From Micromonospora echinospora (lineage in GTDB: Bacteria; Actinomycetota; Actinomycetes; Mycobacteriales; Micromonosporaceae), in the NCBI RefSeq assembly GCF_014203425.1, contig NZ_JACHJC010000001.1, positions 6,589,501 through 6,653,500 on the forward strand: DNA of 64,000 nucleotides. The letters run 5' to 3'. Of the stretch, positions 1 to 64,000 are shown piece after piece. The notes below the pieces were generated by a model. It was not told where the DNA came from, ran no database searches, and was given only the letters and a program-made list of their open reading frames with translations. The position numbers and the translations under genes are program-made. The number at the start of each line of letters is the position of its first letter. Positions within the stretch are counted from its first letter, which is position 1.

Positions 1-98
1 ACATTGAAGTCCGGCCCCACCCCGCCGGTCTCGTCGGCCGAGGAGAAGATCGCGCTCAGGTCACCGGCGCTCCGGGTCGTGGCGTACCTCCCGCACAT
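1..98 (-). CDS. SRAP-domain (YedK/HMCES-type) abasic-site protein, N-terminal part
   Basis: The first 32 codons of a minus-strand gene that runs off the left edge. The protein begins MCGRYATTRSAG and contains SADETG and PDFN, the typical start of SOS-response-associated peptidase (SRAP) proteins. In that family Cys2, exposed after removal of Met1, forms a covalent thiazolidine link with abasic sites in single-stranded DNA; Cys2 is present here. ATG at 98 follows a TAGCGT -10 hexamer at 106-111 by 7 bases, so the mRNA is probably leaderless. It diverges from aroA. Only the N-terminus is visible, so the later active-site residues cannot be checked. Confidence 0.9.
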   Translation of the reverse strand, partial: MCGRYATTRSAGDLSAIFSSADETGGVGPDFN

Positions 99-105
99 GG
101 CGCCC

Positions 106-194
106 ACGCTAGCTCCATCCGGACGTTTCGGCTGTCCCGCCCAACGGGAGCAGCGGCCGCGGACGGTTCCACCGGGCCGGGAACTTGGCAGAAT
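106..194. promoter_or_regulatory. Divergent promoter region, SRAP gene and aroA
   Basis: Two -10-like hexamers face outward. Minus strand: TAGCGT (plus-strand 106-111), 7 bases before the SRAP ATG. Plus strand: CAGAAT at 189-194, 6 bases before the aroA GTG at 201. In both cases transcription would start at or next to the start codon, as expected of leaderless mRNAs. No clear -35 elements are seen. Confidence 0.5.
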
Positions 195-200
195 GTGACC

Positions 201-1502
201 GTGGGGAATCCGACCGCGACACCTCAGCCGCAACCCTGGACCGCGCCGACCGCGAGCGACCCGGTCGCCGCGACGCTGCGCCTGCCCGGCTCCAAGTCGA
301 TGACCGCCCGGGCCCTGGTGCTCTGCGCACTGGCCAGCGGACCGTCGACACTGGCCCGGCCGCTGCGCGCCCGGGACACCGAGCTGATGGCCGGCGGCCT
401 GCGCGAGCTGGGCGCGCACGTGTCCATCTCCGACGACGACCGCTGGCTGGTCCGCCCGCATCCGCTCGCCGGGCCGGCACACGTCGACGTCGGCCTGGCC
501 GGAACGGTGATGCGCTTCCTGCCCCCGGTGGCGGGGCTGGCGGCCGGCCGGGTCACGTTCGACGGTGACCCGCACGCCCGCACCCGCCCGCTCGGCCCGC
601 TGATCGGCGCGCTGCGGGCGCTCGGCGTCCGCATCGACGCCCCGCCGACGGGCAGCCTGCCACTCGTCGTGCTCGGCGCCGGCCGGGTCGCCGGCGGCGA
701 CGTGGTGATCGACGCCTCCGCGTCCAGCCAGCTCGTCTCCGGGCTGCTGCTGGCCGCGCCCCGGTTCGACAGGGGCGTGGTGGTCCGCCACCAGGGTCCC
801 CCGGTCCCGTCCGCGCCGCACGTACGGATGACGGTGCAGATGCTGCGCGCCGCCGGCGCCGCGGTGGACGACACCACGCCGGACGTCTGGACCGTCGAGC
901 CGGGCCCGCTGTCCGGGCGTGGCTGGGAGATCGAGCCCGACCTCTCCGGCGCCGCGCCGTTCTTCGCCGCCGCGCTCGTCACCGGCGGCGAGGTGACGCT
1001 CCAGGACTGGCCGCGCAGCAGCCTCCAGCCGGTCGAGCAGCTGCGGGACCTGCTGCACCGGATGGGCGGCGAGGTGACGCTCGGCACCGGCGGCCTGACC
1101 GTGCGGGGCACCGGCACGGTACGCGGGCTGGACGCCGACCTCTCCGACGTCGGCGAGCTGACCCCGGTGCTGACCGCGCTCACGCTGCTGGCCGACGGCC
1201 CGTCCCGGCTCACCGGCATCGGCCACATCAGGGGCCACGAGACCGACCGGGTCACCGCGCTGGCGAAGGAGTTCACCGCGCTCGGCGCGGACATCACCGA
1301 GACCCCCGACGGCCTGGAGATCCGGCCCCGCCCGCTGCGCGGCGGGACGTTCCGCACCTACGCCGACCACCGGATGGCGCACGCCGCCGCGGTGGCCGGG
1401 CTCGCCGTCCCCGGCATCGAGGTCGACGACGTGGCGTGCACCTCCAAGACCATGCCGGAGTTCCCGGCACTATGGTCGGGGATGGTGACCGGCAAGAACT
1501 GA
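201..1502 (+). CDS. aroA: 3-phosphoshikimate 1-carboxyvinyltransferase (EPSP synthase)
   Basis: Sixth step of the shikimate pathway: joins shikimate-3-phosphate and phosphoenolpyruvate to EPSP in the cytoplasm. About 433 residues, normal for the family. Visible motifs are the N-terminal LPGSKSMTARALVL phosphate-binding segment, LRARDTELM, LAGTVMRFLPP (counterpart of the GNAGTAMR loop), LSDVGELTPVL, GHIRGHETDR and the C-terminal YADHRMAHA. GTG at 201 is preferred over the in-frame GTG at 195 because CAGAAT lies 6 bases upstream of 201, giving a leaderless start. rsgA follows 15 bases after the stop in the same frame, so the two are probably one operon. Confidence 0.95.
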   Translation: MGNPTATPQPQPWTAPTASDPVAATLRLPGSKSMTARALVLCALASGPSTLARPLRARDTELMAGGLRELGAHVSISDDDRWLVRPHPLAGPAHVDVGLAGTVMRFLPPVAGLAAGRVTFDGDPHARTRPLGPLIGALRALGVRIDAPPTGSLPLVVLGAGRVAGGDVVIDASASSQLVSGLLLAAPRFDRGVVVRHQGPPVPSAPHVRMTVQMLRAAGAAVDDTTPDVWTVEPGPLSGRGWEIEPDLSGAAPFFAAALVTGGEVTLQDWPRSSLQPVEQLRDLLHRMGGEVTLGTGGLTVRGTGTVRGLDADLSDVGELTPVLTALTLLADGPSRLTGIGHIRGHETDRVTALAKEFTALGADITETPDGLEIRPRPLRGGTFRTYADHRMAHAAAVAGLAVPGIEVDDVACTSKTMPEFPALWSGMVTGKN

Positions 1503-1517
1503 CAGCGGGGGGACGTC

Positions 1518-2600
1518 CTGGCGACGAAGCGGCGGGAGTACGACGAGGACGACGTCCGGGTCCGACCGGGCCGGTCGTCGCGACCGCGTACGCGCACCCG
1601 CCCTCAGCACGCCGACGCCGTCGACGGGTTCGTCATCGCCGTCGACCGGGGCCGCTACACCTGCGTGCTGGCCGGCGCAGGGCCCGACGCCCCGCTCGTC
1701 ACCGCCATGCGCGCCCGTGAGCTGGGACGCAAGTCGGTGGTGGTGGGCGACCGGGTGGGGCTGGTCGGCGACACCTCCGGCGCGCCGGGCGCGCTGGCCC
1801 GCATCGTGCGCATCGCCGAGCGGACCTCGGTGCTGCGGCGTACCGCCGACGACGACGAGACCACCGCCGAAGGGCGGCTGGAACGGGTGGTGGTGGCGAA
1901 CGCCGACCAGTTGGTGATCGTCAGCGCGCTCGCCGATCCGCCGCCGCGTACCGGGTTCATCGACCGCTGCCTGGTGGCCGCGTACGACGCCGACATCGAG
2001 CCGCTGCTCTGCCTCACCAAGGCCGACCTGGGCGGCCCGGAGGCGGTGCTCGGCTACTACACCGAGCTGGAGCTGCCGTACGTGCTGATCCGCCCGGACT
2101 CCGACCTGGCCGCGCTCCGCGCGTTGCTCGCCGGCCGGGTGTCGGTGATGGTGGGCCACTCCGGGGTGGGCAAGTCGACGCTCGTCAACCGCCTGGTCCC
2201 GGACGCCGAGCGGGCTGTCGGCACGGTCAGCGCGATCGGCCGGGGCCGGCACACGTCGACGAGCGCGGTGGCGCTGCGCCTGCCGCCGGAGCCGGACACC
2301 GACGGCGACAGCGGCTGGATCGTCGACACTCCCGGGGTACGCAGCTTCGGGCTGGCCCACGTGTCCGCCGAGAGCCTGCTGCACGGCTTCCCCGACCTGG
2401 TCGAGGCGACTGTGGACTGCCCGGCCAACTGCCCGCACACCGCCGACGAGGCGGACTGCGCGCTGGACGCCTGGGTGGCCGCCGGGAAGGCGGACGCGCG
2501 TCGGCTCGCCTCGTACCGGCGGTTGCTGGCCTCCCGCAGCGGCGAGGGCGACCCGCGCGAGCCCGAGCGCAACCCCGGCGACCCGCTCGCCGGGTCCTGA
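1518..2600 (+). CDS. rsgA: Small ribosomal subunit biogenesis GTPase RsgA
   Basis: Circularly permuted GTPase that acts late in 30S subunit maturation. G4 (LTKADL) precedes the P-loop (GHSGVGKST), and DTPG (G3) follows. The C-terminal zinc knuckle reads CPANCPHTADEADC. The N-terminal basic peptide typical of actinobacterial RsgA (YDEDDVRVRPG, then RTRTRPQHADAVDG) is clearly coded upstream of the first ATG/GTG/TTG codon (GTG at 1665). The only start-like codon between the aroA stop and that peptide is CTG at 1518, which has a purine-rich GGGGGGAC stretch just before it. I therefore place the start at CTG, giving about 360 residues. A start at 1665 would remove conserved sequence. Confidence 0.87.
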   Translation: MATKRREYDEDDVRVRPGRSSRPRTRTRPQHADAVDGFVIAVDRGRYTCVLAGAGPDAPLVTAMRARELGRKSVVVGDRVGLVGDTSGAPGALARIVRIAERTSVLRRTADDDETTAEGRLERVVVANADQLVIVSALADPPPRTGFIDRCLVAAYDADIEPLLCLTKADLGGPEAVLGYYTELELPYVLIRPDSDLAALRALLAGRVSVMVGHSGVGKSTLVNRLVPDAERAVGTVSAIGRGRHTSTSAVALRLPPEPDTDGDSGWIVDTPGVRSFGLAHVSAESLLHGFPDLVEATVDCPANCPHTADEADCALDAWVAAGKADARRLASYRRLLASRSGEGDPREPERNPGDPLAGS

Positions 2601-2655
2601 CCGGCGTCGCCGGCCGGACCTATGGCGCCGGGCCTCGCCGGTACGCTGACCCACC

Positions 2656-3348
2656 ATGATCGATCCCCGGCCGACCCCACGGCCTCTGCCCGCCGAGCGG
2701 GTGCTGGAGCTGGCCGCGCCGATGCTCGCCGAGGTGGGTGGCGAGTGGCGGATGACCGACGGGCCGATGCTGCGGTCGGGGTCGCTGGGCGTCCGGGTCC
2801 TTCCACCGGACAGCGACGACTACCGTCACCTGGACCTGGAGCTCCTGCTGAACGCGGACCGGCCGGACGTGCCGACCATCGTCGACTGCACGCTCGGCCT
2901 GGCGGCCGACCCGGTCGAGGCGGCCCGCCAGGCGATCGGCGCGTGGATCGAGACCTGCCTGGTGACGGTCCTGGAGATGATCGAGCAGCGAGGGCGGCTG
3001 GCGAGCCACTTCAGGTCGGGCGACAAGGGCGGGTTCGCCGGCTGGCATGCGATCGTCGGCGGCGTGACCGGATGGTCCGCCGACGGATCGCAGCACAAGC
3101 AGGAGTGGTTCGCCGAGGCGATGCCGTGGTCGACCCTGGCGCCGGTGATCGCGGCCGGGCTGGACCGGCCACATCTCAACGGCGTTCGCATGCTGGTCGG
3201 CCAGGGTGGTGACGTCACCGAGTGCGAGGTGCGGATCAACGGCCGACGGCACGAGCCGTCCGCCGCCGCGCTCGCCGCTCTGGACTGGCCGCGCACCGAC
3301 CGTTTCGGTCTGGCACGCACCTTCGTCCTCCTGGTCGGCCCCGACTGA
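2656..3348 (+). CDS. DUF6348-like protein
   Basis: A 230-residue soluble protein of unknown function. Its length and segments such as IVDCTLG, GGVTGWSADGS, VRINGRRHE and ALAALDWPR match what I remember of the actinobacterial DUF6348 family. There is no signal peptide and no obvious catalytic motif. ATG at 2656 follows TACGCT (2642-2647) by 8 bases, so it is probably transcribed from its own leaderless promoter and not with rsgA. Family assignment is from memory; the gene itself is secure. Confidence 0.75.
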   Translation: MIDPRPTPRPLPAERVLELAAPMLAEVGGEWRMTDGPMLRSGSLGVRVLPPDSDDYRHLDLELLLNADRPDVPTIVDCTLGLAADPVEAARQAIGAWIETCLVTVLEMIEQRGRLASHFRSGDKGGFAGWHAIVGGVTGWSADGSQHKQEWFAEAMPWSTLAPVIAAGLDRPHLNGVRMLVGQGGDVTECEVRINGRRHEPSAAALAALDWPRTDRFGLARTFVLLVGPD

Positions 3349-3416
3349 GGCGGTGACAGCGCTCGGGTGACGCCCCGACGACCGACGGTCGTGGTCACGC
3401 CACTAGCGTGTCGGAC

Positions 3417-4235
3417 ATGACCGGGTACGCCGACGACCTCGCCCTCGCCCACCTGCTCGCCGACGCCGCGGACGCGGTCTCCTCGGCCCGGTTCCGCGCG
3501 CTGGACCTGCGCGTCGAGTCGAAGCCGGACCTGACCCCGGTCTCCGACGCGGACACCGCCGTGGAGCGGGAGATCCGCGCGCTGCTGGCCGCCCACCGTC
3601 CCGGCGACGGCCTGCTCGGCGAGGAGTACGGCGAGCAGCCGCCGGCCGGTCCCGACGGGCGGCGCTGGGTGATCGACCCGATCGACGGCACGAAGAACTT
3701 CGTCCGGGGCGTACCGGTCTGGGCCACGCTCATCGCGCTGCTGGAGCACGACCGGCCGGTGCTCGGCCTGGTCTCCGCCCCGGCGCTGGGCCGCCGCTGG
3801 TGGGGCGCGCTCGGCGCGGGCGCGTTCGCCGGCACCGGACCGGCGGACGGCACGCCGATCCGGGTCTCCGGCGTGACAGCGCTCGGCGACGCGAGCTTCT
3901 GCTACTCGTCGCTGACCGGGTGGGAGCAGGCCGGCCGCCTCGACGCGGTGCTCCAGCTCATGCGGGACACCTGGCGCAGCCGCGCGTACGGCGACTTCTA
4001 CGGTTACATGCTGCTGGCCGAGGGTGCGCTGGACGTGATGGTGGAGCCGGAGCTGTCGCTGTGGGACATCGCCGCGCTGGTGCCGATCGTCACGGAGGCG
4101 GGCGGCGTGATCACCGATCTGGCCGGGCGGCCCGCCCCGGCCGGCGCGGACTCCGCCGACATCAGCGCCCTGGCCAGCAACGGAGCGCTGCACGACGACA
4201 TCCTGGCCCGGCTCGGCCGTCCAGCCGAGCGCTGA
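3417..4235 (+). CDS. hisN: Histidinol-phosphatase, inositol monophosphatase type
   Basis: Mg-dependent phosphatase of the IMPase fold; in actinobacteria HisN removes phosphate from histidinol phosphate in histidine synthesis. The metal-binding motifs are in order: SDADTAVEREI, GEEYGE, WVIDPIDGTKNF, and the C-terminal LWDIAALVPIVTEAGG. About 272 residues, normal for HisN. ATG at 3417 sits 7 bases after a TAGCGT hexamer (3404-3409), so I prefer it to the in-frame GTG at 3408, which would fall inside the -10 region. A general inositol-1-phosphatase cannot be fully excluded. Confidence 0.88.
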   Translation: MTGYADDLALAHLLADAADAVSSARFRALDLRVESKPDLTPVSDADTAVEREIRALLAAHRPGDGLLGEEYGEQPPAGPDGRRWVIDPIDGTKNFVRGVPVWATLIALLEHDRPVLGLVSAPALGRRWWGALGAGAFAGTGPADGTPIRVSGVTALGDASFCYSSLTGWEQAGRLDAVLQLMRDTWRSRAYGDFYGYMLLAEGALDVMVEPELSLWDIAALVPIVTEAGGVITDLAGRPAPAGADSADISALASNGALHDDILARLGRPAER

Positions 4236-4262
4236 ACCGGGAAGAGCCTCTATCCTCGCCAG

Positions 4263-5267
4263 GTGGTTTCCTCCGGTTGGTGCTTCCTGGCAGCGATGAT
4301 CATCGCGTACGGCTTCGCCAACCTTCTCCAGTCGGTCGCCGCGGCGCGGACAACTGTGCACCACACGTTCGACCCGGGGCTGCTGCTGCGCCTCGCCGGG
4401 CACCGGACGTACCTGATCGGTCTGGCCTGCCAGGTCGTCGGCTTCGTGCTGGCGTTCCTGGCCCGCCGCGACCTGCCGCTGTTCCTGGTGCAGGCGAGCG
4501 TGGCGGCCGGGCTCGGGGTGACCGCCGTGCTCGGCGTGCTGGTGCTCAAGTGGCGGTTGCCGGCCGCCGAGGTGGTGCTGCTGGTGCTGCTGTTCGGCGG
4601 CATCACCGCGCTCGTGCTGTCGGCCCAGCCGGCCCCGTCGCGGCAGCTCGGCACCGCCGGGCTGGTCGGCCTGGCGGTGGCGGTGGCGGTGATCGCCGGG
4701 TCCGGCTTCTTCGCGGCCCGGCTGCACGGCGCGCTCGGGTCGGTGGTGCTCGGTTCGCTTGCCGGGATGGCGTTCTCCGCCGCGGCGGTGGCGGCCCGGC
4801 CGCTCGCGTCGGCCGGTTCGGCGGAGGCGTTCGTCCGCGACCCGCTGCTCTACCTGCTGATCGTCCACTCGGTGATCGGTCAGCTGCTGCTCGGCCTCGC
4901 CATGCAGCGGGGGTCGACGACGGCGGCGGTGGCCGCGATGGACGCCGCCGGCGCGGTGCCCGCGGCGATCGTCGGCCTGCTGCTGCTGAACGACAAGATC
5001 TGGCCCGGGCGGGAGTGGCTGGCCGGCCTGGGCTTCCTGGTCACGCTCGCGGCGGTGGTCGGCCTGACCCGGTACGCCGCACCGCAGCACCAGCACGCCA
5101 GCGCCCGCGACCGCCAGAAGGCGACAGTGGGCGCCGGGATGGTGCCCGTTCAGGCCGCCTCGACCGGTCCCCGTTCCGAGACGGCCACCTCGACCGGCGG
5201 CGTCACCTCGACCGGCGTCGGCTCGATCGGCGGGGCCGGCCGGCGACGCCCGATCACCCGCTCGTAG
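4263..5267 (+). CDS. DMT-like integral membrane protein
   Basis: 334 residues with about nine or ten hydrophobic helices in the pattern of the drug/metabolite transporter superfamily (EamA-like), here split by short loops such as LARRDLPLF. The substrate is unknown. GTG at 4263 follows a good TATCCT -10 (4251-4256) by 6 bases, a clear leaderless start. The last roughly 45 residues are a polar Ser/Thr/Gly-rich tail without helices. They lie antisense to the end of the convergent glycosyltransferase gene, a 118-base overlap. The tail may have grown by loss of an earlier stop. Confidence 0.8.
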   Translation: MVSSGWCFLAAMIIAYGFANLLQSVAAARTTVHHTFDPGLLLRLAGHRTYLIGLACQVVGFVLAFLARRDLPLFLVQASVAAGLGVTAVLGVLVLKWRLPAAEVVLLVLLFGGITALVLSAQPAPSRQLGTAGLVGLAVAVAVIAGSGFFAARLHGALGSVVLGSLAGMAFSAAAVAARPLASAGSAEAFVRDPLLYLLIVHSVIGQLLLGLAMQRGSTTAAVAAMDAAGAVPAAIVGLLLLNDKIWPGREWLAGLGFLVTLAAVVGLTRYAAPQHQHASARDRQKATVGAGMVPVQAASTGPRSETATSTGGVTSTGVGSIGGAGRRRPITRS

Positions 5268-6418
5268 AGGCGTTCCAGCGCGGTGGCGGTACGTTCCCAG
5301 GTGTAGCTGCACCGGACCCGGTCCACAGCGGCGTGCCCGTACGCGAACCGTCCGGCGTTGTCCGACAGCAGCCGGCGCAGCGTGACCCCGAGCGTGCGCA
5401 CGTCACCCGGCGGCACCAGCTTGCCGGTCACCTCGTCCACCACCGCGTCGGCGATGCCGCCCATCGCGTACCCGACCACCGGCACGCCGCAGGCCATCGC
5501 CTCCAGCGACACCCGCCCGGCCGACGCGTAGTGCGGCGTGCAGGCCACCACGTCGGCGGAGCGGTACCAGGTCGCCATCTGGTCGTGCGGTACCGCGCCG
5601 ACCAGCTTCACCTGCTCCGCCACGCCGGCCCGCTCGGCCAGCTCACGCAGCCGGCGCGCCTCGGCGTGCCCGTCCAGCCGCTCGGCCGGCGGGCCACCGG
5701 CGATCACCAGCTCCGCGTCGCCCACCAGCCGCATCGCGCGGATCAGGTCGTCCTGCCCGTGCCCGGGCGCCAGCCCGCCGACGGAGAGGATCCGGGGCCG
5801 CTGGTCCCGGGGCGCCGCCTCGCCGTCCGGGTGGAACTGGCCGGTGTCCACCCCGGTCGGCACCATCGCCACGGCGGTGCGTTGCAGGCCCATCCGGGTC
5901 AGCTCGTCGACCTCGTCGTTGCACTGGGCCACCGCCACGTCCACCGCCCGGGTCAGCGCCCGTTCCAGCGGGATGCGCTCGCCCGGCCCGCCGTAACGGG
6001 ACCCGAGGTGCCGCAGCTGCTCGACGCCGAGCGAGTGGAACGTCTGCACCACCGGGATGTCGGTGGCGCGTACCGCGTGGGCGGCGGCCAGCCCGCCGAC
6101 CCAGTAGTGGCCGTGCACCACGTCGGGGGTCCAGTCGCCGGCCCACTGCCCGGCCAGCCAGCGGCCGTACTCGGCGACGAACGGCACCAGCTCGGCGGTG
6201 GAGAGCACGTCGGGCGGACCGACCGGCACGCGTTCCACCCGGTAGCCGTCGAGTTCGGTCAGGGCCGGCTGGGCGGCGGCGGCACGGCGCTCGTACACGC
6301 GGACGTCATGGCCCCGGGCGGCGAGCTCCGCCGCCACGCGCGCAATGTGCTCCTGCGTCCCGACGGTGGGACCGTCGGTGGACGAGCCGGCGTGCGCGCA
6401 TACAAGGCCGACGCGCAT
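5150..6418 (-). CDS. Glycosyltransferase, GT4 family (GT-B fold)
   Basis: 422 residues. N-terminal Rossmann half begins MRVGLVCAHAGSSTDGP with GGxx-type acceptor loop features (GTQEHIARVAAEL) and VVHGHYWVGGLAA, as in retaining sucrose-phosphate-synthase-like GT4 enzymes. The C-terminal nucleotide-sugar domain contains ILSVGGLAPGHGQDDLI and VSLEAMACGVPVVGY. In the usual E-x7-E motif the first Glu is replaced by Ala (ASAGRVSLE), while the second is kept. ATG at 6418 has a perfect GGAGG six bases upstream. Donor and acceptor are unknown. It shows some resemblance to MshA but lacks that enzyme's usual N-terminal signature. Confidence 0.85.
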   Translation of the reverse strand: MRVGLVCAHAGSSTDGPTVGTQEHIARVAAELAARGHDVRVYERRAAAAQPALTELDGYRVERVPVGPPDVLSTAELVPFVAEYGRWLAGQWAGDWTPDVVHGHYWVGGLAAAHAVRATDIPVVQTFHSLGVEQLRHLGSRYGGPGERIPLERALTRAVDVAVAQCNDEVDELTRMGLQRTAVAMVPTGVDTGQFHPDGEAAPRDQRPRILSVGGLAPGHGQDDLIRAMRLVGDAELVIAGGPPAERLDGHAEARRLRELAERAGVAEQVKLVGAVPHDQMATWYRSADVVACTPHYASAGRVSLEAMACGVPVVGYAMGGIADAVVDEVTGKLVPPGDVRTLGVTLRRLLSDNAGRFAYGHAAVDRVRCSYTWERTATALERLYERVIGRRRPAPPIEPTPVEVTPPVEVAVSERGPVEAA

Positions 6419-6612
6419 GGTGCACCTCCATGCGTTTCTCGCGTAGCGGGGTCTCCGGTCAGAGCGTCCCATTAACCCAGGTCCGGCGCGCCCAAACCTG
6501 GCAGATCGGCGTCACCGGGCCACCGCCGTCCCGCGAGCGGGACGGCGGACCGAACCCGATCACCGTCGAAATCGGTCGGCATGACCGGGCGGCCCGGGGG
6601 TACCGCCGGGGA

Positions 6613-7611
6613 ATGCCGCTAACCCGTAGCCTCTCCGACGCCACAGTCGTCATCACCGGCGCGTCCAGCGGGATCGGCGCGGCGACCGCGTACGCGCTGG
6701 CCCAGCGGGGCGCCGACGTGGTGCTCGCCGCCCGGACCGAGTCCGCGCTGCGCCGGGTGGCGGCGAGCTGCCGGGAACTGGGCGGACGGGCCCTGGTGGT
6801 GCCCACCGACGTGACCGACCCGGAGGCGGTGGAGCAGTTGGCGGCGCGGGCGGTGGCCGAGTTCGGCCGGATCGACGCCTGGATCAACAACGCCGCGGTG
6901 GGCACCGTGGGGCTGTTCGACGAGATCCCGGTGGCCGAGTTCCGCCGGGTGGTGGACGTGAACCTGCTGGGGGCCGTGTACGGGACGCGCGCGGCGCTGC
7001 CCTGGCTGACCGCGGCCGGTGGCGGGGTGCTGGTGAACAACGCGTCGGTGCTGGCCGAGGTGGCGATGCCGTACCAGTCGGCGTACAACGCCACGAAGCA
7101 CGCGATCCGCGGGCTGGCCGACACCGTGCGGCAGGAGCTGCGGGTGACCGGCCGGGGGAACATCTCGATCTGCACCGTGCTGCCGGCCACCATCGACACG
7201 CCGTTCTTCCGGCACGCGGCCAACCACACCGGCCGGGAGCTGACCCCGCCACCGCCTGTGTACCCGCCGGAGATGGTCGCCGAGACGATCGTGAAGCTGC
7301 TGCGCCGGCCCCGGCGGGAGGCGTACGCGGGCGGTGCGGCCCGGCTGATCGGGCTCCAGTGGCGGCTCGCCCCGGCGCTGGCCGAGCGGGTGCTCGGCTG
7401 GTACACCGCGCGCACCCAGTTCGGTCCCGGCGTACGCGCCGACTCCACCGGCGCCGTCTTCACCCCTGGCGGGGAGGCCGAGCGGACCGACGGCTGGTCC
7501 GGGCGGCGTGGTCAGATGCTGCGGCTCACCGCGGCCGTCGGCCTGGCGGCCGGCACCGCCGTGGGTACGGCGGCGGCGATCAGCCGCCGGTCGCGGGTGG
7601 GTCGGCCGTGA
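6613..7611 (+). CDS. Short-chain dehydrogenase/reductase with C-terminal extension
   Basis: NAD(P)-dependent oxidoreductase of the classical SDR type. Visible are the cofactor loop TGASSGIG, the NNAAVG motif, Ser of the catalytic triad in NNASVL, and YNATK (Tyr/Lys). About 332 residues; the extra C-terminal 80 or so residues include a hydrophobic stretch (LRLTAAVGLAAGTAVGTAAA) followed by a basic tail, suggesting membrane association. ATG at 6613 begins MPLTRSLSDATVVITG; a weak TACCGC hexamer lies 6 bases upstream. The stop overlaps a possible GTG of the next gene. The substrate cannot be told from sequence. Confidence 0.87.
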   Translation: MPLTRSLSDATVVITGASSGIGAATAYALAQRGADVVLAARTESALRRVAASCRELGGRALVVPTDVTDPEAVEQLAARAVAEFGRIDAWINNAAVGTVGLFDEIPVAEFRRVVDVNLLGAVYGTRAALPWLTAAGGGVLVNNASVLAEVAMPYQSAYNATKHAIRGLADTVRQELRVTGRGNISICTVLPATIDTPFFRHAANHTGRELTPPPPVYPPEMVAETIVKLLRRPRREAYAGGAARLIGLQWRLAPALAERVLGWYTARTQFGPGVRADSTGAVFTPGGEAERTDGWSGRRGQMLRLTAAVGLAAGTAVGTAAAISRRSRVGRP

Positions 7612-7667
7612 GTCCCGCGGACCGGACCGATGCGCGGGCGGCGGCCGAGGTGCACAATGGGGCGATC

Positions 7668-8339
7668 ATGCCGACGGATGCGCGTTGCCTGGTGGAGACC
7701 GACGATTCCTCCGCCAGAGTCCGGCTGACCGGCGTGCTCGACCGGGCCGAGGTGGAGGCCGTACGGGAAGCGCTGCTGGCCCGGCTGTGGCAGCGCCCCG
7801 GCCTGTTGCTGGTCGACCTGTCCGGGGTACGGATCCCCGACCCGGTGGCCCGCGACGCGCTCGACGGGGTCTGCCGGGCGGTGGCCGACTGGCCCGCCAG
7901 CGAGATGCTGCTCGACCCGGACGGCGCGCCGCCGGACCCGCCGCCGGATCCGCTCGGCGTCGAGCTGCCCCCGGTGGTCGAGGCCGCGCGCGAGGCGCGG
8001 TCGCTGGTCGCCGCCGGGTGCCTCCGGTGGGGCCTGCCGGAGCTGGTCGAGCCGGCCTGCATCGCGGTCACCGAGATGGTCAACAACGTGGTGGCGCACG
8101 CCCTGACCCCGATGACGCTCCGGCTGGCGCCGCGCGGCAACGCGCTGCACGTGGCCGTCCGCGACCACTCGGCCGGGCAGCCCGCGTACGCGGGGCCGGC
8201 GTCGGCGGACGCGCTGGGCGGGCGCGGGCTGCTGCTCATCGACACGGTGGCCCGGCGCTGGGGCAGCACGCCGCTGCCCGACGGCAAGGTGGTGTGGTGC
8301 GTGCTGTACGTCGAGGACGAGGCGGCGGTCCGCAACTGA
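7668..8339 (+). CDS. STAS-like/GHKL ATPase fusion regulator
   Basis: 223 residues combining an N-terminal STAS-like segment (VRLTGVLDRAEVEAV, LLLVDLSGVRIPDP) with a C-terminal HATPase_c_2 domain (N box EMVNNVVAH, then RDHSAG and GGRGLLLID). This resembles the anti-sigma and anti-anti-sigma proteins of stress partner-switching systems, here in one chain. No cognate sigma factor is adjacent. ATG at 7668 is my choice; GTG at 7608 overlaps the SDR stop by four bases and would add 20 poorly conserved-looking residues. The upstream overlap suggests co-transcription with the SDR gene. Confidence 0.75.
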   Translation: MPTDARCLVETDDSSARVRLTGVLDRAEVEAVREALLARLWQRPGLLLVDLSGVRIPDPVARDALDGVCRAVADWPASEMLLDPDGAPPDPPPDPLGVELPPVVEAAREARSLVAAGCLRWGLPELVEPACIAVTEMVNNVVAHALTPMTLRLAPRGNALHVAVRDHSAGQPAYAGPASADALGGRGLLLIDTVARRWGSTPLPDGKVVWCVLYVEDEAAVRN

Positions 8340-8419
8340 GGTGCCCTTTCGCACCGTTGCTCCCGATCCTCCCGGCCGGTTGCGGTTAGGGCGGGGAGCC
8401 CAGTGGGTAGTTCCCGGGC

Positions 8420-8992
8420 ATGCGCGACGACGAGTACCCCACCCCCGTGTCCGATCCCGAGGCGGCGGGCCTGCCCGACACCGCCGACGACGACTCCACC
8501 GCCAACGACGACGTGCTCACCGGGCGCGAGGCGGACGGCCCCGAGCCGGCGCAGCTCCCCGGCGACCGCACGCCGGTCGCGGTGGACCAGTTCGGCACCA
8601 CGGCGGAGGAGCAGCTCGACGGCGAGTCGCTGGACTACAAACTCGAGCGCGAGCAGTACGAGCGTCCCGCCGACGACCCGCTCGCCGGCCCCGTCGACCC
8701 GGACATCGCCGCCGAGGCGGACAGCGAGGAGGCCGCCGCGCAGGCCCAGCTCGACGCCGACGTGATCGACCCGGGCCCGGTCTCCGACCCGAACTCCCCC
8801 GTGTCCGTGTACGACCACGGCCAGCTCGGCACCGTCGCCGACCACCAGGTGGGCCGGCTGGTCGAGCCGGACGAGGGCGCGCACACCGACCAGGAGACCG
8901 ACAACGTCGCCTACGACGCGGGCGCGGCCGGCGGCGGCGCCAGCGCCGAGGAGCTGGCGGTGCACGAGACCCGGGCGCCGGAGGCGCACTAG
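8420..8992 (+). CDS. DUF5709 acidic protein
   Basis: 190 residues, strongly acidic and probably largely disordered, with the segments EEQLDGESLDYKLERE and GRLVEPDEGAHTD typical of the actinobacterial DUF5709 family. No function is known. ATG at 8420 lies shortly after a TAGTTC stretch (8408-8413), so a leaderless start is possible. Its TAG stop overlaps the stop of the convergent response regulator by 4 bases. Confidence 0.82.
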   Translation: MRDDEYPTPVSDPEAAGLPDTADDDSTANDDVLTGREADGPEPAQLPGDRTPVAVDQFGTTAEEQLDGESLDYKLEREQYERPADDPLAGPVDPDIAAEADSEEAAAQAQLDADVIDPGPVSDPNSPVSVYDHGQLGTVADHQVGRLVEPDEGAHTDQETDNVAYDAGAAGGGASAEELAVHETRAPEAH

Positions 8993-9636
8993 CCGTCCAG
9001 GCCCCGCTCGATGGCGTACCGGGTCAGCTCGACCCGGTTGTGCAACTGGAGCTTGCCCAGGGTGTTCTGCACGTGGTTCTGCACGGTCCGGTGGGACAGG
9101 CCCAGCCGGTCGGCGATCTGCTTGTAGGACAGCCCCTTGGCGACCAGACGCAGCACCTCGGTCTCCCGCTCGGTGAGCCGGGGCGCGTCGTCGTGCGGGG
9201 CGGGCGGCGTCGCGGCCAGCCGCCGGTACTCCCCCAGCACCAGCCCGGCCAGGCCGGGCGTGAACACCGGCTCACCGGCCGCCGTACGGCGGACCGCGTC
9301 CAGGAACTCCGCCGGGGCGGCCGACTTGACCAGGTAGCCGGTGGCACCGGCCTTGACCGCGTCCAGCACGCCCTGCGGCTCGCCGCTGGCCGAGAGCATC
9401 AGCACCCGCACGTCAGGCAACAGAGCGCGCAGCCCTCGGATCACCTCGACGCCGGAGATGTCCGGCAGCTGGAGGTCGAGCACGACCAGGTCGGGGCGGG
9501 CCGCCGCGGCCACCCGTACCGCCTGCCGGCCCTCGCCGCTGGTCGCCACCACCTGGTGACCCGCCTCGGTGAGGTCGCGGGCCACGCCCTCGCGCCACAT
9601 CGGGTGGTCGTCGACCACCATCACCCGGATGCTCAC
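8989..9636 (-). CDS. Response regulator, NarL/FixJ (LuxR-HTH) family
   Basis: 215 residues: receiver domain (VVDDHP acidic pocket, phospho-acceptor Asp54 in VLDLQLPD, Lys in YLVKSAAPAE) followed by a LuxR-type HTH (LTERETEVLRLVAKGLSYKQIA...HRTVQNHV). The GTG start overlaps the TGA of the upstream histidine kinase in a GTGA arrangement, so the pair is translationally coupled. It should act as the DNA-binding output of that kinase; its targets are unknown. Confidence 0.93.
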   Translation of the reverse strand: MSIRVMVVDDHPMWREGVARDLTEAGHQVVATSGEGRQAVRVAAAARPDLVVLDLQLPDISGVEVIRGLRALLPDVRVLMLSASGEPQGVLDAVKAGATGYLVKSAAPAEFLDAVRRTAAGEPVFTPGLAGLVLGEYRRLAATPPAPHDDAPRLTERETEVLRLVAKGLSYKQIADRLGLSHRTVQNHVQNTLGKLQLHNRVELTRYAIERGLDG

Positions 9637-10766
9637 CCGCGGCTCCTCGGCACGATCAGCTCGATCTCGGTGCCGGCGCCCGGCGCGGACACGATCCGCA
9701 CCTCGCCGCCCAGGTCGGCCACCCGGCCCTGGATTGACTGCGCCACCCCGAGCCGCCCCTGCGCGGCGGCCTCCACCAGCCGCCCGTCCGGGATGCCCGG
9801 CCCCTCGTCGCGTACCGAGACGGTCACCGTCTCCTCCTCGTCCTCGATCAGCACCCAGGCCCGTCCACCGGCGTGCCGGGCCACGTTGTCCAGCGCCGCG
9901 CCGACCGCCGCGCCCAGCTCACCGGCGGCCCGCGCCGGCAGCGGCACCGGCGTGGCGGGCGCGGACACCACGACAGTGGCCGAGGCGTACCTGTCGATCA
10001 GGTCGCGCAGGTCCTGCTCGGCCCCGGCCGGGTCCGGCGGCGCGCCCGCCCGGCCGATGAGCGCCCGCAGCGCCGCCTCCTGCTCGCCGGCCAGCCGGGC
10101 CAGCTCGGCCGCCTCGCCGTCCAGGTCCGCGCCGCGCCGTCGGACCAGCGCGAGCACCTGGAGCACGGAGTCGTGGATGTCGCGGGCCAGCCGTTCCCGT
10201 TCCCGGGTCGCGGCCTCCAGCTCCACCGCCCGCTGCAACCGCTCCTCCGCCTGCACCGCCAGCCGCGCCACGTGCCCGACCACCACCCCGGCGAGCAGCA
10301 TCAGGATCGCGCCGGTCAGCGCGGACGGGCTGATCCGGTCCCGGGTGGCGAGGTCGGCGCCGCCGAGCACCAGCGCGGCCACCGCGCCACGCCGCCGCCC
10401 GCCGGAGACCGCCCAGGCCAGCACCGGCCCGGCCAGCCAGGCGGCGGTCAGCATCGGCACACCGGCGGCGAGCGCCGCCCGGCCGACCACCCAGGGCGTG
10501 ACCAGGATGATCGCCAGCACCACACCGAGGTCGGCCAGCAGCAGCGGCCAGCGCCGCCCGGCCGGGCGGCCGTAGCCGGCCGCCGTCACGCCGCTCCAGG
10601 CCAGCATCGCCAGCAGGACGCCGCCCGCGGCGACCGGGTGCGCGTAGCTGCCCGCGTCGCGCAACACGACCAGCCCGACGTACGCGAGCGCGGCGAAGCG
10701 GAACACCGCGATGGAGCGCCAGAACGGGCCCTCGAGACCGGAGGACGACGGCATGTGCGCCACCAT
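9633..10766 (-). CDS. Membrane sensor histidine kinase, HisKA_3 type
   Basis: About 377 residues. The N-terminal half carries roughly five or six hydrophobic helices (ALAYVGLVVLRDAG through ILMLLAGVVVGHVARLAV). The dimerisation box is RERLARDIHDSVLQVLALV with the phospho-accepting His, and the HATPase domain follows (DNVARHAGG, DEGPGIPDG). The layout, with an N-terminal multi-helix sensor and a NarL-family partner, is that of MacS-like actinobacterial kinases. Start at ATG 10766; ATG 10754 is four codons downstream and also possible. The signal is unknown and probably sensed in or near the membrane. Confidence 0.88.
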   Translation of the reverse strand: MVAHMPSSSGLEGPFWRSIAVFRFAALAYVGLVVLRDAGSYAHPVAAGGVLLAMLAWSGVTAAGYGRPAGRRWPLLLADLGVVLAIILVTPWVVGRAALAAGVPMLTAAWLAGPVLAWAVSGGRRRGAVAALVLGGADLATRDRISPSALTGAILMLLAGVVVGHVARLAVQAEERLQRAVELEAATRERERLARDIHDSVLQVLALVRRRGADLDGEAAELARLAGEQEAALRALIGRAGAPPDPAGAEQDLRDLIDRYASATVVVSAPATPVPLPARAAGELGAAVGAALDNVARHAGGRAWVLIEDEEETVTVSVRDEGPGIPDGRLVEAAAQGRLGVAQSIQGRVADLGGEVRIVSAPGAGTEIELIVPRSRG

Positions 10767-10869
10767 GTCACAGCCGGTCGAGGGGACCCCTGTCGGTGCG
10801 GCCCGAGAAACCCTGACGTACGGTTGAAATGCCGCGAAAGTCGTCGAGAGCCATCGTCGGGACGGGGTC

Positions 10870-11337
10870 ATGACAGACGCAGAACTCCCCGCACCGCGTA
10901 CGGTTGTGCCCATCGAACCTTCCCTCCTTCTCGCCACGGCCTTCGGCCAAGCGCAGGTGACCGAGCTGCGGCACTCGGTGACCTCCTGCGCGCGCGACTC
11001 GGGCCTGTCCGGCCAACGGCTGGACGACTTCGTGCTGGCGGTCAACGAGCTGATCACCAACGCGGTGCGGCACGGCGGCGGGCAGGGCTGGTTGCGGCTC
11101 TGGGAGCGCGACGCCGAACTGGTCTGCGAGGTCGCCGACCACGGGCACGGGATCAGCGAGCGGCGGCTACGCGACCGTGACCGGCCGGCGCCGGACACCG
11201 CCGGCGGCTGGGGCCTATGGCTGGCCCGCGAGCTGAGCGACACGATGGAGGTGGAGACCGGCGACGCCGGCACGGTCGTCCGCATCACCGCCGCGCTCGC
11301 CACCCGGCAGTCCGCCACCGGCCCGCGGGACGGCTGA
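10870..11337 (+). CDS. Anti-sigma-factor-type GHKL ATPase (RsbW-like)
   Basis: 155 residues forming a single HATPase_c_2 domain: N box VNELITNAVRHGGG, G1 box VADHGHGI, and GGWGLWLARELSD. Such proteins are serine kinases and anti-sigma factors in actinobacterial stress regulation. ATG at 10870 is preceded by GGGACGGGG. It stands alone, divergent from the kinase gene and convergent with the PRPP synthetase gene; the sigma partner is not visible nearby. Confidence 0.85.
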   Translation: MTDAELPAPRTVVPIEPSLLLATAFGQAQVTELRHSVTSCARDSGLSGQRLDDFVLAVNELITNAVRHGGGQGWLRLWERDAELVCEVADHGHGISERRLRDRDRPAPDTAGGWGLWLARELSDTMEVETGDAGTVVRITAALATRQSATGPRDG

Positions 11338-11361
11338 CAGGCCGCCCGGCCGCCCGCCCGT

Positions 11362-12300
11362 TCAGCCGAAGAGCGCGCTGACCGACTCCCCGTTGTGGAT
11401 CCGCCGCATCGCCTCGGCCAGGGCCGGCGCCACCGACAGCACCTCCAGCTTCGGCACCCGCTTCTGCGCCGGGATCGGCACCGTGTTGGTGCAGACGATC
11501 TCCAGTACGCCCTCCTGCGCGCTCAGCCGCTCCAGCGCCCCGCTGGAGAAGAGCCCGTGGGTGCACGCGAGCCGGATCGAGCGGACCTGCCGCTCGCGCA
11601 GGTGCGAGATCAGCTCGATCACCGTGCTGCCCTTGGCGATCTCGTCGTCCAGCACGATCACGTCCCGGTCAGCCACGTCGCCGATGATGGTGCTGATCTG
11701 CACCCGGTCGTCGCTGAAGCGCTGCTTCGCGCCGGCCGCCACCGGCGTACCGAGCATCCGGGCGAACGCGGCGGCCTCCTTGGCATTGCCCAGGTCCGGC
11801 GAGACCACCACCGCGTTGCTCAGGTCGTGCCCCTTGAAGTGCGCGGCCAGCTCGCGCAGCGCGTGCAGGTGGTCCACCGGGACGCTGAAGAAGCCGTGCA
11901 CCTGCGGCGAGTGCAGCGTCATGGCCAGCACCCGGTGCGCGCCGGCGGAGGTGAGCAGGTCGGCGACGAGCCGGCCACCGATGGAGATGCGGGGCGCGTC
12001 CTTCTTGTCCGACCGGGCGTACGCGTAGTGCGGCAGCACCACGGTGATCCGGGCGGCCGAAGCGCCCCGGGCCGCGTCGATCATGAGCAGCAGCTCGACC
12101 AGGTGCTCCTGGACCGGCGGCACCAGCGGCTGGATGAGGAAGACGTCGCGCTCCCGGCAGTTCGCCTGCAACTGCACCTCCAGGCAGTCGTTGGCGAACC
12201 GGGACACCCGTACCGGATGCAACGGGACGTGGAGGTGGGCGCAGATCTCGGCGGCGAGGACGGGATGGGCCGACCCGCTGAACACGGCAATGTCACGCAC
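11362..12300 (-). CDS. prs: Ribose-phosphate pyrophosphokinase, divergent
   Basis: 312 residues, normal length for a PRPP synthetase, which makes PRPP from ribose-5-phosphate and ATP. The fold is clear ([37 protein letters not shown]). Several signature positions differ from the housekeeping enzyme: the ribose-phosphate loop is DDEIAKGST instead of DDMIDTGGT, and the flexible-loop region reads [11 protein letters not shown]. It may be a second, specialised copy. The GTG start at 12300 follows TACGAT (plus-strand 12309-12314) by 8 bases, a leaderless start, and diverges from glpK. Confidence 0.85.
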
Positions 12301-12308
12301 GTCTGTTG

Positions 12309-12358
12309 ATCGTACGGGCCGCCGGAGGAAGACGGTGGACACTGGCGGCGGGTACGGT
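12309..12358. promoter_or_regulatory. Divergent leaderless promoters of prs and glpK
   Basis: A minus-strand TACGAT (plus 12309-12314) lies 8 bases before the prs GTG, and a plus-strand TACGGT (12353-12358) lies 6 bases before the glpK GTG at 12365. Both fit TANNNT -10 elements whose transcripts would start at the start codon. The whole intergenic space is only 64 bases. Confidence 0.55.
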
Positions 12359-12364
12359 GCTGCC

Positions 12365-13849
12365 GTGACCGCAGAGTTCGTCGCCGCCATCGACCAGGGC
12401 ACCACGTCGTCGCGCTGCATCGTCTTCGACCGGGCCGGCGAGATCGTCGCCGTCGCCCAGCGCGAGCACCGGCAGATCTTCCCCCGGCCCGGCTGGGTGG
12501 AACACGACGCCGAGGAGATCTGGACGAACGTCGAGCACGTGGTGCGCGAGGCGCTGGCGAGCGCCGACATCGGCACCGAGATGCTGGCCGCGGTGGGCAT
12601 CACCAACCAGCGGGAGACCACTGTGGTGTGGGACCGGGCGACCGGCCGCCCGGTGGCGAACGCGATCGTCTGGCAGGACACCCGCACCGGCCCGCTGCTG
12701 CGTGAGCTGGCCGGGACGTACGACCAGGAACGGCTGCGGTCCCGCACCGGTCTGACCCCGGCCACCTACTTCGCCGGGCCGAAGCTGCGCTGGCTGCTCG
12801 ACAACGTCGACGGGCTGCGCGAGCGGGCCGAACGCGGCGAGGTGCTGTTCGGGACCATGGACAGCTGGCTGATCTGGAAGCTGACCGGCCGGCACGTCAC
12901 CGACGTGACGAACGCCAGCCGCACGATGCTGATGGACCTGGAGACGCTCGACTGGGCCCCGGAGCTGCTCGACGCGCTGCGGATCCCGGCCGCCGTGCTG
13001 CCCGAGATCCGCAGCTCGGCCGAGGTGTACGGCACCGCGCAGGGGGTGCTGGCCGGAGTGCCGGTCGCCAGCGCGCTCGGTGACCAGCAGGCAGCGTTGT
13101 TCGGGCAGACGTGCTTCCAGCCCGGCGAGGCCAAGTGCACCTACGGCACCGGCAGCTTCCTGCTGCTCAACACCGGCGCCAGCCCGGTGCCGTCGCGGCA
13201 CGGCCTGCTCACCACCGTGGCGTACCGGATCGAGGGCCAGCCCGCCGTGTACGCGCTGGAGGGCGCCATCGCGGTCACCGGCTCGCTGGTGCAGTGGCTG
13301 CGCGACAACCTCGGCCTGATCTCCAGCGCCCCGCAGGTCGAGGAGCTGGCCCGCACCGTCGACGACAACGGCGGCTGCTACGTGGTGCCGGCCTTCTCCG
13401 GCCTGTTCGCCCCGCACTGGCGCAGCGACGCCCGGGGCGTGATCGCCGGGCTGACCGGCTACATCACCAAAGGGCACCTGGCCCGCGCGGTGCTGGAGGC
13501 GTCCGCCTTCCAGACCCGCGAGGTGGTCGACGCCATGAACGCCGACTCCGACGTGGCGCTGCGCCGGCTGCGGGTCGACGGCGGGATGACCGGCAACGAG
13601 CTGCTCATGCAGTTCCTCGCCGACGTGCTGGACGTGCCGGTCGTACGGTCCCGGATCACCGAGACGACGTGCCTCGGCGCCGCGTACGCCGCCGGCCTGG
13701 CCGTCGGGTTCTGGCCCGACCTGGCGACGCTGCGCGAGAAGTGGCGTTCGGACGCGCAGTGGGAGTCGACGATGGACCCGGCGCACCGGGAGCGTGAGCT
13801 GCGCCAGTGGCACAAGGCGGTCCAGCGCACGCTCGACTGGGCCGAGTGA
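12365..13849 (+). CDS. glpK: Glycerol kinase
   Basis: 494 residues. FGGY kinase that phosphorylates glycerol to sn-glycerol-3-phosphate. Signature segments: [66 protein letters not shown] and [14 protein letters not shown]. No glpF or glpD is adjacent, so glycerol uptake and oxidation are encoded elsewhere. GTG start with a TACGGT -10 six bases upstream. The stop is 3 bases from the convergent purC stop. Confidence 0.95.
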
Positions 13850-13852
13850 GCG

Positions 13853-14686
13853 TCAGTCCCAGCGGTTGCCGGTGAGCTTCTCGTACACCTCGACGTAGCG
13901 GGCCCGGGTCGCCTCGATCACCTCGGCCGGCACCTCCGGCGCGGGCGGCTGCTTGTCCCAGCCGGCGGCCGTGGCCCAGTCCCGCACGTACTGCTTGTCG
14001 TAGGAGAACTGGGCGCGACCCGGCTGGTACGACTCGGCCGGCCAGAACCGGGACGAGTCGGAGGTGAGCACCTCGTCGCCGAGGACCAGCGTGCCGTCCG
14101 CCGCCCAGCCCAGCTCCAGCTTCGTGTCCGCGATCAGGATGCCCCGCTCGGCGGCGATCTCCGCGCCACGCCGGTAGACGTCGATGGTGATCTGCCGCAG
14201 CCGCTCCGCCAGCTCCGGTCCGACCTTGTCGACCACCTGCTCGTACGTGATCGGCTCGTCGTGTTCGCCCTTCGGGGCCTTCGTCGTCGGCGTGAAGATC
14301 GGCTCGGGCAGGATCGACGCCTCCACCAGGCCGCGGGGCAGCGGCACCCCGCAGACCGAGCCGGAGCGCTGGTACTCGGCGAAGCCGCTGCCGGTCAGGT
14401 AGCCCCGGGCCACGCACTCGACCGGCACCATCTCCAGCCGGCGGCAGCGGATCGCCCGGCCGGCGAACTCCGCCGGCACGTCAGTCGCGGAGATCACGTG
14501 GTTCGGCACCAGGTCGGACAGCTGCTCGAACCACCACAGCGACAGCGCGGTGAGCAGGCGGCCCTTGTCCGGGATCGGGGTCGGCAGCACCACGTCGTAG
14601 ATGGAGACGCGGTCGGTGGCGACCAGGATCAGGTCCTCGCCGTCGGCGTAGACGTCCCGGACCTTGCCCGAGTGCAGAAGTTCCAC
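13853..14686 (-). CDS. purC: SAICAR synthetase
   Basis: Phosphoribosylaminoimidazole-succinocarboxamide synthase, seventh step (eighth in some counts) of purine synthesis, joining CAIR and aspartate with ATP. 277 residues. Conserved segments: LLHSGKVRDVYADGEDLILVATDRVS with SIYDVVLPTPIPDKG, VECVARGYLTGSG, TPTTKAPKGEHDEPI, IADTKLELG and DEVLTSDSSRFWPAESY. GTG at 14686 (VELLHSGK) is the only start that keeps the conserved N-terminus without a long extension. It is a lone pur gene here. Confidence 0.94.
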   Translation of the reverse strand: MELLHSGKVRDVYADGEDLILVATDRVSIYDVVLPTPIPDKGRLLTALSLWWFEQLSDLVPNHVISATDVPAEFAGRAIRCRRLEMVPVECVARGYLTGSGFAEYQRSGSVCGVPLPRGLVEASILPEPIFTPTTKAPKGEHDEPITYEQVVDKVGPELAERLRQITIDVYRRGAEIAAERGILIADTKLELGWAADGTLVLGDEVLTSDSSRFWPAESYQPGRAQFSYDKQYVRDWATAAGWDKQPPAPEVPAEVIEATRARYVEVYEKLTGNRWD

Positions 14687-14807
14687 GGCGCTAGTACACC
14701 ATGACCGGCGGGGCGGCCCGGCGCGCCCACCGGCGGTCCCGCCCGGCGTTGACACCCCGCCGGGGGCCGGTGAAATGATCCGTCCACCGACGTTCGGAGA
14801 GAGATCC

Positions 14808-16133
14808 GTGCCCGCAGCGCAGTCCGTACCCCGTCCCGGCCTCGACCGGCGACGGCTTCTCGGCGCGCTCGCCGGGCTACCGCTGCTCGGCGGCGGGCTG
14901 CCGTCGCTGGCCGGGTGCAGCCCGGAGGAGACGGCCGCCGACGACGGCCCGGTCGAGCTGTCGGTGTTCTGGTGGGGCGGCGACCGGCGGGCGGCGGCCA
15001 CCGAACAGGCGCTGCGCCTGTACTCGCAGCAGAACCCCCGGGTGAGCTTCCGGGTCACCTGGCAAGGGCTGAGCGGCTACTACGACCGGCTGGCCACCCA
15101 GGCCACCGGCGGCAACCCGCCGGACCTGTTCCAGATCGACGACACCCTGCTCGCCGAGTACGCCGGCCGGGACATCCTGCTCGACCTCAGCCCGTACGCC
15201 GCCGACGGGCGGATCGACCTGCGCGAGGTGCCGGCGCAGCTGGCCCGCTACGGCCAGGTGGACGAGCGGACCGTGGGCGTGCCGGCCGCGCAGACCAGCG
15301 CGGCGCTGGTGTTCAACCGCGCGCTGCTGCGCCGGCTGGACCAGCCCGAGCCGCGCACCGGCATGTCCTGGAAGGAGTACGTCGCCTGGGCCGCCCGCGT
15401 GACCCGCGCCTCCGGCAACCGGGTGGCCGGCACCATGGACGCGTCCGGCGACTACCGGGCGCTCTGGCTCTGGCTGCGCGGCCAGGGCAGCGAGATGTAC
15501 CGGGGGCGGCAGCTCGGTTTCAGCTCGGCCGAGCTGCTCGACTGGTTCGAGTTCTGGGAGGTGGCCCGCTTCAGCCGGGCCACCCCGAGCGCCGCGCTGG
15601 TCGAGCAGGCGGACAGCGGCGAGCTGGCCCGCCAGCTCGTGGTCACCGGGCACACAGCGGCCTCCTTCGCCTGGTCGCACCAGTTGCCGGAGCTGCAACG
15701 CCTGACCGACGACGAGCTGGCGGCGGTGGCCCTCCCGGGCACGCCCGCCGCCCAGTGGCCCCGGGCGTCGATGTACTGGGCCGGCTTCCAGGGCACCCGC
15801 CACCCGGAGGTGGTGGTGAACGTGATCGACTTCCTGACCACGAACGTGGCCGCCGGCCGGCTCCTCGGCGTGGAACGCGGCCTCAACGCCAGCAAGCAGG
15901 TGCGCTCGTTCGTCGTCGCGGACGTGACCGACCGGTCCGAGAAGCGGATGGCCGCGCTCGGCACCGAGCTGGACGAGCTGGCCGGCCCGTCACCCGCGCC
16001 GCCGCCCAAGGGACACGCCAAGGTCCGCACCCTGCTGATCGACGCGGCCGAGAGCATCCGCGGCAAGCGCTCCGGCGCCCGCACCGCGACATCCCGCTTC
16101 ATGGCTCAGGCCAACGCCGCCCTGGCCAGCTGA
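14808..16133 (+). CDS. Tat-type lipoprotein, extracellular solute-binding protein family 1
   Basis: 441 residues. Signal peptide with a twin-arginine-like motif and lipobox (DRRRLLGALAGLPLLGG, then LAGC), so it is probably exported by Tat and lipid-anchored at the cysteine. The mature part is a sugar-type periplasmic binding fold (ELSVFWWGGDRRAAATEQAL, GNPPDLFQIDD, WPRASMYWAGFQGT). No permease or ATPase genes are adjacent, so its ABC transporter partner is unlinked. GTG at 14808 follows GGAGAGAG; ATG at 14775 is a weaker alternative. Confidence 0.87.
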   Translation: MPAAQSVPRPGLDRRRLLGALAGLPLLGGGLPSLAGCSPEETAADDGPVELSVFWWGGDRRAAATEQALRLYSQQNPRVSFRVTWQGLSGYYDRLATQATGGNPPDLFQIDDTLLAEYAGRDILLDLSPYAADGRIDLREVPAQLARYGQVDERTVGVPAAQTSAALVFNRALLRRLDQPEPRTGMSWKEYVAWAARVTRASGNRVAGTMDASGDYRALWLWLRGQGSEMYRGRQLGFSSAELLDWFEFWEVARFSRATPSAALVEQADSGELARQLVVTGHTAASFAWSHQLPELQRLTDDELAAVALPGTPAAQWPRASMYWAGFQGTRHPEVVVNVIDFLTTNVAAGRLLGVERGLNASKQVRSFVVADVTDRSEKRMAALGTELDELAGPSPAPPPKGHAKVRTLLIDAAESIRGKRSGARTATSRFMAQANAALAS

Positions 16134-16139
16134 CCCTCT

Positions 16140-16177
16140 CCCCTCCGCCCGCCCGAAAGGGCGACCGGGCGGCGGGG
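16140..16177. terminator. Hairpin terminator after the binding-protein gene
   Basis: Inverted repeat with 12-base GC arms (CCCCTCCGCCCG and CGGGCGGCGGGG, one mismatch) enclosing a smaller GCCC-GAAA-GGGC hairpin. There is no U-tract, as is common in high-GC actinobacteria. It lies between convergent genes and could serve both. Confidence 0.5.
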
Positions 16178-16198
16178 AGGGCGGGCGCGGGTGTGAGG

Positions 16199-16447
16199 TC
16201 AGCGCGGGGGGCGGTTGCGGCGGTTGCGGGTGAGCAGCACCACCAGCAGCACGATGCCGCCGACCACCACGAGGCAGCAGAGCAGGCCGAGGAAGCCGAA
16301 CCCGCCGCGGGAGCGACGGCGCGCGGCCTCCACCACGATTTCGCCGGTGCCCGACGACGCCCAGGCCGCAACCGGCACGAACACCGAGAGCACGACCGTA
16401 CCGAGGACCGCGCCCAGGCGGCCCCACCACTTGTTCCATGCAGACAT
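16199..16447 (-). CDS. Small membrane protein with signal-like N-terminus
   Basis: 82 residues: an N-terminal hydrophobic stretch (AVLGTVVLSVFVPVAAWA) that could be a cleaved signal or a first helix, a short polar loop with Arg-rich RRRSRGG, then a strong helix (FLGLLCCLVVVGGIVLLVV) and a basic C-terminus. Function unknown. ATG at 16447 has GAGGATGGGGG upstream. It diverges from the MFS exporter gene and may share its control region. Confidence 0.7.
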   Translation of the reverse strand: MSAWNKWWGRLGAVLGTVVLSVFVPVAAWASSGTGEIVVEAARRRSRGGFGFLGLLCCLVVVGGIVLLVVLLTRNRRNRPPR

Positions 16448-16518
16448 GCCCCCATCCTCGCCGAGACACGCAACCGGAGCACGGCGGACGGGGCGGATGT
16501 CGCCGGACACCAGGAATA

Positions 16519-16542
16519 GCCGTCCATTTGGACTGTTAGGGT
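16519..16542 (+). promoter_or_regulatory. Promoter and candidate TetR operator of the exporter gene
   Basis: GTCCA-TT-TGGAC (16522-16533) is a perfect 5+5 inverted repeat, with partial symmetry extending one to three bases further out. It sits immediately upstream of a TAGGGT -10 (16537-16542), which is followed after 6 bases by the ATG at 16549. A repressor bound here would block the promoter. The TetR gene downstream of the exporter is the natural candidate. Confidence 0.5.
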
Positions 16543-16548
16543 CGGCTG

Positions 16549-18081
16549 ATGACATCCTCCCTGCCCGCAGGCCCCGTACAGGCACGCGCCGGAAAGCGGG
16601 AGTGGGCAGCCCTCGTGGTGCTCGTCCTCGTGGTCCTTCTCCTGGCAATCGACGGGACCGTCCTCTACCTCGCCGTCCCGTCGCTGACGGAGGACATCGG
16701 GCCCACCGCCACCCAGATCCTGTGGATCGGTGACATCTACGCCTTCGTGCTCGCCGGGCTCCTGATCACGATGGGCAACATCGCCGACCGGATCGGCCGC
16801 AAGCGGCTGCTCATGATCGGCACTGTGGGGTTCGGCTCGGCGTCCGTGCTGGCGGCGTTCGCCTCCACCCCGGAGGTGCTGATCGCGGCCCGCGCCCTGC
16901 TCGGCCTGGCCGGCGCCACGTTGATGCCGTCGACGCTCTCGATCGTCCGGTCGATGTTCGCCGATCGCGCTCAGCGGGCCAGGGCCATCGCGATCTGGTC
17001 GGCCGGGGCGACGGCGGGAGCCGCGCTTGGCCCACTGGTGGGCGGCGCGCTGCTGGAGCGCTTCTGGTGGGGCTCGGTCTTCCTGATCAACGTGCCGGTG
17101 ATGGTGCTCGCGCTGGTCGCGGGCCGGCTGCTGCTGCCGGAGTCGAAGGGCGAGGCGCCGGCCCGGATCGACGTGGTTTCCTCGGCGCTGTCCATCCTCA
17201 CGATCGTCCCGCTGGTCTTCGCCCTCAAGCGTCTCTTCAGTGACGGGGCGGACGCCGTCACCGTGGCGGCCGCCGCGACGGGGCTGCTGGCCGGATGGTG
17301 GTTCGTACGCCGGCAGAACCGGCTGGCGGTGCCACTGCTGGACGTCTCGCTGTTCAAGGTGCCGGCGTTCTCGGGGGCGCTGGCCGCCAACGTGCTGGCC
17401 ATCTTCGGGTTCCTCGGGCTGCTGTTCTTCTTCTCCCAGTACCTGCAACTGGTTCGCGGCTTCGGCCCGCTGAAGGCCGGCGCCGCCGAACTTCCCGGGA
17501 CACTTGCCGCGGTGCTCGTCGTCGCGCTGATCGGCGTCCTGCTCTCGCGGCTGGGGGCGGGCCGCGCGATCGGGCTGGGACTGATGGTCGCCGCTGTCGG
17601 GCTCACCGTCATGGGGCTGAGCGTCGACGTGCGTACCTACTGGGGGCTGGGCATCGGCCTGGCCGTCATCGGGCTCGGTATCGGTGTCGCCATGACGCTC
17701 TCCACCGACGCCGTCGTCGGCGCCGTCCCGGAGCGGCGGGCGGGCGCCGCGTCAGCGGTGGCCGAGACGGCGTACGAGCTGGGCGGCGCGCTCGGCATCG
17801 CCGTCCTCGGCTCGCTGCACGGGCTGCTCTACCGCTCGTCGCTGGCCCTTCCTGCCGAGACCACCGCCGCCGACCGGGCGCTGGCGGAGGACTCCCTGGC
17901 CGCGGCCGTCTACGGGTCGCCGACGCCTGGCGTGGTGGCCGCGGCGCAGGACGCTTTCGCCCAGGCGATGCAGTCGGCCACCTTCGTCGCTGCCGTGATC
18001 CTGGTCGGCGCCTCGGTCGTGGCGTGGAAGGTCATCCCCTCCGAGCCCGTGCCCACTGGAGGTGCCCGTGCCGGACACTGA
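16549..18081 (+). CDS. MFS exporter, DHA2 (14-helix) family
   Basis: 510 residues with about 14 hydrophobic helices, the size of QacA/SmvA-type drug:proton antiporters. Visible: motif D1-like LAIDGTVLYLAVPSL, motif A GNIADRIGRKRLL, and motif C-like GATAGAALGPLVGG. It probably exports cationic or hydrophobic compounds. Leaderless start (TAGGGT six bases before ATG). The TetR gene begins 14 bases before its stop, so the two are one transcription unit, a standard self-regulated efflux arrangement. Confidence 0.9.
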   Translation: MTSSLPAGPVQARAGKREWAALVVLVLVVLLLAIDGTVLYLAVPSLTEDIGPTATQILWIGDIYAFVLAGLLITMGNIADRIGRKRLLMIGTVGFGSASVLAAFASTPEVLIAARALLGLAGATLMPSTLSIVRSMFADRAQRARAIAIWSAGATAGAALGPLVGGALLERFWWGSVFLINVPVMVLALVAGRLLLPESKGEAPARIDVVSSALSILTIVPLVFALKRLFSDGADAVTVAAAATGLLAGWWFVRRQNRLAVPLLDVSLFKVPAFSGALAANVLAIFGFLGLLFFFSQYLQLVRGFGPLKAGAAELPGTLAAVLVVALIGVLLSRLGAGRAIGLGLMVAAVGLTVMGLSVDVRTYWGLGIGLAVIGLGIGVAMTLSTDAVVGAVPERRAGAASAVAETAYELGGALGIAVLGSLHGLLYRSSLALPAETTAADRALAEDSLAAAVYGSPTPGVVAAAQDAFAQAMQSATFVAAVILVGASVVAWKVIPSEPVPTGGARAGH

Positions 18082-18643
18082 ACGTCGTCTGATCCGCGAC
18101 CGTGCCCGTACCCGGCGAGCGGTGCTGGACGCCGCCGAGCGGGTCATCACCCGCCACGGCGCCAACGTCAGCCTGGCCGCCATCGCCCAGGAGGCAGGTG
18201 TCACCAAGAGCGGGCTGATGCACCACTTCCCCTCCCGGGTGGACCTGCTCGCCGCCCTGGTCGAGCATGTGATCAGCCGCTTCTGGGAAGAGGTGAACGC
18301 TCACGTCGACCCCGCTGACGACCGGCCCGGCGCCTTCACGCGCGGTTACGTGCGCGCCCTCACCGGAAACAGTGCGTACCTGGCGGAGCTGGGCAGCGCC
18401 ACCGGCCTGCTCGCGCAACTCGGGGTCGACAGCATGGAGCACGTGCTCGCCGTGGATCCGGAGGACCCGGCACGCTGGAACCGCGCCTTCGAGGCCGACG
18501 GCCTGCCGCCGGGCCGCGTCTGGGCCGTCCGGTACGCCGCCGAAGGGCTGGCCATCGGCATCGGCACCGCCTACGTCACCGACGAGCAGGTCCGGCTGGC
18601 CCGTGAGGAACTGCTCGCCCTCACCGAGAAGGCCCCGGAATGA
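18068..18643 (+). CDS. TetR-family regulator
   Basis: 191 residues. N-terminal TetR HTH (RRAVLDAAERVITRHGANVSLAAIAQEAGVTKSGLMHHFPSR) followed by a divergent ligand-binding domain with the TetR_C-like segment WAVRYAAEGLAIG. GTG at 18068 has GGAGG (18058-18062) five bases upstream, which decides the start over GTG at 18062. It overlaps the exporter gene by 14 bases and probably represses it through the palindrome upstream of that gene. Confidence 0.88.
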   Translation: MPDTERRLIRDRARTRRAVLDAAERVITRHGANVSLAAIAQEAGVTKSGLMHHFPSRVDLLAALVEHVISRFWEEVNAHVDPADDRPGAFTRGYVRALTGNSAYLAELGSATGLLAQLGVDSMEHVLAVDPEDPARWNRAFEADGLPPGRVWAVRYAAEGLAIGIGTAYVTDEQVRLAREELLALTEKAPE

Positions 18644-18679
18644 GTTCAGGCCCGGAATCGGTGGATTCCGGGCCTGAAC
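18644..18679. terminator. Bidirectional terminator, TetR gene and first initiator tRNA
   Basis: Perfect 16-base inverted repeat (GTTCAGGCCCGGAATC, loop GGTG, then its complement) that begins right at the tetR stop and ends 5 bases from the 3' end of the tRNA. It can stop both convergent transcripts. Confidence 0.75.
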
Positions 18680-18683
18680 GTTC

Positions 18684-18766
18684 GTAGCGGGGACAGGATT
18701 TGAACCTGCGACCTCTGGGTTATGAGCCCAGCGAGCTACCGAGCTGCTCCACCCCGCGTCGGCTCG
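18684..18766. repeat. 83-base direct repeat containing tRNA-fMet, copy 1
   Basis: Identical to 21475-21557: the whole tRNA plus one base beyond its 3' end and eight bases upstream of its 5' end. The flanks diverge on both sides. It marks a duplication of the tRNA gene; the two copies enclose about 2.7 kb with two genes. Confidence 0.85.
18685..18758 (-). tRNA. tRNA-fMet (initiator), CAT anticodon, copy 1
   Basis: 74 bases on the minus strand. Acceptor CGCGGGG pairs with CCCCGCT, leaving an unpaired C1:U72 end, and the anticodon stem has the three G:C pairs GGG-CTCATAA-CCC. Both are initiator features. T-loop GTTCAAATC. CCA is not encoded. A TAAGCT -10-like hexamer (plus 18770-18775) lies upstream. 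It is identical to the copy at 21476-21549. Confidence 0.95.
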
Positions 18767-18837
18767 TACAGCTTATCCCATCGTGATCGCCGGGATCAGC
18801 CGGGTACCCGATCCCGGTCCGCGCGCCGCCGCGGGCG

Positions 18838-19410
18838 TCACGCCCCGCCGGTCAGTCCGCCCTGCCACGGGTCGTCCAGGACGACGGCGGCGTCGATCGT
18901 CGCGCCGGTCATCGCCTCCAGCACCACTGCGGCGCGCTGCGAGAAGGTCAGATCGGTACGGGACCGGGGCCCGCCGTCGCCGAACACGGCGACCACCGGC
19001 GCGGGTGGGGTCCCCCAGGCCCGACCGGTGATCAGGTCGAGCGTGGCGTTCACCTGCCCGTCGGCCGCGAACGTCGCGGCGATCCGGTTCGGGTCGGACA
19101 TGACGGAGCACGCCACGCCGCCGGTGGACAGGCCGGAGAGCACGGCAGGGTCCAGGCCGACCCAGCCGGTCGTTCCCTCCAGTTCCAGCACGATCGCCCG
19201 GTGCGGGGTCACCTGCTTGCCCAGGAGCAGCACCGACCGGTCCCCCGGCCGGCGCGTGGAGAGCCGCTCGACGACCAGCCGCCTGGCCCCGGACACGTCC
19301 GCGGGCTGCGCGACACCCATGTTGCGGAGCGATTCCTCGGCGGCGAGCGGAGCGACGGTGATGCACCATCCCTCGCCGAGCGTCTCGGTTAGATCGAGCG
19401 GTTCCGGCAC
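18838..19410 (-). CDS. Hypothetical protein, possibly DUF6461-like
   Basis: 190 residues, soluble, no signal peptide. Segments such as GWCITVAPLAAEESLRNMG and AIVLELEGTTGWVGLDP have a general resemblance to DUF6461 proteins, but I am not sure of the family. GTG at 19410 has GGAGGT four bases upstream. It follows the secreted nuclease gene by 52 bases on the same strand and is probably co-transcribed. By position alone it could be a cytoplasmic companion or immunity-like protein of that nuclease; the sequence gives no direct support. Confidence 0.72.
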   Translation of the reverse strand: MPEPLDLTETLGEGWCITVAPLAAEESLRNMGVAQPADVSGARRLVVERLSTRRPGDRSVLLLGKQVTPHRAIVLELEGTTGWVGLDPAVLSGLSTGGVACSVMSDPNRIAATFAADGQVNATLDLITGRAWGTPPAPVVAVFGDGGPRSRTDLTFSQRAAVVLEAMTGATIDAAVVLDDPWQGGLTGGA

Positions 19411-19462
19411 GTGTACCTCCGGGGCGGTGGGGTCTCGCGGCCGCGGGACCCCACCGGGACCG

Positions 19463-21031
19463 TCAGCCTCGAATGTTGACGTAGAACTTGTCGTTCACCT
19501 GGTACGGCAGGTCGAGGCCGGCGTCCCAGGCCAGGATCCTGTCGTCGACGTAGTAGGCGATCAGCTTGCCACCGGCGACGCTGTTGTGGTGCTGGTCGAC
19601 CGCCTCGACCGAGAAGTTGAAGGACGGGTTCTCCGGATCGGGGTGCCCCGCACCCTCCAGTGTCGAGGCGAACGGGTACTCGTCGCACTGCTGGGCCGGG
19701 GTGTCGGGCGGCACCGGCAGCCCGGTCAACTGGTACAGGTGCCCGTACGGCGGCCTGCCGTAGCAGGCACCGTCCTTGTGGTCGCTGTTCGCCTGCACGA
19801 GGTCGGGGTGCAGGGCGCTGGTGATCCGGTGCAGCGCCGGCGCGGTGTTGTCACCGGGGACGAACTTGCCCGGGATCTCCTTGTCGCGCGGCCACGGCAC
19901 GCCGTCCGGCGCCAGCATCGGGTAGGTGTCGTTCGGGTCGTTCTGCGCTCTCCAGATGTGCAGCGAGACGTCGCTGTATTCGGACACGAGGTCGTAGGTC
20001 AGGTGCGGAATGGTCTCCGCGAAGATGCACGCCTTCGGATACCGGGTGTCGAACCGGCTGAAGTACGTGGCCGAGTCGCAGCGGACGAGCCGCGGCGCGC
20101 TGTTGCCCGGCCGGATCGTGCGGTACCGGCTGGAGTCGCTGAAGGCCGAGAGGTACCAACGGCTGAACGAGAGCTTGTCCCGGCCCGCGGTCACCACCTC
20201 GTGGTTGTACACGTCCCAGTAGAACCACCGGGTGTTGTTGTCCCACGTCACCCACGGCATCGTCGCCGCGCCCCGGGTGGCGTGGCAGATCTCGTATTCC
20301 TCGCTGCAGTGGGCGATCAGGCTCAGCGGCAGGTTCGGCGCGACGAAAAGATTGTCGATCGGGCCCCAGTCGTAGTCGACCGAATCGCGCTGGATCCGGG
20401 AGAACACCCGGACTCTGCGCTCCTTGTCGTCGCCCTGGGTGAAGATCTCGATGGTTCCCGTCGAGGTGCCCTCCTTCTCGACGGGAATTCCCCTGTTGTC
20501 GACTTCCCAGTATTCGGCCACCAGCTTGACCCTGGCGCAGTAGGTGAACCGGTTGTGAATGCGTCCGATGCCGTTGTCGGCCCCACCCGCGTCGAAACAC
20601 TCGGTGACGCGCGCGGCGGCCGGCTGCTCGCCGATCGGCGCGGCGACCATCGGGCTCGGCGACGCCTCGGCGGCGGGCCGCGCGGGCTGCGGGTGGGCGG
20701 CGATCTGCCGGTTCGCCTCCCGCTGCCCTTCGAGCAGGGACAGCGCCGGAACCCGCTGGCGCCAGTCGTGCTCGGCGGCGCGTTCGGCGTGCTGGGGCTC
20801 GGCGGGCGGCGTCGGCGTAGCCGATCGCCGTCCCTGCGCGCGCATCTGCTCGATGTCCTCCCCCCGGATGCCGACTGTCGTCTTGATCGTCAGGTCGGTG
20901 TCGTCGACGACCTGTCGGTCCACCTTCGGGGCGGCGTGTGCGGGTACGGACAGCGGCGCCGCGGCGGTCAGCAGTGCGACCACCGCGACGGCCACCCGTG
21001 TACGTGGGTGGCGGAGATGACGGTGAGACAC
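19463..21031 (-). CDS. Secreted protein with C-terminal NucA/NucB-type nuclease domain
   Basis: 522 residues. Sec signal peptide (RVAVAVVALLTAAAPLSVPAHA), a charged Pro/Ala-rich linker to about residue 130, a central domain with several cysteines and many aromatic residues (WVTWDNNTRWFYWDV), and a C-terminal domain of about 105 residues. That domain contains CDEYPFASTLEGA, matching the DEWPMA...EEGG active-site pattern of Bacillus NucB, plus FNFSVEAVDQHHNSVAGG. It is probably an extracellular DNase or related nuclease. GTG at 21031 has GGGAGGG three bases upstream. The central domain is unrecognised. Confidence 0.78.
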   Translation of the reverse strand: MSHRHLRHPRTRVAVAVVALLTAAAPLSVPAHAAPKVDRQVVDDTDLTIKTTVGIRGEDIEQMRAQGRRSATPTPPAEPQHAERAAEHDWRQRVPALSLLEGQREANRQIAAHPQPARPAAEASPSPMVAAPIGEQPAAARVTECFDAGGADNGIGRIHNRFTYCARVKLVAEYWEVDNRGIPVEKEGTSTGTIEIFTQGDDKERRVRVFSRIQRDSVDYDWGPIDNLFVAPNLPLSLIAHCSEEYEICHATRGAATMPWVTWDNNTRWFYWDVYNHEVVTAGRDKLSFSRWYLSAFSDSSRYRTIRPGNSAPRLVRCDSATYFSRFDTRYPKACIFAETIPHLTYDLVSEYSDVSLHIWRAQNDPNDTYPMLAPDGVPWPRDKEIPGKFVPGDNTAPALHRITSALHPDLVQANSDHKDGACYGRPPYGHLYQLTGLPVPPDTPAQQCDEYPFASTLEGAGHPDPENPSFNFSVEAVDQHHNSVAGGKLIAYYVDDRILAWDAGLDLPYQVNDKFYVNIRG

Positions 21032-21434
21032 GTTCCCTCCCTGATCGTTGTTTCCGGCCGGCCTCTCACTCGCGCGCACCATCGATGCGGGACGATCGCG
21101 GCGGAATCAGCACAGGGGCCGCCGGACACGTGTTCGCACGGGCGGTGCCCGTACGTCGGCGACGTGTCACAAGCGTGCGCGGAGAATGGCTCTCCCCGAC
21201 CAGGCCCCCGTCTGTCGGTCGCGGACTCGAATCGAAGTGCGAGGCCCATATGTAAACAGCGAGTCACATCGATAGTCAACGTGCGTGTCGGATTGTGGCG
21301 TCATATGCGTGACGCAACAGCGACCTGCGATGTAAGAAAACTCACCTCAATGCCATTTACCTTGCTCGATGACGAGAGGGGTGATTCACTCCGCGCCCGC
21401 GCGAGGCGTGACCGGCGGCCGGGGGCGGGAACGG
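21032..21434. other. Intergenic region with AT-rich core between nuclease gene and tRNA terminator
   Basis: About 400 bases without a convincing gene. 21240-21365 is clearly poorer in GC than the rest of the window (runs such as CATATGTAAACAG and AAGAAAACTC). The part next to 21031 should hold the promoter of the nuclease gene. No repeat, integrase or RNA gene is recognised. Confidence 0.5.
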
Positions 21435-21468
21435 CGAAGGGCCCCGGAGAGAACTCCGGGGCCCTTCG
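21435..21468. terminator. Terminator downstream of second tRNA-fMet
   Basis: Perfect 14-base inverted repeat (CGAAGGGCCCCGGA, loop GAGAAC, complement) starting 7 bases beyond the 3' end of the tRNA on its strand. Confidence 0.7.
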
Positions 21469-21474
21469 TCACGA

Positions 21475-21557
21475 GTAGCGGGGACAGGATTTGAACCTGC
21501 GACCTCTGGGTTATGAGCCCAGCGAGCTACCGAGCTGCTCCACCCCGCGTCGGCTCG
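21475..21557. repeat. 83-base direct repeat containing tRNA-fMet, copy 2
   Basis: Base-for-base identical to 18684-18766. See that entry. Confidence 0.85.
21476..21549 (-). tRNA. tRNA-fMet (initiator), CAT anticodon, copy 2
   Basis: Identical to the tRNA at 18685-18758, with the same C1:U72 mismatch and three G:C anticodon-stem pairs. A TACGGT -10-like hexamer (plus 21561-21566) lies upstream, different from copy 1, so each copy appears to have its own promoter and its own terminator. Confidence 0.95.
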
Positions 21558-21599
21558 ACAACCGTAGCGCACCGACCCGGGGCGGCGCAAAACGGGTGC

Positions 21600-22529
21600 T
21601 CAGTCCAGCCACCGCCGGATCGCCTCGACCGCCCGGCGGCTGTCCGCGTCGAACTGGGCGCGCTCGGTCGAGGTGCTCTCCCAGCCCTGTTCCCACAGCA
21701 CCGTCACCACGTCACCGAGGCGGATCGCGCGGATGAGATGCACCTCGTCGCCGCCGCTCGGATCGCCGTTCGCGTCCCGGTACGGCATCCGCGTCTCGAA
21801 CAGCACCGACTCGTCGCCGTACCCGGTGTCGGGCAGCAACTGCTGCCGTACCGTCACCGACGGCCGGCCCCGGGCGGGCTGCTCGGGGCAGGCCCGGACC
21901 GCCGCGCGCAGCTCGGCCAGTGCCGCCCCGGCGCCGCCGGTCCGATAGATCGTGATGCTGTTCCGGTAGTTGCCGGACGGCACCTCGTCGGCCGGGGCCC
22001 CGGTCCGGCGGTACGGCAACGACCGGGCCCGCTGCGCCACCACCCGCTCGTCGGCGGGGCTCGCGCCGCAGAGCACCGGCAGCACCGGTCCCGGGCCGAA
22101 GTAGTTACCGGTGCCGGCGTCGTTCGCGGCGGGCATGACGAAGAACGCCCGGTCCGGGATGGTGGTCGGGGTGGCCGGGGCCGGAGGCGTGGTGGGCACG
22201 GCCGGGCTCCGCGAGCCGGGCGTACGGCCGACGGTCGGCGACGGCGGTGGCGGTGACGCCGGCGCGACCGAGGGCGTGGCGGTGGACGGCCGCGGGGTGG
22301 GCGTACCCGCGGGCGGCGGAGCCGGGTTCGGCGCCGGCCCGGCGGCGAGCACCAGCTGGCTGCCGGCCACCGTGCCGCCGACCAGCCCGGCCACCGCCAG
22401 GACGGTCAGCGCGGCGCGGCGCCGGGCCCAGCGGTCGGCGCTGCGGCGCAGCCGGTCCGGCGCGGGCAGCACCCGCTCGTCGGTGTCGGCGGCGAGGGAC
22501 CGGTAGTAGCGGTGCAGTTCAGGCGACAT
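21600..22529 (-). CDS. Single-pass membrane protein coupled to SigE-family sigma factor
   Basis: 309 residues. A short cytoplasmic N-terminus (MSPELHRYYRSLAADTDERV), one membrane helix (LTVLAVAGLVGGTVAGSQLVLA), a long Pro/Thr/Ser-rich extracellular spacer, and an extracellular domain of about 180 residues with two cysteines. The start codon overlaps the end of the sigma gene by 11 bases, so it is translationally coupled. The topology fits an anti-sigma or sensor role, but the N-terminus lacks the zinc-binding HxxxCxxC motif, so this is inference from position. Confidence 0.75.
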   Translation of the reverse strand: MSPELHRYYRSLAADTDERVLPAPDRLRRSADRWARRRAALTVLAVAGLVGGTVAGSQLVLAAGPAPNPAPPPAGTPTPRPSTATPSVAPASPPPPSPTVGRTPGSRSPAVPTTPPAPATPTTIPDRAFFVMPAANDAGTGNYFGPGPVLPVLCGASPADERVVAQRARSLPYRRTGAPADEVPSGNYRNSITIYRTGGAGAALAELRAAVRACPEQPARGRPSVTVRQQLLPDTGYGDESVLFETRMPYRDANGDPSGGDEVHLIRAIRLGDVVTVLWEQGWESTSTERAQFDADSRRAVEAIRRWLD

Positions 22530-23028
22530 CGTTGACCTCCAGCTCCTCGGCGGCGACGCCGGGCAACAGCTCGGCCAGCCGGGCCCGGCCCCGGGACAGC
22601 CAGGACTTCACAGTGCCGGCGGGTACCCCGGCCTCCCGGGCGATGTCCTCCACCGGCAGGTCGAACAGGTAGTGCAGGGCGAGCGCCTGCCGCTGCCGGG
22701 GCGGGAGCTGTCGTAGCGCCCCGACCAGCAGCACGGTGTCCTCGCCCGGCGGTCCGACGTCCGGCGGCGGCCCGGTGCGGCTGGCCGCGAGGCGCCACCC
22801 GCGCAGCCGCCGGAACCGGTCGGTCGCCAGCCGGCTGATCACCAGCCGCAGCCACGCCTCCGGGGCGGGGTGGGCGGCGAGCTTCGCCCACTGCCGCCAG
22901 GCCCGCGCGTACGCCTCCTGCACGAGATCCTGGGCCTCGGCCGGATCGCCGGCCACCGCGTAGCCGTACCGGACGGCCCGCCCCGACGTGCTGCGGTAGA
23001 AGTCGTCGAAGCTGTTCGCGTCACGCAT
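22519..23028 (-). CDS. ECF RNA polymerase sigma factor, SigE family
   Basis: 169 residues. Region 2 (FYRSTSGRAVRYGYAVAGDPAEAQDLVQEAYARAW) and region 4 (LRQLPPRQRQALALHYLFDLPVEDIAREAGVPAGTVKSWLSRGRARL) are both clear. Length and wording of region 2 fit the actinobacterial SigE-type ECF group. ATG at 23028 has GGGAGGG three bases upstream. It is co-transcribed with the overlapping downstream membrane protein. Confidence 0.92.
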   Translation of the reverse strand: MRDANSFDDFYRSTSGRAVRYGYAVAGDPAEAQDLVQEAYARAWRQWAKLAAHPAPEAWLRLVISRLATDRFRRLRGWRLAASRTGPPPDVGPPGEDTVLLVGALRQLPPRQRQALALHYLFDLPVEDIAREAGVPAGTVKSWLSRGRARLAELLPGVAAEELEVNDVA

Positions 23029-23113
23029 GTGCCCTCCCGCCCCCCACACGTCCATCTGCACTGTTGACGGCGCAGTGGGGTGCGGGGTTGCGGGCGGGGA
23101 GTCCGGAAGACGA

Positions 23114-23164
23114 CACGAGCCCGGGGTCCGGGTGACCGTTGCGGTCCCGGACCACGGGCTCGTG
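23114..23164. terminator. Terminator after the UPF0182 gene
   Basis: Inverted repeat with 19-base arms (CACGAGCCCGGGGTCCGGG and its complement with one mismatch) around a 13-base loop, 15 bases beyond the UPF0182 stop on its strand. Confidence 0.65.
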
Positions 23165-23178
23165 GTGTCGGCTCGGCG

Positions 23179-26175
23179 TCAGCCGCTCGGTGTGGGCGCC
23201 GGCGATGTGGGCGCCGGCGGTGAGACGCTGCCCGACGGCGCCGGGTTGCCCGAGCCGCCGGCCGCGGCCTGGGCCTGCTGGAACGCGCTCATCGCCTCGT
23301 CCAGCGCCTTCAGCGCGCGCCCGTACCGCTCGAAGTCGCCGGACGTCTGCGCGGCCTTGACCTCGGCGATCGCGGTCTGCACCCGGGCGGCAGCCTGGGC
23401 CAGGTCCCCGCTCATCGGCGGCGGCGTCGCGTTGTTGTCGCCCCCGGTCGGCGGCGGCGTCGTCGTGTCGTTGTCGTCGGTGCTGGGCGGCGGGTTGTTG
23501 TTCGGTGCCCGCTTGCCCTGTTCGACGAGCTGCTTGATGCCGTCGTTGAGGTTGTTGGCGAGCACCACGTACGAGCCGCCGTCACCGTAGGAGAGCAGCA
23601 CCTTCTGCAGCAGCGGGTACGCGTCCTGGTTGCTGCTCTTCACGTAGACCGGCTCGACGTAGAGCATGCCGTCGGCGAACGGCAGCGACAGCAGGTTGCC
23701 GTACTGCACCTGGGCCTGGTTGGAGGAGAGCAGGTTGAGCTGCTGCCGGATGTCGCCGTTGTTCGTCATCTGCTGGTGCACCTGCGTCGGCCCGGAGATC
23801 CGGGTCTGGTCCGGCAGCTCCAGCACCTCCAGTTGGGGCTTGCCGTCGACGTACGAGCCGGAGACCAGCGCGGCGAGGTTCTGCCGCCCGTTCGGGGTGA
23901 CCGCGGAGGTCAGCTGGAAGCGTGGCCCCTCCTGCCCGGGGAACTGGGTGAAGAGGTAGTACGGCGGCTGCTTCTGCCCGCTGTCCGGCGCGTCCGGCAC
24001 GTTCGGCACCTGCCAGAAATCCTGGCCGGAGTAGAAGTCGCCCGGGTCGGTGACGTGGAACTTGGTGAGCAGGTTGCGCTGCACCTTGAACATGTCCGCC
24101 GGGTAGCGGAAGTGCTCGGCCAGCTCGGCCGGGATGTCGCCCTTGGGCAGCACCAGGTCGCCGCCGAACGCCTTGTTCCACGCCTTGAGCACCGGGTCGG
24201 TGTCGTCGTACGAGTAGAGCTTGACCGTCCCGTCGTACGCGTCGACTGTCGCCTTCACCGAGTTGCGGATGTAGTTGACGTTCTCCCGGGCGAGCTGGAA
24301 CGTGCCCCGGCCGGTCAGCTCGTCGGTGGTCTCCGCCTGGAGGTTGACCCGCTCGGCGTACGGGTAGGTCGCCGCCGTGGTGTAGCCGTCGATGATCCAC
24401 AGGACCCGGCCGTTCACGACCGCCGGGTACGGGTCGCCGTCGAGCGTGAGGAACGGTGCGACCTTCTCCACCCGGTCACGCGGGTTGCGCACGTAGAGCA
24501 GCTTCGAGTTCTCGTTGACCGCCTCGGAGAGCAGGAAGTTCGGCTCCTGCTCCTTGATCGAGTAGAGCAGGCGGCGCGGGAACGAACCGATCTTGACGCC
24601 ACCCTCGCCGGTGTAGGTGTAGTACTGCTCGCCGCCGGTGGAGGTGGGCCGGTCGAACTCGACGTTGCGGTCGCCGTTCTGCCCGACGATCGCGTAGTCC
24701 CCCGGCTCCATCCGCTCGCCGTAGTAGATCCGCGGCTGCTGGGCCGGGATCTCCTCGGCCGGCGAGGAACACGCCTCCTGCGCCTTCTCGCCCAGGAAGC
24801 CGGAGACGAAGTACGGCTGCCCGCCGCAGACCACCTGGTTCGCCGGGGCGGCCACCAGGCCGTACCCGTGGGTGTAGACGGTGTGGCGGTTGATCCAGTT
24901 GCTCTGCTGGTCGGTCAGCTCGCCGTAGTTGATCTCACGGACGCCGACCACGTAGTCGGAGGTCTTGTCCTTGACCGAGTACCTGTCGATGTCCAGCTTC
25001 GAGCCGAAGTCGTAGAAGCCGCGGACCTGCTGGAGCTGGGTGTACGTCTCGGAGACCAGCTGCGGGTCGAGCAGCCGGATGTTCTGCACGACCGAGGTGT
25101 CGGTGGCCAGGCTGGCGGGTGGAACGAGGTTGCTCGCCGCGTACGGTGTGGTCTTCGTTCCTTCGAGGCTGAACGCGGTGCGGGTGGCCTTGATGCTGCG
25201 TTCGATGTACGGCGCTTCCTTGTCCCGGGCGCTCGGCTTGACCTCGAACGTCTGCACGGCCCACGGGTAGATGCCGCCGATCGCGACAGCGGAGACGCCG
25301 AGCAGGGCGAGCGAGATGCCCGGCCAGACCAGGTTCCGCATCACCGCGTTGGAGAACACGATGATTGCCAGCGCCACCAGGACGGAGATCCAGGCGAGGA
25401 TCTCCTTCGCCGGCAGCAGCGCGTTCACGTCGGCGTAGCCGGCGCCGTAGAGCTTGGCGCCCTCGTTGTACTCCAGCAGCATGGCCCGCCGGTCCAGCAC
25501 GTACGCGACGGCCTTGAGCAGCACGAAGACCGCGACCAGCGAGCTGAGGTGGGCGCGGGCGGCGTTCGTCATCCGGTCGCCGACGCCCTGGAGCCGCACC
25601 CCGCCGAAGACGTAGTGCACGGCGAGCGCGCCGAGCAGGGCCAGCACGACAGCGGTGAAGCCGACGCCGAGCAGGTAGCGCCAGAACGGGAGCTGGAAGA
25701 CGTAGAAGCCGACGTCGATGCCGAACTCGGGGTCCTTCACGCCGAAGTCGCCGCCGTTGCGGAACAGCAGCCACTGGCTCCACCGGCTCTGCGCGGACAG
25801 GCCGGCGAACAGCCCGACGACGGCGGCGGCGAGCGCGATCCAGCTGCCGAGCCGAGGGCTCAGGAGCATCCGGTAGCGCTCCAGGGTGGCCTGCTCTGCC
25901 GAGTGCGGGCGCATCCGGGGCCGGAGCCGGTAGGCCAGCCAGAGGTTGCCGGCGACGATCAGCGCCATGCCGACACCGATCACCAGGAACAGCAGCAGCC
26001 GGGTGGCGAGGACACCGGTGAAGACCTGGGTGTAGCGGACCTCGTCGAACCAGAGCCAGTCCGTCCACGCGTTGACGCCCCAGCCGAGCAGGGTGAACAA
26101 GACGAACACCCCGATCAGGACACCGATGGTGACGCGTCCGCGTCGGCTCATCCTCGGCAAGGGACTGCTACGCAT
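23179..26175 (-). CDS. UPF0182 family membrane protein
   Basis: 998 residues. Seven or so membrane helices in the first 330 residues (VTIGVLIGVFVLFTLLGWG through LALLGVSAVAIGGIYPWAV), followed by a large extracytoplasmic domain (YDFGSKLDIDRY, THGYGLVAAPAN, IYYGER) and a Pro/Ser/Gln-rich C-terminal tail. This is the conserved actinobacterial family represented by Rv3193c; its function is unknown. ATG at 26175 (MRSSPLPRMSRRGR) is chosen. It is followed on the left by a strong hairpin terminator. Confidence 0.92.
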   Translation of the reverse strand: MRSSPLPRMSRRGRVTIGVLIGVFVLFTLLGWGVNAWTDWLWFDEVRYTQVFTGVLATRLLLFLVIGVGMALIVAGNLWLAYRLRPRMRPHSAEQATLERYRMLLSPRLGSWIALAAAVVGLFAGLSAQSRWSQWLLFRNGGDFGVKDPEFGIDVGFYVFQLPFWRYLLGVGFTAVVLALLGALAVHYVFGGVRLQGVGDRMTNAARAHLSSLVAVFVLLKAVAYVLDRRAMLLEYNEGAKLYGAGYADVNALLPAKEILAWISVLVALAIIVFSNAVMRNLVWPGISLALLGVSAVAIGGIYPWAVQTFEVKPSARDKEAPYIERSIKATRTAFSLEGTKTTPYAASNLVPPASLATDTSVVQNIRLLDPQLVSETYTQLQQVRGFYDFGSKLDIDRYSVKDKTSDYVVGVREINYGELTDQQSNWINRHTVYTHGYGLVAAPANQVVCGGQPYFVSGFLGEKAQEACSSPAEEIPAQQPRIYYGERMEPGDYAIVGQNGDRNVEFDRPTSTGGEQYYTYTGEGGVKIGSFPRRLLYSIKEQEPNFLLSEAVNENSKLLYVRNPRDRVEKVAPFLTLDGDPYPAVVNGRVLWIIDGYTTAATYPYAERVNLQAETTDELTGRGTFQLARENVNYIRNSVKATVDAYDGTVKLYSYDDTDPVLKAWNKAFGGDLVLPKGDIPAELAEHFRYPADMFKVQRNLLTKFHVTDPGDFYSGQDFWQVPNVPDAPDSGQKQPPYYLFTQFPGQEGPRFQLTSAVTPNGRQNLAALVSGSYVDGKPQLEVLELPDQTRISGPTQVHQQMTNNGDIRQQLNLLSSNQAQVQYGNLLSLPFADGMLYVEPVYVKSSNQDAYPLLQKVLLSYGDGGSYVVLANNLNDGIKQLVEQGKRAPNNNPPPSTDDNDTTTPPPTGGDNNATPPPMSGDLAQAAARVQTAIAEVKAAQTSGDFERYGRALKALDEAMSAFQQAQAAAGGSGNPAPSGSVSPPAPTSPAPTPSG

Positions 26176-26302
26176 GACCACTTTTGGCTCCGCACGCTCG
26201 ATGTGATCGGCTCCGACCAGGCACCAAGAGTACGGGGTCTTCCTGAGCACGTCGGGTCAAGGTCACGTCACGATCGGCACGGTGGAGCTGGCCCGGGCCG
26301 GT

Positions 26303-27316
26303 TCAGCAGCGCGTCGGCTGCCCCCCGGCCCGCAGCGCCTCGAGCGCCGTCAATGCGTCGTCCAGCGTGGCGACCCTCAGCATGGGCAGGCCCGGCTGCG
26401 GGTTGCGAACGGCCTCGGCGCAGTTGTCGGCGGGCACCAGGAAGGCGCTCGCGCCGGCCTCCTTGGCGCCGACGAGCTTCTGCGCGATGCCGCCGATCGG
26501 GCCGACGCGACCCTCGTCGTCGATGGTGCCGGTACCGGCGATGACCTTGCCGCCGGTCAGGTCGGCCGGCTCCAGCTTGTCGATGATGCCGAGCGAGAAC
26601 ATCAGCCCGGCGCTCGGCCCGCCGATGTCCCCCAGGTCGATCTTGAGGGTGAAGGGGTGCGGCTGCTGCTGGTCGATCTCCACGCCGATCCGCGGCCGGC
26701 CGTCCTGCTCCTGACTGGTCACGGTGGCCGTGCCGGGAGTGTCGCCGCGGGTGTAGCCGATCTTCAGCGCGGTGCCGGCCGGCTTCGCCCGGATCAGCTC
26801 GGTGAGCTTGGCCGCGCTCGTCACCGGCACGCCGTCGACAGAGGTCAGCACGTCGTCGGGCCGGAGCACGTCGACCGACGGACCGCCCGGCGTGACCGCC
26901 TTGACCAGCACCTTGATCGGGTAGCCCAGCTCACGCAGGGCGGCCGTCTCGGCGCTGGTCTGCGAGTTCTGGAAGTCCTCGGCGTTGCGCTTCTCGACCT
27001 CCTCCTGCGACTGCCCCGGCGGGTAGACCAGCTCGCGTGGCACCACCGCCTCGTCCGAGGAGAACCATCCGGCCAGCGCCGACCGGAGCCGCACTGTCGG
27101 CTGCACACCGACCGTGGTGAGACGGAGCTGACCGGCGGACGTCGACGTCGCGCGGCCGGTCACCTGGATGACCTCCTTGCCGTCCTCGGTGCCCAGCGTG
27201 TTCACCGTCGGACCGGGGCCGAGCACCACGTACGGCAGCGGCACGCTCAGCACGCCGACGCTGAGCAGTGCGGTGAGCAGGGCACCGAGAAGGACGGTCA
27301 CGCCGCGACGTCTCAT
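26303..27316 (-). CDS. PDZ domain-containing Lon-type (S16) serine protease
   Basis: 337 residues. One N-terminal membrane helix (LLGALLTALLSVGVLSVPL), a PDZ domain (VLVKAVTPGGPSVDVLRPDDVLTSVDGVPV), and a Lon-like proteolytic domain with catalytic Ser in GGPSAGLMFSL and Lys in GGIAQKLVGAKEAGA. This is the YlbL/Rv3194c family of membrane-anchored proteases facing the cell exterior. ATG at 27316 follows TACGCT (plus 27324-27329) by 7 bases, a leaderless start. It diverges from the DUF2342 gene. Confidence 0.92.
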   Translation of the reverse strand: MRRRGVTVLLGALLTALLSVGVLSVPLPYVVLGPGPTVNTLGTEDGKEVIQVTGRATSTSAGQLRLTTVGVQPTVRLRSALAGWFSSDEAVVPRELVYPPGQSQEEVEKRNAEDFQNSQTSAETAALRELGYPIKVLVKAVTPGGPSVDVLRPDDVLTSVDGVPVTSAAKLTELIRAKPAGTALKIGYTRGDTPGTATVTSQEQDGRPRIGVEIDQQQPHPFTLKIDLGDIGGPSAGLMFSLGIIDKLEPADLTGGKVIAGTGTIDDEGRVGPIGGIAQKLVGAKEAGASAFLVPADNCAEAVRNPQPGLPMLRVATLDDALTALEALRAGGQPTRC

Positions 27317-27431
27317 GCGCCAGAGCGTACCGATCCGTACCCCGCCGCCCGGCGCGGTGACCCGAGGACTTCGCCCTCAGCGCAACGCCGAGTGGCACGA
27401 CCTGCGGCGGCGCGCGCGTACCGTAGAGGTC

Positions 27432-28703
27432 GTGCCTGATATTCCGTTCGGTTTCGCGCTCCCGGGTGGTCAACCACCGGACCCCAACGATCCCGCGGCG
27501 ATGCAGCAGTTCATGTCGCAGTTGCAGCACCTGCTCTCGGCGCCGGGCAGCGGGCCGGTCAACTGGGACCTCGCCCGGCAGGTAGCCGCCAGCCAGCTCG
27601 CCGCCGCCGGCGACCCGGCGGTATCGCCGTTCGAACGCAACGCGGTCGAGGAGGCGCTGCGTATCGCCGACCTCTGGCTGGAGCCGGCGACCTCGTGGCC
27701 CTCCGGCATCCGCACCTCGGTCGCCTGGAACCGCAACGAGTGGATCTTCAAGACGCTCGACGTGTGGCGCAAGCTCTGCGACCCGGTCGCCAGCCGGATG
27801 GTCGGCGCGATGGGCGACCTGGTGCCGCCGGAGGCCCGCGCCCAGCTCGGCCCGATGCAGTCGATGGTCGCCACGCTGGGCGGCGCGCTCTTCGGCGGCC
27901 AGCTCGGCCAGGCGCTCGGCTCGCTCGCCGCCGAGGTGCTCTCCGCCGGTGACATCGGCCTGCCGCTCGGCCCCGCCGGCACCGCCGCGCTCGTCCCCGC
28001 GAACATCAAGGCGTACGGCGAGGGCCTGGAGCTGCCCGAGGACGAGGTACGCCTCTACGTGGCCCTGCGCGAGGCCGCCCACCAGCGGCTGTTCCAGCAC
28101 GTGCCGTGGCTGCGCGGGCACGTGCTGACGGCTGTGGAGAACTACGCCGCGGGCATCCGGGTCAACCGGGAGGCGATCGAGGAGGCGATGGGCCGGGTCG
28201 ACCCGACCGACCCGGAGTCCATGCAGGCGATCGCGCTGGAGGGCATCTTCACGCCCGAGGACACTCCCGCGCAGAAGGCGTCGCTGGCCCGGCTGGAGAC
28301 CGTCCTCGCCCTGGTTGAGGGCTGGGTCTGCCACGTCGTCGACAGCGCCGCCGGTGACCGCCTTCCCAACGTCGTACGCCTCGGCGAGGCGTTCCGCCGC
28401 CGCCGCGCCGCCGGCGGCCCCGCCGAGCAGACGTTCGCCGCGCTCGTCGGTCTCGAACTGCGGCCCCGCCGGCTGCGCGAGGCCACGGTGCTGTGGGCGG
28501 CGCTGACCGAGCACCGCGGCATCGCCGGCCGGGACGCGATCTGGGGCCACCCGGACCTGCTGCCCTCCGACGCCGACTTCGCCGCGCCGGAGGCGTTCGC
28601 CGCGACCAGCCCCGATCTCGACGACGAGCTGGCGAACTTCGACTTCTCCGCGCCGGGCGCCCCCGAGGAGAAGTCCCCCGGCGAGGACGACGACAAGCGC
28701 TGA
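27432..28703 (+). CDS. Zinc-dependent metalloprotease-like protein, DUF2342 family
   Basis: 423 residues. The central helix REAAHQRLFQHVPWL corresponds to the EAAHxRLF motif of DUF2342 proteins, described as zincin-like; family members such as Rv3195 were once listed as F420-biosynthesis-associated. Other conserved parts: GPVNWDLARQVA, WLEPATSWPSG and GGALFGGQLGQALGSLA. The C-terminus is acidic and disordered. GTG at 27432 follows TACCGT (27419-27424) by 7 bases. Actual protease activity is unproven for this family, as far as I know. Confidence 0.88.
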   Translation: MPDIPFGFALPGGQPPDPNDPAAMQQFMSQLQHLLSAPGSGPVNWDLARQVAASQLAAAGDPAVSPFERNAVEEALRIADLWLEPATSWPSGIRTSVAWNRNEWIFKTLDVWRKLCDPVASRMVGAMGDLVPPEARAQLGPMQSMVATLGGALFGGQLGQALGSLAAEVLSAGDIGLPLGPAGTAALVPANIKAYGEGLELPEDEVRLYVALREAAHQRLFQHVPWLRGHVLTAVENYAAGIRVNREAIEEAMGRVDPTDPESMQAIALEGIFTPEDTPAQKASLARLETVLALVEGWVCHVVDSAAGDRLPNVVRLGEAFRRRRAAGGPAEQTFAALVGLELRPRRLREATVLWAALTEHRGIAGRDAIWGHPDLLPSDADFAAPEAFAATSPDLDDELANFDFSAPGAPEEKSPGEDDDKR

Positions 28704-28716
28704 CGCAGTACGCCCC

Positions 28717-28747
28717 CGGGCCCGCACGGTTCCACCGTGCGGGCCCG
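28717..28747 (+). terminator. Terminator after the DUF2342 gene
   Basis: Perfect 13-base inverted repeat CGGGCCCGCACGG, loop TTCCA, then the complement, 13 bases after the stop codon. Confidence 0.7.
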
Positions 28748-28779
28748 TCCACGTCCCGCCCCGCTCTGCCCTCGCCCGT

Positions 28780-28849
28780 CGATCTTGGAGTTGTGGCGCC
28801 CAGGATGCCCGAGTGGCGACCTTTGCGAGGTGCCACCACTCCAAGATCG
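28780..28849. repeat. Intergenic inverted repeat A
   Basis: Two 21-base arms (28780-28800 and 28829-28849) matching at 19 positions, core GATCTTGGAG with its complement, around a 28-base spacer. It lies between convergent genes and after a separate terminator, so it is not needed for termination. It resembles the other long-spacer inverted repeats at 29617, 40648 and 57424. Confidence 0.65.
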
Positions 28850-28925
28850 GCGGAGTGGCGGGGTGCACGGCGGGCGGAGTGGCGGTTGCGCGGCAGCGGG
28901 TGTGGGCGGGTGGGGACGGTAGGGG

Positions 28926-29546
28926 TCAGGCGGGGCGGCCGGACAGCAGGGCCCGGGTGGCCTCCCAGCCCTCGACGGCCTGGTCGAGCGCGGCCAGGTC
29001 GGCGGGGCCGCGCATCCGGCGCCAGCCGGCGGTGACCGCCACGTCTCCCGGACTCGGCGCGGCCCGGCGCACCTCGGCCGGCCCGGTCGTGTCCAGATCC
29101 AGCGCCGGCAACCACGCCGGTACGGGCAGCCGTGCCGCCACTCCCAGCAGCCCGGTTCCGCTGCCCTCGGCCGGGGCCACCGCCACCGGCCGGGTGGTCA
29201 GCGGCCGCAGCAGCTTCCCGAGCGTCAGCCCTGGCACGTCCGGCGCGTCGGCCGCCACCACTGCGACCTGGTCATAGACCGCCGCCGAGCCAGCATCGGC
29301 GAGCGCCGCGAACACCGCGTTCGGCGTCGGTTCCGGCACCTCGTATACCGGGGTGCCGGGCCAGACCACGGCGTCGGCCAGCCATCGGTCCGGCGCGGTG
29401 ACCGCGACGGCGATCTCCACCTCGTTCAGCGTGGCCAGCAGGTCCACCACGTCCTCGGCGAGGGCGGTACGCCATCGCGCCGGCTCGATTCCGGGCGGCG
29501 CCCAGGTCACCGGGCCGAGCAACGCCACCACCACACGTCGGGACAC
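28926..29546 (-). CDS. CofC/MobA-like nucleotidyltransferase-fold protein
   Basis: 206 residues with an alternating strand/helix pattern of the GT-A/nucleotidyltransferase type: RRVVVALLGPVTW, EIAVAVTAPDRWLADA, PNAVFAALADAG, VAVVAADAPDVPGLTLGKLL, and VAVAPAEGSGTGLLGVAARLP. The order and the D-x-P and GTG-like elements recall CofC (2-phospholactate guanylyltransferase) and DUF2064 proteins. The usual N-terminal PxKPLxxAK motif is absent, so an active enzyme is doubtful. Function not assigned. Confidence 0.7.
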   Translation of the reverse strand: MSRRVVVALLGPVTWAPPGIEPARWRTALAEDVVDLLATLNEVEIAVAVTAPDRWLADAVVWPGTPVYEVPEPTPNAVFAALADAGSAAVYDQVAVVAADAPDVPGLTLGKLLRPLTTRPVAVAPAEGSGTGLLGVAARLPVPAWLPALDLDTTGPAEVRRAAPSPGDVAVTAGWRRMRGPADLAALDQAVEGWEATRALLSGRPA

Positions 29547-29616
29547 CCGCCGACCCTAACCCCGGCACCCCGCCGCCGCCCCGCCCGCGCGGCGCGCAGA
29601 TCCCGCCCGTTCTCGA

Positions 29617-29673
29617 CGATCATGAGGTTGGCGGTGACGAAACGGACGGATCAACAGGTCAACCTCATGATCG
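29617..29673. repeat. Intergenic inverted repeat B
   Basis: Perfect 14-base arms CGATCATGAGGTTG (29617-29630) and complement (29660-29673) around a 29-base spacer, between two minus-strand genes. Spacer length and the GATC(A/T)TGAG/GGAG core resemble repeat A. Confidence 0.6.
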
Positions 29674-29712
29674 ACCGCGCGGAGGGCGCCGAGGCCGGGG
29701 GCGAGGGAGCGG

Positions 29713-30234
29713 TCAGGGGATGGCGGCGGTGGCGGCCACGCCCTCCAGGTAGCCGCGGGCCCGTTCCGAGCGCGGGTACCGGGCGACCAGCGCCCAGAAC
29801 TCGGCGTTGTGGCTGGGCACGATGAGATGCGTCAGCTCGTGCAGGAGGACGTAGTCGATCACCCAGTCGGGCATGTCCTGGATCCGGTGCGAGATCCGGA
29901 TGGTGCGGTCGGCGGGGGTGCAGGAGCCCCAGCGGCCGTTCTGATTGGTCACCCAGCGCACGCTCGCGGGCACCGCGGCCGAGCCGTACTCGGGAAGGTA
30001 GTTGTCGATCAGGCGGCTGGCGCGGACGAGCAGTTCGGCGTCCGAGCGGGCGAGCCGGCCCTCGCGGGCGGCGAGCCGGGCCAGCATCCGGTCGACCCAC
30101 TCGCTCTCCTCGGCCCGGGAGAACTGGTCGGGGATCAGCACGACGACGCGCTCCCCGTCCCGGTACGCGGACACCGTGCGCCGCCGGCGCTGGCTGCGCC
30201 GTACCTCGACGACGGGCTTCCGCGTCACGGCCAT
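29713..30234 (-). CDS. YgjP-like M48-type metallopeptidase
   Basis: 173 residues. The zinc-binding helix is LLHELTHLIVPSHNAEFW: the HExxH pair plus the downstream His and Glu-containing segment of the YgjP/SprT-like group. NQNGRWGSCTPADRTIRIS is the conserved strand before it. Soluble, no signal peptide. ATG at 30234 (MAVTRKP) is chosen; a TTG start at 30303 would add 23 residues with no typical features. Substrate unknown. Confidence 0.85.
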   Translation of the reverse strand: MAVTRKPVVEVRRSQRRRRTVSAYRDGERVVVLIPDQFSRAEESEWVDRMLARLAAREGRLARSDAELLVRASRLIDNYLPEYGSAAVPASVRWVTNQNGRWGSCTPADRTIRISHRIQDMPDWVIDYVLLHELTHLIVPSHNAEFWALVARYPRSERARGYLEGVAATAAIP

Positions 30235-30705
30235 TACCGGCCCGCGCAGCCTCGGTTGACTGTCACGATGGAAAGCTAATGCGTACTGACCAGGACTCCG
30301 CAAGAGTCAACACGACGACACGCGCCCGGAAAATGGCGGTTGATTGTCAGGAGTCCAGAAAAAATTCTTTGCGATGGTAGATGACCATCACCTAGCACCC
30401 CTCCGCAACGTTAAGTGATCTACGGTGAGTGACCGGCGTCAGGGGCGCACGAAGGGGAGCTGGGCTCTTTTACCCGGCGTGTCCGCGCGAAACTGACTTA
30501 TCCGACCTAACTCGGCATGCACACTCTCGACGTCGACTTGCTCACAGAGTCGGCGTACAGCTGACATGGAACCGCCCAGACCTGGGTAGGGTCCGCCAAC
30601 CACGGTCAGGTGACTGATCGTGGAGAACCTCCCGGCGCCGACGTCCTGTTCGGCCGCGGGGAGACCCGCCGGGACACCTCCGGCGGACGAGACGAGGAGG
30701 CTACC
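30235..30705. other. Long divergent intergenic region, AT-rich centre
   Basis: About 470 bases between the metallopeptidase (minus) and the DUF5679 gene (plus). The 30320-30420 part is AT-rich by local standards (AGAAAAAATTCTTTG) and includes the inverted repeat GATGGT-N5-ACCATC (30375-30391). A minus-strand TTGACT (plus AGTCAA, 30304-30309) followed by TACGCA could be the metallopeptidase promoter. No convincing gene is seen; the upstream extension of the DUF5679 frame lacks conserved sequence. Confidence 0.45.
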
Positions 30706-30873
30706 GTGGCCGACCAGGCCCAGACCTACAACGGTTACTGCGTGAAGTGCAAGGAGAAGCGGGACTTCGAGGGGCACGTGGAGGTCTCGAAGACCGGCAT
30801 GAACATGGCCAAGGGCAAGTGTCCGGTGTGCGGCACAACAGTGAACCGCATCCTGGGCAAGGCCAAGGTCTGA
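30706..30873 (+). CDS. DUF5679 zinc-ribbon small protein
   Basis: 55 residues. YNGYCVKCKEKRDFEG and KGKCPVCGTTVNRILGK give two CxxC knuckles, a complete zinc ribbon, as in the small DUF5679 proteins widespread in actinobacteria. The role is unknown; nucleic-acid binding is possible. GTG at 30706 has GAGGAGG upstream, which decides the start. It is followed by a strong terminator, so it is monocistronic. Confidence 0.87.
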   Translation: MADQAQTYNGYCVKCKEKRDFEGHVEVSKTGMNMAKGKCPVCGTTVNRILGKAKV

Positions 30874-30887
30874 CCCGTACCGCACAC

Positions 30888-30920
30888 ACGGGGAGGGTGG
30901 CCGAGAGCCACCCTCCCCGT
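30888..30920 (+). terminator. Terminator after the DUF5679 gene
   Basis: Perfect 13-base inverted repeat ACGGGGAGGGTGG, loop CCGAGAG, complement, 14 bases after the stop. Confidence 0.75.
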
Positions 30921-30948
30921 CGTGTAGCCGACACAGTTACCGGCTAGT

Positions 30949-31010
30949 TGTGGAAAACCGGCGAGATCCTGTGGACAACGCTGGCCACGGCTCGCCGCAC
31001 CTGTGGACAA
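30949..31010 (-). promoter_or_regulatory. Cluster of three DnaA-box-like sites
   Basis: On the plus strand: TGTGGAAAA (30949-30957), TGTGGACAA (30970-30978) and TGTGGACAA (31002-31010). The last two are exact complements of TTGTCCACA, the DnaA box of high-GC actinobacteria, and the first has one mismatch. All share one orientation, and the starts are 21 and 32 bases apart, two and three helical turns. They lie directly upstream of the E1-like gene. Confidence 0.55.
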
Positions 31011-31049
31011 CGAACGACGGAGCGCGTGGAGACGGTCACGATCAGTGGC

Positions 31050-32162
31050 GTGACCGACCCGACACCGCTCGTCCGCCCGACCCTGCTGCCCGGCCTGACC
31101 CGGCTCTGGCGCGACCGCCGCACGCTCCAGCTCGGTGAGCCGCCTGGCCGGGCGGTGCTGCTGGAGATGTCCTCGCCGGGGACGGCCCGCCTGCTCGACC
31201 TGCTTGACGGCACTCGCAGCGAACGCGCCGTACTGGCCGAGGCGGGCGCCGCCAAAGTCCCGCCCGACGAGGCACGCGCCCTGCTCGACACGCTCCGGGA
31301 CGCCGGGCTGGTGGTGGCCGCGCAGGCCCTGCTCCCCCGTGACCTCGCCGGAGCGGTCCGGGCCCGGCTGGCCGCCGAGGCCGCCGCGCTGGCGCTCGCG
31401 TCGCCCGATCTGCCGGGCACACCGGCCCGGCTGCTGCGCCGCCGCGGTGCCGCCCGGGTGCTGGTCACCGGCACGGGACGACTCGGCGCGGCGGTCGCCG
31501 TCGCGCTGGCCCAGGCCGGCGTCGGGCACGTCGTACCCGATCTGGCCGGCCCGGTCGGCCCCGGCGACCTGGTCGGGACCGGCCTGACCGCCGCTGAGCT
31601 GGGCCGGCCGCTGGCCCCGGCGGTGCGCGCGGCGCTGGACCGGTGCGCGCCCGGAACGGTGACCGGCCCGTGTCGGGCGACCCGGCCGGATCTGGTGGTG
31701 CAGCTCGGCGTCGACCGTCCGGCCGAGCTGCTGGCCAGCGGGTACGCCCGCCGGCGCCAGCCCCACCTGCTGCTCGACCTGCGCGGCGGCGTACCCGTGA
31801 TCGGTCCGCTGGTCCGCCCGCCGGCCGGTCCCTGCCTGCGCTGCCTCGACCTGCACCGCAGCGACCGGGATCCGGACTGGCCCGCGCTCGCCGCCCAGCT
31901 CGCCGCCGACCGGGGCGAGCGGGCGTGTGCCGCCACCACCCGGCTGGCCGCCGCCGCATTCGCCACGGCCGAGGTGCTGGCGCAGCTCGACGGCAGCCAT
32001 CCGGAGACGCTCGGCGGCGCCGTGGAGATCGCGGGACCGGGCCGCTTCCGTCACCGACGGTGGCCGCCGCACCCCTCCTGTGGCTGCTGCCGGCGTCGCC
32101 CGATCCGGTCGGCCCCGGCCGCTCCCGGCCGCACGGCAGCAGCGGAGGCCCTGAGTCGGTAA
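31050..32162 (+). CDS. Orphan RRE/E1-like protein (cyclodehydratase-type ThiF fold)
   Basis: About 370 residues. The N-terminal 90 or so residues (LLPGLTRLWRDRRTLQLG, LLDLLDGTRSERAVL, ALLDTLRDAGLVV) look like the winged-helix RiPP recognition element of TOMM cyclodehydratase C proteins. A Rossmann/E1 domain follows with VLVTGTGRLGAAVAVALAQAG and two zinc half-sites, CLRC and CGCC. No YcaO, dehydrogenase or precursor gene is adjacent. GTG at 31050 lies 7 bases after CACGAT; GTG at 31026 is an alternative. It precedes the ABC1 kinase gene by 10 bases. The Mycobacterium counterpart in this syntenic position is Rv3196 (from memory). Confidence 0.78.
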   Translation: MTDPTPLVRPTLLPGLTRLWRDRRTLQLGEPPGRAVLLEMSSPGTARLLDLLDGTRSERAVLAEAGAAKVPPDEARALLDTLRDAGLVVAAQALLPRDLAGAVRARLAAEAAALALASPDLPGTPARLLRRRGAARVLVTGTGRLGAAVAVALAQAGVGHVVPDLAGPVGPGDLVGTGLTAAELGRPLAPAVRAALDRCAPGTVTGPCRATRPDLVVQLGVDRPAELLASGYARRRQPHLLLDLRGGVPVIGPLVRPPAGPCLRCLDLHRSDRDPDWPALAAQLAADRGERACAATTRLAAAAFATAEVLAQLDGSHPETLGGAVEIAGPGRFRHRRWPPHPSCGCCRRRPIRSAPAAPGRTAAAEALSR

Positions 32163-32172
32163 CAATGGCCGG

Positions 32173-33519
32173 GTGACCGACATCCCGCGCCGGGCCGTGT
32201 CCCGCACCGCCAAACTCGCCGCCTTGCCGCTCGGATTCGCCGGTCGAACCGTCCTCGGCATGGGCAAGCGGGTGACCGGGCTCGCGTCCGACGTCATCTC
32301 CGCCGAGATCCAGCAGCGCACCGCCGAGCAGCTGTTCAGCGTGCTCGGGCAGCTCAAGGGCGGGGCCATGAAGTTCGGCCAGGCCCTGTCGGTGTTCGAG
32401 GCCGCGCTGCCCGAGGAGGTCGCCGCGCCGTACCGGCAGGCGCTCACCAAGCTCCAGGAGGCCGCGCCGCCGCTTCCGGCGGCCACCGTGCACAAGGTGC
32501 TCGCCGAGCAGCTCGGCCCGGACTGGCGAGACCGGTTCGTCGAGTTCAACGACACCCCGGCCGCCGCGGCCAGCATCGGCCAGGTGCACCGCGCGGTCTG
32601 GCGCGCCCCCGGGTACGGGCCGAACGGCGGCCCGCTGCACCGGGACGTGGCCGTGAAGATCCAGTACCCGGGGGCCGGTGACGCCCTGCTCGCCGACCTC
32701 AAACAGCTCTCCCGGCTCGGCGGCATGTTCCGGGCCATCCAGCCAGGGCTGGACGTGAAGCCGCTCCTGGCCGAGCTGCGCGAGCGCATCACCGAGGAAC
32801 TGGACTACGAGCTGGAGGCGGAGTCGCAGCGGGCGTTCGCCGCCGCGTACGCCGACGACCCGGACATCTTCATCCCGGAGGTGCTCGACGCCGCGCCCCG
32901 GGTGCTGATCACCGAGTGGGTCGAGGGCATCCCGCTGTCCCAGATCATCCGGGAGGGCACCGAGGAGCAGCGCGACGAGGCCGGCCGGCTGATGGCGGAG
33001 CTGCACCTCTCCGCGCCGGAGCGGGCCGGGTTGCTGCACGCCGACCCGCACCCGGGCAACTTCCGGCTGCTGCCGGACGGGCGGCTCGGTGTGATCGACT
33101 TCGGTGCGGTGGCCCGGATGCCGCAGGGCACGCCGGAGCCGATCGGCCGGATCGCCGCGCTCGCGCTGCGCGGGGACGCCGACGCCGTGGTGGAAGGGCT
33201 GCGCGACGAGGGCTTCGTCAGCCGTACCGAGTCGATCGACGCGCCGGCGGTGCTCGACTTCCTCCGCCCGATGCTGGAGCCGATCGCGGCCGACGAGTTC
33301 CGCTTCACCCGGGCCTGGCTGCGCGCCGAGGCGACCCGGCTGGCCAGTCCCCGCTCCCCCGCCTACCAGCTCAGCCGGCAGCTCAACCTGCCTCCGTCGT
33401 ACCTGATGATCCACCGGGTCACGCTGGGTTCGATCGGGGTGCTCTGCCAGCTGGAGGCGAAGGCGCCCTACCGGTCCATCCTGGAACGGTGGCTGCCCGG
33501 CTTCGCGCCGGTGCCCTGA
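32173..33519 (+). CDS. ABC1/UbiB-family atypical kinase
   Basis: 448 residues. All hallmark motifs are present: KxGQ (GGAMKFGQALS), Ala-rich loop (AAAASIGQVH), VAVKIQYPG, ELDYELEAESQ, catalytic HADPHPGNF and DFGAVARM. Members of this family (UbiB, COQ8/ADCK) are ATPases or kinases linked to isoprenoid quinone and lipid metabolism. The gene is equivalent in position to Rv3197. GTG at 32173 lies 6 bases after AACAAT (32161-32166), so it has its own leaderless start in addition to possible read-through from the E1-like gene. Confidence 0.92.
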   Translation: MTDIPRRAVSRTAKLAALPLGFAGRTVLGMGKRVTGLASDVISAEIQQRTAEQLFSVLGQLKGGAMKFGQALSVFEAALPEEVAAPYRQALTKLQEAAPPLPAATVHKVLAEQLGPDWRDRFVEFNDTPAAAASIGQVHRAVWRAPGYGPNGGPLHRDVAVKIQYPGAGDALLADLKQLSRLGGMFRAIQPGLDVKPLLAELRERITEELDYELEAESQRAFAAAYADDPDIFIPEVLDAAPRVLITEWVEGIPLSQIIREGTEEQRDEAGRLMAELHLSAPERAGLLHADPHPGNFRLLPDGRLGVIDFGAVARMPQGTPEPIGRIAALALRGDADAVVEGLRDEGFVSRTESIDAPAVLDFLRPMLEPIAADEFRFTRAWLRAEATRLASPRSPAYQLSRQLNLPPSYLMIHRVTLGSIGVLCQLEAKAPYRSILERWLPGFAPVP

Positions 33520-33542
33520 GCACCGGCTGAGCACGCAACGGC

Positions 33543-33576
33543 GAAGGGGCGGTGACCAGCAGGTCACCGCCCCTTC
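33543..33576. terminator. Bidirectional terminator between ABC1 gene and whiB7 unit
   Basis: Perfect 15-base inverted repeat GAAGGGGCGGTGACC, loop AGCA, complement, followed by TTC. It sits 23 bases after the ABC1 stop and 14 bases beyond the stop of the small minus-strand ORF. Confidence 0.75.
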
Positions 33577-33590
33577 TTCACTCGATCGTT

Positions 33591-33767
33591 CTACAGGACG
33601 CCCAGGTCGCGGGCCGACTGGCTGCGACTCCGCATGGCGACGTTACGGGCGGAACGGGTTGCCTCAGTGCTCGTGGTGGTGCGACCGGCCTGAGGCCGGC
33701 GCATTCGGGCCCTGGACAACGCTTCGTGGAGTAGTTGCATCTCAAATCCGTTCGGCAGGTTCAGCAT
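33591..33767 (-). CDS. Small basic protein downstream of whiB7
   Basis: 58 residues, reading MLNLPNGFEMQLLHEALSRA and continuing with RMRRPQAG, a Thr/Ser-rich middle, NVAMRSRSQSARDLGVL and a TAG stop just before the shared terminator. An amphipathic N-terminal helix and a very basic remainder are visible. ATG at 33767 is preceded by GAGAGAGAA. It begins 68 bases after the whiB7 stop on the same strand and no terminator separates them, so it should be co-transcribed with whiB7. No family is recognised; coding status is supported by codon pattern and context only. Confidence 0.55.
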   Translation of the reverse strand: MLNLPNGFEMQLLHEALSRARMRRPQAGRTTTSTEATRSARNVAMRSRSQSARDLGVL

Positions 33768-33835
33768 CAGGGTTTCTCTCTCAGGTCGGCCGGTGGAGGG
33801 ACACCGGCATCGGTCGGTTTCGGAACGTAGGTGTG

Positions 33836-34201
33836 TCAGGCTGCCAGCCGGACGGCGTTACGCGACTCGGACAGCCCGCTGGCCGCCAGTCGCGCCTCCG
33901 CCTCGACCCGGAGCTGGGCGTCACGGGCGAGGTCCTCCTTGCGCGGACGGCCACGGGGCCGCTTGCGCGGGACGACCGCGCCACGCTCGAAGATCTCGCC
34001 GCCCCAGACGCCCCAGGGCTCGGCTCGCTCGACGGCACCGGCCAGGCACTCGACGCGCAGCGGGCAGTCCCCGCAGAGCGACTTGGCCAGCTCCAGCTCG
34101 GCGGGCGAGTCGGAGAACCACAGGTCGGGGTCGAACTTCCGGCAGGGCAGGTTCGCCTCCACCTCGACGCTCACGTCGAGTGGGGCCAACGCCAGACTCA
34201 T
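33836..34201 (-). CDS. whiB7: WhiB7 iron-sulfur transcription factor
   Basis: 121 residues. Four cluster-binding cysteines at 20, 43, 46 and 52 (LPC, SLCGDCPLRVEC), the turn EPWGVWGGE at about 61-69 that contacts SigA, and a C-terminal AT-hook RGRPRK at 83-88, which distinguishes WhiB7 from other Wbl proteins. WhiB7 binds the housekeeping sigma factor and activates intrinsic antibiotic-resistance genes. GGAGG abuts the ATG, and AGGTGA is better spaced further upstream. It follows uvrD2 with a long regulated leader, as in mycobacteria. Confidence 0.95.
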   Translation of the reverse strand: MSLALAPLDVSVEVEANLPCRKFDPDLWFSDSPAELELAKSLCGDCPLRVECLAGAVERAEPWGVWGGEIFERGAVVPRKRPRGRPRKEDLARDAQLRVEAEARLAASGLSESRNAVRLAA

Positions 34202-34264
34202 CCTCCGGTCACCTCTCTCTCACTTCGATCTCGTGGATCGCATTCCGACGTACTTCGGCGGGGC

Positions 34265-34308
34265 AAAAAACTGAGGCCGCGGATCCCAGTAGCGGGTTCC
34301 GCGGCCTC
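34265..34308 (-). terminator. Intrinsic terminator in the whiB7 leader (attenuator)
   Basis: On the minus strand an 11-base stem GAGGCCGCGGA with its complement (plus 34273-34283 and 34298-34308), extended by CCC/GGG beyond one mismatch, loop of six, followed one or two bases later by six Us (plus A-run 34265-34270). It is the best intrinsic terminator in the window and lies 64 bases upstream of the whiB7 start codon, so it would stop transcription before the gene. Confidence 0.88.
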
Positions 34309-34352
34309 GAGGTGAGCCGGTGTCTGATGGATCAGACCGGTCTACCTCGAGG
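34305..34352 (-). promoter_or_regulatory. Candidate antiterminator hairpin in the whiB7 leader
   Basis: Arms CCTCGAGGT (plus 34305-34313) and its complement (34344-34352), with inner pairing CCGG plus TCTGA around a TGGA loop and one 2-base bulge. The outer arm shares four bases (34305-34308) with the terminator stem, so the two structures compete. The other arm lies inside the last codons of the leader ORF, so a ribosome reaching the stop would open this hairpin and let the terminator form. Confidence 0.65.
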
Positions 34353-34586
34353 TGGAACGCCGCGGACATCCGTGCGCTTCTTGGCGCCATCGATGCCCAT
34401 GCCCGCGAAGCCACTGGTCCCCTCGACTCCGGCGATCGGCGCAACGGTCAGGTTCAGCTCGGCCTGAACCTGGACCTGGTGCACCTGCGGAACCGACGGT
34501 CGAGCAGCGAGGGCCACCCGGACAGCCGACAGCGGAGCGACGGCAGACGGCATCGCCGCGAGACGCTCATAGTTGAAGATCTTCAC
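34332..34586 (-). CDS. Leader ORF (uORF) of whiB7
   Basis: 84 codons starting at GTG 34586 (MKIFNYERLAAMP), with GGGAGG eight bases upstream; GTG 34595 is an alternative. The stop at 34332 falls inside the candidate antiterminator hairpin, about 24 bases before the terminator. Codon use is unlike the neighbours: many A/T-ending codons, and the last eight codons include GTT CCA CCT CGA GGT AGA, with rare CGA and AGA and a Pro-Pro pair. This suggests selection on RNA structure and translation speed and not on the peptide. No family match is recognised. Confidence 0.65.
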   Translation of the reverse strand: MKIFNYERLAAMPSAVAPLSAVRVALAARPSVPQVHQVQVQAELNLTVAPIAGVEGTSGFAGMGIDGAKKRTDVRGVPPRGRPV

Positions 34587-34674
34587 TGGTGCCACCTCCC
34601 TACTCTCCTCGTGCCGACCACGGACTCATCCCCCTTGAGCAGCCAGAACGGCGCCGCTCGCGAGGTGTGTCCTG

Positions 34675-34712
34675 AGGCTATTCCTCGTCCTCGGGCGAGG
34701 GCAAACGATTTA
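34675..34712 (-). promoter_or_regulatory. whiB7: whiB7 promoter with AT-rich WhiB7-type element
   Basis: On the minus strand: AT-rich TTAAATCG (plus 34705-34712), then -35 TTGCCC (34699-34704), an 18-base spacer, and -10 TAGCCT (34675-34680). An AT-rich element directly upstream of -35 is the known signature of WhiB7-activated promoters, read by its AT-hook, and fits autoactivation. It begins 4 bases beyond the uvrD2 stop. The transcript would start near 34668, giving a leader of about 467 bases. Confidence 0.65.
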
Positions 34713-34715
34713 AGG

Positions 34716-36839
34716 CTAGATTTCGAAAGTTTTCTGCGGGCAGACCTCGTCCACGGTGGCGCCGGCCACCAGGGCCAGCACCGTATCCCCGTAAAGCCCC
34801 ACTTTTCGGGGCCCGATCCCGGCGATCGCCACCAATTCCTCGGTCCGACCGGGCTTCCGCTCGGCCAGCGCCGTGAGCGTGGCGTCGGTGAAGACCACGT
34901 ACGCCGGCACCTTCTGCGCGCCGGCCACCCGCTGCCGCCACTCGCGCAGCCGCTCGTACAGCTCCTCGTCGATGTCCGACGGGCAGGTCGGGCAGCGGCC
35001 CAGTTTGCGGTCCGCGCCGGCGAGCAGCGTCGCGCCGCAGATGCGGCAGGAGACCACCTGCGGCCGGCGCCGCTCGGCCCGCCGTGCCGGACCGGCGCCA
35101 CCGGCCCGCTCACCGCCGCCGGACCGGTCGAGCTGGGGCAGGAAGCGGGAGGGACGCCGGGCCCGTCCGCCGGGCGAGCGGGCCGTGGCATACGACAGCC
35201 AGAGCCACTCGCGGGCCCGGGTAATCCCGACGTAGAGCAGCCGCCGTTCCTCCTCGACCTGCTCCATGGTCTTCGCGTACGTGGTGGGCAGCGTGCCCTC
35301 GGCGAGCCCGACCAGGAACACCGCGTCCCACTCCAGCCCCTTGGCCGAGTGCAGCGAGGCGAGCGTGACGCCCTCGACTGTGGGCACGTGCTGCTGGGCG
35401 GCCCGCCGGGCGAGTTCCTCGGTGAACCCGGTCAGGCCGGGCTCCTCCTCGGCCTGCGCCGCGTACTCCTCGGCGAGCTGAACCAGCGCGGCGAGCGCCT
35501 CCCACCGCTCGCGCGCGGCACCGCCGGGCGGGGGCGCGTCGGGTGCCCAGCCGACAGCGGTGAGCCCGTCGACCACGGCCGCTCGCAGCGGCGCGTCAGC
35601 GGGCGCCGACCGGGTGGCGGCGCGCAGCGCGATCATCGCCTGGCGCACCTCGGGCCGTTCGAAGAACCGCTCCGCGCCCTGGAGCACGTACGGCACACCG
35701 GCCTCGGAGAGCGCCTTCTCGTACGCCTCGGACTGCGCGTTGGTGCGGAACAGCACGGCGATCTCACGCGCCGGTGTGCCGCCCGCGACCAGCGCCCGGC
35801 AGCGGGCGGCGACCGCGTTCGCCTCGGCCGGCTCGTCGGTGAAGATCCGCAGTTCCGGCTCCGGACCGGGCCGGCGCTGGCCGTGCAGCTCCAGCCGCAG
35901 CCGCGCCTCGGTGCCACGCGCCTGGGAGATCACCGCGTTGGCGAGCCCGACCACCTGCGGCGTGGAGCGGTAGTCACGGACCAGCCGGACCACAGTCGCG
36001 CCCCGGTGCAGCCTGGGGAAGTCGACCAGGTACGACGAGGTGGCCCCGGTGAACGAGTAGATCGTCTGGCTGGCGTCGCCGACCACAGTGAGGTCGTCCC
36101 GGCCGCCCAGCCACGCCTCCAGCAGCCGCTGCTGGAGCGGGTTGACGTCCTGGTACTCGTCGACCACGAAGTGCCGGTACTGGTTGCGCACCTGCTCGGC
36201 GACGTCCGGGTGCTCCTCGATGCCCCAGACCGCGGCGCGCAGCATGTCCTCGAAGTCGATCACCCCGTTGCCGCGTTTGAGCCGCTCGTACGCGTCGAAC
36301 ACGTCTGCGACCCGGGCCGGCTCGTACGGCGTCTCGCGCAGCGCCTTGGCCGCGGCGACCACGTACTCCCCCGGCTCGACCAGCGACGACTTGGCCCATT
36401 CGATCTCGGCGGAGAGGTCACGCGCGGCGGCCCGGTCGGCGCGCAGCCCGACCTTGGCGGCGGCGAGCGTGACCACCCGCACCTTGCTGTCCAGCAGCTC
36501 CGGCATGGCCCGACCGGCCAGCAGCCGGGGCGCGAAGTAGCGGACCTGCCGCAGCGCCGCGGCGTGGAACGTGCGCGCCTGCACACCCTGCACCCCGAGC
36601 ACGGTGAGGCGGCTGCGCATCTCGGCCGCGGCGCGGGCGGTGAACGTGACCGCCAGCACGTGCCGGCCGGCGATGTCGCCGGTCAGCGCCCGGTACGCGA
36701 TCCGCGACGTCACCGCCCGGGTCTTGCCGGTGCCGGCGCCGGCCAGGATGCAGACCGGCCCGGCCGGGGCGGTCACCGCGGACCGCTGCTCCGGATCCAG
36801 CCCGGCCAGCACCCGTTCCGCACCTGAGTGAACGCCCAC
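34716..36839 (-). CDS. uvrD2: ATP-dependent DNA helicase UvrD2
   Basis: 707 residues. SF1A helicase: Walker A AGAGTGKT (residues 33-40), VDEYQDVNPLQQ, GDASQTIYSF, LVRDYRST, SLHSAKGLEWDAVF and VGITRARE. The C-terminal part has a tetracysteine motif (CRIC and CPTC) and an HRDC domain (VFTDATLTALAERKP). This domain set defines actinobacterial UvrD2 (Rv3198c), a 3'-5' helicase. GTG start at 36839. The stop is followed at once by the whiB7 promoter. Confidence 0.95.
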   Translation of the reverse strand: MGVHSGAERVLAGLDPEQRSAVTAPAGPVCILAGAGTGKTRAVTSRIAYRALTGDIAGRHVLAVTFTARAAAEMRSRLTVLGVQGVQARTFHAAALRQVRYFAPRLLAGRAMPELLDSKVRVVTLAAAKVGLRADRAAARDLSAEIEWAKSSLVEPGEYVVAAAKALRETPYEPARVADVFDAYERLKRGNGVIDFEDMLRAAVWGIEEHPDVAEQVRNQYRHFVVDEYQDVNPLQQRLLEAWLGGRDDLTVVGDASQTIYSFTGATSSYLVDFPRLHRGATVVRLVRDYRSTPQVVGLANAVISQARGTEARLRLELHGQRRPGPEPELRIFTDEPAEANAVAARCRALVAGGTPAREIAVLFRTNAQSEAYEKALSEAGVPYVLQGAERFFERPEVRQAMIALRAATRSAPADAPLRAAVVDGLTAVGWAPDAPPPGGAARERWEALAALVQLAEEYAAQAEEEPGLTGFTEELARRAAQQHVPTVEGVTLASLHSAKGLEWDAVFLVGLAEGTLPTTYAKTMEQVEEERRLLYVGITRAREWLWLSYATARSPGGRARRPSRFLPQLDRSGGGERAGGAGPARRAERRRPQVVSCRICGATLLAGADRKLGRCPTCPSDIDEELYERLREWRQRVAGAQKVPAYVVFTDATLTALAERKPGRTEELVAIAGIGPRKVGLYGDTVLALVAGATVDEVCPQKTFEI

Positions 36840-36930
36840 AGCAGGGAATCATCCCAGCATCGTGTGACGTTGCAGCGGTTAGCCTGGCCTGATCGGACCG
36901 GGCGCGAGCCACCCCTTGGAGGACCAGACC

Positions 36931-37173
36931 ATGTTGACGATGTATTCCACCCCGTGGTGCGGCTACTGCCACCGGCTGAAGTCGCAGCTCGACCGGGAGG
37001 GCATCGCGTACGAGGTGGTCGACATCGAGCAGGACCCCGCGGCCGCGGACTTCGTGATGAGCGTCAACGGCGGCAACCAGACCGTCCCGACGCTGCGCTT
37101 CGCCGACGGCAGCGCCCTGACCAACCCCTCGATCACCCAGGTCAAGCAGCACCTGGCCGCGCTCCCCGGCTGA
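36931..37173 (+). CDS. mrx1: Mycoredoxin 1
   Basis: 80 residues. Glutaredoxin fold beginning MLTMYSTPWCGYCHRLK with the CGYC active site, TVPTL with the cis-Pro, and FADGSALTNPS. Mycoredoxins reduce protein-mycothiol disulfides and replace glutaredoxins in mycothiol-producing actinobacteria. ATG at 36931 has GGAGG eight bases upstream; TTG at 36916 overlaps that site and is rejected. It is divergent from uvrD2, as in mycobacteria (Rv3198A). Confidence 0.93.
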   Translation: MLTMYSTPWCGYCHRLKSQLDREGIAYEVVDIEQDPAAADFVMSVNGGNQTVPTLRFADGSALTNPSITQVKQHLAALPG

Positions 37174-37187
37174 TCTCCCGCGACGCC

Positions 37188-37224
37188 ACGAGCGGCCGTG
37201 CCCGATCCGGGCGCGGCCGCTCGT
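37188..37224. terminator. Bidirectional terminator, mrx1 and MFS gene
   Basis: 11-base arms ACGAGCGGCCG and complement, with a further inner GCCCG/CGGGC pairing. It lies between the convergent mrx1 and MFS genes. Confidence 0.6.
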
Positions 37225-37230
37225 CGTCGT

Positions 37231-38484
37231 TCAGGAGCCGCCGCGACTGAGCACGCCGTCGTCGGCCGGCTTCCGGGGCCCCGGGATCCGCACCGGTCCG
37301 GCTACCGGCGCGCTCAGCCCGCGGCCCCGCCACAGGTAGAGGCCGGCCGCCGTGGTGACCGCCCCGACCAGGGCGAACAGCAGCCGGTAGTCGAACACGC
37401 CGACGAGCAGCGCGCCGGTGCCGATGGAGAGCGCCTGCGGCCCGCTGACCAGGGCCTCCGACGCCGCGGTGACCCGGCCCAGCAGCCTCGGCGGGGTCCG
37501 CCGCTGGATCAGCGTGTTCAACCCCACCATGGTCAGCGGCAGCGAGAGGCCGGCCAGCAGCAGCGCCACCACCCCGAGCCAGAGCCGGGGGTACGCCAGC
37601 GCCAGCGCGGCCGGTCCGAAGAACGTCACGCCGACGGCCAGCGCGCCCACTTCGCCGTACCGGCGGACCACTGCGGCCGAGAACAGGCCGCCGACCAGGC
37701 CACCGACGCCCTGCACCATGACCAGCACGCCGACGAACGCGGCCTCGCGGCGCAGGCCCAGATCGACGTACGCGAAGATCAGCGACTCGGTGAAGCCCAT
37801 CACCAGCGAGCCGAGCCCGTACCCGAGCAGCGCCCGGCGCAGCGCCGGCTCGCCGGTCAGGTGGCGCAACCCGGCGCCCAGTTCGGACGGCCCGCGGCGG
37901 CCGGACCGCGACGGTTTCCGCTCCTGCACCCGCAGCCGGCCGACCACCACCGCGGCCACCACGAATCCGGTCATGGCCAGGACGGCGAGCAGCCAGCCGC
38001 CGACGGCGGCGTAGACGCCCGCCCCGGCGAGCGGCCCGATCAGCCGCAGGCCCTGCCGGACCGTCTGCAGCAGACCGTTCGCGTCGGCCAGCGAGTCGGC
38101 CCGAACCAGATGCCGGATCAGGCCGTTGAGCACGGCGGCGAGCGTGATGTACGACAGTCCGTAGAACGCCGCGACCACGTAGATCACCCAGACGTCGGAC
38201 CGGTCCCGGACCGTGAGCAGCGGGCTGAGCAGCGCCGCCGCGACCAGGTTGGCGGCGATGAAGAAGGGTTTCCGGCGGTAGCGGTCGACCACCCAGCCGA
38301 CGATCGGGGCGAGCGCCATCGGGGCGATGACCGCGAAGATGGTCGCCCCCGCCATGCTGTCCGACCCGGTCAGATCCTTGACCCAGACGGCCAGGGCGAG
38401 CAGCAGCACCGACTCCGCCGCCATGCTCGCCACCAGGGCGGCGAAGAGGAGACGGAAGTCGGGGCGGCGCAGGACGGTGCGCAT
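37231..38484 (-). CDS. MFS transporter, 12-helix
   Basis: 417 residues with about twelve hydrophobic helices. Motif A-like VVDRYRRKPFF follows helix 2 (FAVIAPMALAPIVGW). LRHLTGEPALRRAL is the central cytoplasmic loop. It resembles EntS/MdtH-like exporters of the MFS_3 type; the substrate is unknown. ATG at 38484 has GGAGG upstream. It has no counterpart in the equivalent mycobacterial block as far as I recall, so it is a local insertion between mrx1 and nudC. Confidence 0.87.
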   Translation of the reverse strand: MRTVLRRPDFRLLFAALVASMAAESVLLLALAVWVKDLTGSDSMAGATIFAVIAPMALAPIVGWVVDRYRRKPFFIAANLVAAALLSPLLTVRDRSDVWVIYVVAAFYGLSYITLAAVLNGLIRHLVRADSLADANGLLQTVRQGLRLIGPLAGAGVYAAVGGWLLAVLAMTGFVVAAVVVGRLRVQERKPSRSGRRGPSELGAGLRHLTGEPALRRALLGYGLGSLVMGFTESLIFAYVDLGLRREAAFVGVLVMVQGVGGLVGGLFSAAVVRRYGEVGALAVGVTFFGPAALALAYPRLWLGVVALLLAGLSLPLTMVGLNTLIQRRTPPRLLGRVTAASEALVSGPQALSIGTGALLVGVFDYRLLFALVGAVTTAAGLYLWRGRGLSAPVAGPVRIPGPRKPADDGVLSRGGS

Positions 38485-38689
38485 CGGGTTGCCTCCGGCA
38501 GGGGTGCGCCACCAGGGGCGCGTCGGGGGTGGGCGCTGGTGAAGACACCCTCCACAGTCCTCTTTTTGACTCGTGACACGCCCGTGCCGGAACCTCCGAC
38601 GCCGGTCGCGCCGTCCATACTGACCGTGGGGGGCGAATTTCATACAGTTACCGTCGTGTCCTGCGACGGTCGACGGGAAAGAGGACACC

Positions 38690-39670
38690 GTGCCTCCTGC
38701 CGTACCAGGCCCGATTCTGCGCCGCCGTCGACTCGGCATCGAGCTGCGTCGGCTCCGCGAACAGGCCGGTCTGACCGGTGACCAGGTCATCGAGCGGATC
38801 GGCTGGGCCTCCGCATCCAAGTTGTCCCGCCTGGAGAACGGCCGCAGCCGGCCCGACCCGGACGACGTGGACGTGTTGTTGACGCTCTACGGCGCCGACG
38901 AGGAGCAGCGCGCGGACCTGACCGGGATCACCCACGAGGCCGGCGACATGCGCGGCTGGCTGCGCAACTTCCCGGTGATGACGCAGCAGCAGCGCGCCTT
39001 CGCCGAGCTGGAGGCCGGCTGCGCGGAGATCTCCGAGTACAACCCGGTGCTGGTCCCGGGGCTGTTGCAGACGCCCGGGTACGCCCGGCACCGGATCATG
39101 TCGGCCGCGCAGGTCGCTGGCGAGGCCGGCGACCAGGAGCACGAGGACCCGGAGACCGAGGTACGCGCGCGGCAGGCCCGCCAGTCGCTGCTGACCCGCT
39201 CCCCCGACGTGCCCCGGTACACGGCCGTGCTGGAGGAGGCCGCCCTCGGCCGGCGGGCCGGCCCGCCGGAGGTGCTGCACGACCAGCTCGTCCACCTGTG
39301 CGAGATGGCCCTGCTCCCGAACGTGACGTTGCTGCTGCTGTTGCGGGACACCCGGGTCGGCGACTGGTACCTTCCGCCGACCGCGTTCTCGGTCTACCGG
39401 TTCGCCGATCCGCTCGATCCGGAGACATTGGCCATCGAAGGTGGGTTCACCGACGTCATGTCGACCGAGGTGAACACCCTAAATCGCTATAAAGTGGTGT
39501 TCGAGTGGCTATGCTCGTCGGCACTCTCCGCATCGGACACCCTCTCCTGGTTGATCGAGGCGACAGGACGGCTGACCGGCACGGCAGTCGAGTCCACGGC
39601 GGTGTACGGGCCGGCAACGGCGCCGACCCAGCGCCGCCGGGACTCGGGGCGCCTCACCACGGAGCGGTGA
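38690..39670 (+). CDS. XRE-family regulator with DUF5753 domain
   Basis: 326 residues. N-terminal HTH_31-type domain (GIELRRLREQAGLTGDQVIERIGWASASKLSRLENGRSRP) and a C-terminal DUF5753 domain (LVPGLLQTPGYARHRI, QSLLTRSPDVPRYTAVLEEAAL, LEWLC-like FEWLCSSALSA). This is the WhiJ-like group of actinobacterial regulators that usually stand beside a DUF397 protein, as here. GTG at 38690 has GAGGA upstream. Target genes are unknown. Confidence 0.9.
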   Translation: MPPAVPGPILRRRRLGIELRRLREQAGLTGDQVIERIGWASASKLSRLENGRSRPDPDDVDVLLTLYGADEEQRADLTGITHEAGDMRGWLRNFPVMTQQQRAFAELEAGCAEISEYNPVLVPGLLQTPGYARHRIMSAAQVAGEAGDQEHEDPETEVRARQARQSLLTRSPDVPRYTAVLEEAALGRRAGPPEVLHDQLVHLCEMALLPNVTLLLLLRDTRVGDWYLPPTAFSVYRFADPLDPETLAIEGGFTDVMSTEVNTLNRYKVVFEWLCSSALSASDTLSWLIEATGRLTGTAVESTAVYGPATAPTQRRRDSGRLTTER

Positions 39671-39740
39671 TCCGGCAGGACACCGTCCGCGCTCCGGCGT
39701 CGCTCGGTCCCATCGGAGCACCTCACCAGGAGCAAGCACC

Positions 39741-39980
39741 ATGAACGAGATCCGTACCAGCACGACCGCCCTCTCGGGAGAGCTCGCCGGCGCCGCCTGG
39801 CGCAAGAGCACCCGTAGCCAGACCTCCAACTGCGTGGAGGTCGCGCCGCTCGGCAACGGGCCGGCGACCGTGGCGCTGCGGGACAGCAAGGATCCGAGCG
39901 GACCGGTCCTGCTGTTCAACCGGGCCGGTTGGCTCGGCTTCCTCGCCGGAGCGAAGAACGGTCAGTTCGATCTGGACTGA
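39741..39980 (+). CDS. DUF397 small protein
   Basis: 79 residues. AWRKSTRSQTSNCVEVAPL, VALRDSKDPSGPVL and WLGFLAGAKNGQFD are the three conserved blocks of DUF397. Such proteins are partners of WhiJ-like regulators and are thought to modulate their DNA binding. AGGAG lies eight bases upstream of the ATG. It starts 70 bases after the regulator gene and belongs to the same module. Confidence 0.92.
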   Translation: MNEIRTSTTALSGELAGAAWRKSTRSQTSNCVEVAPLGNGPATVALRDSKDPSGPVLLFNRAGWLGFLAGAKNGQFDLD

Positions 39981-40177
39981 TCCGGCGAACGTTCGGGGCC
40001 GTCGGCGTCACGCCGGCGGCCCCCTCGCATGTCCGGCCCCGACAACGGTGCTGACCTGGCATCCCCCGATCGGTCGAGCTGGCGCGTTCCACTTGTCGGG
40101 AGGACACATCGGCGTAACATGACGCGGGAGTGACGTGGAAGTTCCAGCGGGTAACCGTCCACTCTCCGGGGGACACC

Positions 40178-40447
40178 ATGCGGTTCCTGATCGTCCGCAC
40201 CGAGATCCGTACCGCCGCCGACGCCGACATCGCCGCCGCCTGGGCCGGCGGGGGCCGCCTGCGGGACGAGACGAGCACGCCGGAACCCCGCCGCCAGGTC
40301 GTCCACGCCGAGGACCGGGACGCCGCGCTCCTGCTCGCCCGCGCGCTGTCCGCCGTCGGGGCGGTACGCACCGGCCGGCACCGGGTCAAGGTGCTGCCCA
40401 TCGAGGAGTCCGCACCCTGGCACCCGTACCGCTGGGACGGTGGATGA
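40178..40447 (+). CDS. Hypothetical small protein
   Basis: 89 residues, soluble, beginning MRFLIVRTEIRTAADADIAAAWAGGG, then a charged middle and the helix AALLLARALSAVGAV. No family recognised. ATG at 40178 has GGGGGA four bases upstream. GTG at 40130, nine bases after TAACAT (40115-40120), is an in-frame alternative that would add 16 residues; the TAACAT may be the promoter in either case. Confidence 0.6.
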   Translation: MRFLIVRTEIRTAADADIAAAWAGGGRLRDETSTPEPRRQVVHAEDRDAALLLARALSAVGAVRTGRHRVKVLPIEESAPWHPYRWDGG

Positions 40448-40600
40448 CCGGACGCTGACGTCCGTCGTGGCCGGACCGGCTTCCCCCGCCGATTTTCGCC
40501 TCACCCGGCCACGACGGCCCGTGTTCCCGGCCCGCGACCGTCGCGGCAACGACGGTCCGGGCCGGGACCGTCTCCCACCCGGCCCTGTGTCCGCCCGGCC

Positions 40601-40645
40601 CAGGTCCGGCCCGCCCAGGTCCGGCCCGCCCAGGTCCGGCCCGCC
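40601..40645. repeat. Three tandem copies of a 15-base unit
   Basis: CAGGTCCGGCCCGCC is repeated three times without a mismatch, three bases before inverted repeat C. The intergenic stretch 40448-40763 holds only these repeats and no gene that I can support. Confidence 0.7.
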
Positions 40646-40647
40646 TC

Positions 40648-40708
40648 GCCAGTTCGGGGAGGTGGCTGCATCCCACCGCCCTCGACCACACCACTTCCCC
40701 GAACTGGC
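40648..40708. repeat. Intergenic inverted repeat C
   Basis: 18-base arms GCCAGTTCGGGGAGGTGG (40648-40665) and complement (40691-40708) with one mismatch, spacer 25 bases. It lies between convergent genes and could end transcription of nudC. The stretch GGGGAGGTGGCTGCATCCCA resembles repeats in 57424-57546, so it is probably a dispersed family. Confidence 0.65.
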
Positions 40709-40763
40709 ACCGCGGCACCAGCCGAAACCCGCCAACCCGAGTGGCGGGCAGACATCGGGCGGG

Positions 40764-41711
40764 TCAGCAGTGGCCGTCGAGCCAGCGGTGCACCAGGAAC
40801 AACGCGATCGACGACGGCGGCGGCAGGACCAGCCGGTCTCCCCCGCCCACCGGTACCGGCTCGCCGGCCAGCGCCGCCCCGATCTCCCGGCGGGTGAACC
40901 AGCGCGCGTGCGCGATCTCGGCCAGGTCGACCCGGATCGGCGCCTCCGCGTCGGCGCGGGCGAGGAAGCCGAGCATCAGCGAGCCGGGGAACGGCCAGGA
41001 CTGGCTGCCGACGTACATGATCTCCTCGACCGGGACGCCGACCTCCTCGCGGACCTCGCGGAGCACGGCGGCCTCGGCCGACTCGCCGGGCTCGACGTAT
41101 CCGGCCAGGCAGGAGTAGCGGCGCTGCCCGGGGGTGCGCGGCCAGGCCGCGTTGTTGCCGAGCAGGCAGCGGCCGTCCGCGCCGTCCGCGCCGTCGTGCA
41201 CCAGCACGATCATGGCCGGGTCGGTACGCGGCCAGACCCGGTCGCCGCCCGGGTCGATCCTCGACCAGCCCGCCTCGTCGGCCCGCGTCGCCTTCCCCGT
41301 CGTGGACGAGTAGCCGTGCCGCAGGTGCCAGTTGAGCAGCGCCAGCGCGGTGGTGAACAGGCCCGCGTCCCGGTCGGTCATCAGGTGGCCCACCTCGCGC
41401 AGGTGCGCCGGGCGGGTCTCCGGCAGCGCCGGCAGCGGCAGGTCAACGGCGAAGACCGGCACGCCGTCCGGCTCGACGCCGAGGAACATCGGCACCGACC
41501 GCGGCACCTCCGGCAGGTCGCCGGGGCCGACCAGGACCAGTTCCGGCGGGGACGCCACGCCCCGGACCAGGGCACGCCCCTCGGCCGCCGAGTCGAGCAC
41601 CAGCACCCGCGCCCGCTCCCACGCCTCGGCCAGCCAGGCCGGGTCGGTACGCCGGTGGGCGGCCCGGTCGAGCGTGGACCGGGCCAGCGGCGGCGCGGGC
41701 TCGCCGCTCAT
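40764..41711 (-). CDS. nudC: NADH pyrophosphatase (NUDIX)
   Basis: 315 residues. N-terminal NudC-like domain, NUDIX box GYVEPGESAEAAVLREVREEVGV, and the downstream SQSWPFPGSLM motif that marks NAD(H)/decapping NUDIX hydrolases. The zinc ribbon that normally precedes the NUDIX domain has lost its cysteines: the position of YCxxCG reads YSSTTGKAT. ATG at 41711 overlaps the stop of the upstream M16 gene (ATGA), so it is translationally coupled. Syntenic with Rv3199c. Confidence 0.92.
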   Translation of the reverse strand: MSGEPAPPLARSTLDRAAHRRTDPAWLAEAWERARVLVLDSAAEGRALVRGVASPPELVLVGPGDLPEVPRSVPMFLGVEPDGVPVFAVDLPLPALPETRPAHLREVGHLMTDRDAGLFTTALALLNWHLRHGYSSTTGKATRADEAGWSRIDPGGDRVWPRTDPAMIVLVHDGADGADGRCLLGNNAAWPRTPGQRRYSCLAGYVEPGESAEAAVLREVREEVGVPVEEIMYVGSQSWPFPGSLMLGFLARADAEAPIRVDLAEIAHARWFTRREIGAALAGEPVPVGGGDRLVLPPPSSIALFLVHRWLDGHC

Positions 41712-43051
41712 GCGGATTCCGTACGCACCGGTGTGAGCGTGGCGAGCGAGTCGGCCACCCGCTCGGCGTCGCCGAGCACGACGGTGATCGCGCGGGCCGG
41801 CGCCAGGTAGCGGGCGGCCACTTCGGCCACGTCGTCCACTGTCGCGGCGGCGAGCCGGGCGGCGTGCTCGGCGAGGAAGTCCAGCCGCAGCCCGCTGCCG
41901 GCGTACGCGCTGGTCAGGGACGCGAGCCCGGCCTGGGTCGACATGCCGAGCTGAAGCGTGCCGAGCGCGTACTGACGGGCCTGCTCCAGCTCGTCGGCCT
42001 TCGGCGGCACCGTGGCCAGCCGACCCAGCTCGTAGCTCGTCTCCACGAGCGCCGCCGCGGTCACCTCGGTGGCCACCTCGGCGCCGGCGATGAGCACCGA
42101 ACCGGCCACCGAGTGCTCGACGAGCGAGTGCGGCCCGTACGTGTAGCCCTTGTCCTCGCGGATGTTCTCCACCCAGCGGGAGGAGAAGTAGCCGCCGAAG
42201 ATGAGGTTCGCCAGTTGCAGCGCGGCGTGGTCCGGGTGGGTGCGCGGCACCGCGGGCAGGGCGAGGCGCAGCGAGGACTGCACCGAGCCGGGCCGGTCGA
42301 CCAGCAGCAGCGGCCCGGGTTCCAGCGGCGGCGCGGGCGGCAGTTCGGCGACGTGCCCGTCGCCGCGCCAGCCGGCGAGCGCCTGCTCGGCCGCGTCCAG
42401 CGCCCGCTCCGGCTGTACGTCGCCGACGACCACGAGCACCGCCCCGGCCGGGTGCACCCGCTCGGCGTGCAGCCGCCGCAGCGCGGCCGGCCGGACCGCC
42501 CGGACCTGGTCCGGGTCGGGGGTCTGCACGGCGTACGGGTGGCGGCCGTACATCCGCTTGAGCAGCGCGGTGCGGGCCAGGTGCGACGGCTGGCTCTGGG
42601 CGACCTGGATGCGGTCGACCAGCCGGTCCCGTTCGGTCTCCACCCAGTCGGCCGGGTAGTTGGCGCCGGTGAGCACCTCGGCGAGCAGTTCCAGCATCCG
42701 GTCCAGCCCGGTGACCAGGCCGGCGCCGGAGAGCATCAGCCGGTCCGGGTCGAGACCGGCGGTCAGCCCTCCGCCGACCTTTTGCAGCTCGGCGGCGATC
42801 TCGGTGGCGCTGTGCGCCTGCGTGCCGGCGAGCATGGTCTGCGCCAGCATCGCGCCGCGCGCGAGGTGGGCACGGCCGAACGGCATCCAGAGCCGCAGTT
42901 CCACCAGCGGCACGGCGGACCGGCGTACCGCGATCACGGTGAGGCCGTTGCGCAACGTGCGCTCGGCCTGCTTGGGCACCTTGAGGCGGCGGTTCGGGCG
43001 CAGCGCCGGAAGCGGCCGGACGGTGGTGGCGGCGGTCGTACTCGTGCTCAT
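41708..43051 (-). CDS. M16-family peptidase subunit, non-catalytic type
   Basis: 447 residues. Two M16 domains are recognisable (RTLRNGLTVIAVRRSAVPLVELRLWM; LANLIFGGYFSSRWVENIREDKGYTYG, containing the C-terminal R-E-x-x-G-Y motif). The zinc motif HxxEH is absent: the matching helix reads MLAQTMLAGTQAHSATEI. This is the usual partner subunit of a two-gene M16B peptidase. ATG at 43051 overlaps the stop of the catalytic gene (ATGA) and has GGAGGAG upstream. Confidence 0.9.
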   Translation of the reverse strand: MSTSTTAATTVRPLPALRPNRRLKVPKQAERTLRNGLTVIAVRRSAVPLVELRLWMPFGRAHLARGAMLAQTMLAGTQAHSATEIAAELQKVGGGLTAGLDPDRLMLSGAGLVTGLDRMLELLAEVLTGANYPADWVETERDRLVDRIQVAQSQPSHLARTALLKRMYGRHPYAVQTPDPDQVRAVRPAALRRLHAERVHPAGAVLVVVGDVQPERALDAAEQALAGWRGDGHVAELPPAPPLEPGPLLLVDRPGSVQSSLRLALPAVPRTHPDHAALQLANLIFGGYFSSRWVENIREDKGYTYGPHSLVEHSVAGSVLIAGAEVATEVTAAALVETSYELGRLATVPPKADELEQARQYALGTLQLGMSTQAGLASLTSAYAGSGLRLDFLAEHAARLAAATVDDVAEVAARYLAPARAITVVLGDAERVADSLATLTPVRTESA

Positions 43052-44358
43052 CGGGCTCCTCCGGCGACGACCTCGACGGACGCGCGGCGCTCGGGCCGCA
43101 GGGTGGCGGCGGCGGCACGGACCTGGTCCTCGGTCACCGCGCCGACCAGCCGGGGCAGCTCGTTGAGCAGGCCCGGCTCGCCGCGCTGCTGTTCCAGCAC
43201 CGCCATTCGCAACGCCCGGCCGAGCACCGCGTCGGTGTCGCGCAGCAGGTGGGTGGCCATCCGGGCCTGGGTACGCGCCAGCTCCCCCTCGGTCAGCCCG
43301 TCGGTCGCCAGCCGGTCCAGCTCCTCGTCGATCGTGCGCAGCACCTTGTCGACGTCGCCGCCGGGCGGCAGGTGCGCCTGGAGCAGCAGCGCGGTGGGGT
43401 CGCGCACGTCGAACGGGTCGCCCATGAAACCGACGTACCCGCCGAGGCTGGTGACCGACCGGTCGCGCTGCACCAGCCGCTCGACCAGCCGGGAGGCGTC
43501 GCCGTCGGTGAGCACCTCGGCCAGCACCACATAGGGCAGGTAGCCGGCGAAGTCGCTGATCGGGTCGGGCACCCGCCACGCGCCGGCCACCGCCGGGAGC
43601 GGGGCCAGCGCGTCGGTGTACGTGCTGCGCCGCTCGGTGGTCAGGTCGGGCTCGGCGAAGTCGGGCCGCTCCGGCGCGGGACGGGCCGGCACGTCTCCGA
43701 AGTGCCGCTCGATGAGCGTGGTCGCCTCGGCCACGTCGATGTCGCCGCTGACCGCGAGTACGGCGTTGCCGCTGGCGTAGTAGCGGCGGAAGAAGTCGGC
43801 GGCGTCGGCCACTGTCGCCGACTCCAGGTCGACGAAGGAGCCGTAGCCGTCGTGCGCGTTGGGGAAGGTGTCGAACATCACCGGGGGCAGCGTCAGCCAG
43901 GGGAACCCGCCGTACGGCCGGTTCAGCACGTTGACCCGGATCTCCTCCTTGACCACGTCGACCTGGTTGCGCAGGTTCTCCTCGGTCAGCCGGGGGCCGC
44001 GCATCCGGTCGGCCTCCAGGAACAGCGCGCGTTCCAGGGCGTTCGCGGGCAGAGTCTCGAAGTAGTCGGTGTAGTCCAGGTGGGTGGAGCCGTTGAACGT
44101 TCCGCCCGCGCCCTGGACGTGCCGGAAGTGGGCCAGCTTCTCCAGGTTCTCCGAGCCCTGGAACATCAGGTGCTCGAAGAGGTGGGCGAACCCGGTGCGT
44201 CCCTCCGGCTCGGAGCGGATGCCGACGTCGTAGACCACCGCCACCCCGATGACCGGGGCGCTGCGGTCCGGCGTGAGCACCACACGCAGGCCGTTGTCGA
44301 GGGTGAGTCGTTCGACCGGGTACTTCGTCGCTGGGATCTTCGCTCTCCGCGTGGGCAC
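43048..44358 (-). CDS. M16-family zinc peptidase, catalytic subunit
   Basis: 436 residues. Zinc motif HLFEHLMFQGS (HxxEH) with the distal Glu in RALFLEADRM, and the M16_C segment FVDLESATVADAADFFRRYY. It should form a clam-shell heterodimer with the next gene product. GTG at 44358 follows TAATGT (plus 44366-44371) by 7 bases, a leaderless start that heads the three-gene unit M16-M16-nudC. Its substrate is not known; no signal peptide is present, so it acts in the cytoplasm. Confidence 0.92.
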   Translation of the reverse strand: MPTRRAKIPATKYPVERLTLDNGLRVVLTPDRSAPVIGVAVVYDVGIRSEPEGRTGFAHLFEHLMFQGSENLEKLAHFRHVQGAGGTFNGSTHLDYTDYFETLPANALERALFLEADRMRGPRLTEENLRNQVDVVKEEIRVNVLNRPYGGFPWLTLPPVMFDTFPNAHDGYGSFVDLESATVADAADFFRRYYASGNAVLAVSGDIDVAEATTLIERHFGDVPARPAPERPDFAEPDLTTERRSTYTDALAPLPAVAGAWRVPDPISDFAGYLPYVVLAEVLTDGDASRLVERLVQRDRSVTSLGGYVGFMGDPFDVRDPTALLLQAHLPPGGDVDKVLRTIDEELDRLATDGLTEGELARTQARMATHLLRDTDAVLGRALRMAVLEQQRGEPGLLNELPRLVGAVTEDQVRAAAATLRPERRASVEVVAGGAR

Positions 44359-44546
44359 GAGATCGACATTAGCGCTTCCGTACCGGCTCTACCGCCGGTG
44401 TGCGGCGGCCCGCCGGACGGCGGGGCCGGGGGCCGACCGACCGGCCACGCCTTCTCCACCGAACAGGTGGGAATTATCGGGAAAGCCGAGGTCGCGGTCC
44501 CGACGCCCGGATCGGGTCTTGACGCCGCTCGACCTCTGCCCCAGTC

Positions 44547-44567
44547 TTCCTACCAACTAAATAGGAA
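44547..44567 (+). promoter_or_regulatory. Candidate operator upstream of the sulfonate-type ABC operon
   Basis: TTCCTA-N9-TAGGAA, a perfect 6+6 inverted repeat in an unusually AT-rich stretch, 20 bases before the binding-protein ATG. The operon ends with an Rrf2-family regulator, a type that often controls sulfur genes through such sites. The assignment is by position. Confidence 0.45.
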
Positions 44568-44587
44568 TACTGCGGATTGGACATTCG

Positions 44588-45649
44588 ATGAGAGGGCTTC
44601 CCCTGCGCCGCCTGGTCACCCTGGCGACCCTGGCCGCGGTCGGCGCGGCCACGCTCGGCACCACCGCCGCCTGCGGCGAGGACAGCGACGCCGCCGGCGG
44701 GTCCGGCCCGGTGACGCTGCGCCTGGGCTACTTCCCCAACATCACGCACGCCCCGGCCGTGGTCGGCGTGGAAAAGGGGATCTTCAAGGAGAAGCTCGGC
44801 AGCGACGTCGAGCTGGACACGAAGACCTTCAACGCCGGCCCGGCCGCCATCGAGGCCGTCTTCTCCGGCGCGCTCGACGCCACGTACATCGGCCCGAACC
44901 CGACGGTGAACGCCTTCTCCAAGTCCAAGGGCGAGGCCGTCCGGGTCATCTCCGGCGCGGCGTCCGGCGGCGTCGCGCTCGTGGTCAAGCCCGGCATCAC
45001 CTCGGTGGAGCAGCTGCGCGGCAAGAAGATCGCCACCCCGCAGCTCGGCAACACCCAGGACGTGGCGCTGCGCTTCTGGCTCAAGGAGAAGGGCCTGGAG
45101 ACCACCAAGGAGGGCGGCGGCGACGTCAAGATCGTCCCGCAGGAGAACGCGCAGACGATCGAGACCTTCGGCAGCGGCGCCATCGACGGCGCGTGGGTGC
45201 CCGAGCCGTTCGTCTCCCGGCTGGTGAACGCCGGTGGCAAGGTGCTCGTCGACGAGCGTGACCTCTGGCCGGACAAGAAGTTCGTCATCACCAACCTGCT
45301 GGTCAGCACCAAGTTCCTCAAGGCGCACCCGGACGTGGTGAAGAAGCTGGTCGAGGGCCAGGTGGCGGCGAACGAGTTCGTCAACACCAAGCCGGACGAG
45401 GCGCAGCAGGCCATCTCCGCCCACATCGGCAAGATCACCGGCAAGCCGCTGGACCTCAAGCTGATCAAGCAGGCCTGGCCGACGCTGGAGTTCACGAACG
45501 ACCCCATCCCGTCCTCGCTGAAGACCGGCCTGGACCACGCCGTCGCGGTCGGGCTGACCCAGCCGGTCGACCTGAACGGCCTCTACGACCTGAAGTACCT
45601 GAACGAGGTGCTGAAGACGCAGGGCAAGGCCGAGGTCAGCCAGCCGTGA
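44588..45649 (+). CDS. ABC transporter substrate-binding lipoprotein, SsuA/TauA type
   Basis: 353 residues. Lipoprotein signal peptide (LRRLVTLATLAAVGAATLG, then TAAC with the lipidated Cys) and an SsuA/NMT1-like domain (LRLGYFPNITHAPAVVGVEKGIF, YIGPNPTVNAF, KPGITSVEQLRGKKIATPQLG, WVPEPF). It probably binds sulfonates, sulfate esters or a related small anion. ATG at 44588 has only a weak upstream ribosome site. It is the first gene of a tightly overlapping SBP-ATPase-permease-regulator operon. Confidence 0.9.
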   Translation: MRGLPLRRLVTLATLAAVGAATLGTTAACGEDSDAAGGSGPVTLRLGYFPNITHAPAVVGVEKGIFKEKLGSDVELDTKTFNAGPAAIEAVFSGALDATYIGPNPTVNAFSKSKGEAVRVISGAASGGVALVVKPGITSVEQLRGKKIATPQLGNTQDVALRFWLKEKGLETTKEGGGDVKIVPQENAQTIETFGSGAIDGAWVPEPFVSRLVNAGGKVLVDERDLWPDKKFVITNLLVSTKFLKAHPDVVKKLVEGQVAANEFVNTKPDEAQQAISAHIGKITGKPLDLKLIKQAWPTLEFTNDPIPSSLKTGLDHAVAVGLTQPVDLNGLYDLKYLNEVLKTQGKAEVSQP

Positions 45650-46425
45650 CGTCGACGAGCACGACCCCGCGCAGCGCGACCGGCTCGGTCGCGCTGCGCG
45701 GCGTGACCAAGGTGTACGGCCAGGGCGATCAGGCCGTCCTGGCGCTGGACGGATTGTCGTTGGACGTCGCGCCCGGCGAATTCGTCTGCATGGTCGGCGC
45801 GTCCGGCTGCGGCAAGAGCACGCTGCTCAACCTGGTCGCCGGCCTGGACCGGGCCAGCGGCGGCACGATCGAGCTCGGCGAGGGCATCAACCCGGGACTG
45901 ATGTTCCAGGAGCCGGCGCTGTTCCCGTGGCTCACAGTCGAGGGCAACGTCGAGGTGCCGCTGAAGCTGCGTGGCCTGCCCCGCGACCAGCGCAAGGAGC
46001 GGGTGGCCGAGCTGCTGCGCACGGTCCACCTGTCCGAGTTCGGCCGCAAGCGTCCGCACCAGCTCTCCGGCGGCATGCGGCAGCGCGTCGCGCTGGCCCG
46101 CACGCTCGCGCTGGAGACGCCGGTGCTGCTGATGGACGAGCCGTTCGGCGCGCTGGACGCGATGACCCGCGACATCCTGCACGACGAGCTGGAGCGGATC
46201 TGGACCGAGCGCAAGCTCACCGTCCTGTTCGTCACGCACAACGTTCGCGAGGCGGCCCGGCTCGCCGATCGCATCGTGCTGCTCTCCAGCCGGCCCGGCC
46301 GGATCATCTACTCCACCGAGGTCGCCGTGCCGCGCCCCCGGCGGATCGACTCGCCGGAGGTCTCGGCCATCGCCGCCGAGGTCACCGACCGGCTGCGCAA
46401 GGAGGTGGGCCGGCATGGCCAGTGA
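45646..46425 (+). CDS. ABC transporter ATPase, SsuB/TauB type
   Basis: 259 residues. Walker A GASGCGKST, Q-loop MFQEPALFPW, signature LSGGMRQR, Walker B VLLMDEPFGALD and switch His in FVTHNVREA. It energises the neighbouring permease. The GTG start overlaps the TGA of the binding-protein gene (GTGA), and it overlaps the permease gene by 11 bases, so all three are coupled. Confidence 0.94.
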   Translation: MTSTSTTPRSATGSVALRGVTKVYGQGDQAVLALDGLSLDVAPGEFVCMVGASGCGKSTLLNLVAGLDRASGGTIELGEGINPGLMFQEPALFPWLTVEGNVEVPLKLRGLPRDQRKERVAELLRTVHLSEFGRKRPHQLSGGMRQRVALARTLALETPVLLMDEPFGALDAMTRDILHDELERIWTERKLTVLFVTHNVREAARLADRIVLLSSRPGRIIYSTEVAVPRPRRIDSPEVSAIAAEVTDRLRKEVGRHGQ

Positions 46426-47299
46426 CACCCTGTCCGCGGCGGCGCGGGCCGACGCGGAGATCTCCGGGCTCGACGCGCTGGAGATCGCCGGCCGGGAGAA
46501 GGGCCCGTCCCGGGTACGCCGCCTGTGGTCGGCCACCTGGCCCAAGCTCGCCGCGCTCGCGCTCGCGGTGGCGATCTGGCAGGCGGTGGTCTGGTCCGGG
46601 TGGAAGGAGCCGTGGGCGCTGCCCGGCCCGGCCGTGGTCTTCGGCGACCTCGGGGAGTACCTGCTCAGCTCGGCGCTCTGGGAGGGCCTGGCCACCACGG
46701 CCCGGCGGGCGGCGGTCGGCTTCGCCGCCGCGGTGGCGGTCGGTCTGCTGCTCGGCCTGGGCGTGGCCCGGGTCAAGGTGCTCCGGGCCGCACTCGGCTC
46801 GATGATCACCGCGTTGCAGACCATGCCGTCGATCGCCTGGTTCCCGCTGGCCATCCTGCTGTTCCAGCTCAGTGAGCAGGCGATCTTCTTCGTGGTGGTG
46901 CTCGGCGCCGCGCCGTCGGTCGCCAACGGCGTCATCCACGGCGTGGACTACGTGCCGCCGCTGCTGGTCCGCGCCGGCCGCAACCTCGGCGCGCGAGGGC
47001 TGAACCTCTACCGGTACGTGATCGCGCCGGCCGCGCTACCAGCCATCGTGGCCGGGCTCAAGCAGGGCTGGGCGTTCGCCTGGCGCAGCCTGATGGCCGG
47101 TGAGCTGCTGGTGGTCATCGCCACCCGCACCTCGATCGGCGCTCAGCTCACCTACGCGCGCGAGCTGAGCGAGGCGCCGCGGCTGATGGCCATCATGATC
47201 GTCATCCTGGTGGTGGGTCTGCTGGTGGACACCGCGTTCGGGGCCGCCGACAAGGCGATCCGCCGCCGCTGGGGCGTGCTGGACCAGGCCGGCAACTGA
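46415..47299 (+). CDS. ABC transporter permease, SsuC/TauC type
   Basis: 294 residues with about six membrane helices after a polar N-terminus. The EAA-like loop GRNLGARGLNLYRYVIAPAALPAIVAGLK and the helix MPSIAWFPLAILLF are typical of the SsuC family. ATG at 46415 has AGGAGGTG seven bases upstream, within the end of the ATPase gene. Confidence 0.93.
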   Translation: MASDTLSAAARADAEISGLDALEIAGREKGPSRVRRLWSATWPKLAALALAVAIWQAVVWSGWKEPWALPGPAVVFGDLGEYLLSSALWEGLATTARRAAVGFAAAVAVGLLLGLGVARVKVLRAALGSMITALQTMPSIAWFPLAILLFQLSEQAIFFVVVLGAAPSVANGVIHGVDYVPPLLVRAGRNLGARGLNLYRYVIAPAALPAIVAGLKQGWAFAWRSLMAGELLVVIATRTSIGAQLTYARELSEAPRLMAIMIVILVVGLLVDTAFGAADKAIRRRWGVLDQAGN

Positions 47300-47303
47300 C
47301 GCC

Positions 47304-47747
47304 GTGTACATCTCCGCGCGCGCCGACTACGCGCTCCGGGCCATGCTCGCCGTCGCCGACGTCGCCGACACCACGGGTGACTCGGGGGCCGGTGGCGGCG
47401 AGCTGGTCAAGGCGGCGAGCCTGGCCGAGAGCCAGGACATCCCGCTCAGCTTCCTCCAGGGGATCCTGCTCGACCTGCGGCGGGCCGGACTGCTGCACAG
47501 CCACCGCGGCACCGAGGGCGGGTACGCGCTCACCCGTCCGCCGGACGAGATCAGCGTCGGCGACGTGCTGCGCGCGGTGGGTGGCGCGATCACCAGTGTC
47601 CGGGGCATTCCCGCCGACCGGGCCGGCTACCACGGCGTGGCCACCGGCCTGCGGGACGTGTGGCTGGCGGTGGACGGCGCGATCGCCCTGGTCGTGGACC
47701 GGACCACGCTCGCCGACCTGCTGAGCGACCGGGCCACGGCGCCCTGA
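47304..47747 (+). CDS. Rrf2-family regulator
   Basis: 147 residues. Winged-helix Rrf2 domain: MYISARADYALRAMLAVAD, LAESQDIPLSFLQGILLDLRRAGLLHSHRG, GGYALTRP. The protein contains no cysteine, so it cannot hold an iron-sulfur cluster like IscR, and is closer in type to CymR-like regulators. It starts 4 bases after the permease stop in the same operon and is a likely autoregulator of the transporter through the inverted repeat at 44547. Confidence 0.88.
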   Translation: MYISARADYALRAMLAVADVADTTGDSGAGGGELVKAASLAESQDIPLSFLQGILLDLRRAGLLHSHRGTEGGYALTRPPDEISVGDVLRAVGGAITSVRGIPADRAGYHGVATGLRDVWLAVDGAIALVVDRTTLADLLSDRATAP

Positions 47748-47834
47748 CGCGCGGGTTCGAGGCCGCCCGGGCTCTGGTTCACCGGATTTCCGCCCGGCCG
47801 CCCGCTGCCTGGCCGGAGAAGGTATGACTCTCGA

Positions 47835-47882
47835 CCGATATGACTCTGAGGCATGAATATGCCTCAGAGTCATATCGGTTTT
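47835..47882. terminator. Long perfect hairpin with U-tract between convergent genes
   Basis: 20-base perfect arms (47835-47854 and 47859-47878), loop GAAT, followed on the plus strand by TTTT. TATGACTC occurs once more just upstream (47823-47830). It would terminate the ABC/Rrf2 operon and, from the other side, the small minus-strand gene. It is much less GC-rich than other terminators here, so it may instead be a mobile repeat that has been recruited. Confidence 0.7.
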
Positions 47883-47904
47883 CGGGCATCGTCCTCCGCG
47901 ACCG

Positions 47905-48090
47905 CTACGGGGCGTGAGAGGCGCTCATTCCGGGGGTGAAGCTGCGGGCGGCACCACGGTCCCGCGGGCCGTCGTCGGACGGCTGCCACGGCCCGAACGC
48001 GGCCACCGCGGCGAGCGCCAGGCCGGCGCCCGCCACCGCGAGCACCAGCAGCACTTCCCGTGCTCCGCCTGAGCCTACGTCCCCCGCCAT
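47905..48090 (-). CDS. Small single-pass membrane protein
   Basis: 61 residues: MAGDVGSGGAREVL, one helix (LLVLAVAGAGLALAAVAAFG), and a polar tail of about 30 residues. ATG at 48090 has GGAGGGAG five bases upstream; the ATG-like start at 48105 overlaps that site. Function unknown. The 48091-48352 stretch upstream holds no gene, only degenerate GAGGCCG-type repeats. Confidence 0.65.
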   Translation of the reverse strand: MAGDVGSGGAREVLLVLAVAGAGLALAAVAAFGPWQPSDDGPRDRGAARSFTPGMSASHAP

Positions 48091-48352
48091 GACCGCTCCC
48101 TCCACGTCCGGCCGACCCCCCGACCGGTTCTCCGCGCGACAGCATCACCGTCACGCGGCGGACGCACAATCGGGCAGCCGACCGAACATCGACTGATTCC
48201 CGACTCAGGAACGAACGCTCGGCCCGATCGGAGGCGAGCCGGTCAGGCGGGGCCCGGACAACGCAGGCCGACCGGACGCGAGGCCGCTCGGGCGCGGCCC
48301 GCACATACGCGAGGCCGACCAGACGGGAGGCCGGTCGGACGACGGGCCGCAG

Positions 48353-49606
48353 TCAGCGGCGGCGCGGGCGCCGACGGGGCCGGGTCGCCGGGGCGGGGTG
48401 CGCGGCGGCGGGCGCGATGATGGTCACCGGCACACCGGACGGCTCGCGGGCGCCGGTGAGCCGGCTCAGCTCGCTGTCGCCGGCGCGTACCCGGGTGTTC
48501 TTGGGGTTGATGCCCGCGGTGCTCATCAGCCGGGCGACGTCCCGGCGCTGCTCCGGCAGCACCAGTGTGACCACGGTGCCCGACTCGCCGGCCCGCGCGG
48601 TCCGGCCACCCCGGTGCAGGTAGTCCTTGGCCTCGGCGGGCGGGTCGGCGTTGACCACCAGGTCCAGCCCGTCGACGTGGATGCCCCGGGCCGCCACGTC
48701 GGTGGCCACCAGCGCGGTGACCTGGCCGGTGCGGAACTGCTCCAGGATGCGGGTGCGCTGCGGCTGCGACTTGCCGCCGTGCAGCGCCGCGGCGCGTACG
48801 CCCTTGGCGAGCAACTGCCGGGCCACCCGGTCGGCGCGGTGCTTGGTGGCGATGAAGACGATGGTGCGGCCCTCGCGGGCGGCGATGTGGGCCAGCGCGG
48901 CCTGCTTGTCGTCCGCCTCAAGGTGCAGCACGTGGTGGGTCATCGCGGTGACGGTGGCGGTGCCCGGGTCGACGGAGTGCGTCACCGGGTTGGCCAGGAA
49001 GCGGCGGACCAGCCGGTCCACGCCCCCGTCCAGGGTGGCCGAGAAGAGCATCCGCTGCCCACCCGGCGCGACCTGCTCCAGCAGCTTCGTCACCTGCGGC
49101 AGGAAGCCCATGTCGGCCATCTGGTCGGCCTCGTCCAGCACGGTGATGGTCACCTGGTCCAGCCGGGCGTCCCCGCGGTCGATCAGGTCGTGCAGCCGAC
49201 CCGGGGTGGCCACCAGTACCTCGGCGCCGGCCCGCAGCGCGGCCGCCTGCCGGGTCAGGGAGAGCCCGCCGACCACTGTCGCGCAGCGCAGCCCGAGCGT
49301 GGCCGCGTACGGGGTGAGCGCGGCGGTGACCTGCGCGGCCAGTTCCCGGGTGGGTACGAGCACCAGCGCGAGCGGGCGGCCCGGGCGCGCCCGGCGACCG
49401 GCCGTACGGTGCAGCATCGGCAGCCCGAACGCGAGAGTCTTGCCGGAACCGGTACGGCCCCGGCCGAGCACGTCCCGGCCGGCCAGGGAGTCCGGCAGCG
49501 TGGCCGTCTGGATCGGGAACGGCGCGGAGATGCCCTGCGCGGCCAGCTCGGAGATGAGCGCCGGAGCCAGGCCGGTGGCGGCGAACGTGGGCAGGGTCGT
49601 GGTCAT
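48353..49606 (-). CDS. DEAD-box RNA helicase
   Basis: 417 residues. Q motif (FPIQTATLPDSLAGRD), GRTGSGKT, PTRELAAQV, TPGRLHD, DEAD (VLDEADQMADMGF), SAT, ALVATDVAARGIHVDGLDLVV and HRGGRTARAG. It has a short basic C-terminal tail (RPRRRPRRR) likely to bind RNA. It lies downstream of the cold-shock gene on the same strand, a common pairing for RNA unwinding at low temperature, but a terminator separates them. AGGAAGG precedes the ATG. Confidence 0.94.
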   Translation of the reverse strand: MTTTLPTFAATGLAPALISELAAQGISAPFPIQTATLPDSLAGRDVLGRGRTGSGKTLAFGLPMLHRTAGRRARPGRPLALVLVPTRELAAQVTAALTPYAATLGLRCATVVGGLSLTRQAAALRAGAEVLVATPGRLHDLIDRGDARLDQVTITVLDEADQMADMGFLPQVTKLLEQVAPGGQRMLFSATLDGGVDRLVRRFLANPVTHSVDPGTATVTAMTHHVLHLEADDKQAALAHIAAREGRTIVFIATKHRADRVARQLLAKGVRAAALHGGKSQPQRTRILEQFRTGQVTALVATDVAARGIHVDGLDLVVNADPPAEAKDYLHRGGRTARAGESGTVVTLVLPEQRRDVARLMSTAGINPKNTRVRAGDSELSRLTGAREPSGVPVTIIAPAAAHPAPATRPRRRPRRR

Positions 49607-49704
49607 GCGGAAAGCCTTCCTCGAGGCGGCACGTGTCGAGGAAGGGCGCCGGGCTGCGGCGCGTCACCGGCGTCACCGGTGGTCACAAGCACGAACCGAA
49701 AGGG

Positions 49705-49762
49705 ACGGGCCGGCCCAGCAGAGGCGGGCCGGCCCGTGCACCGCGCCCGAGAGGGCGCGGTG
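49705..49762 (-). terminator. Double hairpin terminator after the cold-shock gene
   Basis: Two consecutive perfect inverted repeats: 12-base arms ACGGGCCGGCCC with complement (49705-49716, 49726-49737) and 10-base arms CACCGCGCCC, loop GAGA, complement (49739-49762). Both lie just beyond the cold-shock gene stop at 49785. Confidence 0.65.
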
Positions 49763-49784
49763 GTGGTACCGGTTGATCCGAAGA

Positions 49785-49988
49785 TCAGAGCGGGCGGATG
49801 TTCTCCGCCTGCGGGCCCTTCTGGCCCTGGGTCACCTCGAACTCGACCCGCTGGTTCTCGTCCAGGCTCCGGTAGCCGGAGGTCTGGATCGCCGAGAAGT
49901 GGGCGAAGACGTCGGCGCCGCCGTCGTCCGGGGTGATGAAGCCAAAGCCCTTGTCAGCGTTGAACCACTTGACGGTGCCAATTGCCAT
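49785..49988 (-). CDS. Cold-shock protein, CspA family
   Basis: 67 residues. [20 protein letters not shown] carries RNP1 (KGFGFI), and DVFAHFSAI carries RNP2 (VFAHF). It is a nucleic-acid-binding RNA chaperone. ATG at 49988 has AAGGAG nine bases upstream. It is preceded by about 200 bases without a gene (49989-50192), which probably holds a long 5' untranslated region typical of cold-shock genes. Confidence 0.95.
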
Positions 49989-50192
49989 GTGTTTCGTCTC
50001 CTTGACGGAACGGTCGGCCCGCACGTGTTGCGGGCCGGAGAGGAGCACCCCGCGCGTGGAATACGCGGCGTGCTTGTCGCTGCTGGTCGCCCCGCCCGGA
50101 GAACTCCGGACACAACAAAGAGCGCCTGGGGCCACAATCCGCCAGGCGCACACAGAGTCTCTGGAAACCAAAACTGCAACCCGGACAACGTA
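49989..50192 (-). promoter_or_regulatory. Upstream region and probable 5' leader of the cold-shock gene
   Basis: No gene is supported here. The minus-strand sequence contains local GC-rich stem-loops (around 50030-50075) and a more AT-rich stretch near 50150-50200 that could hold the promoter. Leader regulation is inferred from the family, not shown. Confidence 0.35.
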
Positions 50193-53100
50193 TCACGGAT
50201 TCGTGCGCTGCGGGAGACCTCCCGGGATTTCCGGCACGGCGGCCACCAGATCGGCCAGCCCTTCCGCGTCGAGCAGGTCGGCTGGGCGGACGGTGGCGGA
50301 GTCCCGGACGTAGTGGAACGCGGCGCCGACCCGCTCCACCGGCACCCCGGCCAGTTCCGCCCAGGCCAGCCGGTAGACCGCCAACTGCACCGCCGCCGCG
50401 TCGGCCTCCCGGCCGGTGGGCTGCCGCCCGGTCTTCCAGTCGACCACGTCGTACCGCCCGCCGGGGCGGGCGAACACGGCGTCCATCCGGCCCCTGATCA
50501 CCACCCCGGCGACGACGGTGGCGAACGGCACCTCCACCTCCACCGGCACCCGGTCGGCCCACTCGCTGGCCAGGAAGCGCTCCTGCAACTCGGCCAGCGC
50601 CTCGTCCGGGGCCGCGTCCTCGTCCGCCGCGCCGGGCAGCTCATCCACGTCGAGCAGCCGGTCGGCGCCGAAGCGTTGCTCCAGCCAGGCGTGGAACGCG
50701 GTGCCGCGCCGGGCGTACGGTGTCGGTTCGGTGGGCATCGGGCGGCGCAGCGTCCGGGCCAGCGCCTCCGGGTCGCGGCGCAACGCCACGAGCTGGGTCA
50801 CCGAGAGCTGGCCGGGCAGCTCCACCTCGACAGCCTCGGCCTGCCGGGCCAGCTCCGCCCGCTCGGCGAGCAGCAGCTCGGCCTCGCGCCGCCAGCGCGC
50901 CACCTCGGCGTCCTCCGCCGCGCCCGTGGTGGCGAGCAGCGCCGCCTCGCGCCGGGCCACCTCCGGGTCGGCGAGGTACCGGCGGACCAGCGCCGCCGCC
51001 TCGGTGAGCGCGGGACGGCGGGCCCCGAGCGGGTCGGCCGGCCACTCGGCCCGCAGCACAGTCTCGGTGGTCGGGTTCACCGCGTCACCGGCCGGCTCGG
51101 GCGTCCAGGCGTCGACCACGTGGCCGTCCGGGTCGGCCAGGCAGGCGTCGTGCACCTCGCGCAGGAAGACCGACGGGCCCCGGAACCGCTTGGTCCCCTC
51201 CCCCCACCAGTAGCCCGAGCAGAGCAGCAGGCGGCGAGGTCGGGTCACCGCCACGTACGCCAGCCGGCGCTCCTCCCGCTCGTCGTGCGCCCGCCAGGCA
51301 TCGGTGAACTCGGTCAGCGCCCGGGCCACCCCGCGCTGGTCCTCGGCCTCCGGCAGGGCCAGCTCGGGCAGCCCGTCCGCGTCGCCGCGCAACGGGAACG
51401 GCAGCACGCCGAGCCCGCCCAGCCAGTGGTCGGAGTTGCGGACCGGCCCCGGCCAGACGCCCCGGGTCATCCCGGCGACCGCCACCACGTCCCACTCCAG
51501 GCCCTTCGCGGCGTGCGCGGTGAGCACCTGCACCGCGCCGGACACCACCTCGACCTCACCGGGCGCCAGCCCGCGCTCCTCGTCCTCGGCCGCGGCCAGG
51601 TAGGCGAGGAAACCGGCGAGCGTCGCGCCGGGCGTCTCACCGCTGAACCGGGCCGCGACGTCACCGAGCGCGTCCAGGTGCGCGCGGGCCAGCCCGGCGT
51701 CGCCCGCGCCGTCCCGGCCGGCCCGGACCGCCACCTCGACGTCGAGGCCGATGGTCCGCTCGATGTCCGCGATCAGTTCCGGCAGCGACTGGTCCAGGCG
51801 GTAGCGCAGCAGCGCCAGCTCCATCCCGTACGAGCGCAGCCGCGCAAAGCCCTCAGCCGAGTACGCCTGCGCCGGCCCCAGGTCGGCGAGCGCCTCCACG
51901 AGCGTCGCCTCGTCCAGCGCGTCCACGGTGATCTCCGGGCCCTCGTCCCCGGTCAGCTCCCGGCGGCCGCGGGCGATCGCGCGGGCCCGGCGGTGCAGGG
52001 TGACCAGGTCACGCGGGCCGATCCGCCAACGCGCGCCGGTGAGCAGCCGCAGCAGCGCCGCGCCGTCGGTCGGGTCGGCGAGCACGCGCAGCGTGCACAC
52101 CACGTCCCGTACCTCCGGGGTGTCCAGCAGCCCGCCCAGGCCGACCACGTCGACAGGCAGCCCGCGGGCACGCAACGCCGCCTCGATCGCCGGGATCTGG
52201 CTGCGCACCCGCACCAGCACCGCCGTGGTGGGGCGGCGGTCGGCCGGGATGTGCTCGGGCAGCGCGCCCGGCATCCCGGCCGCGCCCCGCCACGCCGCCA
52301 GCACGCTGTCCGCGATCCAGTCGGCCTCGTCGGCGTACGTCTCCAGCAGCGCGCAGTGCACGGTGCCGGCGGCCTGCCCGCCCGGAGTGCGATGCGGGAT
52401 CGGGTCGCGGACGCTGAGCGCGGCGTGCAGTTCCGGCACCCGGGCACCGGCCGCCCGCAGCGGCACCGACAGCGCGTTTGCGACGCCGAGGATCTCCGGC
52501 CGGTTGCGCCAGCTCGTGGTCAGGCTGAGCACGTCGGCAGGCCTGCCGTCGGCGCGGGCGAACTCGGCGGGGAACCGGTCGAGCGTGCCGGCGCTGGCGC
52601 CGCGCCAGCCGTAGATGGACTGGCACGGGTCGCCGACCGCGGTGACCGGGTGGCCGCCGCCGAAGAGCGCGTTGAGCAGCACCACCTGGGCGTGGCTGGT
52701 GTCCTGGTACTCGTCGAGCAGCACCACCCGGAACCGGTCCCGCTCGATCACGCCGACGCCGGGGTGGTCGCGGGCCACCCGGGCGGCGCGGGCCAGCTGG
52801 TCGGCGAAGTCCATCGCCTCGAAGTCGTCCTTGCGCCGGGCGTACGCGCGCACCAGCGGCAGCAGCTTCAGCCGGGTCCGCTGGAGCTGGAGCGCCTTGC
52901 GCACGTCGGCGTAGACCCGGCCCGGCCGGGACTGCACCTCGGCGAAGAAACGGCCGGTCCAGGCGGCCAGCGCGTCCGGGTCGACCAGGTGCTCGTCCAG
53001 CTCACCGGCGAGCGCCAGCACGGCGTCGGTGATCGTGGACGGCATCCGGTCCACCTCGGACATGTCGCCGTCGTAGTTGCGTACCAGCAGGTCGACAAGC

Positions 53101-53597
53101 TGCCAGCGGGACGCCTCGGTGAGCAGCCGGGTGGTCGGCTCGTACCCGGCGCGCAACCCGTGCTCGGTGACGATCCGCCCCGCGTACGAGTGGTACGTGG
53201 ACACCGTCGGCTCGCCCGCCAGCGGGTCGTCGTGCGGGTCCCGCCCCTGCCGGCCGAGCCGCCGGATGAGCTGGTCGAGGCGGGTCCGGACCCGGTTGGC
53301 CAGCTCACCGGCCGCCTTGCGGGTGAAGGTCAGGCCGAGGATGTGCTCGGGGCGTACGTAGGAGTTGGCGACCAGCCACATCACCCGCGCCGCCATCGTC
53401 TCGGTCTTGCCCGAGCCGGCGCCCGCGACGACCAGCAGCGGCTCCACCGGCGCGGCGATGATCGCGGCCTGCTCCCGGGTGGGCGCGGGCAGCCGCAGCA
53501 GCCGGGCCAGCTCGACAGGCGTGTAGCGGGGCCCGGCGTCGGCGGTACGCGGCGCGGGCGTGGCGGAGGCGCCGAACAGCGCCGGTTGAACAGTCAT
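50193..53597 (-). CDS. adnB: Helicase-nuclease subunit AdnB
   Basis: 1134 residues. UvrD-like motor with Walker A AGAGSGKT (58-65), LLDEYQDTSHAQ, GDPCQSIYGWRGA, TSWRNRPEILG, LTAHAAKGLEWDVV and YVAVTRPRRLL. The C-terminal RecB-like nuclease is GRMDAVFARPG, VVDWKTG and QLAVYRLAW. AdnAB resects double-strand breaks for recombination in actinobacteria; AdnB is the leading motor. ATG at 53597 lies 55 bases after adnA, an operon syntenic with Rv3201c-Rv3202c. Confidence 0.95.
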   Translation of the reverse strand: MTVQPALFGASATPAPRTADAGPRYTPVELARLLRLPAPTREQAAIIAAPVEPLLVVAGAGSGKTETMAARVMWLVANSYVRPEHILGLTFTRKAAGELANRVRTRLDQLIRRLGRQGRDPHDDPLAGEPTVSTYHSYAGRIVTEHGLRAGYEPTTRLLTEASRWQLVDLLVRNYDGDMSEVDRMPSTITDAVLALAGELDEHLVDPDALAAWTGRFFAEVQSRPGRVYADVRKALQLQRTRLKLLPLVRAYARRKDDFEAMDFADQLARAARVARDHPGVGVIERDRFRVVLLDEYQDTSHAQVVLLNALFGGGHPVTAVGDPCQSIYGWRGASAGTLDRFPAEFARADGRPADVLSLTTSWRNRPEILGVANALSVPLRAAGARVPELHAALSVRDPIPHRTPGGQAAGTVHCALLETYADEADWIADSVLAAWRGAAGMPGALPEHIPADRRPTTAVLVRVRSQIPAIEAALRARGLPVDVVGLGGLLDTPEVRDVVCTLRVLADPTDGAALLRLLTGARWRIGPRDLVTLHRRARAIARGRRELTGDEGPEITVDALDEATLVEALADLGPAQAYSAEGFARLRSYGMELALLRYRLDQSLPELIADIERTIGLDVEVAVRAGRDGAGDAGLARAHLDALGDVAARFSGETPGATLAGFLAYLAAAEDEERGLAPGEVEVVSGAVQVLTAHAAKGLEWDVVAVAGMTRGVWPGPVRNSDHWLGGLGVLPFPLRGDADGLPELALPEAEDQRGVARALTEFTDAWRAHDEREERRLAYVAVTRPRRLLLCSGYWWGEGTKRFRGPSVFLREVHDACLADPDGHVVDAWTPEPAGDAVNPTTETVLRAEWPADPLGARRPALTEAAALVRRYLADPEVARREAALLATTGAAEDAEVARWRREAELLLAERAELARQAEAVEVELPGQLSVTQLVALRRDPEALARTLRRPMPTEPTPYARRGTAFHAWLEQRFGADRLLDVDELPGAADEDAAPDEALAELQERFLASEWADRVPVEVEVPFATVVAGVVIRGRMDAVFARPGGRYDVVDWKTGRQPTGREADAAAVQLAVYRLAWAELAGVPVERVGAAFHYVRDSATVRPADLLDAEGLADLVAAVPEIPGGLPQRTNP

Positions 53598-53652
53598 GGT
53601 CCGGTCCTTGTTCGCGACTGCGCGGCTCGCAGAACCGGCTCACTCCTCGCGC

Positions 53653-56600
53653 TCACGGCTGACCCTCCGGGGGTGGCTCGACCACCTGGCGGCCCTGACC
53701 GGAGACCGGGCAGCTGGTGCGGACCGGGCAGACCCGGCACTTGGAGTTGGCCACGGCGGCGAACGTCGAGGCGGCCATCGTCTCGGCGGTACGGCGAACC
53801 AGCGCGGTGGCCCACCCGGCCTCCGGCCCCTCCCCGGCCGCTGCCTGGGTCTGCTCCTTCGCGTCCCGCGCTCCGGTGCCGAGCTGCACAAGCGCGGCCC
53901 CGCCCGGCTCCTCGCCGAACTCGGCGAACCCGCCCGCCTCCACCGCCGCCTGGTACGCGCCGAGCTGCGGATGCTCGGCCACCTCCCGCTCGGTGACCGC
54001 CGTCGACTTGCCGGTCTTCAGGTCGATCACCACGAGCCGCCCCTCGGCGTCGACCTCCAGCCGGTCGACCCGGCCGGTCAGCTGGATCGGGCGGGCCGGG
54101 TCGTCGAGGCGGACCGCGAACTCGTGCTCGATCGCGAGCAGCCGGCGCGGGTTGCCGGCCAGCCAGCGCAGCAGCTTGTCCACCATCGCCTCGGCGCGCT
54201 GCCGCTCCGGGCCGGCCATCCACCGGGCGGCCAGCTCGATCGCGTCGAACCGGGCGGCCACGTACTCCAGCAGCGCCTCCCGGTCGACGCTGGCGTCCTC
54301 GGCCAGCATCGCGGCGGCGTGCACCAGGTTGCCGACGCCCTGCGCGGCGCTTGCCGGCGGGCTACCGCCGTGCCGTTCCAGCAGCCAGCGCAGGCTGCAC
54401 CGCAGCGCGCTCTCCATCGCCGACGGCGTGACCCGCACCGGCTCGCCCTCGTCGACCAGCGGCCGGTCGTCGGAGAGGCCACGCAGCCCCCACCAGTCGT
54501 CCGGGTGCGCGCCGGGCACCCCGGCGGCGGCCAGCCGCGCCAGCTCACCCGCCGCCGCGTGCCGCCGGGTGACCGGCGCCGCCGGGTCGGTGACCGCGGT
54601 ACGCAACTCCGCCACCAGCGCGGACAGGGTGAGCCCGCGCGGCGGCAGGGTGACCGGGAGGGCGGTCGGCGGCCCGTCCTGCGGATGCTCGTCCCCGTGC
54701 GGCACCGGCCCGTCCGCGGCTTGCCCTCGGGTGGCCGGGCCGGCCGGGCCGGTCGGGTTCGGGCCGGTTCCGCCGGTGGCGGGCGGGTCGGCGGCGGCGA
54801 GTTCGTGCAGGAAGCGGCTCGGCTGCTCCTCGTGGTCGTCCCCGCCGACCGCCGCGGACGCGACAGCGGTGACCAGCAGCCGCCGCCGCGCCCGGCTGAT
54901 CGCCACGTGGAACAGCCGCCGTTCCTCGTCCAGCAGCGCGGACGTCTGCCCGACCAGGCTGGCGCGCAGACCGGCGCCGTCGGCCCGGCCGGCCAGCACG
55001 TCGACCAGGCGCTCCGAGCCGAGCAGGCTGCCGCGCAGGCGCAGGTCCGGCCAGACGCCCTCCTGCACCCCGGCCACCGCGACCAGGTCCCATTCCAGGC
55101 CCTTCGCGGCGTGCGCGGTGAGCAGGCGTACCGCGTCGCCCCGGTCGGCGGCGGCGGCGAGCGTGTCGGCGGGCAGCTCCTGCCCGAGGACGTGGTCGAG
55201 GAACACCTCGGTACGCGCGCCGGGCAACCGGTCGGTGAACCGGGCCGCCGCGTCGAAGAGCACGAGTACGGCGTCCAGGTCACGGTCGGCGGCCTCGGCC
55301 CGCCACCGCTGGGCGGTCTCGTGCTCGCCGGTGGCCGCCCGCCCTCGGGTGATCGCCCCGGCCCAACGCTCGGCCAGCCCGCTCTCCCGCCACACCGCCC
55401 AGAGCACGTCCTCGACTGTCGCGCCCGGGGCGGCGGCGGCCTGCCGGGCGGTCTCCAGCAGGTGCGCCACGGCCTGCGCGGGGGCCGCCCAACGGCGCTC
55501 GATGGTGGACAGCTCGGCCGGATCGCGCAGCGCCTCCACCAGCAAGTCGCCGGAGGGACGGCGGTCGCCGCCGGCCAGCGCCAGCGCCCGCAGGCCCTGA
55601 CGCAGCCGCCGCTCGGCCAGCGGGTCGGCCCCGCCCAGCGGCGAGTGCAGCAGCGCTACCGCCGCCTCCTCGTCCAGCCGGTCCGGTTCGAGCGCGCAGC
55701 GCAGCAGGAGCAGCAGCGGGGCCACCGCCGGCTGGAGGTGCAGCGGAAGGTCCTCGCCGTGCACGACGGTCGGCACGCCGGCCGTGTGCAGCGCGCGCCG
55801 CAGCGAGGGCAGTTGCCGGCCGGTGGAGCGGACCAGCACCGCCATCCGGGACCACGGCATGCCGTCGAGCAGGTGCGCCTCGCGCAGCGCGTGCGCCAGC
55901 CACGCCGACTCGCTCGTGGCCGAGCGGAACGTCCGCACCTCCACGGCGCCGGCCGGCGCGCCGGGAAGCGGGCGCAGCCGCCGGTGCGCCGCCGGGCCGC
56001 GCAGCCGACGGGCCAGCCGGGCGGTGGCCGCCAGCAGCTCCGGCCCGGCCCGGTACGAGGTGGTCAGCGTGATCTGGGCCGCGGGCGCGCCGGAGGCGGT
56101 CCGGAAGCGGTGCGGGAACGTGGCGACCCCGGCCGGATCGGCGCCCCGGAAGGCGTACGTGGACGAGTCCGGATCGGCGAACGCCACCAGGGACCGGCCG
56201 CCCCCGGCCACCACGGCGAGCAGGTCGAGCTGCGCCGGGTCGGTGTCGGCCAGCTCGTCGACGTAGACGTGGGTCAGGCGGCGGCGCTCGGCGGCGAGCA
56301 GCTCGGGATCGTCGAGCAGCATGCCGGTGGCGGCACGCACCAGCTCCGCCGGGTCGTACGCCACCGAACCCCTGTTGCTCACGTCACGCAGCGCGAGCAC
56401 GGCGACGTACTCGCGGAGGAAGCGGGCGGCGGCCGGCCAGTCGGCGCGGCCCAGCTTCTCGCCCAGCCGGGCCAGCTCCACCGGCCCGACACCGCGCTCC
56501 GCGGCCCGCATCAGCAGGTCGCGGAGCTGCTGGGCAAAAGCCCGGGTACGCAGCGCGGGGCGCAGGTCCTCCGGCCAGCCGACCGGGTCGTCGCCGGGCT

Positions 56601-57303
56601 CCTCCCCCACCACGTCGAGCAGCTCACGGATGATCAGATCCTGCTCCGGGCCGGTGAGCAGCCGGGGCGAGGGCTCGCCCCGTTCGGCCGCGGCGCGGCG
56701 GAGCAACCCGAAGGCGTACGCCGGGAACGTGCGCACCAGCGGCTCGCGGATCACCCGGTGTCCGTCCCCGGCGATACGCGCCTCGATCCGGTGGCGCAGC
56801 TCGGTGGCGCCCCGCCGGCCGAAGGTGAGCACCAGGATGCGCTCCGGGTCGACGCCCTCGGCCACCCGTGCGGCGACCGCCTCGACGAGCGTGGACGTCT
56901 TGCCGGTGCCGGGACCACCCACGACGAGCATCGGCCCGTCGGTGTGCGCGACCACCTCGGCCTGCACCGGATCGACCCGGCGCGAAATGTTCGTGCCTTC
57001 CCCGGCCCCGATCCGCGGCGTGCCGCTCCCGCTCGACGGCGGGGATGCTGCGACCCCGGTCTGCGGCGTGCCGCTCCCGGGCGACGGGGGCGATGCTCCG
57101 GTCTCGTTCTGCGGCGAGGCGCTTCCGGGCGGCGTGGCGGTCTGCGGGTGCGCGGCATCGCCCGCCGACCCCCCGGATCGCGGCTCCGCATCGGCCGGCC
57201 CACCGGGCCGACCCACCCCCTGCCCCGCCCCGGCGTCGTGGGTGACCCCCGCCCCCGCGCCGCCGGGCCGGCGCACCAACCGGTACGCCTGCATCACCGA
57301 CAT
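53653..57303 (-). CDS. adnA: Helicase-nuclease subunit AdnA
   Basis: 1216 residues. Begins MSVMQAYRLVRRPGG. The motor has Walker A GGPGTGKTS, VDELADTDPAQLDLL (DExx region altered to DELA), LTTSYRAGPEL and LLTAHAAKGLEWDLV. The C-terminal nuclease contains RLVVIDLKTGKSTAV and QLGAYQAAVE, with CRVC and C at PVRTSC, suggesting an iron-sulfur nuclease as in AddB-type enzymes. Between the first residues and VDPVQAEVV there is a Pro/Ser/Gly-rich insertion of about 100 residues with internal repeats. ATG 57294 is an alternative start. Confidence 0.93.
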   Translation of the reverse strand: MSVMQAYRLVRRPGGAGAGVTHDAGAGQGVGRPGGPADAEPRSGGSAGDAAHPQTATPPGSASPQNETGASPPSPGSGTPQTGVAASPPSSGSGTPRIGAGEGTNISRRVDPVQAEVVAHTDGPMLVVGGPGTGKTSTLVEAVAARVAEGVDPERILVLTFGRRGATELRHRIEARIAGDGHRVIREPLVRTFPAYAFGLLRRAAAERGEPSPRLLTGPEQDLIIRELLDVVGEEPGDDPVGWPEDLRPALRTRAFAQQLRDLLMRAAERGVGPVELARLGEKLGRADWPAAARFLREYVAVLALRDVSNRGSVAYDPAELVRAATGMLLDDPELLAAERRRLTHVYVDELADTDPAQLDLLAVVAGGGRSLVAFADPDSSTYAFRGADPAGVATFPHRFRTASGAPAAQITLTTSYRAGPELLAATARLARRLRGPAAHRRLRPLPGAPAGAVEVRTFRSATSESAWLAHALREAHLLDGMPWSRMAVLVRSTGRQLPSLRRALHTAGVPTVVHGEDLPLHLQPAVAPLLLLLRCALEPDRLDEEAAVALLHSPLGGADPLAERRLRQGLRALALAGGDRRPSGDLLVEALRDPAELSTIERRWAAPAQAVAHLLETARQAAAAPGATVEDVLWAVWRESGLAERWAGAITRGRAATGEHETAQRWRAEAADRDLDAVLVLFDAAARFTDRLPGARTEVFLDHVLGQELPADTLAAAADRGDAVRLLTAHAAKGLEWDLVAVAGVQEGVWPDLRLRGSLLGSERLVDVLAGRADGAGLRASLVGQTSALLDEERRLFHVAISRARRRLLVTAVASAAVGGDDHEEQPSRFLHELAAADPPATGGTGPNPTGPAGPATRGQAADGPVPHGDEHPQDGPPTALPVTLPPRGLTLSALVAELRTAVTDPAAPVTRRHAAAGELARLAAAGVPGAHPDDWWGLRGLSDDRPLVDEGEPVRVTPSAMESALRCSLRWLLERHGGSPPASAAQGVGNLVHAAAMLAEDASVDREALLEYVAARFDAIELAARWMAGPERQRAEAMVDKLLRWLAGNPRRLLAIEHEFAVRLDDPARPIQLTGRVDRLEVDAEGRLVVIDLKTGKSTAVTEREVAEHPQLGAYQAAVEAGGFAEFGEEPGGAALVQLGTGARDAKEQTQAAAGEGPEAGWATALVRRTAETMAASTFAAVANSKCRVCPVRTSCPVSGQGRQVVEPPPEGQP
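57012..57141. repeat. Degenerate in-frame tandem repeat inside adnA
   Basis: About two and a half copies of a roughly 48-base unit starting CGGCGTGCCGCTCCC, coding for repeated SPPSxGSGTP-like segments near the AdnA N-terminus. It lies outside the helicase core. Confidence 0.6.
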
Positions 57304-57423
57304 CCCACCACGCCGGTACGACACCCGGAAACCGCCTGCCGTCCCGCCCGCCACCAGCTCACCTGTCCGCAGCGTGCACCACTGCCGGGCTCCGCCCCAC
57401 GCCGGGCTCCCCGGGCGTCCACG

Positions 57424-57546
57424 CCACCTCGGCGAAGTGGCCGCAACCCACCCCTAGATCAACACCACCACGGGGAAGTGGCCACATCACACCCACCTGG
57501 ACACCACCACCTCCCCGAGATGGTGACGATCAAGCACCCGAGGTGG
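57424..57546. repeat. Nested intergenic inverted repeat D
   Basis: Outer arms CCACCTCGG (57424-57432) and CCGAGGTGG (57538-57546); inner arms of 19 bases around CGGGGAAGTGG and CCACCTCCCCG (about 57464-57482 and 57506-57524) matching at 16 positions; plus two direct copies of GAAGTGGCC(A/G)CA (57434 and 57474). It occupies the gap between the adnA start and the LOG gene and resembles repeat C at 40648. No gene lies in 57304-57578. Confidence 0.6.
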
Positions 57547-57578
57547 CGGTGATCAGGCGCGGGCCGACCGGGTGCGCG

Positions 57579-58124
57579 TCAGGTCAGGCGGGCGTCGATC
57601 AGGTCCAGCGCGGCGGGCACGCTGTCGGCGACCATCAGCAGGTCCAGCGCGGCCGGCTTGAGGAAACGCTGCTCGCCGAGCCCACGGATCCAGTCGAGCA
57701 GCGGCCGGTAGAAGCCGTCGACGTCCACGATCACCATCGGTTTGGCGTGCAGGGCCAGGGTGGCGGTGGTCCACACCTCGAACAGTTCGTCAAGCGTGCC
57801 CAGGCCGCCGGGCAGTGCCACGAACGCGTCGGACTTCTCGTCCATCAGCGTCTTGCGGTCGGCCAGGCTGTCGGTGACGAGCAGTTCGTCGGAGGCCAGG
57901 TCGGCGACCTCCAGGTCGACCAGGGACTGCGGGATGACGCCGATCGTGCGGCCGCCGGCCGCCCGCGCGCCCTCCACCACGGCGCCCATCATCCCGACGC
58001 AGCCGCCGCCGCTGACCAGCGTGTGACCGCGCCGGGCCAGTTCCTCGCCGGTCTCGGTGGCCAACGTGAGCCAGCGGGTGTCGAGGGTGCGGGAGGACGC
58101 GCAGAAGACACAGACGTTCGCCAC
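57579..58124 (-). CDS. LOG-family protein (TIGR00730), copy 1
   Basis: 181 residues. Lysine-decarboxylase-like Rossmann fold of LOG proteins: VCVFCASSRTLD, SGGGCVGMMGAVVEGA and LPGGLGTLDELFEVWT, the PGGxGTxxE catalytic signature. LOG enzymes are phosphoribohydrolases that release bases from nucleoside 5'-monophosphates, including cytokinin precursors. GTG at 58124 comes two bases after the stop of the second LOG gene, so the pair is one operon. Confidence 0.92.
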   Translation of the reverse strand: MANVCVFCASSRTLDTRWLTLATETGEELARRGHTLVSGGGCVGMMGAVVEGARAAGGRTIGVIPQSLVDLEVADLASDELLVTDSLADRKTLMDEKSDAFVALPGGLGTLDELFEVWTTATLALHAKPMVIVDVDGFYRPLLDWIRGLGEQRFLKPAALDLLMVADSVPAALDLIDARLT

Positions 58125-58126
58125 GC

Positions 58127-59008
58127 TCAGCTCCGTCCGGCCGGGCCCTCGGGGGCGGCCTCGGCGGCGGCGCGCTGGTCGGCGGCGGCCCGGGCGACCG
58201 CCTCCTCGCGGACCGCCTCCTGTTCGGCGGAGAGCACTGCCTCGGCCTCCACGATGTGCCGGACCGCCTCGTTGACGTCGTCGGTCAGCCGGATCAGGTC
58301 GAGGTCGGCCGGGCCGATCTTGCCCTCGGCGGCCATCGTCGCGCGGAGCCAGTCGAGCAGTCCGCGCCAGTAGTCGGTGCCCATCAGCACGACCGGGAAC
58401 CGGGTCACCTTGCCGGTCTGCACCAGGGTGAGTGCCTCGAACAGCTCGTCCAGGGTGCCGAAGCCACCGGGCAGCACCACGAACGCCTGGGCGTACTTGA
58501 CGAACATGGTCTTGCGGACGAAGAAGTAGCGGAAGTCGATGGCCAGGTCGACCCAGTCGTTGAGGCCCTGCTCGAACGGCAGCTCGATACCGAGCCCGAC
58601 GGAGAGACCGCCGGCCTCGCCGGCGCCGCGGTTGGCCGCCTCCATCACGCCGGGGCCGCCGCCGGTGATCACCGCGTAGCCGGCCCGGGCCAGTGCCGCG
58701 CCCAGTTCCTCGGCCAGCCGGCACTCCGGGCTGTCCGGCTTGCTGCGGGCGGAACCGAAGACGCTCACCGCCGGGGGCAGGTCGGCGAGGGTGTCGAAGC
58801 CCTCGACGAACTCGGACAGGATCCGCAGGGCCCGCCAGGCGTCCTTGGTCTTCCAGTCACTGCGTCCCCGGGAGTCGAGCAGTCGCTGATCGGCAGTACT
58901 CGTCGTAATCGCCCGGTTTCGCAGCGTCACCGCACCGCGGTGCCGTTCCCCCCGGTGCCGATCCTCCCGCTGCCCCTGCCCGGCCGACTTCCCGCTGCTC
59001 TCGCCCAT
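58127..59008 (-). CDS. LOG-family protein (TIGR00730), copy 2
   Basis: 293 residues. The same fold as its neighbour with VSVFGSARSKPDSPE, ITGGGPGVMEAANRGA and LPGGFGTLDELFEALT, but with a charged N-terminal extension of about 75 residues and an Ala/Glu-rich C-terminal tail. It is the longer actinobacterial LOG type. ATG at 59008 follows TACGGT (plus 59015-59020) by 6 bases, a leaderless start for the two-gene unit. In Mycobacterium a LOG-like gene also stands beside dapE (recollection). Confidence 0.92.
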   Translation of the reverse strand: MGESSGKSAGQGQREDRHRGERHRGAVTLRNRAITTSTADQRLLDSRGRSDWKTKDAWRALRILSEFVEGFDTLADLPPAVSVFGSARSKPDSPECRLAEELGAALARAGYAVITGGGPGVMEAANRGAGEAGGLSVGLGIELPFEQGLNDWVDLAIDFRYFFVRKTMFVKYAQAFVVLPGGFGTLDELFEALTLVQTGKVTRFPVVLMGTDYWRGLLDWLRATMAAEGKIGPADLDLIRLTDDVNEAVRHIVEAEAVLSAEQEAVREEAVARAAADQRAAAEAAPEGPAGRS

Positions 59009-59162
59009 GTGGTCACCGTAATGGAGCGGATCCGGCGCGACGCGCTGGCCCGGGAGCCCGAGAAAATCTGGGATACGGGCAACTAAATCGCTGGCTCGCA
59101 CGTCTTACTATTCACATACCCGGTATACCCCGGGCGACGCGCCTTCGGGGGAGGAGCCAGCG

Positions 59163-59324
59163 TTGATCAGTAACAGCGAGATGATCCGGATCCGCCGTCA
59201 GATGCAGCGGCGGATCCGCGACGTGGTGGCCGAGCGCCGCCGCGCCCGGATGATGGAGACCCACCGCACCGACCTCACCGGCGAGACCGGCGAGGCGGAT
59301 GCGCCCCTGACGACGAGCGTCTGA
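59163..59324 (+). CDS. Small basic hypothetical protein
   Basis: 53 residues starting at TTG: MISNSEMIRIRRQMQRRIRD, then VVAERRRARMMETHRTDLTGETGEADAPLTTSV. An Arg-rich helix with an acidic tail; no family recognised. GGGGGAGGAG ends six bases before the TTG, a strong ribosome site that supports translation; ATG at 59181 is an alternative. TATACC (59125-59130) could be its -10. The stop abuts a shared terminator. Confidence 0.55.
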   Translation: MISNSEMIRIRRQMQRRIRDVVAERRRARMMETHRTDLTGETGEADAPLTTSV

Positions 59325-59325
59325 C

Positions 59326-59362
59326 GATCCGGGGCCCGCCAGGCGGGTGCGGGCCCCGGATC
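59326..59362. terminator. Bidirectional terminator, small gene and dapE
   Basis: Perfect 14-base inverted repeat GATCCGGGGCCCGC with complement, 9-base loop, between the convergent small ORF and dapE. Confidence 0.7.
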
Positions 59363-59370
59363 GCGGCGCG

Positions 59371-60444
59371 TCAGGCCGGGGCGAGCCAGCGGTGCAGGGT
59401 GGCCGCACCGTCCCGGATCTTGGTCAGTTCGACGTGCTCGTCCTTGTGGTGCGCCAGGTTCGGGTCGCCGGGGCCGAAGTTCAGCGCCGGGATGCCCATG
59501 GCCGCGAACCGCGCCACGTCCGTCCAGCCCAGCTTGCCGATCGGAGCGGCGCCGACCGCCGCCAGGAACTCCTGCGCCGCCGGGTTGTCCAGCCCGGGTG
59601 GCGCGCCGGCCGCCGCGTCGGTGACCGCCAGGTCGAAGCCGGCGAAGACCTCGCGCAGGTGCGCCTCGGCGCCCGCCGGGTCGCGGTCCGGGGCGTACCG
59701 GTAGTTGATCTCGATCTCGCACCGGTCGGGGATGACGTTGCCGGCCACCCCACCGGTGATCCGTACCGCGTTGAGGCCCTCGCGGTAGTCGCAGCCCTCG
59801 ATCGTCACCCGGCGCGCCTCGTACGTGGTCAGCCGCCGCAGCACCTCGCTCGCGCCGTGGATGGCGTTCACCCCGTGCCAGGAGCGCGCCGCGTGGGCCC
59901 GCTCCCCGTGCGTCGTGATCACCGCCCGCATGGTGCCCTGGCAGCCCGCCTCGACGATCCCGTACGTCGGCTCCAGCAGCACCGCGAAGTCGGCCTCCAG
60001 CCACTCCGGGTGGCTCTGCGCGACCAGGGTGAGGCCGTTGTACTTCGACTCGATCTCCTCGGCCTCGTAGAAGAAGTACGTGACGTCGTAGCGCGGGTCG
60101 GGCAGCGTGACCGCCAGGTGCAGCGCGAACGCCACGCCGGACTTCATGTCGGAGGTGCCGCAGCCGTACATCAGGTCGCCGCGCATGGTCGAGGGGAAGT
60201 TGCCGTTGAGCGGGACGGTGTCCAGATGGCCGGCGAGCACCACACGCTGTGCCCGGCCCAGGTCGGTACGGGCCATGACGGTGTTCTGGTGCCGATAGGT
60301 GGCCAGGTGCGGCACACGGAGCAGCACCTCCTCGACGCAGTCGGCGATCGCCTTCTCGTTGAGGGAGACCGACTCGATGTCGACCAGGGCGCGGGTCAGC
60401 GCCACCGGATCGGCCAGGACCTCGGGGGTCAACGGGTTCTGCAT
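59371..60444 (-). CDS. dapE: Succinyl-diaminopimelate desuccinylase
   Basis: 357 residues. M20 di-zinc hydrolase of the lysine/diaminopimelate pathway. Metal-site motifs: [32 protein letters not shown], and the C-terminal LGWTDVARF and [12 protein letters not shown] at 60444 follows TACCGT (plus 60452-60457) by 7 bases, a leaderless start. It diverges from dapD, which makes the precursor of its substrate, so the two pathway genes share a 104-base control region. Confidence 0.95.
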
Positions 60445-60548
60445 GTCTCGCACGGTACCGTCAACCTCGGCGGGCCAGGGAACACGTTCGGCGAGGCCCG
60501 CGGCCGCGAGCAGCGGCGGACGCCGTTGCCGGAACGAAAGGTGACATC

Positions 60549-61508
60549 GTGACGTCCGCACCATCCGCCTGGGGCATCGGCCTGGCCACCGTCACCGCCG
60601 AGGACCAGGTGCTCGACACCTGGTACCCGACCGGCAAGCTGGGCCTGGGCGAGCTGCCGCTGGTGCCCGGCGAGGACCAGGCCGACGTGCTCGACCTGCC
60701 GCCGGGCGCGATCGGCGCGCGTGCGCTGCCCGGCCTGCGCACCGTCGAGGTGACCACGGTGATCGGTTCGCTGGACGACCCGATCAAGGACGCCGCCGAC
60801 GCGTACCTGCGGTTGCACCTGCTCTCCCACCGCCTGGTGCGGCCCAACGAGCTGAACCTCGACGGCATCTTCGGCAAGCTGGCGAACGTGGCCTGGACCT
60901 CGGCCGGGCCGTGCCCGCCGGAGCGGGTGGACGAGCTGCGCGTCATCGAGCGGGCCGCCGGCCGCCACCTGTCCGTGTACGGGGTGGACAAGTTCCCCCG
61001 GATGACCGACTACGTGGTGCCGTCGGGGGTGCGGATCGCCGACGCGGACCGGGTCCGGCTCGGCGCGTACCTGTCCTCCGGCACCACCGTGATGCACGAG
61101 GGCTTCTGCAACTTCAACGCCGGCACGCTGGGCACCTCGATGGTCGAGGGCCGCATCGTGCAGGGCGTGGTGGTCGGCGACGGCTCCGACGTCGGGGCGG
61201 GGGCCTCGATCATGGGCACGCTCTCGGGGGGCGGCACCGAGAAGGTGCGCATCGGTGAGCGGAGCCTGATCGGCGCGAACGCCGGCATCGGCATCTCGCT
61301 CGGTGACGACTGCGTGGTGGAGGCGGGCTGCTACGTCACCGCCGGCTCCAAGGTCACGCTGCCGGACGGCCGGGTGGTCAAGGCCCGCGAGCTGTCCGGC
61401 GTCGACGGGCTGCTGTTCTGGCGCAACTCGGTGACCGGCGCGCTGGAGGCGAAGCCCCGCACCGGCCAGGGCATCACGCTCAACGCCGCGCTGCACGCCA
61501 ACGACTGA
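60549..61508 (+). CDS. dapD: Tetrahydrodipicolinate N-succinyltransferase, actinobacterial type
   Basis: 319 residues. Left-handed beta-helix acyltransferase that transfers succinyl from succinyl-CoA to tetrahydrodipicolinate. Hexapeptide-rich segment [24 protein letters not shown] to [31 protein letters not shown], with [13 protein letters not shown] before it. This long form is the one found in actinobacteria. GTG at 60549 has AAAGGTGA four bases upstream. Confidence 0.95.
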
Positions 61509-61517
61509 GCCGCACCC

Positions 61518-61559
61518 CCGTCCGGGTCCGCGACGGCGTCGCCGCGCGGACCCGGACGG
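61518..61559. terminator. Bidirectional terminator, dapD and subtilase gene
   Basis: Perfect 15-base inverted repeat CCGTCCGGGTCCGCG with complement, 12-base loop, between the convergent dapD and peptidase genes. Confidence 0.7.
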
Positions 61560-61564
61560 CCGGC

Positions 61565-64000
61565 TCACCGCAGGCGGTACGCCTGGATGATCCGCTGGGT
61601 CACGGTGTTGCCGGCGTCGTCACGGGCGGTGGCCCGCAGCGACGCGTACCCCGGGCCGGCCGGGTGCCGGACGGTGGCCGTCCACGCCCCGCCCTGCTTC
61701 TTGAGGGTCGCCTTGCGCCAGGTCTTCCCGCCGTCGTAGGAGACGTCGACGGTCAGCGCGACGACCCGGCCGGACGGCGCGCCGGGCTGGCGCTGCACCG
61801 CCACCGGCACGGTGAACGTCCGGCCCGCCGGGGCCGAGCTGTCCACCGCGAGCGGCGGGGTGAACCGGACCGCCATGGCCGGCAGCCGGGCCGGCACGTC
61901 GCCCGGCACCCGCTTGGAGCGGAACGTCCAGCTCGCCGAGACCTCGGTGCTCAGGTCGGTGAAGCCGCGCGTCGCGGTGGTCTCCAGCCGGTAGTTGGCC
62001 GCGCCCGGCGGCACTGTGAACTCGCCGTAGCCCGGGTAGGGCGACTCGGCGAGCAGCTTGCCGTTGCGGTAGAGCCGGGTCTGCTCGGTGTCGTTGAGCG
62101 AGCCGCCCGGGTGGCCGGCCGCGTCGCTGTGCACCGGCAGCGAGACCACGAGGTTGTCGCCGGTACGGGTGATGCTCTGCTCCGGCCAGCGCGGCTGCGG
62201 GAACGACGGGCCGAAGGGGCCCTTGTTCCACTCCTCGGTGTAGGTGTGCCCGGCCCGGTAGCGGGTGGGCCCGGACCGCAGCACCGCCCGCGGCTCCAAC
62301 CAGCCGTCCTCGTCCCGCTCACCGAAGTCCAGCTCGGCGCTCCAGCGGGTCTTGGCGGTGGAGAGGTGCTCGATCCGCTTACCGGGCACCTGGACCGGCA
62401 GGACGATCGCCGAGCCGCCGATGTCGTAGTCGGACTCCGGGTACACGGCCCGTTCGTTCTCCATCCCGGTGTAGCCGGCGGCGAACCGGCTCGTGACGGT
62501 GGCCAGATCGGCGGGCCGGTAGTGCCGGACGAAACCGGTCGGGAACCGGCCCGGGAACAGCTCGTTCAGGCCGTAGAAGTACGGGCTGCGCTCGGGCGCC
62601 CTCGCCTCGGTCCACTGGCTCGCGACCGCGCCGACGAAGAGGTTGCCGGAGACGTTGCGGCCGACCTGGGCCGAGTAGAGGCCGTCGAACGTGTCGGCCC
62701 AGAGCCCGAAGCTGGCTTGGAAGTCGTCGAGCTTCCAGGCCGCGGTGAGGTCGATCAGCAGCGGCACCGCGCCGCGCTGCGGCACCGTGGTACGGATCGG
62801 CTTCCCCGCCCGCGCGTCCAGCGTGAGCCGCTGGTTCCCGGTCACCACCAGCTCCGGCTGGGCGAGGAAGGTGACTTCCGACCAGCCCTGCTCGCCGGCC
62901 TGGAAGATCAGGCTCTGCACGCCGTACCGGCCCTTGGGCACCCGCAGCCGGGCCTCGCCGTCGGCGTCGTACACGTCGCGGTAGCTGGCGTCGTCGAGCC
63001 CGAGCAGGCTCGTGAAGTAGTCACCGGTCAGGGCGCCGGAGCGGTTGCGGTGCGTCACCGTCAGGTCGTAGCTCTCCACCTCGCGGTCGACAGCGAGCGG
63101 GGTCACCGTCACCGCGTCGCCGGCGCGGGCGACCAGGCGGCCGGTCCAGTAGCCGTCGGCGCCACCGAGCCGGGTGTCCACGACCACTGTCACCTGGGCG
63201 CTGCCGCCCGCCGGGACGGTGAGCCGGGAGGCACTGAGGGTGAGCATGCCGGCCGGCGCGGACCGCCCGCCCGGACCGGTGAACTCGGTGCTCAGGTCCA
63301 CCGTGAGCGGGGCGTTTCCGCCGTTGCGGTAGGTGACCGTCCGGCTGATCGGCTGGTCGTCGGTGTGCGGCCAGGTCGCCAGGCCGAACGAGACGGAAGG
63401 CGGGTCGCTGGTCACCTGCTGGGTGATCGCGCGAGCGAGGTCGACCCGGCCGGCGCCCTGCTGGAACGCGGTCTGCTCCGGGTGCGGCTTCGCCGAGGCC
63501 ATCAGCGTCGCCTTGTAGCGGGCAGGCGTCCAGCCGGGGTGCTGCTGGGCGAGGAGCGCGACCGCGCCGGCCACGTGCGGCGTGGCCATCGACGTGCCGG
63601 ACAGCGAGGCGTACTTGTCGCCCACCGGGTCGCCGATCTCGCCGTGCGCCGCCCGGGCGGCCACGATCTCCACGCCGGGCGCGGTGATGTCCGGCTTGAT
63701 CGCTCCGTCGCCGACCCGGGGGCCGCGGCTGGAGAAGTCGGCGAGCGCGTCGTCGCGGTCCACCGCGCCGACCGCGAGCGCGGCGTCGGCGGTGCCCGGC
63801 GAGCCGACCGAGCCGTCGGCGCCGTCGTTGCCGGCGGCGACCACGAAGAGCGTCCCGTGCTGCTCGGTGAGCGTCCCGATCGCCTCCTCCAGCGGGTCCA
63901 CCTCCGGGGAGTCGCCGCCGCTGAGGCTCATGTTGACCACCGCGGCGTGCTGCTCGGCGGCGGCCCACTGCATGCCGGCCAGGATGGCCGAGTCGGTGCA
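61565..64000 (-). CDS. Subtilisin-like S8 serine peptidase, C-terminal part
   Basis: 811 residues visible; the frame is open through the right edge (CTDSAILAG before MQWAAAEQHAAVVNMSLSGG), so the N-terminus with the catalytic Asp and His is outside. Present are the oxyanion Asn in FVVAAGNDG and the catalytic Ser in SLSGTSMATPHVAGAVALL. A long C-terminal region follows with beta-rich, Fn3-like segments (TVTYRNGGNAPLTVDLS; VVALTVDVSYDGGKTWRKA). Secreted subtilases of this size usually degrade extracellular protein; export signals would be in the missing part. A strong hairpin follows the stop. Confidence 0.92.
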   Translation of the reverse strand, partial: CTDSAILAGMQWAAAEQHAAVVNMSLSGGDSPEVDPLEEAIGTLTEQHGTLFVVAAGNDGADGSVGSPGTADAALAVGAVDRDDALADFSSRGPRVGDGAIKPDITAPGVEIVAARAAHGEIGDPVGDKYASLSGTSMATPHVAGAVALLAQQHPGWTPARYKATLMASAKPHPEQTAFQQGAGRVDLARAITQQVTSDPPSVSFGLATWPHTDDQPISRTVTYRNGGNAPLTVDLSTEFTGPGGRSAPAGMLTLSASRLTVPAGGSAQVTVVVDTRLGGADGYWTGRLVARAGDAVTVTPLAVDREVESYDLTVTHRNRSGALTGDYFTSLLGLDDASYRDVYDADGEARLRVPKGRYGVQSLIFQAGEQGWSEVTFLAQPELVVTGNQRLTLDARAGKPIRTTVPQRGAVPLLIDLTAAWKLDDFQASFGLWADTFDGLYSAQVGRNVSGNLFVGAVASQWTEARAPERSPYFYGLNELFPGRFPTGFVRHYRPADLATVTSRFAAGYTGMENERAVYPESDYDIGGSAIVLPVQVPGKRIEHLSTAKTRWSAELDFGERDEDGWLEPRAVLRSGPTRYRAGHTYTEEWNKGPFGPSFPQPRWPEQSITRTGDNLVVSLPVHSDAAGHPGGSLNDTEQTRLYRNGKLLAESPYPGYGEFTVPPGAANYRLETTATRGFTDLSTEVSASWTFRSKRVPGDVPARLPAMAVRFTPPLAVDSSAPAGRTFTVPVAVQRQPGAPSGRVVALTVDVSYDGGKTWRKATLKKQGGAWTATVRHPAGPGYASLRATARDDAGNTVTQRIIQAYRLR

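Follow-up and report, generated by a model that had tools for sequence, protein, structure and literature searches.

In the trp and his leaders, the position of the ribosome in a leader ORF chooses between an antiterminator and a terminator, and in translational attenuators of the ermC/ermB type a stalled leader ribosome frees a hidden Shine-Dalgarno (SD) sequence. In Actinomycetes, intrinsic drug tolerance is set by whiB7. Lee, Lee and Roe (2022) are said to have reported an attenuator with an upstream ORF (uORF) for whiB7/wblC of Streptomyces coelicolor and mycobacteria.

Available portions of four papers describe uORF attenuation for Streptomyces and mycobacteria with the logic that full translation leads to termination (PMC11550727, PMC9618640, PMC13393426, PMC13236596), and the whiB7/wblC uORF attenuator is also treated as known in the available portions of PMC4128351, PMC12421871, PMC12121999, PMC10287673 and PMC7157823; that of PMC4974804 does not mention it. 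In excerpts of the same kind, a 2025 paper stated that drug-induced stalling within the whiB7 uORF had not been tested (PMC12121999), and a 2026 paper named stalling as the inducer and showed for M. tuberculosis that ribosomes occupy the leader (PMC13236596). Our literature search, outside which the text of Lee et al. (2022) lay, found no whiB7 attenuation in Micromonospora and no sequestration of the whiB7 SD.

The leader described here represents, in Micromonospora, the type of uORF attenuator that whiB7/wblC is known to have in Streptomyces and mycobacteria. It has in common with the attenuator of S. coelicolor and mycobacteria the gene, the promoter type, the uORF, the terminator, the antiterminator and the predicted direction of the response, but differs in the sequence and length of the uORF, in the CCUCGAGG core of the antiterminator and in a hairpin inside the uORF. 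A predicted lock on the whiB7 SD further sets it apart from its relatives, as this feature is rare in the leaders of two families, f16 and f2, which by kinship and genome size look Streptomyces-like and mycobacteria-like, respectively. As in the trp and his attenuators, the position of the leader-ORF ribosome would decide between antiterminator and terminator; in contrast to them, the whiB7 leader does not repeat the codons of any single amino acid, encodes 84 codons instead of a short peptide and has no supported anti-antiterminator. As in the ermC/ermB type, stalling in the leader is predicted to expose an otherwise masked SD, but here a terminator is combined with this device and no drug-specific arrest peptide is evident.

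The whiB7 locus and its promoter

The window (the whole stretch of DNA analysed, 64,000 nucleotides from Micromonospora echinospora) comes from a genome assembled as a single contig of 7.1 Mb, and its nearest named relatives place it in Micromonospora. On the minus strand, the interval from a helicase gene to whiB7 holds a promoter, a uORF of 84 codons with a hairpin spanning its stop codon, and a terminator rich in GC:

34716-36839, UvrD-type helicase gene (Pfam), on the other flank of the leader from whiB7
34675..34713, minus strand, WhiB7-type promoter (from its sequence and its recurrence in leaders)
34713-34706, minus strand, AT-rich box TTAAATCG, TTAAAT(CG)
34704-34699, minus strand, TTGCCC, followed by an 18-nt spacer
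34680-34675, minus strand, TAGCCT
34599-34593, minus strand, uORF SD GGAGGTG
34332..34586, minus strand, uORF of 84 codons, GTG start at 34586, stop TGA 34334-34332
34449..34472, minus strand, uORF-internal hairpin, loop GCCGAG (34463-34458)
34345..34366, minus strand, antiterminator 5' strand: UCCGCGG (34366-34360), 7-nt bulge, CCUCGAGG (34352-34345)
34305..34352, minus strand, hairpin drawn in the sequence-only reading, inner part of the antiterminator, spanning the uORF stop
34305..34320, minus strand, antiterminator 3' strand (AT3) CCGGCUCACCUCGAGG, from folds
34273..34308, minus strand, intrinsic terminator hairpin, -29.9 kcal/mol
34265..34270, minus strand, terminator U tract TTTTTT, with AG between hairpin and tract
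34205..34215, minus strand, whiB7 SD region GAGGUGACCGG, predicted from a fold to be the partner of AT3
33836..34201, minus strand, whiB7, 121 aa (Pfam Whib and PDB sequence matches)

The gene downstream of the leader is identified by sequence as whiB7: its product matched Pfam Whib in a domain search (E=1.1e-13), and in a sequence search the best solved-structure (PDB) sequences bear the name WhiB7 (E=1.6e-33), while an NCBIfam search with this product assigned no family. A whiB7 match at E<=1e-20 was present in 296 of 300 Micromonosporaceae genomes. A conserved 58-aa ORF (33591-33767, minus strand) starts about 70 bases past whiB7; relatives of its peptide occur in 74 of the 80 named whiB7 loci, 3' of whiB7 among the rows listed, and it is possibly co-transcribed with whiB7.

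The TTGCCC-N18-TAGCCT promoter with an AT-rich box upstream, proposed from the sequence beforehand, was correctly placed. By its elements the leader promoter is of the WhiB7 type, with the AT-rich box 3 bp before the -35 element, a spacer within 16-19 bp and TANNNT; its spacing agrees with that of WblC-activated promoters in the available portion of PMC7157823. The combination of AT-rich box and TTGNNN-18-TAGCCT was found in 86 of 100 Micromonosporaceae leaders (see below) and in 0/100 when the complementary strand of these segments was scanned, and a looser pattern in 89 of 93 leaders from elsewhere, again with 0 on the opposite strand. A simple pattern scan of 33600-34900 returned 0 promoters and 0 terminators and therefore gives no support to either.

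Collection of whiB7 leaders

We gathered 80 named loci and 30 loci from other genomes of Micromonosporaceae. In the class, 136 of 158 genomes had a whiB7 match; 88 of the 134 outside the genus were taken, giving 88 loci from other families, and one more locus of the genus Micromonospora (L111) was added. Removal of seven duplicates left 193 leaders, 100 from Micromonosporaceae including the window and 93 others (the 88 class loci, four Pseudonocardia and L080). The terminator was located by script in 192 of the 193 leaders and by hand in L123. Cross-family tests used 107 leaders, 14 selected from the 100 Micromonosporaceae and all 93 others.

Alternative pairing of the end of the uORF

The sequence-only reading had placed a hairpin at 34305-34352, with the end of the uORF as its 5' arm, and a terminator at 34273-34308 followed by six Us, the two having four bases in common. 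Both are present in the sequence at these coordinates, the common bases being GAGG (34308-34305). The segment 34360-34266 folds at -51.3 kcal/mol, compared with -29.2 (sd 3.05) for shuffled sequences (z -7.26; 0/200 as good). Minimum-energy folds of the window leader hold the terminator together with a shortened hairpin, and the two structures as drawn are therefore only partly exclusive, clashing at four pairs only. When the RNA was folded without the 3' arm of the terminator, a longer antiterminator appeared, in which UCCGCGG (34366-34360) pairs with CCGCGGA (34304-34298) and CCUCGAGG (34352-34345) pairs with CCUCGAGG (34312-34305), so that the entire 5' arm of the terminator (34308-34298) is occupied. 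The helix 34366-34360:34304-34298 is needed because otherwise only four pairs conflict with the terminator, and this longer, modelled form is likely the antiterminator.

With a ribosome placed at the uORF stop, the folding energy of the window RNA was -31.6 kcal/mol with the terminator and -10.1 kcal/mol when the 3' arm was kept from pairing. If the end of the uORF was available from 34363, or from a point upstream of it, 7 to 10 of the 11 bases of the 5' arm were taken before the 3' arm was made. For the finished transcript, RNA beginning 45 nt before the uORF stop had a mean terminator probability of 0.99 over 98 leaders, the terminator was likewise part of the whole-leader fold of the window, and at equilibrium the uORF held the 5' arm only for RNA starting at 34430. 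Since most foldings of the finished transcript favour the terminator, antitermination is probably kinetic, and the modelled on state is probably won through the order of synthesis.

The terminator keeps an A opposite an A between its stem parts (34297 and 34284, minus strand); both positions are at least 90% conserved among 45 aligned Micromonosporaceae, which is more than a plain terminator needs.

Comparative support for the switch

Sequence comparison across leaders established the parts of the switch, their conservation and their alternative pairings. The end of the uORF paired with the 27 nt around its cognate terminator arm at -30.15 kcal/mol, against -25.56 (sd 0.32) for permuted partners, and none of 2000 permutations was as strong (107 leaders). 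For single leaders, the cognate pairing ranked in the best 5% of non-cognates in 27/107 and below their median in 13/107. Paired cells exceeded those of column-shuffled alignments in the core of the antiterminator (585/679 vs 470, with anchoring in 97 of 107 leaders), in its outer helix (602/848 vs 543; 106/107 leaders) and in the terminator (934/963 vs 901), with 0/1000 shuffles reaching the observed value in each case. As the pairing register had been derived from each fold, the count was redone with chimeras carrying refolded uORF ends of other families: cognate leaders kept 5.52 of 7 core pairs compared with 3.78, and 5.59 of 8 outer pairs compared with 4.55 (106 leaders), and the cognate fold equalled or exceeded all 15 chimeras in 33/106. 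By these counts the outer antiterminator helix is weaker than the core. At position +3 of the terminator, the bases of the 5' arm, the uORF strand and the 3' arm change together from G/C/C to A/U/U in families f2 and f26 and to U/A/A in f20, and leader L144 of family f16 has an identical antiterminator layout built from different bases.

Covariation in the alternative stems, proposed earlier as a check, was thus found for both across families; within Micromonosporaceae the two stems are nearly frozen, so this family is little informative. The antiterminator is exclusive with the terminator and supported by covariation, as in the whiB7/wblC attenuator. One further measure was dropped because its contrast to shuffles was too small: in partition-function calculations 8.87 of 11 bases of the 5' arm were hidden, compared with 7.18 with shuffled uORF ends, and all 20 shuffles were beaten in 68/193 leaders. 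A candidate anti-antiterminator between the uORF body and the antiterminator 5' strand was rejected, as its cognate pairing (-38.27) was weaker than the permuted one (-39.66; 67 leaders) and 1999/2000 permutations were at least as strong.

The uORF keeps its frame and its end

The 84-codon ORF with a good ribosome site (SD GGAGGTG) was verified; the automated ORF list gave 87 aa from a GTG at 34595, a start within the uORF SD. A uORF ending ahead of the terminator was found in 193/193 leaders by a permissive script with no chance control, which accepted the best-scoring ORF of at least 15 codons. A first tally that sought a PPR-type end fitted 100 of 104 leaders, the four misses being Pseudonocardia. 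An SD word of GAGG/GGAG or longer precedes the uORF in 98/100 Micromonosporaceae. The distance from the uORF stop to the terminator arm had a median of 27 nt (range 16-86, 193 leaders), the extreme of 86 nt being a script error in leader L074, whose uORF end was corrected by hand for alignment A1. The stops of the 100 first-tally leaders (TGA 84, TAG 9, TAA 7) have a similar place relative to the hairpin. Of the expected conservation of the uORF, its presence held and its length did not, ranging from 79 to 184 codons in the first tally and from 29 to 184 with the permissive script.

The GC content by codon position (0.69/0.53/0.81) has the rhythm of coding sequence. In 75 of the 100 first-tally leaders, the uORF belongs to Micromonosporaceae, has at most 100 codons and ends in GVPPRG[RK]PV. 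With the last ten codons excluded, the three codon positions of these 75 uORFs are equally variable (major-base frequency 0.84/0.82/0.84); by this measure selection has maintained the frame but not the body of the peptide. The final codons do not vary, in part even at third positions (CCT and CGA in 75/75), and include six consecutive uncommon ones (GTT 1.6%, CCA 1.3%, CCT 2.6%, CGA 3.9%, GGT 11.7% and AGA 0.9%, as shares of synonymous codons in five genes of the window), as would be expected if this strand acts as RNA. Leader L069 has CCTCGAAG as its uORF-end strand and CTTCGAGG as the partner, so that pairing is restored while the peptide differs (PPRRKP).

These properties bear on two readings in which the peptide or its composition would matter. 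A sensor in which the uORF peptide stalls ribosomes with certain drugs, GVPPRGRPV being the arrest sequence, would account for the conserved end, with PP close to it, and for the uncommon codons. We regard it as very unlikely: the peptide body is not conserved as protein, its conserved end falls on the antiterminator strand and reads as RNA, not as an arrest sequence of the erm type, the peptide change in L069 is compensated by a base of the partner strand, and a stall at the very end of the uORF would favour the terminator. An attenuator specific for one amino acid, of the trp/his type or for alanine, is more improbable still. In its favour are the response of whiB7 to amino-acid starvation in relatives, according to the available portions of PMC12121999 and PMC11550727, and the 13 alanines among the 84 residues of the window uORF; yet no residue was strongly enriched in the 100 Micromonosporaceae uORFs relative to five window genes (Ala 14.9% vs 15.0%, Val 11.6 vs 8.4, Pro 10.4 vs 7.0), and the uORF shows neither the repeated nor the surplus codons for a single amino acid that mark such attenuators. 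What the uORF must keep is an open frame, its last codons and the position of its stop, not a peptide, and a general sensor of translation is therefore favoured over a drug-specific arrest peptide.

A search of all leaders for the motif of the uORF-internal hairpin returned it from Micromonosporaceae alone (82/100). Its stem covaries above shuffled or slid versions (71 distinct rows, 54 of them in a second test, in which the covariation score was 0.272 vs 0.138 for shuffled alignments, 0/500). Tree-aware sign tests found few independent changes, mostly in the expected direction, with no pair significant; RNAalifold recovered four pairs only, and the strongest 30-nt uORF hairpin lay at the distance of this hairpin (130-149 nt bins) in only 13/71 leaders. 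The hairpin thus covaries, weakly once the tree is considered, and may, as a guess, be a pause or speed element.

Predicted pairing of AT3 with the whiB7 Shine-Dalgarno region

Positions 34320-34309 of AT3 (CCGGCUCACCUC) are complementary to GAGGUGACCGG (34215-34205); the helix of 11 pairs, in which one C is bulged, would enclose the terminator. The RNA left free by a ribosome on the uORF stop (34321-34170) has a minimum free energy of -70.3 kcal/mol (z -4.11; 0/200 shuffles), and its minimum-energy fold includes the AT3:SD helix. In 99/100 Micromonosporaceae and 22/90 others, no more than 5 of 100 versions of AT3 with shuffled letters matched the duplex (190 of the 193 leaders; the row of L111 has a misplaced gene start), whereas the control targets passed in 35/190 (spacer), 17/190 (whiB7 codons) and 24/190 (uORF SD). 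By family, 9/9 leaders passed in f17, 1/7 in f16 and 0/13 in f2. In sequence, this complementarity hardly varies among Micromonosporaceae; one further family has it strongly, and it is rare in f16 and f2.

Predicted openness of the SD in Micromonosporaceae was 0.37 in the antiterminated state, computed with the 3' arm of the terminator barred (0.07 without the bar), and fell to 0.02 when a ribosome occupied the stop (98/100 leaders), the change exceeding 0.3 in 67 leaders. The corresponding values were 0.38/0.03 in f17 (nine leaders), 0.38/0.43 in f16 (seven) and 0.46/0.37 in f2 (two), and the states differed little in f21, f23 and f14.

A translational lock through this helix, as modelled, has about even chances. 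AT3 could be a three-way switch in Micromonosporaceae and in one or more further families, bound either to the end of the uORF (on) or, around the terminator, to the whiB7 SD (off), a possibility that we place a little below even. Given the same weight, slightly short of even, is a pure transcription attenuator as in Streptomyces and mycobacteria, in which the AT3:SD fit merely follows from a strong SD facing a strand that resembles an anti-SD. AT3 is anti-SD-like and part of the fit is therefore generic: it fits the SDs of other families almost equally (permuted -11.05 vs cognate -11.95), with one leader per family the fit is moderate (z -2.26, range -3.56 to -1.43, as against -1.09 for the uORF's own SD), and the spacer control passes the shuffle test in 35/190. 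Few leaders outside Micromonosporaceae pass that test, one in f16 and none in f2, in these two families the openness of the SD barely shifts, and the openness of the antiterminated state in Micromonosporaceae depends on the barred 3' arm. GGTGA is present in 99/100 Micromonosporaceae, with the preceding purines conserved too. Against a by-product, the CCGG that follows GGTGA, the partner of the CCGG in AT3, is 96-98% conserved despite a variable distance to the ATG, compared with 48-68% for the next four bases. In f17, all of whose leaders pass, three have the compensated pair UCGG in AT3 and CCGA at the SD, while others, with CCGG and CCGA, have lost the pair. None of 2000 permutations of AT3:SD partners reached the cognate value (104/107 leaders). 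If the three-way switch is true, the uORF ribosome would control whiB7 at both termination and translation, and finished mRNA would be silenced when translation recovers; the second lock would account for tight repression and fast shut-off, and could have escaped notice if the models studied are without AT3:SD pairing.

A working model of the attenuator

With considerable confidence, we read the leader as a whiB7 attenuator that senses ribosomes and probably has two locks; of its transcriptional part we have little doubt. Beyond the aligned parts, we infer that the uORF is translated, and likewise the timing, the second lock, the inducers and the autoregulation. In unstressed cells, ribosomes would reach the uORF stop and cover the antiterminator 5' strand, leaving AT3 free, so that the terminator would form and transcription would end; in transcripts that escape, AT3 would pair with the whiB7 SD region and block translation. 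Under stress, from a ribosome-targeting drug or starvation, ribosomes would lag or stall anywhere upstream in the uORF, and the 5' strand would pair with AT3 and the entire terminator 5' arm before the 3' arm is made. RNA polymerase would then read through with the whiB7 SD free, and WhiB7 would raise the output of its own promoter. The sequence-only reading had proposed that translation to the stop allows the terminator and that slow or stalled ribosomes spare whiB7; this logic is supported, having been published for relatives and agreeing with the covarying stems.

Occurrence of the attenuator in the class

An attenuator model built from 45 Micromonosporaceae leaders matched 96 of 148 class genomes at E<=0.01, and the strong matches, compared by eye, adjoin whiB7 positions; the class genomes with no match include 10 of the 13 listed f2 genomes. 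On the host genome, model R1 matched the whiB7 site at E=7.6e-29, with opposite-strand matches there at E=5.7e-4 and 0.68. A second genomic copy of the switch was rejected, as the sole other site (E=0.016) resembles a plain terminator after a 500-aa ORF. Weak matches away from whiB7 in other genomes, L204 (G411:C16), L205 (G329:C31) and L206 (G417:C1), could be other terminators or related switches. Rfam 15 assigned no family to the window leader, and in ten other loci it returned at E<=1 a single miRNA match (E=0.64), far under the gathering score. At gathering, the window has only two tRNAs; these genes (18685-18758 and 21476-21549, minus strand) have equal model scores, lie 2.8 kb apart and are perhaps a duplication.
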